Of a stretch of 32,852 nt of DNA, positions 1 to 32,852 are shown in pieces. Within the stretch, counting starts at the first letter, position 1; each line of letters starts with the position of its first letter. The position numbers and the translations under genes were made by a program. The notes below the pieces were generated by a model, which made no database searches, was not told the DNA's origin, and saw nothing but the letters and a program-made list of their open reading frames with translations. Location of the stretch: NCBI GenBank assembly GCA_018825385.1, contig JAHJEX010000051.1, positions 1-32,852 on the forward strand, written 5' to 3'. The DNA is from Patescibacteria group bacterium (lineage in GTDB: Bacteria; Patescibacteriota; Patescibacteriia; UM-FILTER-42-10).

Positions 1-1
1 A

Positions 2-562
2 TACTACAATGATGCCATCGCACCAAAGACCCAAGGTAACTCTGCTCAAGTCTCAGAACACTCAGTTCTCCTCTTTGGATTAGAAGATGCTACTACATAT
101 CAATACAAAGTCAAAGGATTCGACCAATTCGGCTATCAGGCGATATCTGAAGAAAACACCTTCATAACCTTAGAAGATACTACTCCTCCGGAAGTATCAG
201 GAATACAGTCAGAATCTAATACTATCGGAGCAGGGGAAACCTCTACTGTTCAAATCATCATTAACTGGAAGACTAATGAACCTACTACTTCACAAGTAGA
301 GTATGGTGTAGGTTTATCCGGTACTGATTTCACAGATCAATCTGAAGAAAACGCAGAACTGGTTATGGATCATTTAGTAGTTATTCCAGAACTAGCTCCA
401 GCAAAAACATACCACTTCAGAGTAGTATCCAGAGATAAAGCAGGAAATGTTTCTAGATCTGGTTCATATTCTGTATTAACCTCCAGAAAACGTGAATCAT
501 TCCTTCAATTAGTTATCTCTAACCTGGAAGAGACGTTTGCCTGGGTTGGAACTATATTTTAG
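2..562 (+). CDS. Fibronectin type III-like repeat protein, C-terminal part (5' truncated by window)
   Basis: Open frame 2 from base 2 to TAG at 560-562; translation ...TTYQYKVKGFDQFGYQ...DTTPPEVSGIQ...TYHFRVVSRDKAGNVSRS... typical of Fn3 repeats. Confidence 0.75.
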   Translation, partial: YYNDAIAPKTQGNSAQVSEHSVLLFGLEDATTYQYKVKGFDQFGYQAISEENTFITLEDTTPPEVSGIQSESNTIGAGETSTVQIIINWKTNEPTTSQVEYGVGLSGTDFTDQSEENAELVMDHLVVIPELAPAKTYHFRVVSRDKAGNVSRSGSYSVLTSRKRESFLQLVISNLEETFAWVGTIF

Positions 563-676
563 AGATGAAAAAAAGCAAAATATTATACTTTATCCACAGG
601 TAGCGAAATATTATAATATGTTGTATAATACTGAAGTATATTGGACATCAGTCATAACTTAGCAATATTTTTAATT

Positions 677-1582
677 ATGGCTAACGGAAAAGACAAAAAA
701 ACTACCAAAAACGGAAACAAAAAGAACGGAAATACCAAAAAGCGGAATGGTACAGGTGTTAAGAATGGCAGCAAATTGAATGAAGCGGCTACAAGACAAC
801 CGACTAATAGCTCCGCAAAAAACGGAGCTTCTATTAGTGAACTTGCTACCCAAGTAGGGGAAAGTAAAAAAACGACAACCGATAGCAAAAAACCGATTAT
901 TGAGTTACAGCATGTCAATAAATCGTTTGAAGTGGGAAAGAGCACTATTCCCGTTTTAAAGGATATTAATATAAAAATATATCCAAGAGAGTTTATTATT
1001 ATTCTTGGACCCTCAGGAAGTGGCAAGTCAACACTTTTAAACACACTGCTTGGGCTGGAGTATCCTACTTCTGGGAAAGTAATTATCAATAAACAAGACA
1101 TTACTGAATTAAGCCCGAATAAACTGGCGAAATTTCGATACAGTGTTTTTGGAATTGTTTTTCAGAGAGCTGACTGGGTTCGTTCATTGAATGTTATTCA
1201 AAATGTTGCTATGCCTCTTGCAATAAATAATGTAGGCAACAAAGAGAGAATGGATATTGCACTTTCTCGCTTGAAAGAGATGGGGATTGATGATCATTCC
1301 AACTATATGCCTGCGGAGCTCTCTGGTGGACAGCAGCAAAAAGTTTCAGTTGCTCGTTCATTAACGGGTAATCCGCCAATACTTGTTGCGGACGAGCCTA
1401 CAGGAAACCTGGATACAGAATCAGCGGGGAAAGTGATGAGGTTTTTTAGAGATCTCAATGAAAGATTAGAAAAAACTTTACTTATGGTTACACACAATAT
1501 TGATTATGTTTCATACGCTACTAGAACAATATATATCCGAGATGGAAAAATTGTAGAAGGGAGCGGATCGTTTAAGGAATAG
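677..1582 (+). CDS. ABC transporter ATP-binding protein (LolD/MacB type)
   Basis: Walker A GPSGSGKST, signature LSGGQQQKVSVARSL, Walker B ILVADEPTGNLD, H-loop VTHN. ATG 677 (MANGKDKK) preferred over the 641 start. Lys/Asn-rich N-terminal extension. Confidence 0.9.
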   Translation: MANGKDKKTTKNGNKKNGNTKKRNGTGVKNGSKLNEAATRQPTNSSAKNGASISELATQVGESKKTTTDSKKPIIELQHVNKSFEVGKSTIPVLKDINIKIYPREFIIILGPSGSGKSTLLNTLLGLEYPTSGKVIINKQDITELSPNKLAKFRYSVFGIVFQRADWVRSLNVIQNVAMPLAINNVGNKERMDIALSRLKEMGIDDHSNYMPAELSGGQQQKVSVARSLTGNPPILVADEPTGNLDTESAGKVMRFFRDLNERLEKTLLMVTHNIDYVSYATRTIYIRDGKIVEGSGSFKE

Positions 1583-1586
1583 TCAT

Positions 1587-2837
1587 ATGAAGATACAATA
1601 TATTTTATTTCTTTCAACCTCAAATCTTACTAAACGAAAGTTAAGAAGTGTGTTGACTATCGGTGGAATGGCTGTTGGTATTTCCCTGATTGTATTTCTT
1701 ATTTCTCTTGGATTTGGCTTACAGCAATTGATAAAGAGTCAGATAACAAATGTAGAAGCTTTAACGATTTTGGATGTCTCTAAGGGTGAATCAACCTTAC
1801 TTGAACTAAATGAGAATGTGGTTGATCAATTTAAGACTATTGATAGTGTCGATGATGTCAGTCCTTCTTTGAGTCTTTCTGGCCAAATTGGAATTGAAGA
1901 ATCAGTTACAGATACAGCTATCTACGGGATTGATCCGGCATTTATTAGTATGGAAGGAATAAAGGTAAACTACGGGGAAGTGTTTACTGATGATGTTGCT
2001 AAAGAGATTATAGCTACACAAACGGCGTTGAATCTTGTTAGTCTATCTGATCCAGAAGCGGCTGTTGGTCAAGAATTGGATCTAAAACTTCTAGTTCCGG
2101 AAATAATAGAAGGCACACAGGAAGAAGAATTAGTGTCCAAGGAGGTAAAAGTAGTCATTAAAGGTGTAATTATTGATGAAGATGAATTAGCAATTGCTTA
2201 TGTACCAATAAAATTTTTAGTAGGTTTAGGATATAGTCCTGATTACAGTGAGGCCAAAGTGAAGGTAGGTGATACAAGCGGAGAGGACTATACCTTAGCG
2301 CGAGTAAAAGTTACAGATGAATCACAATTGCAAGCAGTAAGAGAGCAAATAGAAGGAATGGGATATCAGGTAGATTCTATTGCAGACACAGTAGGTCAGA
2401 TTGATAAAATCTTCCTGGTCTTTGAGCTTGTTATGGCTTTGTTTGGTGTGATTGCTATGTTTGTTGCAGCAATGGGATCATTGAATACCCTCACGGTCTC
2501 TTTATTAGAAAGAACGAGGGAAATTGGTGTAATGAAAGCATTGGGTGCGACATCAAGAGATATTTATCGATTATTTTTAGTTGAAGCAATAATGATTGGA
2601 ATGACGGGAGGAATTATAGGAATTATTATTGGTTATTTGATGGGCAAGGGGGTAAATTACGGTATAAACTATTTAGCAGCCAGAGCAGGGGGCGAACAAG
2701 TAACAATTTTCTCTACGCCACTTTGGTTTGTTGGCGTGGTTGCTCTAATAGCTTTCTTAGTCAGCGTAGTTACCGGGCTTTATCCAGCGCGTAGAGCTGG
2801 AAAGATTAATCCTTTGGATGCATTACGATACGAATAA
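1587..2837 (+). CDS. ABC transporter permease, MacB/FtsX family
   Basis: N-terminal TM, extracytoplasmic domain, C-terminal 3 TM with SLLERTREIGVMKALGATSRDI and YPARRAGKINPLDALRYE; 4 nt after the ATPase gene. Confidence 0.9.
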   Translation: MKIQYILFLSTSNLTKRKLRSVLTIGGMAVGISLIVFLISLGFGLQQLIKSQITNVEALTILDVSKGESTLLELNENVVDQFKTIDSVDDVSPSLSLSGQIGIEESVTDTAIYGIDPAFISMEGIKVNYGEVFTDDVAKEIIATQTALNLVSLSDPEAAVGQELDLKLLVPEIIEGTQEEELVSKEVKVVIKGVIIDEDELAIAYVPIKFLVGLGYSPDYSEAKVKVGDTSGEDYTLARVKVTDESQLQAVREQIEGMGYQVDSIADTVGQIDKIFLVFELVMALFGVIAMFVAAMGSLNTLTVSLLERTREIGVMKALGATSRDIYRLFLVEAIMIGMTGGIIGIIIGYLMGKGVNYGINYLAARAGGEQVTIFSTPLWFVGVVALIAFLVSVVTGLYPARRAGKINPLDALRYE

Positions 2838-2848
2838 TTAAAAAAAGT

Positions 2849-3520
2849 ATGGCAAATTTAAATCCAACAGATATATACATAAAAAAGAAACGTCGCTCTG
2901 TGGGTGAGATGATAAAGCCTGCGGAAATCAAGAATACAAATGCTTGGCTTTCTATACATGGGTCGTCAAAAGAATTTTTATTGACATATGAAAGTGAAGG
3001 ATTAGTGGTATCAATTAATGGTAGCGGTGCTTTAAAACTGGACCACACACAGTGTCAGGAAGCAGCAAGACTGGCCGAATACATTATGAAACAGGGTGGT
3101 ATAGTAATGAGTGGAGGCAGAAAATCTGGAATTATGGAGGCTGTTTCGCAAGTTGCAAAAGAGAAGAGTATGGGAGTTATTTTTCCAGAGCTAGAAAAAG
3201 AACAAACAAAACACGGAAAAATTGTAATTACTAATGCACCTACCCCTAGAATTGAAATTCTAGCTACTGCCGCCCCTATAATTGTGATATTTCGTGGAGG
3301 CATTGGTTCGTTAATGATGCTGATGCGTGCGATAACTCATCATAACAACCGTAAATTTCATCCAAAGCAACCACCGCAGAAGGTATTCGTTAGCAACTAC
3401 TGGGTTGGACTTTTAACTTCCATGATTAATATGGGGGCGTTACCAAAAGAATTTGTTCAGGATTTACAAGTGTTTGCTTCTGCAGAGGATATAATTAAAA
3501 AAATTCCACCGGTTAAATAG
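2849..3520 (+). CDS. SLOG/LOG-like Rossmann-fold nucleotide-binding protein
   Basis: GGIVMSGGRKSGIMEAVSQVAKEKSMGVIFP and FRGGIGSLMMLMRAI resemble LOG-family glycine motifs. Confidence 0.55.
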   Translation: MANLNPTDIYIKKKRRSVGEMIKPAEIKNTNAWLSIHGSSKEFLLTYESEGLVVSINGSGALKLDHTQCQEAARLAEYIMKQGGIVMSGGRKSGIMEAVSQVAKEKSMGVIFPELEKEQTKHGKIVITNAPTPRIEILATAAPIIVIFRGGIGSLMMLMRAITHHNNRKFHPKQPPQKVFVSNYWVGLLTSMINMGALPKEFVQDLQVFASAEDIIKKIPPVK

Positions 3521-3546
3521 GGAAAAAAATCGGGATATGAATCAAG

Positions 3547-3570
3547 CTCCGAAGTAATTCGGGGTTTTTT
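3547..3570 (+). terminator. Rho-independent terminator for the ABC/SLOG unit
   Basis: CTCCGAA-gtaa-TTCGGGG stem followed by TTTTTT. Confidence 0.7.
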
Positions 3571-3574
3571 ATAC

Positions 3575-3609
3575 AAAAAAATGACTCCGAATATCCATAC
3601 TCAGAGTCA
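3575..3609 (-). terminator. Rho-independent terminator of the minus-strand zinc-ribbon gene
   Basis: Minus strand TGACTCTGAGTA-TGGA-TATTCGGAGTCA (12 bp with G-U pairs) followed by TTTTTTT. Confidence 0.75.
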
Positions 3610-3636
3610 CAGGTGAAGAAGAAATCGAGAGATGTA

Positions 3637-4035
3637 TTACCCGTGACCTTTACAATTTCCATCTTCGTTGCAACAACGATCACACATCCACCATCCACAA
3701 GTTGGACATTTGTGCAATTCAGCTGTGGTAGACCCGCAGTATTTGTTTGCACATCTAGTTCCACGTATTTTTTCATTCATATAGTAAATACGTTCTCGCT
3801 CGTGTCGCGCTCTTACTGCTTCGAGCTTTATTTCTTTGATATACCAGGGATCAATCCCATTGCCCTTACATCTCTCGCAAGATCGAGTTCTTCTGCCTGC
3901 ATCATCCTTTCTTGCTGGAACCCACTTGCTAGGTCCACCAGGACTACTGCCATCTTCTCTTTTTATAGAAAGAGAAGGATTTCTCCACCACCTCTGGCGT
4001 CCTGATCCTTTGCAGACAGAGCACTCTTTATTCAT
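3637..4035 (-). CDS. Small cysteine-rich protein with DnaJ-type CxxCxGxG zinc-ribbon motifs
   Basis: CSVCKGSG, CERCKGNG, CANKYC, CPTCGWWMCDRCC. Start at 4035 supported by GAGGTGAG Shine-Dalgarno upstream of ATG; the longer ORF start at 4086 overlaps the predicted promoter. Confidence 0.7.
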   Translation of the reverse strand: MNKECSVCKGSGRQRWWRNPSLSIKREDGSSPGGPSKWVPARKDDAGRRTRSCERCKGNGIDPWYIKEIKLEAVRARHERERIYYMNEKIRGTRCANKYCGSTTAELHKCPTCGWWMCDRCCNEDGNCKGHG

Positions 4036-4084
4036 TAAACTCACCTCGCTTTCTTGTTTTGAATGAACAATTGTGTAGTTATTC

Positions 4085-4113
4085 AATATAGTCTACAGAA
4101 TTTGCATTGTCAA
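4085..4113 (-). promoter_or_regulatory. Sigma70-type promoter for the zinc-ribbon gene
   Basis: Minus strand TTGACA-17 nt-TATATT (-35 at 4113..4108, -10 at 4090..4085). Confidence 0.7.
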
Positions 4114-4126
4114 TTTAATATCTGGC

Positions 4127-4155
4127 TTTACAATATGCATAAAATATACTAAAAT
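4127..4155 (+). promoter_or_regulatory. Sigma70-type promoter for the membrane protein/ClpC module
   Basis: TTTACA (4127-4132)-17 nt-TAAAAT (4150-4155); start codon at 4162. Confidence 0.6.
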
Positions 4156-4161
4156 ATATTT

Positions 4162-4572
4162 ATGAATAATGCGTTTGTGAGCGCACTCAAATATGTTTTT
4201 TTGGAGTTAATAGGTAAAGTACTCTATTTTCCTGTTTGGTGGTACTCAAATGGCACAAAAAAGGTGCTTCTTTTTGTTGGCCGGGAAATTTCTGGAGTGG
4301 CAAATGCACTGGGTATTGTTATTCTGTTAAAAAACCTTCTAAAACCCATGTATGGTGACTACTCTAAAAGCGGGAGGATCATCAGCTTCTTTGTGAGAAT
4401 TGTTCAGTATGTGTTTTTGCTAATCGCTATTACAATTTGGAGTTTGTTAATGTTGCTTTTGTTTATCGTATGGTTGTTATTGCCAATTATCGTAATTTAT
4501 TCAATTATCTTTCATTTTTCTGACATTTCAGAGCACCATTTAATAAAAATTATCAATGCCTTTAGAAAATAG
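4162..4572 (+). CDS. Small multi-spanning membrane protein, overlaps the ClpC-like gene
   Basis: Long hydrophobic stretches (VQYVFLLIAITIWSLLMLLLFIVWLLLPIIVIYSIIFHF); 17 nt overlap with the downstream ORF. Confidence 0.7.
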   Translation: MNNAFVSALKYVFLELIGKVLYFPVWWYSNGTKKVLLFVGREISGVANALGIVILLKNLLKPMYGDYSKSGRIISFFVRIVQYVFLLIAITIWSLLMLLLFIVWLLLPIIVIYSIIFHFSDISEHHLIKIINAFRK

Positions 4573-7348
4573 TGAACAAAATAAAAAAGAAGAAGCGCTC
4601 AAACTGATTCCCTGTGATCGGTGTAATGGCTATTCCAGGCTGATTAGCAGTAAAAAAGAGGTAATGTGCTCCAAATGTGAAGGATTAGGAATGTATGCCT
4701 ACTACCATGGTGATGCTTTGTATTGGGGTAAAAAAATGAATACCCTTTCAATTCTTGAAGAAAAAGTGGAAAGAGGGGTGCGGATCACAATCAACGGATT
4801 GCTAATTTTGCTTGCGGTTTCAGGATTAGTTTTAGGATTTCTAACAATTCTTCAAAATGCAGATAACATTTCCTCTTTTGAGAGCCTTTTGAACTTAAAG
4901 GAACCCGGATTATTATTATTCTGGATTAGTATGTTGGGTAATTTATATATCGTATATCGGATGGACCAGGAAGCAAGTCAAAGACATTCTGTGAAAAAGC
5001 ATAGCAGGTCTCAAATCGTTCCGCCGGCAGTTCAACTTACATATGATCAGGTATCAGCGCTTCCTAAAAAAAGAAAAATAGATATAAGTAATTCTTTTAC
5101 TGAAGAAGCGATGAAGGGTGTTGAGGAGGCATGGAAACTTGCAAGCAAATTGAAACATACGGAAGTTCATCCAATCCATCTTTTAACAGCCATGCTGAGC
5201 CTAAAACAAAGCGCAACAATTTTTGGACGTTTGGGCATCAATATGAAAACGCTAAGCGAAAAAATTCTACGTGCGCTCAGATCAGAACAAAACACCATTG
5301 GTACTGAAACAGGATTTTCTCCAGATTTTTATCAGCTGCTTTTTTCAGCGTATGAAGAGGCAAGCGTACTACGTAGAAACAAAGTAGATGTTACGGAGCT
5401 ACTGATTGTAATTACGCGCACGCACAAACAGGCTGAAGAAATTTTATATGATTTGGAAGTTGATTATAACAAACTTCAGAATGTAGCTGAGTGGCTTTAT
5501 ATCAACAAGATTCTTCGTGAGAAGTGGAAACAGTTTAGGTCAAAAGCTCAATTGAAACCAAAAGGAATAATGAATAGAGCCATGACCGCACGTCCTACAC
5601 CAACACTAGATAGTTTTAGTAGGGATTTGACTTTAGCTGCACGTGCAGGAGCTCTGTTTCCGCTGATTGACAGGAAGAAAGAAGTGGAAGAGGTAATAAG
5701 GGTATTAGAGCAGAGAGTGGGAAATGTACTGCTAGTCGGTGATTCAGGAGTCGGAAAAACGATTATTGGTGAAGGTATTGCGGAAAGAATGACAGCGGAA
5801 GATGTCCCAAAAGTTTTACAGGACAAGAGATTGGTAGGGCTAGATACAGGTGCAATGGTAGCCGGTGCTAAGGCACAGGGAGAAATCGAAAACAGGATGC
5901 TGACAGCAATTAAAGAAGCATCGCAAGCTGGTAATGTTGTATTATTTATTGATGATATTGCCAATTTGGTAGGAGCAGGAAGCACAGGTGGGGCGCAGGA
6001 TGCAGCTGGAATTCTAGCTAATGCATTATCTCAAGGAGTAATTCAGGTGATAGGTGTTGCAACAACAACAGATTTTAATATGTATCTTAAAAACAACGAC
6101 TCTTTCATGAGAAGGTTCCAGGTGGTCAATGTGGAAGAAATGGATGACAATGCCGCCATACAAGTGTTGGAAGCACGGTCCGGTGGAATAGAATATAGGC
6201 AAAAAGTGTTTTTCTCCTATGACTCAATTGAGAGTGCAGTTAAGCTTTCTCGTCAGTATATTCATGATCGTTATTTGCCTTCAAAAGCACTGGACATAAT
6301 TGAGGAAGCGGCTGTCTATACGCGTAATACCAAAGGTGAAAATGCAATGGTAACTCGTGATGAAGTAGCAACTGTTTTATCAGAAAAGACAAATGTGAAG
6401 GTAACCAGAGTTACTGCAGAAGAAGAAACCTTGTTAATGAATCTGGAAAATAAAATTCATGAAAGAGTTATTGGCCAGGATGAGGCAGTTGATATGGTGG
6501 CAGAAGCATTGCGGCGTGCTCGTGCCGAACTTCGCGATGAGAATCGGCCGATTGCCAACTTCTTGTTTGTTGGCCCGACCGGCGTGGGTAAGACCGAATT
6601 AGCAAAGACAGTTGCTGATGTATATTTTGGAAGTGAAGCTAAAATAATTAGACTGGACATGTCTGAATATCAAGATATGACTTCGCTTGCTCGTTTAATA
6701 GGAGCGCCACCCGGATATAAAGGAGCCAGCTCCGGAGGATATCTGACAGAAGCTGTCCGATCAGCACCCTTTTCTTTGTTGCTTCTTGATGAGCTTGAAA
6801 AAGCACATCCAAATATTTTAGATGTATTTTTACAGGTGATGGACGATGGCAGGCTCACGGATGGAGCGGGCAGGACAATTGATTTTACAAATTTAATTCT
6901 TATTGCAACTTCCAATGCGGGAACAGCGGAGATTCAAGAAGGAATGCGCATGGGATTGACCATAGATCAGATTAGTAAGCAGTTGAACGATGAAATACTA
7001 AAGCGGTCATTCAAGCCAGAATTCTTAAACCGTTTTGACGGAGTAATTGTATTTAAACCTCTTGATTTTGAACAGGTGGTTAAAATTGCTAAGTTGGAGC
7101 TCCAAAAGGTAGCTACTCAGCTTACGAAAAAAGGAATTACACTGCGTGCTGACGATGAAGCAATTGTGGAACTTGCACAGGAAGGGTTTAATCCAGAAAT
7201 GGGTGCTAGGCCACTACGTAGAGTACTGCAAGAGAGGGTTGATAGTTCGCTGGCAAAATCTATGCTTTCCGGAAAAATTGGACGAAGAGACATTGTGGTA
7301 TTAGAAAAAGGTGGAACAATTCGAATTGAAAAAGCACCAGAATTATAA
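4556..7348 (+). CDS. ClpC-like AAA+ ATPase with N-terminal zinc ribbon and two predicted TM helices
   Basis: CDRCNGYS...CSKCEGLG, hydrophobic segments GLLILLAVSGLVLGFLTIL and LLLFWISMLGNLYIVY, Clp-N-like region, two P-loops GDSGVGKT and GPTGVGKTELAK, C-terminal FKPEFLNRFDGVIVF. Confidence 0.9.
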   Translation: MPLENSEQNKKEEALKLIPCDRCNGYSRLISSKKEVMCSKCEGLGMYAYYHGDALYWGKKMNTLSILEEKVERGVRITINGLLILLAVSGLVLGFLTILQNADNISSFESLLNLKEPGLLLFWISMLGNLYIVYRMDQEASQRHSVKKHSRSQIVPPAVQLTYDQVSALPKKRKIDISNSFTEEAMKGVEEAWKLASKLKHTEVHPIHLLTAMLSLKQSATIFGRLGINMKTLSEKILRALRSEQNTIGTETGFSPDFYQLLFSAYEEASVLRRNKVDVTELLIVITRTHKQAEEILYDLEVDYNKLQNVAEWLYINKILREKWKQFRSKAQLKPKGIMNRAMTARPTPTLDSFSRDLTLAARAGALFPLIDRKKEVEEVIRVLEQRVGNVLLVGDSGVGKTIIGEGIAERMTAEDVPKVLQDKRLVGLDTGAMVAGAKAQGEIENRMLTAIKEASQAGNVVLFIDDIANLVGAGSTGGAQDAAGILANALSQGVIQVIGVATTTDFNMYLKNNDSFMRRFQVVNVEEMDDNAAIQVLEARSGGIEYRQKVFFSYDSIESAVKLSRQYIHDRYLPSKALDIIEEAAVYTRNTKGENAMVTRDEVATVLSEKTNVKVTRVTAEEETLLMNLENKIHERVIGQDEAVDMVAEALRRARAELRDENRPIANFLFVGPTGVGKTELAKTVADVYFGSEAKIIRLDMSEYQDMTSLARLIGAPPGYKGASSGGYLTEAVRSAPFSLLLLDELEKAHPNILDVFLQVMDDGRLTDGAGRTIDFTNLILIATSNAGTAEIQEGMRMGLTIDQISKQLNDEILKRSFKPEFLNRFDGVIVFKPLDFEQVVKIAKLELQKVATQLTKKGITLRADDEAIVELAQEGFNPEMGARPLRRVLQERVDSSLAKSMLSGKIGRRDIVVLEKGGTIRIEKAPEL

Positions 7349-7358
7349 TTAGATTAAT

Positions 7359-8750
7359 ATGAATAAAAAAACTGAACAAGATATAATGGAGAAATTGGTA
7401 TCCCTTTGCAAGCAGAGGGGATTTATTTTTCCATCTTCAGAAATTTATGGTGGTCTCCAAGGATTTTGGGATTTTGGACCTTTGGGAGTGGAGCTGAAAA
7501 ACAATATTAAAAAATCATGGTGGAAGCGATTTGTTCAGATGCGAAGCGATGTAGTTGGACTGGATTCGACTATTATTACTAATCCTACAGTCTGGGAGAA
7601 AAGCGGGCATATTGGAGGGTTTTCAGACAAGCTAGTGGAGTGTAAAAAATGTCATCACAGGTTCAAAGCTGATGATTTTACTAGTAATGCAAAATGTCCT
7701 GATTGTAAAGGAGAGTTTACCGGTGAAAGAAACTTCAATACGATGTTTAAAACTTTTGTCGGACCGGTAGAAAATTCTTCTACTACGGCTTATTTGCGAC
7801 CAGAGACAGCTCAGAACATATTTGTGAACTTTGATACAGTTCGTGCTGCGATGCGAACTAAAATTCCATTTGGGATAGCACAAATTGGAAAATCATTCCG
7901 AAATGAAATCACGCCAGGTAATTTTATTTTCCGATCTCGCGAGTTTGAGCAGATGGAATTAGAATACTTTGTTAATCCTAAAGAGGATAAAAAGTGGTTT
8001 GAAGAGTGGGTGAATCAAAGTATGCAATGGTTTATAGATCTTGGAATTGATAAAAATAATCTTCGTAAATATGAACAGAAGGGGAAAGAGCTGGCGCATT
8101 ATGCTAAAGAGACAATTGATATTGAATACAACTTTCCGTTTTCCTCCCATGGCGCCTGCCCGCCAGTGCTATGGCACGGCAGGCGGGGATCCGCCTCTGG
8201 CGGAGATAAAGGGTTTGCAGAATTAATGGGTATTTCTAATAGAACTGACCATGATCTAAAAGCTCATGGTTTCACTTATAAAGATGAAGTGACAAAAGAG
8301 GAGTTTATCCCTTATGTTATAGAACCGTCTGTCGGGGTTGAAAGAGCGGCGTTGGCGTTTTTACTTGATGCTTATACCGAAATTGAAGGCGGTAGAACGA
8401 CCACTACTGATAGTAATAAGGAAAAGGAAGTAGTACTAAAACTTCATAAGGATTTAGCACCTTATAAAGTAGCAATTTTGCCGCTTTCTAAAAAAGAAAA
8501 TCTGACAGAATTGGCCCTTGAGATTTATGACAGTCTTAAATCAAAACATATGGTTATGTATGATCAGGTTGCATCTATCGGCAGGCGCTACCGAAGACAG
8601 GATGAAATTGGCACGCCGTACTGTGTGACGGTTGATTTTGATTCACTAGAAGACAAGGCAGTTACAGTGAGAGATCGCGACACAATGGAGCAGGAGAGAA
8701 TCTCTATTGCTGAACTGGCAAAATATATAAATAAAAAACTTGAATCCTAG
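7359..8750 (+). CDS. glyS: Glycyl-tRNA synthetase (dimeric class II)
   Basis: GGLQGFWDFGPLGVELKNN, FRNEITPGNFIFRSREFEQMELEYF, GISNRTDHDLKAH, VIEPSVGVERAALAFL, anticodon-binding domain APYKVAILPLSKK. Confidence 0.93.
   Translation: MNKKTEQDIMEKLVSLCKQRGFIFPSSEIYGGLQGFWDFGPLGVELKNNIKKSWWKRFVQMRSDVVGLDSTIITNPTVWEKSGHIGGFSDKLVECKKCHHRFKADDFTSNAKCPDCKGEFTGERNFNTMFKTFVGPVENSSTTAYLRPETAQNIFVNFDTVRAAMRTKIPFGIAQIGKSFRNEITPGNFIFRSREFEQMELEYFVNPKEDKKWFEEWVNQSMQWFIDLGIDKNNLRKYEQKGKELAHYAKETIDIEYNFPFSSHGACPPVLWHGRRGSASGGDKGFAELMGISNRTDHDLKAHGFTYKDEVTKEEFIPYVIEPSVGVERAALAFLLDAYTEIEGGRTTTTDSNKEKEVVLKLHKDLAPYKVAILPLSKKENLTELALEIYDSLKSKHMVMYDQVASIGRRYRRQDEIGTPYCVTVDFDSLEDKAVTVRDRDTMEQERISIAELAKYINKKLES
8142..8210. 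repeat. Putative GC-rich palindromic element inserted in frame within glyS
   Basis: GCCTGCC (8154-8160)...GGCAGGC (8178-8184), inner GCCA...TGGC; second hairpin TCCGCC-tct-GGCGGA (8190-8204). Translates as SSHGACPPVLWHGRRGSASGGDK between FPF and GFAELMGISNRTD. Confidence 0.7.
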
Positions 8751-8765
8751 ATTGGAAAACAAATT

Positions 8766-10040
8766 ATGAAGTATCAAAAGAAAACTTTTTCTAATGGAAT
8801 GAAAGGGATAGTTGCTCCTTTGAAAGAAACCAAAACCATTACTTTACTTGTTTTAGTAAAAGTCGGATCACGTTATGAGAATGCAAATGTAAATGGTGTT
8901 TCTCATTTTATTGAGCACATGATGTTCAAAGGAACTAAGCGCAGACCAACAACTCTGGAAATTTCCAAAGAGCTGGACGGAATTGGTGCTGAATTCAATG
9001 CATTCACCGGAAAAGACCATACAGGTTATTATATAAAAGCGAATTTTGAAAAGACCGAATTAGTGTTTGATATTCTTTCTGATGCTCTCATAAATTCACA
9101 GTTTGACCTAACAGAACTTAATCGGGAGCGAAAGGTGATTGAGGAAGAAATAAATATGTATCGGGACAATCCTCAAATGCACATTGGTTCTTTATTTGAG
9201 GAATTAGTCTATGGTGAGAAGAGCTTTTTGGGCCAGCAAATTAGCGGACCTAAATCAGTGATTCGCAATGTTACCAGACAGCAGATGATGCAGTTTAAGC
9301 GGTCATTCTATAAGCCAAAAAATACACTGGTAGTTGTTGCAGGAAATATTTCACCAACAAAAGGATTCAATTTGATTCAGAACTATTTTAAGTTTCCTAA
9401 AGAAGCAAAAAAAGTGCCTGTATTTAAGAAATCTGTGACTAAGCAAACATGCCCACAGATTAAATTAGAATTTAGGAAAACTGAACAGGCGCAGCTTTGT
9501 ATCGGTTTCCCGGCATATTCCTATTTTCATAAGGATGTTGATGCATTGGCACTTCTCAACATAATTCTGGGTGGGAACATGAGTTCACGACTTTTTATAA
9601 ATATAAGAGAGAGACAAGGACTTTGTTATTTGGTTCGTTCTTCAGCAAATATTTATGAAGATGTAGGTAACATGGTGGTGCAAGCGGGGCTGGATAGAAA
9701 AAGAGTGAAACAAGCCACCCGGGCAATTTTAAAAGTAGTTCAAGATGTTAAGCAAAATGGGGTAACAGATGAAGAATTAACAAAATCCAAAGATTTTTTG
9801 CGTGGAAAACTTACGATTGAAATGGAAGATTCTGAAAGTATCGCAGGATGGTACGGAGCACAGCAATTACTAAAGAATCAAACCCTTACTATTGAAGAGA
9901 AATTTAAAAGCATCCAGAAAGTCACTTTGAATGACATCAAGCGGGTTGCAAATGATATATTTAAAACACAGTTAATCAATCTTGTAATTATTGGCCCTTT
10001 CTCGAAAAGCAGTGAATTTACACCTTTGCTAAAGGTGTAG
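8766..10040 (+). CDS. M16 family zinc metallopeptidase
   Basis: HFIEHMMFKGT (HxxEH inverted zinc motif), downstream RKVIEEEINMYRDNP; C-terminal GGNMSSRLFINIRERQGLCY. Confidence 0.92.
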   Translation: MKYQKKTFSNGMKGIVAPLKETKTITLLVLVKVGSRYENANVNGVSHFIEHMMFKGTKRRPTTLEISKELDGIGAEFNAFTGKDHTGYYIKANFEKTELVFDILSDALINSQFDLTELNRERKVIEEEINMYRDNPQMHIGSLFEELVYGEKSFLGQQISGPKSVIRNVTRQQMMQFKRSFYKPKNTLVVVAGNISPTKGFNLIQNYFKFPKEAKKVPVFKKSVTKQTCPQIKLEFRKTEQAQLCIGFPAYSYFHKDVDALALLNIILGGNMSSRLFINIRERQGLCYLVRSSANIYEDVGNMVVQAGLDRKRVKQATRAILKVVQDVKQNGVTDEELTKSKDFLRGKLTIEMEDSESIAGWYGAQQLLKNQTLTIEEKFKSIQKVTLNDIKRVANDIFKTQLINLVIIGPFSKSSEFTPLLKV

Positions 10041-10058
10041 GAAAGAATTGCTGCTTTG

Positions 10059-10067
10059 TGTTATAAT
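10059..10067 (+). promoter_or_regulatory. Extended -10 promoter candidate upstream of the AI-2E transporter
   Basis: TGT-TATAAT (TGn extended -10) 32 nt before the ATG at 10099. Confidence 0.4.
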
Positions 10068-10098
10068 GTATCCATAATAGTATTAGAAAAAGGGCATT

Positions 10099-11154
10099 AT
10101 GTTGCCACTAAGGCCCAAAAAAGAAGTTAATATTTCAACCAGATCAATTCTAAAAGTATTTGTAATTATACTGTTGTTTTGGTTTCTGTATATAATTCGA
10201 GACATCCTAGCTATTTTATTTATTTCTTTTGTATTGGCTTCTGCGCTCGATCCTTGGATTGACAGTTTTCACAAAAGGAAAATTCCCAGAGCTGTTGGCA
10301 TCCTTATTATTTATTTGGTAATGATTGCAGTTATATCGGTAACTGTAGGCTTAATTATTCCTCCGATTGTTGAGCAAACAAAGGAAATTACTAATTCTTT
10401 CCCAGAGTATTTTGAAAGATTGTCCGAGTTGTATACCAATTTTCAGAATTTTTCAAACGAATATGGAGTAGAATCAACTGTCCAGGATTCTTTAAACAAT
10501 CTCAATAGTACACTGGCTCAATTAGGAGGCGGAATTTTCACTGTATCTTCGCGCTTCTTTGGCGGAGTATTTGCACTGTTTGCGGTGTTGGTAATTGTTT
10601 TTTATATGACTGTTGGCGAAGCGGGCATGAAAGAGTTCTTTCGTTTTGTTGCACCCAGTAAATATCAACCTTATTTAGTACAAAAGATTAATCAGGTGCA
10701 AACGAAGCTAGGAATGTGGCTACGAGGGCAATTAATTCTTTCTTTGATTATATTTGCATTAACATATCTTGGGCTTACAATTTTGCGGGTCGAATACGCT
10801 TTAGTATTGGCATTATTTGCTGGATTAGCTGAATTTGTCCCATACATTGGACCGATAATTAGTGCTGTCCCGGCAGTTTTTCTGACTTTTGCTGATTCAC
10901 CGATTAAAGCGCTTATCGTTATAGTTTTGTATATTGTAATTCAACAACTGGAAAATCAAATCATCGTTCCAAAAGTTATGCAGAAGAGTGTTGGTCTTAA
11001 CCCATTAGTCGTAATAGTCGTAATGCTAGTAGGTGCGAAAATAGCAGGGATGGCTGGATTAATACTGGCCGTTCCAACAGCAACGATTATTAAAATATTT
11101 TTGGGAGATTTCTTTGAAGACAGAAAAGAAAAGGAAGAGCGTTTAGAAGTATAA
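10099..11154 (+). CDS. AI-2E family transporter (PerM/YdiK-like)
   Basis: FVLASALDPWIDSFHKRKIPRAVGILIIYL...LAEFVPYIGPIISAVPAVFLTF...LENQIIVPKVMQKSVGLNPLVVIVVMLVGAKIAGMAGLILAVP. Confidence 0.92.
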   Translation: MLPLRPKKEVNISTRSILKVFVIILLFWFLYIIRDILAILFISFVLASALDPWIDSFHKRKIPRAVGILIIYLVMIAVISVTVGLIIPPIVEQTKEITNSFPEYFERLSELYTNFQNFSNEYGVESTVQDSLNNLNSTLAQLGGGIFTVSSRFFGGVFALFAVLVIVFYMTVGEAGMKEFFRFVAPSKYQPYLVQKINQVQTKLGMWLRGQLILSLIIFALTYLGLTILRVEYALVLALFAGLAEFVPYIGPIISAVPAVFLTFADSPIKALIVIVLYIVIQQLENQIIVPKVMQKSVGLNPLVVIVVMLVGAKIAGMAGLILAVPTATIIKIFLGDFFEDRKEKEERLEV

Positions 11155-11167
11155 AAGTTCTTTTGAT

Positions 11168-12733
11168 ATGGAAAAAATGAAAAAAGGTAGTTTATTTATT
11201 ACAACACCAATCTATTACGTCAACGATAAACCTCACATTGGTCATGCCTATACGACTGTTGCCGCGGACATTTTAGCCCGCTGGCACAAACAAAAAGGAG
11301 ATGAGGTCTTTTTTTTAACTGGCACAGACGAGCATGGGGCGAAGGTGGCAGAGTCTGCTAAGCTTGCGAATAAATCTCCGCAGCAACTTTGCGACAAAAA
11401 CAGTAAGTTGTTTAAAGAAGCGTTTGATAATTTAAATCTTTCGTATGATTATTTTATCCGAACCACTGACCAGCGTCACGAGAAATCAGTCGCTAAATTT
11501 ATGCAAAAGCTCTATGATCAGGGTGATATTTATGAAGGGACATATGAAGGCTTGTATTGTACGGGGTGTGAAAATTTTCTAACCGAAAAAGAATTAGTTG
11601 ATGGTAAGTGCCCGGATCATTTAAAAGAGCCGGAGAAAATTTCAGAAAAGAACTATTTTTTCAAGCTTACGAAATATCTTTCTAAAGTGCAGACGCTAAT
11701 TGAAAAAGACGAAATAAAGATTCTCCCGGAAGATAAGAAAAAAGAAGCATTGGGGCTTTTTAAGCAAGGCTTGGAAGATTTTTCCGTCTCTCGTGAAAAT
11801 GTAAAATGGGGGATTCCACTACCGTTCGACAAATCACAAGTGACTTATGTTTGGGTCGAAGCATTGCAAAACTATATTTCTGCAATCGGGTATGGGGATG
11901 ATAGGAGAGAATTTGAAAAATGGTGGCAAAATCCTTTGCACATCATGGCAAAAGATATTTTAAAATTTCACTGCATCTATTGGCCGGCTCTTTTGCTCGC
12001 AGCTGGTGAAGAACCGCCAAAACAGATGTTCCTGCATGGGTTTTTTTCCATCAATGGTCAAAAAATGAGTAAGTCGATTGGTAATGTTATTGACCCGAAT
12101 GATTTGGTAGCAAAATATGGCGCTGATGCAACTCGCTATCTTTTGATTTCTCAGTTCCCGTTCGGCCAAGATGGTGATATTAAGGAGGAAAATTTTAAAT
12201 CTCAATATAATTCTGAATTAGCTCACGAGATAGGAAATCTAGTAAGCAGAAGTACAAATCTATTAGAAAAAAACAATGATGGTATTGTCCCGGAAGTAGA
12301 TGGTAGTCTCGATTTTGCTGATATTGGTATATCTGTTGCATCAGGAGAAAATAAGTTAAGTGATTGGTTAGAAAGTATTTGGAAAAACTATGATTCGGAC
12401 ATGGAAAAATTCAAATTTGATCATGTCACTTTCAGTATTGGTCATAATTTAGTTAGCATTTCTAATCAAATTATTGAAAAATTAAAGCTTTGGGAACTTC
12501 ATAAGACTGATAAGAAGAAATGGGATAAAGCTATGTATAATGTTTTGGAATTTATTTACCATATGAGTTGGATGATACGTCCTATTATGCCAGAAACTTC
12601 GGATAAAATTTTCAAAAATATTGGTATTCCAAAGGAAGGAATAAAAACTCTAAATGGTGAAGTTATGAAGTGGGGCGGGTTAGAACCTGGAATAATAGTA
12701 ACAAAAGGTAAACCACTTTTCCCTAGAATATAG
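11168..12733 (+). CDS. metG: Methionyl-tRNA synthetase
   Basis: ITTPIYYVNDKPHIGHAYTTVAADILARW, YCTGCENFLTEKEL, GFFSINGQKMSKSIGNVIDP (HIGH and KMSKS). Confidence 0.95.
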   Translation: MEKMKKGSLFITTPIYYVNDKPHIGHAYTTVAADILARWHKQKGDEVFFLTGTDEHGAKVAESAKLANKSPQQLCDKNSKLFKEAFDNLNLSYDYFIRTTDQRHEKSVAKFMQKLYDQGDIYEGTYEGLYCTGCENFLTEKELVDGKCPDHLKEPEKISEKNYFFKLTKYLSKVQTLIEKDEIKILPEDKKKEALGLFKQGLEDFSVSRENVKWGIPLPFDKSQVTYVWVEALQNYISAIGYGDDRREFEKWWQNPLHIMAKDILKFHCIYWPALLLAAGEEPPKQMFLHGFFSINGQKMSKSIGNVIDPNDLVAKYGADATRYLLISQFPFGQDGDIKEENFKSQYNSELAHEIGNLVSRSTNLLEKNNDGIVPEVDGSLDFADIGISVASGENKLSDWLESIWKNYDSDMEKFKFDHVTFSIGHNLVSISNQIIEKLKLWELHKTDKKKWDKAMYNVLEFIYHMSWMIRPIMPETSDKIFKNIGIPKEGIKTLNGEVMKWGGLEPGIIVTKGKPLFPRI

Positions 12734-12736
12734 ATT

Positions 12737-13444
12737 ATGAAGTTAACAGTATCACCAGCAATTTTTGAGATGTTTCCGGAACTGCAAATAGCAGTTGCTG
12801 TTCTAAAAGGTGTTGATAATGCTACGCCTCATCCGGAGATAGCAGATTTATTGCGCACGGAAGAGATGTACTGTCGGAGTATCTTTAGTGAAATTAAACC
12901 TTCAGAGCATCCGAAGATTGATTGCTGGCGTAAGGCATATACGAAGTTTGGCTCCGGATCACATTACCGTTGTTCTATAGAAGCTCTAGTAAAAAGAGTT
13001 GCAAAAGGTGGAGTATTGCCATCAGTTAACAATCTAGTTGATATCTATAATCTCATTTCATTAAAATATGTAATGCCTGTTGGAGGGGAAGATCTAAAAA
13101 AAATAAAAGGTGATGTCGAGTTAGCATTTGCAACTGGCGAGGAACATTTTACAGCAATCGATGCAAAAGAAGATGATCCTCCACAGAAAGGCGAGATTGT
13201 GTATGTAGATGGTAATAATGATGTTTTATGCAGGAGGTTTAATTGGCGTGAAGCTGATAAATCTAAACTTACAGAACAAACTTCCAGCGCAATAATATAT
13301 TTAGAAGGAATTTCGCCATCAAATGATATCGAAACAAAAGAAGCAATGCAAGATTTTGTCGGTTATGTTGAAAAATTCTGCGGTGGTTCCGTTGAACTGT
13401 TCCTAGTTAATAAAAATTTTCCAGTATTTACTTTTGCATCATGA
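12737..13444 (+). CDS. B3/B4 domain-containing protein (PheT B3/4-like stand-alone domain)
   Basis: DCWRKAYTKFGSGSHYRCSIEALVKRVAKGGVLPSVNNLVDIYNLISLKYVMPVGGEDL is typical of stand-alone B3/4 proteins. Confidence 0.75.
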   Translation: MKLTVSPAIFEMFPELQIAVAVLKGVDNATPHPEIADLLRTEEMYCRSIFSEIKPSEHPKIDCWRKAYTKFGSGSHYRCSIEALVKRVAKGGVLPSVNNLVDIYNLISLKYVMPVGGEDLKKIKGDVELAFATGEEHFTAIDAKEDDPPQKGEIVYVDGNNDVLCRRFNWREADKSKLTEQTSSAIIYLEGISPSNDIETKEAMQDFVGYVEKFCGGSVELFLVNKNFPVFTFAS

Positions 13445-13941
13445 CCTATATTGATTGGACTTTAGTATTTTTACTTGGTGCCTTTGTATTTTCAGGATTC
13501 AAGGGCGGATTTGTTTATTCTTTTGGTTCATTTATGGGTGTTCTGATTGGAGCGTTTGTCGCTGGGAGTTTTTATGAACCACTGGCTCAGGTAATTGGTA
13601 AAGGGGAGGATTGGGCAAATATTATCAGTTTTTTTGGTATTTTCATTATAATCAGTCAACTTATCGGAGTCATTTTCCATATTATCAACAAAGCCCTAAA
13701 GCTTCTTATACTCTTTCCATTTTTAACCATCATTAATAAAGTTGGAGGGTTGATATTTGGATTTATTGAGGGGATATTTTTTCTCGGAATTGGTGTTTTC
13801 TTTATTGTTCGCTTTGAACTGGCAGAAAAATTTATAGAAACTTTAGGAGATTCGAAGTTAGTTCCTGTATTTGAAAGTGTCGGTAAATTTATTTCCTTCT
13901 TGCTGCCAAAAGTTATAAGAGAATTAGATTCAATAATTTAA
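13441..13941 (+). CDS. CvpA family membrane protein
   Basis: DWTLVFLLGAFVFSGFKGGFVYSFGSFMGVLIGAFVAG, 4 TM pattern; ATGA overlap with the previous gene. Confidence 0.75.
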   Translation: MTYIDWTLVFLLGAFVFSGFKGGFVYSFGSFMGVLIGAFVAGSFYEPLAQVIGKGEDWANIISFFGIFIIISQLIGVIFHIINKALKLLILFPFLTIINKVGGLIFGFIEGIFFLGIGVFFIVRFELAEKFIETLGDSKLVPVFESVGKFISFLLPKVIRELDSII

Positions 13942-13942
13942 T

Positions 13943-14782
13943 ATGCTGATTGATACTCACACTCACGTAAATTTTAATTCGTTCAAAGAAGATGGACGGG
14001 ATGTTATTGATCGTGCTTTGACTAATGATATTTGGCTAATTAATGTTGGTAGTCAATATAAAACCAGCCTGCGAGCTGTAAATATTGCAAATAATTATAA
14101 CCAGGGCGTTTACGCAATTGTTGGACTGCACCCGATTCATTTGTTCAACATGCATGTTGATGAATCAGAAATGGAGTTCAATACTAGGGAAGAAGAGTTT
14201 GACAAACAGACTTATACTGATTTAGCAAGCAATCCAAAGGTGGTAGGAATAGGTGAAACAGGATTGGATTATTTTCATGTGCCTGAAGGTGAGGATCAGA
14301 AAAGTGTTAAACAAAAGCAAGAGGAAGTATTTAGAGCTCAGTTGTCTCTTGCAATGGAATTGGACAAAGCTGTAACTATCCATAGTCGCGGTACAAAGGA
14401 TGATCCTTTAGGTGTCTATCAAGACATAATGAGAATAATGAAAGAATATCCAGGCGTAAGAGCAGTAGTCCACTGCTATACTGGTGATGTAGAAACTGCT
14501 AAACAGTTTATTGATCTGGGATTGAATATTTCGATAACAGGTATTGTTACATTTAAAAATGCGAAAGAAGTTCAAGAAGTAGCAAAAGAAATTCCGTTAG
14601 AACATATCCTTGTAGAAACTGATGCGCCTTATCTTGCACCTGATCCGCATAGAGGAAAAAGAAACGAGCCTTCTTATGTGAAATTTGTAGCAGAAAAGAT
14701 TGCTGAGCTAAAGGGAATATCTTTTGAAGAAGTAGCAGAAACTACTACACAAAATGCCAAGAAACTATTTAAAATATCTTAA
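13943..14782 (+). CDS. tatD: TatD family hydrolase
   Basis: MLIDTHTHVNF, VVGIGETGLDYF, AVTIHSRG, VVHCYTGD, ILVETDAPYLAPDPHRGKRNEPSYV. Confidence 0.93.
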   Translation: MLIDTHTHVNFNSFKEDGRDVIDRALTNDIWLINVGSQYKTSLRAVNIANNYNQGVYAIVGLHPIHLFNMHVDESEMEFNTREEEFDKQTYTDLASNPKVVGIGETGLDYFHVPEGEDQKSVKQKQEEVFRAQLSLAMELDKAVTIHSRGTKDDPLGVYQDIMRIMKEYPGVRAVVHCYTGDVETAKQFIDLGLNISITGIVTFKNAKEVQEVAKEIPLEHILVETDAPYLAPDPHRGKRNEPSYVKFVAEKIAELKGISFEEVAETTTQNAKKLFKIS

Positions 14783-14791
14783 AGTAATTTC

Positions 14792-15589
14792 GTGGAATAT
14801 ATAGAGTCTATAATATTAGGTCTTGCTCAGGGTTTAGGTGAATTTTTACCTATATCCAGTTCAGGTCATTTGGTAATTTTACCGTGGCTTTTTAACTTCT
14901 CTGATCCAGGTTTAGCATTTGATGTTGCTTTGCATTGGGGAACTTTAATTGCAGTCGTAACCTATTTTTGGAAAGATTGGGTTCGCTTATTGAAATCACT
15001 TTTTTCTACGAAAAAAAATAGTGATTCAGTAATGCAGGATCGCAAACTAATTAGGTATATAATTATTGCTTCAATCCCCGGTGCACTATTTGGATACCTT
15101 TTAGATGATTGGGCAGAAACATCGTTCCGTGCACCGCTCCTTGTAGCTACTGCCTTAGCTGTGCTGGGAATACTTTTAGCTCTTGCAGATAAAACCGGCA
15201 AAGGCAGAAGAGATTTTAATGAAATAACATTGTTTGACAGTATAGCTATCGGTTTATCTCAGGCGATTGCAATTATTCCTGGAGTATCGCGTTCCGGGGC
15301 GACTATCACCATGGCATTGTTTAGAAATATTAATCGTGAAGCAGCTGCTAAATTTTCCTTTTTATTATCTGCTCCGATTATTCTGGGAGCTGGGTTGGTT
15401 AAACTTCCAGAAATTATTTCAGAAGGAATTACAGCCCCCATTATTATAGGTACTATTATTGCTGCAGCAAGCGGATTTTTTAGTATTAAGTATCTATTAA
15501 GGTATGTCCAAAAAAAGAGTTATAAGCCATTTGTCTGGTATCGCTTAGTATTTGCAATAATAATAATCATTGTCTATTTTGTAAGATGA
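14792..15589 (+). CDS. uppP: Undecaprenyl-diphosphatase
   Basis: IILGLAQGLGEFLPISSSGHLVILPWLF and IIPGVSRSGATITMAL; GTG start. Confidence 0.93.
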   Translation: MEYIESIILGLAQGLGEFLPISSSGHLVILPWLFNFSDPGLAFDVALHWGTLIAVVTYFWKDWVRLLKSLFSTKKNSDSVMQDRKLIRYIIIASIPGALFGYLLDDWAETSFRAPLLVATALAVLGILLALADKTGKGRRDFNEITLFDSIAIGLSQAIAIIPGVSRSGATITMALFRNINREAAAKFSFLLSAPIILGAGLVKLPEIISEGITAPIIIGTIIAAASGFFSIKYLLRYVQKKSYKPFVWYRLVFAIIIIIVYFVR

Positions 15590-16023
15590 AAGATGTAGTA
15601 ATAGTTTTATGGATAATCATGGCTTTTATTGCCACTTCTTTCTGGGAAGCATATATTGAAGGCCAGCATGGTGGGGCAGAAAAGCAAGTTGGCTGGAAAA
15701 TAAAGGTAGGAAAGTACTATTTGAATGGCTATCATTTTTGGTTGTGGGTCGTGGCTTATCCATTATTACTGACTTTGCCTTTAGTAATCAATTATTCTTC
15801 CCGAGTTCTAGGATTGATTTTGATCGGATATTTTCTGGGGCAGGTTATTGAAGATTTTCTGTGGTTTGTGGTAAATCCGCAGTGGCCGTTTAGACATTTT
15901 CGTCCTGATAAAGCGGATTGGTTCCCTTGGATGAAATTTGGGAAAAAATATGGATTGCCCTTTTTCTATGTCCCATATTTGATTTTTGCATTTCTAGCGT
16001 GGTGGTTTCTGGTAAGGGGGTAG
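15586..16023 (+). CDS. Hypothetical integral membrane protein, Trp-rich
   Basis: ATGA overlap with uppP; hydrophobic helices interspersed with FWEAYIEGQHGGAEKQVGW, EDFLWFVVNPQWPF, WFPWMKFGKKYG. Confidence 0.65.
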   Translation: MKDVVIVLWIIMAFIATSFWEAYIEGQHGGAEKQVGWKIKVGKYYLNGYHFWLWVVAYPLLLTLPLVINYSSRVLGLILIGYFLGQVIEDFLWFVVNPQWPFRHFRPDKADWFPWMKFGKKYGLPFFYVPYLIFAFLAWWFLVRG

Positions 16024-16055
16024 CGGAGGAATTGAAAATAAGCTAATATAAGTTT

Positions 16056-17108
16056 ATGGATTTAGTCACATTAGTAATAGCTTTAGCAGTCTTCGCCGTA
16101 GTCATTTTAGGCCTGCTAATGTTTCAAATGAATAAAAAGTTTAAAGAGCTTCAAACTTCTAATAAAGATTCTGATGGACTTTTGATGTTGCAACAGCGAA
16201 TGGAAGATATGAACAAAACAGTTGACCAAAAGATGGGGGATTCAGCAAAAATGATGCAACAACAGTTCGGTCAATCAACAAAGATTATTCAAGATGTTAC
16301 TGAGAGACTGACTAAGCTGGATGAAACAAATAAACAGGTTTTAGGATTTTCAGATCAACTAAATAAACTTCAGGATACGCTAAGCAATCCAAAGCAAAGA
16401 GGAATATTTGGTGAATACCAGTTGGAAATGCTTTTAAAAAACTCATTTCAACCAAATCAGTACGAAATGCAATATAAATTCAAGGACGGCGAAATAGTTG
16501 ATTCAGTATTATTTCTTGGAGAAAAAATTATACCAATTGATTCAAAATTTTCTCTAGAGAACTATAACAAAATTGTCGAAGAAAATGACAGCACCCAAAG
16601 AGGGCAACTAGAAAAAGCGTTTAAAAATGATCTTAAAAATAGAATTGACGAAACAGCGAAATATATCAGACCGAATGAAGGTACTATTGACTTTGCGTTT
16701 ATGTTTATTCCAGCTGAGGGTATCTTTTATGATTTGCTTGTCAACAAGGTGGGTGCGATAAAAGTTAATACTCGTGATTTAATAGATTATGCTATTAACG
16801 AGAAAAAAGTCCATATTGTATCGCCGACAACTTTTTATGTTACCTTACAATCGCTCTGGCAGGGAATGCGGGCATTTCAGGTTCAAGAGAAGACAAAGGA
16901 AATATTGAAACAGGTGGGAAATCTAGATACACATATAAAAGCGTATGAAGATTACTTAAAGAAACTGGGCGGTCATCTTGGCACAACAGTCAATATGTAT
17001 AATTCTGCATACAAGGAGTTCAAAAAGATAGATAAGGATGTTGTTAAACTTACGGATGGTGAATCAACCGTGGATCCGATTGCAATAGACAAACCTAAAA
17101 CAGAATAG
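16056..17108 (+). CDS. rmuC: RmuC family DNA recombination protein
   Basis: N-terminal TM plus coiled coil, then LSNPKQRGIFGEYQLEMLLK, IIPIDSKFSLENYNK, FAFMFIPAEGIFYDLL, SPTTFYVTLQSLWQGMR. Confidence 0.92.
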   Translation: MDLVTLVIALAVFAVVILGLLMFQMNKKFKELQTSNKDSDGLLMLQQRMEDMNKTVDQKMGDSAKMMQQQFGQSTKIIQDVTERLTKLDETNKQVLGFSDQLNKLQDTLSNPKQRGIFGEYQLEMLLKNSFQPNQYEMQYKFKDGEIVDSVLFLGEKIIPIDSKFSLENYNKIVEENDSTQRGQLEKAFKNDLKNRIDETAKYIRPNEGTIDFAFMFIPAEGIFYDLLVNKVGAIKVNTRDLIDYAINEKKVHIVSPTTFYVTLQSLWQGMRAFQVQEKTKEILKQVGNLDTHIKAYEDYLKKLGGHLGTTVNMYNSAYKEFKKIDKDVVKLTDGESTVDPIAIDKPKTE

Positions 17109-17109
17109 T

Positions 17110-17301
17110 ATGAATTTTTCAGAATTTCAAAGTGCTATTCATGACAAGGGATATTTAATCCTATGTTTGAATGATTATAAAAAAGACGAAGAATATTATA
17201 CATTTATTGGTATTCAAGATAAGTTAGGTCATGGATATCATGCTGAATGCAAAAGCACAGAAATGGACTCTGTGTATGAAGAATTAATCTCAAAAATATA
17301 G
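17110..17301 (+). CDS. Small hypothetical protein (63 aa)
   Basis: Complete ORF directly after rmuC, same strand, before a strong terminator. Confidence 0.55.
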   Translation: MNFSEFQSAIHDKGYLILCLNDYKKDEEYYTFIGIQDKLGHGYHAECKSTEMDSVYEELISKI

Positions 17302-17311
17302 CTTGAACAAA

Positions 17312-17338
17312 AAAACCGCCTCGTATTGAGGCGGTTTT
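17312..17338. terminator. Bidirectional intrinsic terminator between convergent genes
   Basis: AAAACCGCCTC-gtatt-GAGGCGGTTTT, 11 bp perfect stem. Confidence 0.85.
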
Positions 17339-17350
17339 GTAATATTAAAT

Positions 17351-17710
17351 TTACATTCCTGTGAAATTCAGTAGTGAACTGACAGCATATGATATGATTG
17401 CCCATGCAAGAATGACAATAGATATACCGACAATCGCCGCTGAAATGATTTTCTTTGCCTTCTCAATCTTTTCTTCGTTACCCCCAGAAGTGAGCCAGGT
17501 AAAACCACCATATAAAATCATTATGACACCGACTATTCCAAGTAGACCAAGAATCCACTGAATAATAGCGATTACTGTTTCCTGAAGATCAGCAGAGCCA
17601 AGTCCGAGCGTTGAACTGACGTCCCATAATGATAATGCATGAACTGTATGTGGGAGAAATAATGCGCTTGATGTCAAAATAAATAAGAAAGCTAAATATG
17701 GTCTCTTCAT
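17351..17710 (-). CDS. TrbC/VirB2-like pilin-type small membrane protein
   Basis: N-terminal signal-like helix, then two TMs: VIAIIQWILGLLGIVGVIMILYGGFTWLTSGGNEEKIEKAKKIISAAIVGISIVILAWAIISYAV. Confidence 0.75.
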   Translation of the reverse strand: MKRPYLAFLFILTSSALFLPHTVHALSLWDVSSTLGLGSADLQETVIAIIQWILGLLGIVGVIMILYGGFTWLTSGGNEEKIEKAKKIISAAIVGISIVILAWAIISYAVSSLLNFTGM

Positions 17711-17818
17711 ACTGTTTCATTTAGTTTTATTCTAATTTGACCCTATCATATTAGATTGATTTTTGCAATCCATATCAAACAATAGGAGACTCTTTTAGTT
17801 TTATTGTCTGGAATAGTT

Positions 17819-19390
17819 TTAAGCTGCCTTTAGACTTGATACAGCTTGCTCAAAATGCTCTAAACCTTCGGCTGTAATCGCATCAACATCTACAGCTGCA
17901 TCCCTGCTACAGTCAAAGGTTAGCTTACCTTCCTGCTTGCGGATAGTAATAAGCTTATTATCATTATCTGGATGTACAATTTCAACAAGGCCACTTCTCC
18001 GATCATCTTTTAAAATATCATAACCACGTTTCTCAAATGCCTCTACAACAAAGTCACGTATTGCTGTAATCATGTGCGGAGACTGTTCAAATATTTTATA
18101 TGGTTCCATAATTTCTACTGCTCCTTCCGGTTCTTTCTTTAATCCAGATTTAGGGTTCTTAAATAATGGTACTAGGATCATTGGTGCCATTAATGTTGTT
18201 ATCAATGTCATCATAATAGCTACACCAAATACTTCATTGGTAATGATCCCTGTCGAAATTCCGATACCGGCAACTATCAGTGCAACTTCTCCTCTTGGCA
18301 GCATTCCAATTCCAATACGCATGGATCCAAGGAAATTGAACCCTGAAAAGTAAGCAGGTAAACCAGAACCAACTATTTTACCAACAATAGCAAACAGCGA
18401 AATTACAATTCCGAATACTAGAGCTGACATCATTGCTTTGAAATCAACCAGGGTTCCCATAATTGCAAAAAATACGGGAACTAAAATATGTGACGCTCCA
18501 GCCAGTCTTTCTTCAAGTTCATCACCAATTTTGGTGACAGAAAGAAGAATGCCGGCGAGGTAAGCACCAATAATCATTGCCAGACCGAACAGTTCAGCAA
18601 CTGCCGCGATGATCAGACAAATACTGGCAGCGATTGCGGCATAAGTTTTGCCCTCAAGCTTAAGAAGCATTTTAGATAACTTCTTGCTAAACATAAATCC
18701 CAAAGCAGTAACACCACCGAGGAACACAAGCGCTTTCAGTCCGATCTGACCAAGTGCTGCCCAGGAAACTCCGTCTCCAGATTCACCTCCGGCCAGAGAA
18801 ATAACCATAGCTAGAATAAGAATTCCTAATACATCGTCAATAACTGCTGCAGCTAAAATAGAGACACCTTCTTTTGTGTCCAATTTATACATATCAGACA
18901 GCACGCGGGCGGTTATCCCAACAGAAGTTGCAGTCATTATTGCGCCCATGAACAGTGCGGTAGTATCGGTAAATGAATCAGCAAATCCGAACAGTACTGT
19001 TCCCCATGCACCTAATAAAAATGGAAGCACGACACCACCTATTGCAATACCAAGTGATTTCACTCCGTATTTCATAAATAATTTGGCGTCTGTTTCCAAA
19101 CCAACTAAAAACAGAAGCAAAACTGCTCCGATTTGACCAAAAAAGTATAATTCCGAAGAAATTGGTAGAGTGGAAGCATGTTCACCGACCTGTTCAATGA
19201 TTGGAAACAGTTTCCCAATCCATGGAAGCTCTATTGCTCCAAAGGCAAAAGGTCCCACAACCATGCCGCCAACTAATTCTCCTAAGACTTCTGACTGTTT
19301 GAACCTCTTAAACAAAAGTCCGAACAGTTTGGCTGCTAATAATAGAATTGCGAGCTGAAGTGTAAGCATCGCTAATGCATGCGGATCCAT
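17819..19390 (-). CDS. CPA2-family monovalent cation/H+ antiporter (KefB/NapA-like)
   Basis: 12-13 TM; ELVGGMVVGPFAFG, LLFLVGLETDAKLF, AAVIDDVLGILILA, AYLAGILLS, GMLPRGEVALIVAGIG; cytosolic C-terminal domain. Confidence 0.9.
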   Translation of the reverse strand: MDPHALAMLTLQLAILLLAAKLFGLLFKRFKQSEVLGELVGGMVVGPFAFGAIELPWIGKLFPIIEQVGEHASTLPISSELYFFGQIGAVLLLFLVGLETDAKLFMKYGVKSLGIAIGGVVLPFLLGAWGTVLFGFADSFTDTTALFMGAIMTATSVGITARVLSDMYKLDTKEGVSILAAAVIDDVLGILILAMVISLAGGESGDGVSWAALGQIGLKALVFLGGVTALGFMFSKKLSKMLLKLEGKTYAAIAASICLIIAAVAELFGLAMIIGAYLAGILLSVTKIGDELEERLAGASHILVPVFFAIMGTLVDFKAMMSALVFGIVISLFAIVGKIVGSGLPAYFSGFNFLGSMRIGIGMLPRGEVALIVAGIGISTGIITNEVFGVAIMMTLITTLMAPMILVPLFKNPKSGLKKEPEGAVEIMEPYKIFEQSPHMITAIRDFVVEAFEKRGYDILKDDRRSGLVEIVHPDNDNKLITIRKQEGKLTFDCSRDAAVDVDAITAEGLEHFEQAVSSLKAA

Positions 19391-19626
19391 ATTTTTGTAT
19401 TTTACTTAATAATTAAAAAAATTTGTTCGCAAGTCGAACCAATTCAGATGTATAATAGGGATAATTTTAAAAAATGTCAATCCAGCCGTTTTCAGAAATA
19501 GTTTAATAGGATACAGAAAAACCTCTCAATTTTAGGCATTTTCTGTTAAAATAACATTAGTGAAGCAAATTTATTGTCAGAACTCTATAAAAACAGGTTT
19601 TTCAGTCGATTTGAAAAAGAAGGGGC

Positions 19627-19655
19627 TTGATTTATTTCTTAATATATATTACTAT
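19627..19655 (+). promoter_or_regulatory. Candidate promoter of the ATP synthase operon
   Basis: TTGATT-17 nt-TACTAT upstream of the first gene at 19710. Confidence 0.4.
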
Positions 19656-19709
19656 ATATGCGAAATTGTGGATGTTTAGGAGAAATTTTGCTTTTTTTAC
19701 CTCAAACCA

Positions 19710-20015
19710 ATGGCTAAAAATACACCCGAGAAAGCATGGTGGCAACCAGCTGTAACAATATTTGGTGAAGTAACTGGGTGGATTGTGGTACCGATTGTAC
19801 TAGCATTATTTTCAGGCAGATATCTAGATGAGAAGAAGGGCACTGAACCATGGTATTTTCTCAGTTTGACAGGAGTAGCGTTTATAATATCTTGTGTAGG
19901 GATTACGATCATAGCTACAAAATATATTAAACAGATTGAAAAAGAAAACAAAAAGAAGTTAAATCAAAAACCGATTAATGAGCAACGAGACAGAAACAAC
20001 AGAAATAGTGAATGA
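19710..20015 (+). CDS. AtpI/AtpZ-like ATP synthase accessory membrane protein
   Basis: First gene of the atp operon; two TMs; WIVVPIVLALFSGRYLDEKKGTEPWYFLSLTGVAFIISCVGI. Confidence 0.75.
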   Translation: MAKNTPEKAWWQPAVTIFGEVTGWIVVPIVLALFSGRYLDEKKGTEPWYFLSLTGVAFIISCVGITIIATKYIKQIEKENKKKLNQKPINEQRDRNNRNSE

Positions 20016-20880
20016 AGAGGTGCACGAGGAAGTTGTAGCCGACCATTCTGAAACCGAAGCAACAAAAACCCACGAAGAAGTTTCCCACGAGGTTACGTTG
20101 TTTGCTGAGCCAGTATTCCATGTTGGAAATTTTCCGGTAACTAATTCGCTTATTAATTCCTGGGTCACAGTATTTATTATAGTTTTGTTCGCGCTCGCAT
20201 TAAAAAGGCGCATTAAAAGAATACCAGAAGGGATCCAGAACGCATTTGAAATTATTGTTGAAGGTGCTCTAAATTTAGCAGATTCTGTTACTGGTGATCG
20301 TAAAAAGAGCCAAAAAGTTTTCCCAATCGTTTTTGCAATATTTATCTTTGTTTTAATAAATAATTGGTTGGGATTAGTTCCTGGAATTGGATCAGTTGGA
20401 TTTATAGAAGAAGGCGGTGGACATTCAGTATTTATACCATTTTTCAGAGGTGGAACCGCAGATTTAAATACAACACTTGCATTGGCACTATTTGCTGTTA
20501 TTGGTTCAAACGTTTTTGGTGTTGTTATTGTAGGTGCATGGAAGTACATGAACAAATTTATAAACATCGAAGCAATCGCTGAAATTCCTAAAAAGATTAG
20601 AAAAGATCCGGCAATAATATTTGTAAACCCCATTAAGGCATTTGTAGGAATTATTGAAATAATTGGTGAATTTGCAAAGATTGCATCGCTATCATTTCGA
20701 CTATTTGGAAATGTTTTTGCAGGTGAGGTCTTGTTATCATCAATGGCTGTAATATTCGCATTTGTCTTGCCTGTACCGTTTATGTTTCTAGAAGTAATTG
20801 TGGGCATTATTCAAGCTATAATCTTCGCGATGTTGACATTAGTGTATTTCACTATTGCTTCCACCGAAGAAGAGCATTAA
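19978..20880 (+). CDS. atpB: F0F1 ATP synthase subunit a
   Basis: Conserved SLSFRLFGNVFAGEVLL, NNWLGLVPGIGSVG; acidic N-terminal extension; overlaps the upstream gene by 38 nt. Confidence 0.93.
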   Translation: MSNETETTEIVNEEVHEEVVADHSETEATKTHEEVSHEVTLFAEPVFHVGNFPVTNSLINSWVTVFIIVLFALALKRRIKRIPEGIQNAFEIIVEGALNLADSVTGDRKKSQKVFPIVFAIFIFVLINNWLGLVPGIGSVGFIEEGGGHSVFIPFFRGGTADLNTTLALALFAVIGSNVFGVVIVGAWKYMNKFINIEAIAEIPKKIRKDPAIIFVNPIKAFVGIIEIIGEFAKIASLSFRLFGNVFAGEVLLSSMAVIFAFVLPVPFMFLEVIVGIIQAIIFAMLTLVYFTIASTEEEH

Positions 20881-20928
20881 TCATTAATGATTTACTAACA
20901 CCGACTATAAACTAAAAAATATATAGCT

Positions 20929-20950
20929 CCCTCGCCCTAAAGGGCTCGGG
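20929..20950. promoter_or_regulatory. GC-rich hairpin in the atpB-atpE intergenic region
   Basis: CCC-TC-GCCC-taaa-GGGC-TC-GGG stem with internal loop in an otherwise AT-rich spacer. Confidence 0.5.
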
Positions 20951-20991
20951 ACAAGAGTCGAGTAGTTAATAAATCTAAAGAAAGGTCGTAA

Positions 20992-21207
<216 letters not shown>

Positions 21208-21219
21208 TCTTATGACGCA

Positions 21220-21245
21220 CAGGAGATTTGATCTCAAATCTCCTG
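21220..21245. promoter_or_regulatory. Perfect inverted repeat in the atpE-atpF intergenic region
   Basis: CAGGAGATTTGA-TC-TCAAATCTCCTG, 12 bp perfect, not followed by a T tract. Confidence 0.75.
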
Positions 21246-21274
21246 AGGTTAGAAGATTAATATAATAAACCCAT

Positions 21275-21775
21275 ATGGATGAATTAGTAAAAACATTTCA
21301 CATTGATTGGAAACTGCTAATAGCGCAGATTATTAACTTTGGCATTGTCCTGGGTGTACTATGGTACTTTGCCCTGAAACCGTTGATGAAAATAATGAAT
21401 AAGCGTAATGAAGATATTGAGCAAAGCCTGAAAAATGCCGAAGAAATTGAAAAGAGGCTAAAGGCAGCTGGTGAAAGTAAAGAACAGATGATTCTTGAAG
21501 CTAAGAAAGAATCCCAAGTAATTATGGAAAATGCAAACAAGGAATCTGAACAACTAAAGAATAGTAAAATAGCGGAAACCAGATCTGAAATAGAAAATAT
21601 TGCTGCAAAAACCAAAGCAAGTTTATTAGCCGATAAAGAAAAAATGATTACTGATGCTAGAAAAGAAGTTGGCGGATTGATAATTGAAGCTAGTTCAAAA
21701 ATAATTGGAAGGAATATAGATTCTGAAACAAATAGAAAAATGGTAGAAGAAACTGTAAAAAAGATTAAAGAATAA
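21275..21775 (+). CDS. atpF: F0F1 ATP synthase subunit b
   Basis: N-terminal TM (LLIAQIINFGIVLGVLWYFALKPLMKIMNKR) then a long charged helix; operon position. Confidence 0.92.
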   Translation: MDELVKTFHIDWKLLIAQIINFGIVLGVLWYFALKPLMKIMNKRNEDIEQSLKNAEEIEKRLKAAGESKEQMILEAKKESQVIMENANKESEQLKNSKIAETRSEIENIAAKTKASLLADKEKMITDARKEVGGLIIEASSKIIGRNIDSETNRKMVEETVKKIKE

Positions 21776-21777
21776 TA

Positions 21778-22176
21778 ATGAGAAAAATCACACCAAGAAA
21801 ATACGCGCAAGGATTATACGAATCACTCCAAGATAAAGATAAGAGTGAAGTTTCGAATACTATTAAATCTTTCATTCAAGTTTTAGTCCGTAACAAAGTT
21901 ATCTCAAAATCTGACAAAATTGTAAAAGCTTTTCATGATTATATATATGAGCAGGAAGGAATTCAGTTGGTATCAGTATACTCTGTTGAAGCATTGAGTA
22001 ACAACCTGAAAAAGGAAATTGAAACTGGTTTGAAAATAGCTTTAAAGAAAGAGATTGAACTAGAAGAGCATATTGATTCATCACTAATCGGTGGGGTAAA
22101 GTTAAAATATGGTGATGTTGAAGCAGATGGTAGTGTCAGAAAGAAAATTGAGAGTCTAGAGAATACAATAGGATAA
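21778..22176 (+). CDS. atpH: F0F1 ATP synthase subunit delta
   Basis: C-terminal IDSSLIGGVKLKYGDVEADGSVRKKIESL; operon position. Confidence 0.9.
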   Translation: MRKITPRKYAQGLYESLQDKDKSEVSNTIKSFIQVLVRNKVISKSDKIVKAFHDYIYEQEGIQLVSVYSVEALSNNLKKEIETGLKIALKKEIELEEHIDSSLIGGVKLKYGDVEADGSVRKKIESLENTIG

Positions 22177-22211
22177 ATTAAATATTTGAATATACAATTA
22201 AAAAAACAACT

Positions 22212-23747
22212 ATGGCAAACAAGGATTACATTATAGAAGAGCTAAAGAAGCAAATTACTGATTATAAAACTTCAGTTTCAAAAGAAAAAATTGGTACGGT
22301 TGAAGAAATTGGTGACGGAATTGCCAGAATATCTGGATTATCTGATACTATGGCTTCAGAAATGCTAGAATTTCCTGGTGGAAAATTTGGCGTATCATTA
22401 AACCTGGAAGAAGATTCGGTCGGTGCTATTATCCTTGGAGAGTACGAGACTATCAAAGAAGGCGATACTGTAAAAAGTACTGGTAGAATTTTAGAAGTTC
22501 CAGTTGGAGAAGCTATGGTTGGTCGTGTAGTCAACCCTTTGGGTGAGCCGATTGACGGAAAGGGTCCTATTAATACTGATACATATTATCCAATCGAAAA
22601 GATTGCGCCTCGTGTAATCACTCGTCAGTCAGTAAATACCCCAGTGCAAACAGGAGTCAAAGCAATCGATGCCATGATTCCTATCGGCCGTGGTCAGCGC
22701 GAATTAATTATCGGTGATAGACAAACTGGTAAAACAGCTTTGGCAATTGATACAATAATCAACCAAAAAGGAAAGAATGAAATTTGTATTTACGTTGCAA
22801 TTGGGCAAAAAGAGTCTAAAGTTGCAAAGATAGTGGCTGAGTTGGAAAAATATGGCGCAATGGAACATACCATTATAGTTTTGGCCGGAGCATCAGACCC
22901 AGCACCTTTGACATTTATTGCACCTTATTCAGGCTGTTCAATGGGAGAATATTTCATGGATCAAGGTAAGGACAGTTTAGTCATATATGATGATCTTTCC
23001 AAACACGCCTGGGCATATCGTCAGATTTCTCTATTATTGAGACGACCTCCTGGACGAGAAGCATATCCGGGCGATGTGTTTTATTTGCATTCTCGTTTAC
23101 TAGAACGTGCTGCAAAGTTAAACAAAGACTACGGTGGAGGCTCATTGACAGCACTTCCGATTATTGAAACACAAGCAGGTGATTTATCTGCCTATATTCC
23201 AACAAATGTAATTTCCATTACAGATGGACAGATCTTTGTAGAATCAGATTTGTTTAATCAGGGTATACGACCGGCATTGAACGTTGGATTGTCAGTTTCC
23301 CGTGTTGGTTCGGCTGCTCAGATTAAAGCCATGAAACAAGTTGCTGGTAAAGTCAGAATTGATTTGGCTCAGTATCGTGAACTTGCAGCCTTTGCTCAGT
23401 TTGGATCAGATCTTGATGAAGCAACTCGAACACAGTTAGAAAGAGGAAAAAGACTAACAGAAATTCTAAAGCAGGGACAATATGAACCAATGTCTGTTGA
23501 AAACCAAGTTGCAATACTCTATGCGGCTGTGAATGGAATGTTGGATGATGTTCCCGTTGAAAAGATTGCTGAGTTTGAATTAGAATTCCACAAATATCTT
23601 AAAATTTCGAAGAAAGATTTACTTGAAGAAATCCTCAAAAAAGGTGAACTTTCAGAAGGTCTTGAAAATAAATTAAAAGAAGCAATTGAAGAGTTTAAAA
23701 AAACTAAAGACTTTAGTGTATCAGAAGAAGCAGCGGAAAAAAAATAA
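22212..23747 (+). CDS. atpA: F0F1 ATP synthase subunit alpha
   Basis: [49 protein letters not shown]. Confidence 0.97.
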
Positions 23748-23765
23748 TAAAAAACTACAGATAAT

Positions 23766-24683
23766 ATGCCAGTAGCGACACGAGATATTAATAGAAGAAT
23801 TAAGTCCATAGCTAATACTAAGAAAATTACTAAGGCTATGGAAATGGTTTCAGCTTCCAAAATGAGGAAAGCTGTTAATGCTGTATTGGCTACAAGAGAT
23901 TATTCAAACTCTGCATGGGATTTGGTAAAAAATCTATCTGCTAAAACGGATTCTTCTCTACATCCTCTATTACAAAAAAGAAATAAAGTTAAGAATGTTG
24001 GATTAATACTTATCACGTCCAATAGAGGTTTATGCGGCAGCTTTAACAGAGATATAGTTGATGAGGTTGCAAAATATGTGCAACATCATAAAAAGGAACA
24101 CGTTGATGTTGAGGCAGAAGTAATACTGATGGGATCTAAAGGTCAGGATATAATGTTCCGTCATGGTCACAATATTGTTGCAGAATTTGCTAAGCTGGAT
24201 ATGCATAGTAGGATTACCGAAGTTACTCCAATTTCTCGAATGGTTATTAAAGATTTTCTTTCAGGAAAATACGATAAAGTTTCTATTGCATATACTGATT
24301 ACAAATCAGTAATTTCCCAAAAACCAACTATAAGAAAAATTTTGCCAATTAGTGGAGAAGATGAGGAACTTGGTTTTGTTGGTAAAGAATCTCCCAGCAC
24401 AGAGGAAAAAGTTACTAAAGATGAATTTGAGTATCTTTTTGAACCAACGCCTGATGCTGTTTTGGACCAGATGCTTTATCGTCTAATAGAGCTTCAAATA
24501 TATCAAGCGCTTTTAGAATCCAATGCTTCAGAGCATTCAGCTAGAATGTTGTCTATGCGTAATGCATCTGATGCGGCTAGCGATATGATTGAGGATTTAA
24601 CATTATACTTTAATCAGGCAAGACAACAAGCTATTACGTCAGAACTGGCAGATATTAGTGCTGGCCGAGCGGCCGTTGAATAA
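23766..24683 (+). CDS. atpG: F0F1 ATP synthase subunit gamma
   Basis: DINRRIKSIANTKKITKAMEMVSASKMRKA; C-terminal EHSARMLSMRNASDAASDMIEDLTLYFNQARQQAITSEL. Confidence 0.96.
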   Translation: MPVATRDINRRIKSIANTKKITKAMEMVSASKMRKAVNAVLATRDYSNSAWDLVKNLSAKTDSSLHPLLQKRNKVKNVGLILITSNRGLCGSFNRDIVDEVAKYVQHHKKEHVDVEAEVILMGSKGQDIMFRHGHNIVAEFAKLDMHSRITEVTPISRMVIKDFLSGKYDKVSIAYTDYKSVISQKPTIRKILPISGEDEELGFVGKESPSTEEKVTKDEFEYLFEPTPDAVLDQMLYRLIELQIYQALLESNASEHSARMLSMRNASDAASDMIEDLTLYFNQARQQAITSELADISAGRAAVE

Positions 24684-24712
24684 GTTTATATTTTAGAAAT
24701 TATTAATTATAG

Positions 24713-26104
<1,392 letters not shown>

Positions 26105-26112
26105 TTACAATT

Positions 26113-26556
26113 ATGGCTGAAAAACTACAATTTGAAATTACAACTCCTGAAGGCAAAATCTATTCTGAACGGGTAGATGAAGTAATTCTGCCAACGCCAA
26201 ATGGTGAAATAGGAATACTTCCAAACCACATTCCTTTGGTTTCTCTATTGTCTCCCGGGGAAGTAAGAATTAAAGTAGGTTCTGAAGAAACATATTTGGC
26301 AGTATCGGGCGGGTTTATTGAAGTAAGACCTGATAAAATATTGGTATTAGCTGATACCGCAGAACACGCTGATGAAATTGATGAAGCTCGAGCAGAAGCT
26401 GCCAAAATTAAAGCGCAAGAGCTGGCAAATGTTAAAAGAACTGATGCAAAAGAATTTGCTGCACTTACTGCAAAGATTGAAAAAGAATTTGCAAGACTGA
26501 AAGTTGTTCAGAGAAGGCGCAGAAGAAGAAATATTCCACCTCCAACCGGAAATTAA
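26113..26556 (+). CDS. atpC: F0F1 ATP synthase subunit epsilon
   Basis: LQFEITTPEGKIYSERVDEVILPTPNGEIGILPNHIPLVSLL; Arg-rich C-terminal tail. Confidence 0.94.
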   Translation: MAEKLQFEITTPEGKIYSERVDEVILPTPNGEIGILPNHIPLVSLLSPGEVRIKVGSEETYLAVSGGFIEVRPDKILVLADTAEHADEIDEARAEAAKIKAQELANVKRTDAKEFAALTAKIEKEFARLKVVQRRRRRRNIPPPTGN

Positions 26557-26571
26557 TCCTAATTCAAAACT

Positions 26572-26994
26572 ATGTCACATCGTGCAAAAGCCCTAATAGT
26601 ATCCTGTATGGATTTTCGTTTTCAAGATGCTGTCAATGATTTTTCAGAAGACCTGCGAGTTGAAGGTTCCTATGATTTGATAACTATTCCAGGTGTGGCA
26701 AAAAATCTGTCACGACCTGACAGTGATGAATTAAAAAATTATTTACTGAACACTATTGAGAAATCATATCAGCTACATGATATTGCAAAAGTAATAATTA
26801 TAAACCACCAAGATTGTGGGGGTTACGAAAAATATGATGATGAGCAGAGCGAGAGGGTGCAGCATTTCACAGATTTAAAGAAGGCAGGAAAAATAATTGA
26901 AGGCAATTTTCCAGAATTAAAGGTAAAACTATATTTTGCAAATATCAAGGAGAAAGGAAATAAAAGAGAGATAGATTTTGAAGAAGTAAAATAA
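26572..26994 (+). CDS. Small beta-carbonic-anhydrase-like protein
   Basis: SCMDFRF (Cys-x-Asp-x-Arg) and NHQDCGGY (His-x2-Cys) match beta-CA zinc-ligand motifs; 16 nt after atpC. Confidence 0.65.
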   Translation: MSHRAKALIVSCMDFRFQDAVNDFSEDLRVEGSYDLITIPGVAKNLSRPDSDELKNYLLNTIEKSYQLHDIAKVIIINHQDCGGYEKYDDEQSERVQHFTDLKKAGKIIEGNFPELKVKLYFANIKEKGNKREIDFEEVK

Positions 26995-27002
26995 ACTAAA
27001 CT

Positions 27003-27031
27003 AAAAACAGGCTCTTCTTGAGCCTGTTTTT
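27003..27031. terminator. Bidirectional intrinsic terminator
   Basis: AAAAACAGGCTC-ttctt-GAGCCTGTTTTT, 12 bp stem between convergent genes. Confidence 0.88.
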
Positions 27032-27042
27032 GAATTGCTGTA

Positions 27043-27807
27043 TTAAACTGGCCTCAATGTTCCAGCCCATACTTGCCAGGCCAACAATGATTTTGCTACT
27101 AGACTAAGTACGATGTAAGCTTTTTCACCATAAAGATAGTTTTTCCATTTACCAACTTTTTTATACTGCAGAATCATGTTAATTGCAAAGACATTGAAAA
27201 ATAGAAATATGGAGAAGAATATCCAGTAAACAAAAGAAGGTGGGCCTTGTGTCTCACTGCCAGCAAATCCCAAATATAGTGCTATTGCTACCCAGGGTAT
27301 TGCACCTGCCAGTACGCCAAACCAATATGATGTCCAATTGGTTTTTTCAGTAGTCTGATTGTGCAATTCCATCACCCAACCAAAGAGAATCATCATCATA
27401 TTTAGAAAAAACATAAGCATCAAACTAACACCGTCATACATACCTGTAAGCATGGCGATAACTATTATCATCAGCGAAGAACTGAAAGAATACTCTATCC
27501 ATCGCGTATAATTAGTCCCTCTCTTCAGATTTTTGTTATACCATTCGTTAATCTTTGGCATAGCAATAAGAAGATGTGCCAGTGCCGATAACAGTAGAAA
27601 GCCAGCTACCAGGGGACCAACAGAGATTGAGAAGGCCTCTTTAAGCACTGGTTCTAGCTTCTGAGTTTGAGCGTTGAACTCAACAAAAACTGTAGTTATT
27701 GGAAGTGAAAAATTACTACTCAAAGCAAACATAGCAATTCCCTGTGCAAGATGAAAAAAGGCCATTATTAAATTAAACTTTCTTAGTCCTCTAAATCGCT
27801 TTTCCAT
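27043..27807 (-). CDS. Heliorhodopsin
   Basis: Seven hydrophobic segments; RWIEYSFSSSLMI, GVLAGAIPWVAIALY, GKWKNYLYGEKAYIVLSLVAKSLLAWQVWAGTLRPV match the remembered heliorhodopsin signature, including the Schiff-base Lys in SLVAKS. Start at 27807 (AAGGA SD) preferred over the ORF start at 27834. Confidence 0.93.
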   Translation of the reverse strand: MEKRFRGLRKFNLIMAFFHLAQGIAMFALSSNFSLPITTVFVEFNAQTQKLEPVLKEAFSISVGPLVAGFLLLSALAHLLIAMPKINEWYNKNLKRGTNYTRWIEYSFSSSLMIIVIAMLTGMYDGVSLMLMFFLNMMMILFGWVMELHNQTTEKTNWTSYWFGVLAGAIPWVAIALYLGFAGSETQGPPSFVYWIFFSIFLFFNVFAINMILQYKKVGKWKNYLYGEKAYIVLSLVAKSLLAWQVWAGTLRPV

Positions 27808-27862
27808 GTTTTGTTCCTTGTTGGTTTCCCCCATTGTTTTTTGCTTAATAATTTATGGTTAA

Positions 27863-27891
27863 ATTATATATTATTTTACTAATACTACCAA
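27863..27891 (-). promoter_or_regulatory. Candidate promoter of the heliorhodopsin gene
   Basis: Minus strand TTGGTA-17 nt-TATAAT. Confidence 0.5.
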
Positions 27892-27977
27892 GAGACTACG
27901 AGATTATAGCCTCTTTGGAATATTTATAAAAATAAAAAATGGGCAAGCGGTAAGCATTATTCCTATAGATAGAACCA

Positions 27978-29237
27978 CTATTTTCTGGATTTCCAGTTGC
28001 TTCTTACAATCCACTTATTACTTGTAAGTTCACGCAGTCCCATGGGGCCACGTGCATGAAGTTTCTGAGTTGATATTCCGACTTCAGCGCCTAAACCAAA
28101 TTGAAAGCCGTCTGTGAATCGTGTAGATGTGTTTACATATACTGTGGCGGCATCAATGATTTGCAAAAACTGTTTACCCAATTTCTCGTTTCTGGTAAGG
28201 ATTGCTTCTGAATGACCTGAAGTATTTTTCTGGATGAAATTAAATGCTTCACTTGCATTTTTAACTGTCTTAACTGACATTTTTAGGCTGAGGTATTCTT
28301 TTCCAAAATCGTTTTTAGATGCATGTTTCAATAGCTTCTCAGGATAGTAGCTTTTTAGTGTTTTATAACTTGAAGGGTCTGCTTTGATTACTACTTTGTG
28401 CTTTGAAAGCCTTCTGGCAACAGCCGGAAGAAATTCATTTGCTATTGATTGATCTAAAACTAATGTATCCAGTGCATTACACACTGTTGGTCTTTGTGTC
28501 TTAGCATTTTCAACTATCTTTGCTGCTTTTTTTAGATTGGCAGTTTTTTCTACATAAGTATGACAAACACCCGCACCTGTTTCAATAATAGGGACACTGG
28601 CATTATCTCTGACAAAATTAATTAGCTTTCGTCCACCACGTGGGATTATTACATCAACATATTTGTTTAAACGCAATAGTTTCGCTATTAGTGATTTTTG
28701 GGAAGTGTCCAATAGTTGAACAGTATATTTTGAAAAGCCATGCTTCACTAATGCCCGCTGTATTAACAGTACTAATAATTTGTTAGTCGAATCTGCATCT
28801 TTTCCTCCTTTTAATATAATTGCATTACCGGATTTTAAAGCCAGGCTAGAAATTTCTACAGTAGCGTTTGGCCGTGACTCGTATATGATTCCTAGAACGC
28901 CAATCGGGGATCTAACAAGTGATATGTCCAAACCGTTTGACTGTCTTCTTTTTTCAATTACTTCCCCAATCGGATCGGATAGTTTTACCACAGCTAGCAA
29001 GCTTTCTCTAATCTCTTTCAGTCGCTTTGAATTTAGCATCAGTCTATCGGAAAGAGGATGATTTTCACCTTGCCTTAGTACATCTCTTCTGTTCGCTCTT
29101 AAAATGGCTTTTTCATTCAAGCGAATAAGCGAAGCAATTGTTTTTAAAATTGAGTTCTTCTTGTTCGTTGAAGCTTGAGAAAACAAACGGGAAGCATCTT
29201 TTGCATGTTTCCCCATTGTTAACATTGAATTACTCAT
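27978..29237 (-). CDS. proA: Glutamate-5-semialdehyde dehydrogenase (gamma-glutamyl phosphate reductase)
   Basis: LVRSPIGVLGIIYESRPNATVEISSLALKSGNAIILKGGKDA, VIIPRGGRKLINFV, QRPTVCNALDTLVLD, GLGAEVGISTQKLHARGPMGLRELTS. Confidence 0.95.
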   Translation of the reverse strand: MSNSMLTMGKHAKDASRLFSQASTNKKNSILKTIASLIRLNEKAILRANRRDVLRQGENHPLSDRLMLNSKRLKEIRESLLAVVKLSDPIGEVIEKRRQSNGLDISLVRSPIGVLGIIYESRPNATVEISSLALKSGNAIILKGGKDADSTNKLLVLLIQRALVKHGFSKYTVQLLDTSQKSLIAKLLRLNKYVDVIIPRGGRKLINFVRDNASVPIIETGAGVCHTYVEKTANLKKAAKIVENAKTQRPTVCNALDTLVLDQSIANEFLPAVARRLSKHKVVIKADPSSYKTLKSYYPEKLLKHASKNDFGKEYLSLKMSVKTVKNASEAFNFIQKNTSGHSEAILTRNEKLGKQFLQIIDAATVYVNTSTRFTDGFQFGLGAEVGISTQKLHARGPMGLRELTSNKWIVRSNWKSRK

Positions 29238-30045
29238 ATTTTTTTGAGATTACTTTTGCTTTTTGGTATGCAGCCTGCACAGCACTTTTCCAGATTTTTA
29301 CAAATTGAGGACCTAACTTGTTCAGCGCTGCCTCGGTTATACCCTTTTTTGATGTAACAGCTTTCCTAAGCTCTGCAGAAGAGCGGGCATCACTTTCTGA
29401 AAGCTGTGCCGCACCGTGGAAAGTTTCGGTTACTAACTGAGCAGCTTCATCTTTTGTAAATCCAAGTCCACAAGCTTGCTGTTCCAGTAGCTCTGCTGTG
29501 TAAAAAAAGTAAGCGGGCCCGCTACCGCTGATTGCGGTTACTTTATCAATCATGGATTCATTTTTAACTTGAAAAGAAATTCCCATAACAGACAACAAAC
29601 TCATAATTATAGTTTTATTCTTTTTGGCAATGTTTGTAGGTGCGTACCATGCGGTAATACTTTTTCCTATTTTGGCTGCTAGATTGGGCATTGTTCTAAC
29701 AATGTTTTTGTGAGCCAGACGATTGGATAATGCTTTATAAGTGACACCAGCAATTACCGAGATTACCAGTTGGTTATCTTTCAGTTTTTCCTCTAATTCT
29801 TCTGCTACTAATTTATACTGCTGAGGCTTCACGGCTAAAAATATAATATTTGCAGATTTAATTGCCTGAAAAACATTTTTCTCCGACTTAATCCCAATTC
29901 TTTCGATTGCGGATCTCACAGACTGGGATTGATCGCATCCCACTAAACTTTTTTTTGCAGTCAACTCTGCCGCTAGTAATCTTTCCATAATTACAGTGCC
30001 CATATTTCCGCATCCGATTATTGATATTTTGTATGGCTTTTTCAT
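29230..30045 (-). CDS. proC: Pyrroline-5-carboxylate reductase
   Basis: ISIIGCGNMGTVIMERLL, FLAVKPQQ, IVRTMPNLAAKIGKSITAW, AISGSGPAYFFYTAELLEQ. Confidence 0.94.
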   Translation of the reverse strand: MKKPYKISIIGCGNMGTVIMERLLAAELTAKKSLVGCDQSQSVRSAIERIGIKSEKNVFQAIKSANIIFLAVKPQQYKLVAEELEEKLKDNQLVISVIAGVTYKALSNRLAHKNIVRTMPNLAAKIGKSITAWYAPTNIAKKNKTIIMSLLSVMGISFQVKNESMIDKVTAISGSGPAYFFYTAELLEQQACGLGFTKDEAAQLVTETFHGAAQLSESDARSSAELRKAVTSKKGITEAALNKLGPQFVKIWKSAVQAAYQKAKVISKKYE

Positions 30046-31121
30046 AGTACTCTTAGGTTATCTACGTGAATGACTTCACGTTTAAGTATTTTAGGATTAT
30101 CCAGTGCATGAATTAGCTCTTTAGAGGAATAATTTACCACTCCAAAACCAATTACCTGCTTGTTTTGATCCAGTACTTCAATTATTTCTTTATTTCCGAA
30201 AGATCCTTGAATTGATTTTACCCCCACCATCAGTAAGCTTTTTCTATTTTGCAGTGCTTGAGCTGCTCCCTTATCCACCATAACACCGGCTGAAGTATTT
30301 TTTGCACACAAAATCCATCTATCTTTAGCAGAAAGTTTACACTCCTTGGCAATAAATTTTGTGCCGATCTTCTCATCAGCAATAATTTTAGAGATATTAT
30401 TAGGGATTAGTCCACTAGCTATCCATGTGGTAATTCCAGCGCTGGCAGCAATTTGAGCTGCATTAACTTTTGAATACATGCCACCTATTCCATGAGTTGA
30501 AATAGTGTCATCAGAAATAGCAGAAAAAATATCCTGTGCATCATTCACTTCTCTTATTAATTTTGCATTATTACTTTCAGTTTCCGGGTTTTCAGTCATC
30601 ACCCCTTCTTGGTTTGTAAGAAGTAAAAGTCTGGAGGCATCTATTGCAATTGCAGTCGCAGCTGCTAATACATCGTTGTCTCCAAAAGAAAGCTCATGAA
30701 CTGCAATTACATCATTCTCATTGATAATCGGCACAATGTCGTTTGTTAGCAATCCTTTAAGAGTGCGCAATGCGTTATCATAGCGTGAACGTTCACTAAA
30801 GTCGTCACGGGTTAATAGCACCTGCCCAACGTTTACCCTATGCTGCCTAAATAGCTTTTCATATTCATGCATTAAACGAGCTTGTCCAACTGCCGCATAA
30901 ACTTGTCGACCCGTTGTTGTTTCAGTTTCTTTTGATAAATTTGCAACTTCTTTTCCGGCAGCAACAGCACCGGAAGAAACCAGAACCGGCTTATATCCTT
31001 TCATGCGCAGGTAAACTAATTGTTCAGTAAGACCAGACAAAAGACTGCGATTTAGTTTTGAACCATTCGCAGTTAATATGTGGGTACCAACTTTGATAGC
31101 GACTATGTTTTTATTTGCCAT
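30042..31121 (-). CDS. proB: Glutamate 5-kinase with C-terminal PUA domain
   Basis: IVAIKVGTHIL, VLVSSGAVAAG, PIINENDVIAV, FGDNDVLAAATA, HGIGGMYSKVNAAQIAASAGITTWIASG. Confidence 0.95.
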   Translation of the reverse strand: MANKNIVAIKVGTHILTANGSKLNRSLLSGLTEQLVYLRMKGYKPVLVSSGAVAAGKEVANLSKETETTTGRQVYAAVGQARLMHEYEKLFRQHRVNVGQVLLTRDDFSERSRYDNALRTLKGLLTNDIVPIINENDVIAVHELSFGDNDVLAAATAIAIDASRLLLLTNQEGVMTENPETESNNAKLIREVNDAQDIFSAISDDTISTHGIGGMYSKVNAAQIAASAGITTWIASGLIPNNISKIIADEKIGTKFIAKECKLSAKDRWILCAKNTSAGVMVDKGAAQALQNRKSLLMVGVKSIQGSFGNKEIIEVLDQNKQVIGFGVVNYSSKELIHALDNPKILKREVIHVDNLRVL

Positions 31122-31131
31122 ATTGGTATCT

Positions 31132-31137
31132 ATTATA
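31132..31137 (-). promoter_or_regulatory. -10 element upstream of proB
   Basis: Minus strand TATAAT with the proB ATG about 11 nt downstream. Confidence 0.45.
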
Positions 31138-31162
31138 CCCTGTTATTTAGTATAAATAAAGA

Positions 31163-31198
31163 GAGGAGCCGCAGGATATGTTGTCCGCGCGACTCCTC
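31163..31198 (-). terminator. Intrinsic terminator-like hairpin of the STAS gene
   Basis: Minus strand GAGGAGTCGC...GCGGCTCCTC (10 bp with one G-U), followed by TCTTTATTTAT. Confidence 0.6.
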
Positions 31199-31219
31199 GA
31201 AGCCGAAGGGGTATTTGCA

Positions 31220-31591
31220 TTATTGCATTACCTCCGGTATGTGATCCAGCTTCCTGAAATGCCTAAACATCGAGGAGAGCTGTGCGGTTCTCAGCACTCT
31301 TTTGATCTGAGCACTGGCACCGATGATAACGATAGGTTCAGTATGACCTGCGGCCTGGAACATCTTCATCAAGACTACCAGGATGCCGATGCCGCTGGAA
31401 CTCATCTGTTCGACGCCGGAAAGGTCGAACACGACCTGATTGAACTGCAGGAATTCCCTGGCGTGAAGCAGAGGCTCATCCCTGATCAGGTGTTCGTTGA
31501 AGTCGTTTGCACTGTTTCGGAACTTGCCTTCAAGTATGATCAAAAGAAGGCTGCCCCGGGCTTCCAGACTACGTTTCATGTAATCGGTCAT
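31220..31591 (-). CDS. STAS-domain protein (anti-sigma factor antagonist-like)
   Basis: VVFDLSGVEQMSSSGIGILVVLMKMFQAAG...VIIGASAQIKRVLRTAQLSSMFRHF. ATG 31591 preceded by AAGGTGG; the upstream GTG at 31603 is an alternative start. Confidence 0.8.
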   Translation of the reverse strand: MTDYMKRSLEARGSLLLIILEGKFRNSANDFNEHLIRDEPLLHAREFLQFNQVVFDLSGVEQMSSSGIGILVVLMKMFQAAGHTEPIVIIGASAQIKRVLRTAQLSSMFRHFRKLDHIPEVMQ

Positions 31592-31650
31592 TGTTCTCAC
31601 CACCTTGGGAGGTATGTTAGAAAGGGCAGTCTATTTACAAAATTCTTACC

Positions 31651-31662
31651 AACACTTTAGTG
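31651..31662. promoter_or_regulatory. Small inverted repeat downstream of the STAS promoter
   Basis: ACACT-TT-AGTGT between the predicted -10 and the start codon. Confidence 0.35.
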
Positions 31663-31678
31663 TGATAAAGAACTGCTT

Positions 31679-31707
31679 ACTTTATCATATCATACAAATT
31701 TTGTCAA
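31679..31707 (-). promoter_or_regulatory. Promoter candidate of the STAS gene
   Basis: Minus strand TTGACA-17 nt-TAAAGT. Confidence 0.5.
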
Positions 31708-31723
31708 GGGAAGGTGGTAATGT

Positions 31724-31744
31724 CCACACACATATGGCGGTTTT
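31724..31744. repeat. Left terminal inverted repeat of the IS
   Basis: CCACACACATATGGCGGTTTT. Confidence 0.85.
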
Positions 31745-31765
31745 CTAGGGTAGTGACTATCCTAG
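31745..31765. promoter_or_regulatory. 21 nt palindrome between left IR and transposase
   Basis: CTAGGGTAGT-g-ACTATCCTAG, one mismatch. Confidence 0.65.
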
Positions 31766-31783
31766 ATAAATATGTGTATAAAT

Positions 31784-32707
31784 ATGCCAAAAACAATTAA
31801 AGAAGAGAGGTTGAGATGGATAATACCCATCTACAACAAAGAGATGAAACTAAAGGAAATAGCTAAAGTATGTCCACATTCCCAAAGGAGTTTGGAAAGG
31901 TGGGTGTCTGCATACAGAAAATATGGAGAAGCTGGCTTAGAGCCAAAATCAACAAGACCAAGGACTAATCCAAAAGAAACACCAATAAGGATAAAAGAAA
32001 AGGTGATTGAATTAAGAAAAGAAACAAAACGATGTGCTTTAAAACTAAAATGGCAATTAGGAAAAGAAGGGATCATAATCCACAGAAACACAATTCAAAA
32101 GATAATTAAAAAAGAGGGTTTAGTAAGAAAATACAGAATTAGAAAGCTAAAATACAAGTATATAAAAGTCCCTCTCGGAAAAGGAGAACTGGTGGAAATA
32201 GATGTTAAATATGTTCCTGATTTCGTCAAAAACAAACAGTATTATCAGTTTACTGCCATTGATTGCGCTTCAAGATGGAGATATTTAAAAATCTACAACA
32301 GCTATTCAAACTCTGACTCAATAGATTTTCTTCAAGAATTAACCAAAATTGCTCCATTTAGAATCCGAGCCATCAAAACAGATAATGGCAGTAATTTCAC
32401 TAATAGATATACTGGTTATCTAAAAAGCTCAGATCCAATCAACCCCAGACTGCACGACCTTGATATTTTGTGTCAAAAACTAAATATTATTCATTACTTG
32501 ATTGATCCCGGAAAACCGGCCCAAAATGGCAAGGTTGAAAGAAGTCATCGCTCGGACCAGGAAACATTTTACGATAGAAACACATTCAAAACATTAAAAG
32601 AGTTGGAAGCAAAGATTAGAATCTGGAATAAAGAATACAACAATCTTGAGCACTGTGGTCTAAATGGAAAAACACCCAATGAAATGCTAGAATTACTAAG
32701 TAATTAA
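31784..32707 (+). CDS. IS481-like DDE transposase (integrase core domain)
   Basis: N-terminal HTH (KLKEIAKVCPHSQRSLERWVSAYRKYGEAGL), D in VEIDVKY, D in IKTDNGSNF, E in NGKVERSHRSDQETFY. ORF opens at 31772 (alternative start). Confidence 0.9.
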   Translation: MPKTIKEERLRWIIPIYNKEMKLKEIAKVCPHSQRSLERWVSAYRKYGEAGLEPKSTRPRTNPKETPIRIKEKVIELRKETKRCALKLKWQLGKEGIIIHRNTIQKIIKKEGLVRKYRIRKLKYKYIKVPLGKGELVEIDVKYVPDFVKNKQYYQFTAIDCASRWRYLKIYNSYSNSDSIDFLQELTKIAPFRIRAIKTDNGSNFTNRYTGYLKSSDPINPRLHDLDILCQKLNIIHYLIDPGKPAQNGKVERSHRSDQETFYDRNTFKTLKELEAKIRIWNKEYNNLEHCGLNGKTPNEMLELLSN

Positions 32708-32726
32708 AACCGCCATATGTCTGTGG
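32706..32726. repeat. Right terminal inverted repeat of the IS
   Basis: AAAACCGCCATATGTCTGTGG. Confidence 0.85.
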
Positions 32727-32852
32727 TTAAAACAAGGTGTATTGTTGACAGATAGATAGAGCATGTTAAGGTATTGACAATTGGCTCATTTGAGTTCGGG
32801 TTATTGGCCGTGTCTGAACTATTGGCTTAACGATTGGAGATCCAGATGGATC

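Follow-up and report, generated by a model that had tools for sequence, protein, structure and literature searches.

The hydrogen-bond network of 48C12, an actinobacterial heliorhodopsin, comprises N16, H23, Q26, S76, H80, Y92, R104, E107, Y108, S111, E149, E230, S237, K241, and W246 (PMC9726877), and Q216 has been added to it (PMC9448325). Proton transport by V2HeR3, from the Emiliania huxleyi virus, requires E191, together with W195, and the equivalents of this pair in TaHeR are I199 and F203 (PMC9448325). Regulatory roles have precedent as well, with one heliorhodopsin regulating glutamine synthetase, in glutamate metabolism (PMC9529153), another regulating an ABC transporter (PMC11109279), and a third regulating photolyase, to which it acts as a helper (PMC9769723). 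For the CPR, Chiriac et al. scanned 1326 genomes in 2022 and reported heliorhodopsins from several classes, among them Saccharimonadia (80), Dojkabacteria (7), and ABY1 (3); SLVAK was one of the commonest motifs of these proteins (PMC9166423). Bulzu et al. described heliorhodopsins across monoderm phyla in 2021 and mentioned Patescibacteria (PMC8612252). As for the chromophore, the apoproteins of Saccharibacteria rhodopsins take up outside retinal, and rapid retinal binding by TaHeR is cited in the same study (PMC9296517).

Our literature search found no paper pairing Kerfeldbacteria with a rhodopsin. The window analyzed here is a 32,852-nucleotide stretch of a Patescibacteria genome whose class we take, from the placement of Kerfeldbacteria, to be ABY1 of GTDB. 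We are fairly confident that it carries a canonical, probably functional stand-alone heliorhodopsin from a Kerfeldbacteria-like ABY1 member, one that would work with imported retinal as a light-driven modulator and not as a pump.

Identity of the Protein and Its Retinal Pocket

The ORF occupies 27043..27834 and encodes 263 amino acids, precisely as the initial annotation had it; the strand, which was left unstated there, is minus, and the plus strand across the same interval is riddled with stop codons. Searching the protein against Pfam with hmmscan gave a match to the heliorhodopsin profile PF18761 at E=1.4e-100 and 336.1 bits (cut-off 26.7) that covers the entire model, positions 1-242 of 242, and a match of this strength over the full profile rules out chance. 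No other Pfam family was matched up to E=1, and the type-1 profile PF01036 was among those left unmatched. When the PDB was searched with phmmer, all six sequences matched were heliorhodopsins, including 6is6 (TaHeR, E=1.7e-79), 9ljj (48C12-type, E=1.1e-61), and 6su3 (48C12, E=1.3e-61). Alignment to TaHeR 6is6 showed 140 identical columns in 257 (54%) and alignment to the 48C12-type chain showed 113 in 252 (45%). The whole genome of the window contains this one heliorhodopsin match only. At the level of sequence, these results confirm a genuine, intact, full-length heliorhodopsin, and they uphold the earlier assignment of the protein to this family and not to the type-1 pumps. A simple hydropathy scan did not cleanly resolve seven helices; seven helices in the inverted topology, with a cytoplasmic N-terminus, are implied by the identity to TaHeR.

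Each motif quoted in the initial annotation was located: FFHLAQ with His28, ALAH with His87, RWIEYSFSSS with Glu114, and SLVAK with Lys248. All four residue assignments are correct, with His28, His87, Glu114, and Lys248 aligning to His23, His80, Glu107, and Lys241 of 48C12 and to His23, His82, Glu108, and Lys238 of TaHeR. SLVAK is the SxxxK retinal-binding motif of helix 7, in which Ser244 and Lys248 align with Ser237 and Lys241 of 48C12. The single Glu counterion (Glu114) and both histidines of the Schiff-base cavity (His28 and His87) are thus in place. Comparison across the 48C12 network showed identity at 16 of the 16 residues checked (48C12/ORF: N16/N21, H23/H28, Q26/Q31, S76/S83, H80/H87, Y92/Y99, R104/R111, E107/E114, Y108/Y115, S111/S118, E149/E156, Q216/Q223, E230/E237, S237/S244, K241/K248, and W246/W253).

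A full heliorhodopsin is present in 24 of the 381 sampled genomes of the class, distributed over 11 families, and all three sampled genomes of the window's own family have one. In 48C12 numbering, K241, E107, H23, and H80 are invariant in these 24 proteins, and S76 differs in one of them. The positions of V2HeR3 E191 and W195 are occupied by Ile209 and Phe213 in the ORF, and by an aliphatic residue and Phe throughout the 24. Because V2HeR3 depends on the E191/W195 pair to carry protons and the ORF lacks it, the protein is not expected to be a proton transporter.

Retinal Supply

The initial annotation had seen no retinal biosynthesis gene in the window and had suggested that retinal is scavenged. 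Extending the search to whole genomes, we found phytoene synthase (PF00494) in 0 of the 24 heliorhodopsin-bearing class genomes, with the same search positive in 7 of 14 controls, and an RPE65-type carotenoid cleavage enzyme likewise in 0 of the 24, with two controls positive. The absence of these two genes therefore holds genome-wide. Brp/Blh (PF15461) went unmatched in 9 heliorhodopsin-bearing class genomes, in 17 further genomes reached through their heliorhodopsin loci, and in 380 genomes of the phylum, but the controls were blank too, so that for this enzyme the result is a lack of matches and falls short of proving absence. A cell lacking phytoene synthase has no de novo carotenoid and must import retinal, or else carotene should a cleavage enzyme have escaped the searches, and heliorhodopsin-bearing members of the class probably import retinal.

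Photolyase (PF00875) was found in none of the 24 carriers, with 8 controls positive; in the class as a whole it was found in just 5 of 381 genomes, with matches above the cut-off in 4. The photolyase-helper role is accordingly rejected for the carriers. With phytoene synthase, RPE65, and photolyase all missing from the carriers, imported retinal is the most likely supply and a photolyase-helper role is impossible there, which narrows the range of proposed heliorhodopsin functions that can apply in the CPR.

The same three absences, together with record titles that trace several of the relatives to groundwater, would also suit an opsin with a light-independent role in dark habitats. Against this reading, all 24 proteins share Lys248 and almost the complete retinal pocket network, a degree of conservation that would be unexpected without retinal binding, and we regard a role of this kind as very improbable. 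The retention of an invariant retinal pocket in lineages with several groundwater members is of some interest in itself.

Gene Organization and Neighborhood

No Shine-Dalgarno sequence precedes the ATG at 27834. An in-frame ATG at 27807, the tenth codon, lies seven bases past an AAGGA and nearer the conserved region, and for these two reasons Met10 is the likely true start, giving a predicted protein of 254 amino acids. Two sigma-70-like promoter matches were identified on the minus strand by a consensus scan, each with 10 of 12 positions: TTTATA-16-TATAAT at 27930-27903 and TTGGTA-17-TATAAT at 27891-27863. Both fall within the 143 bp that separate proA from the heliorhodopsin gene. The region is AT-rich and yields many matches of this kind (27, with 16.6 expected), and on their own they are no evidence of function. 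Eleven bases past the heliorhodopsin stop codon begins a minus-strand hairpin resembling an intrinsic terminator (27003..27031; 12-bp stem, 5-base loop, then a T-rich stretch). Given this terminator-like hairpin and the promoter-like boxes, the gene is probably monocistronic. The hairpin is symmetrical and may double for the convergent plus-strand gene at 26572..26994, a putative carbonic anhydrase (Pro_CA_2, PF20393).

Upstream of the heliorhodopsin gene is a proline operon on the minus strand (27978..31121) made up of proB (30042-31121), proC (29230-30045), and proA (27978-29237). Since heliorhodopsin sits directly downstream of proA on the same strand, it could close a proBCA-heliorhodopsin operon, with light regulating the synthesis of proline from glutamate, and the activation of glutamine synthetase by a heliorhodopsin offers a precedent in glutamate metabolism (PMC9529153). 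Yet just 2 of the 24 heliorhodopsin-bearing class genomes, the window's own counted, have a proA relative, and neither of the same-family genomes, where heliorhodopsin has other neighbors, is among them. The glutamine synthetase analogy is therefore left without comparative support. The two promoter-like boxes inside the 143-bp gap also count against cotranscription. A functional operon was rejected on the 22 of 24 carriers that have no proA, and light control of proline synthesis appears very improbable. The completeness of the proB-proC-proA set, with proA so rare among carriers, hints that the operon was gained by transfer.

On the other side lies the F1Fo ATP synthase operon (atpB...atpC; 19978..26556, plus strand), whose translations were recognized by homology. 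Its end and the stop codon of heliorhodopsin, which is encoded on the opposite strand, are 486 bp apart. This arrangement invites the idea that heliorhodopsin moves protons and powers the adjacent H+-type ATP synthase with light. Proton transport is possible in viral heliorhodopsins (PMC9448325), ATP synthase genes are near heliorhodopsin in two other families too, and the c subunit (~20990-21206, plus strand) has no obvious Na+ site. It lacks the helix-1 Gln and the Ser/Thr beside the ion-binding Glu, and since these residues are expected of Na+ types, it is probably H+-coupled. However, the ORF has I209/F213 in place of the gating pair E191/W195, all 24 class members have an aliphatic residue and Phe there, V2HeR3 transport is channel-like or inward and would not charge the membrane, and the arrangement near ATP synthase varies among genomes. 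ATP synthase genes lie six genes or fewer from heliorhodopsin in just 3 of the 24 class members, from three families and in differing arrangements. With the proton-transport residues also missing, the link was rejected, and we consider light-powered ATP synthesis very improbable.

Neither the proline nor the ATP-synthase genes are conserved partners of heliorhodopsin, and no signaling gene directly adjoins it in the window. The search for neighbors conserved across the class ended in rejection: the two same-family relatives share a neighborhood that differs from the window's, and the other class members mostly have unrelated genes beside theirs. Near the contig end, a STAS-domain ORF (31220-31603, minus strand) sits beside a transposase (31772-32707, plus strand) that combines an HTH and an rve integrase domain and is probably the repeat that broke the assembly.

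A predicted lipoprotein family of ~170-190 amino acids, with no convincing Pfam match, recurs beside heliorhodopsins elsewhere in the class. It is 1-2 genes upstream in three class members and four genes off in a fourth (loci L096:9202-9759(-), L122:1737-2291(+), L127:5280-5852(+), and L118:3833-4345(-)), and the window's own genome has a copy at G000:C22:24358-24855. Using a query built from the copies near heliorhodopsin, the family was found in 13 of 24 carriers and in 50 of 357 other genomes (Fisher p about 1e-5, kinship ignored), and we treat it as a lead only. Record titles place several relatives in groundwater, where light is scarce, which makes a purely light-driven role less than obvious, and one can picture a subsurface CPR heliorhodopsin whose role needs retinal but not regular light, with this lipoprotein family as its partner. 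Such a protein may, for example, sense or hold retinal obtained from a host or neighbor. If true, this low-light reading would tie heliorhodopsin to an extracellular lipoprotein family adjoining its gene in some relatives, but we consider it a long shot.

By eye, from the translations, a peroxiredoxin-like gene was recognized directly after heliorhodopsin at locus L127 (genome G139) and a convergent MsrA-like gene adjoining it at L095 (G037). These neighbors, each in a single genome, fit the published oxidative-stress idea.

Host Genome and Phylogeny

The genome of the window amounts to 1.27 Mb in 90 contigs, with 90% completeness and 4.6% estimated contamination. Members of the CPR are generally regarded as monoderm. 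The two same-family heliorhodopsins, 74-75% identical to the window's, are encoded on PEXU01000014.1 and PFMD01000083.1 (L011 and L012), which belong to Candidatus Kerfeldbacteria from CG08/CG_4_10 samples. Kinship to these named MAGs shows that the initial annotation was right in assigning the host to Patescibacteria. The phylogeny that it had called for places the protein beside those of the two same-family genomes and a further one of family f42 (SH-aLRT 96), inside a large, mostly CPR group in what is a quick tree with many weak forks. Class members G155 and G175 fall elsewhere in the same tree, outside this group, which suggests that heliorhodopsin was probably acquired more than once within the class.

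The notion that the contig is a contaminant, or the gene a recent arrival from Actinobacteria or archaea and not native to a CPR genome, draws on the fragmented assembly and its contamination estimate but is scarcely credible: the 32.9-kb contig is uniform in GC (38% in the gene, 37% in the window), the ATP synthase operon lies 0.5 kb from the gene, and the gene's nearest relatives are in the same family and within the mostly CPR clade.

Proposed Function

We return to the reading of this protein as a stand-alone, light-driven modulator. All-trans-retinal from the environment or from another cell would bind the opsin through Lys248, a step suggested by the conserved pocket, with uptake suggested by the absent synthesis genes. 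Light would then isomerize the retinal and the Schiff base would be deprotonated. The proton would reach the His87/His28 region by way of Glu114 but would not cross the membrane. The cytoplasmic face would reshape and modulate a partner or signaling protein. The light step and the modulation of a partner are modeled on characterized heliorhodopsins, and no proton pumping or conduction is expected. Judged by its residues, the protein is more likely to be a sensor or regulator than a pump.

The initial annotation had considered a heliorhodopsin in such a cell notable. Heliorhodopsins in the CPR, ABY1 included, are already published (PMC9166423, PMC8612252), and with 24 of 381 class genomes carrying one, the occurrence is not new; it is a well-supported, ordinary find. 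Its value is in adding one clean heliorhodopsin to a CPR class with few reported before.

Comparison with Known Systems

TaHeR, from Thermoplasmatales archaeon SG8-52-1 (PDB 6is6, 7u55), shares 54% identity with the ORF over 257 columns, along with all catalytic and network residues and the nontransporting Ile/Phe pair of helix 6. It differs in its archaeal host, in its position outside the CPR clade of the tree, and in the loop between helices 5 and 6, which is four residues shorter. Actinobacterial 48C12 (PDB 6su3, 6su4) has the same 16 of 16 network residues at 45% identity, as measured with the 48C12-type chain, but sits on a distant branch of the tree. The Kerfeldbacteria heliorhodopsins on PEXU01000014.1 and PFMD01000083.1 come from the same family and are 74-75% identical, although their neighborhood is unlike the window's. 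Relative to the CPR heliorhodopsins of Chiriac et al., three of them in ABY1 (PMC9166423), the class and the SLVAK motif are the same and we saw no difference in kind. Finally, SacR of Saccharibacteria is also a CPR rhodopsin from a genome in which no retinal synthesis genes were found (PMC9296517), but the SacR proteins are type-1 outward proton pumps, whereas the protein encoded in the window is a heliorhodopsin.
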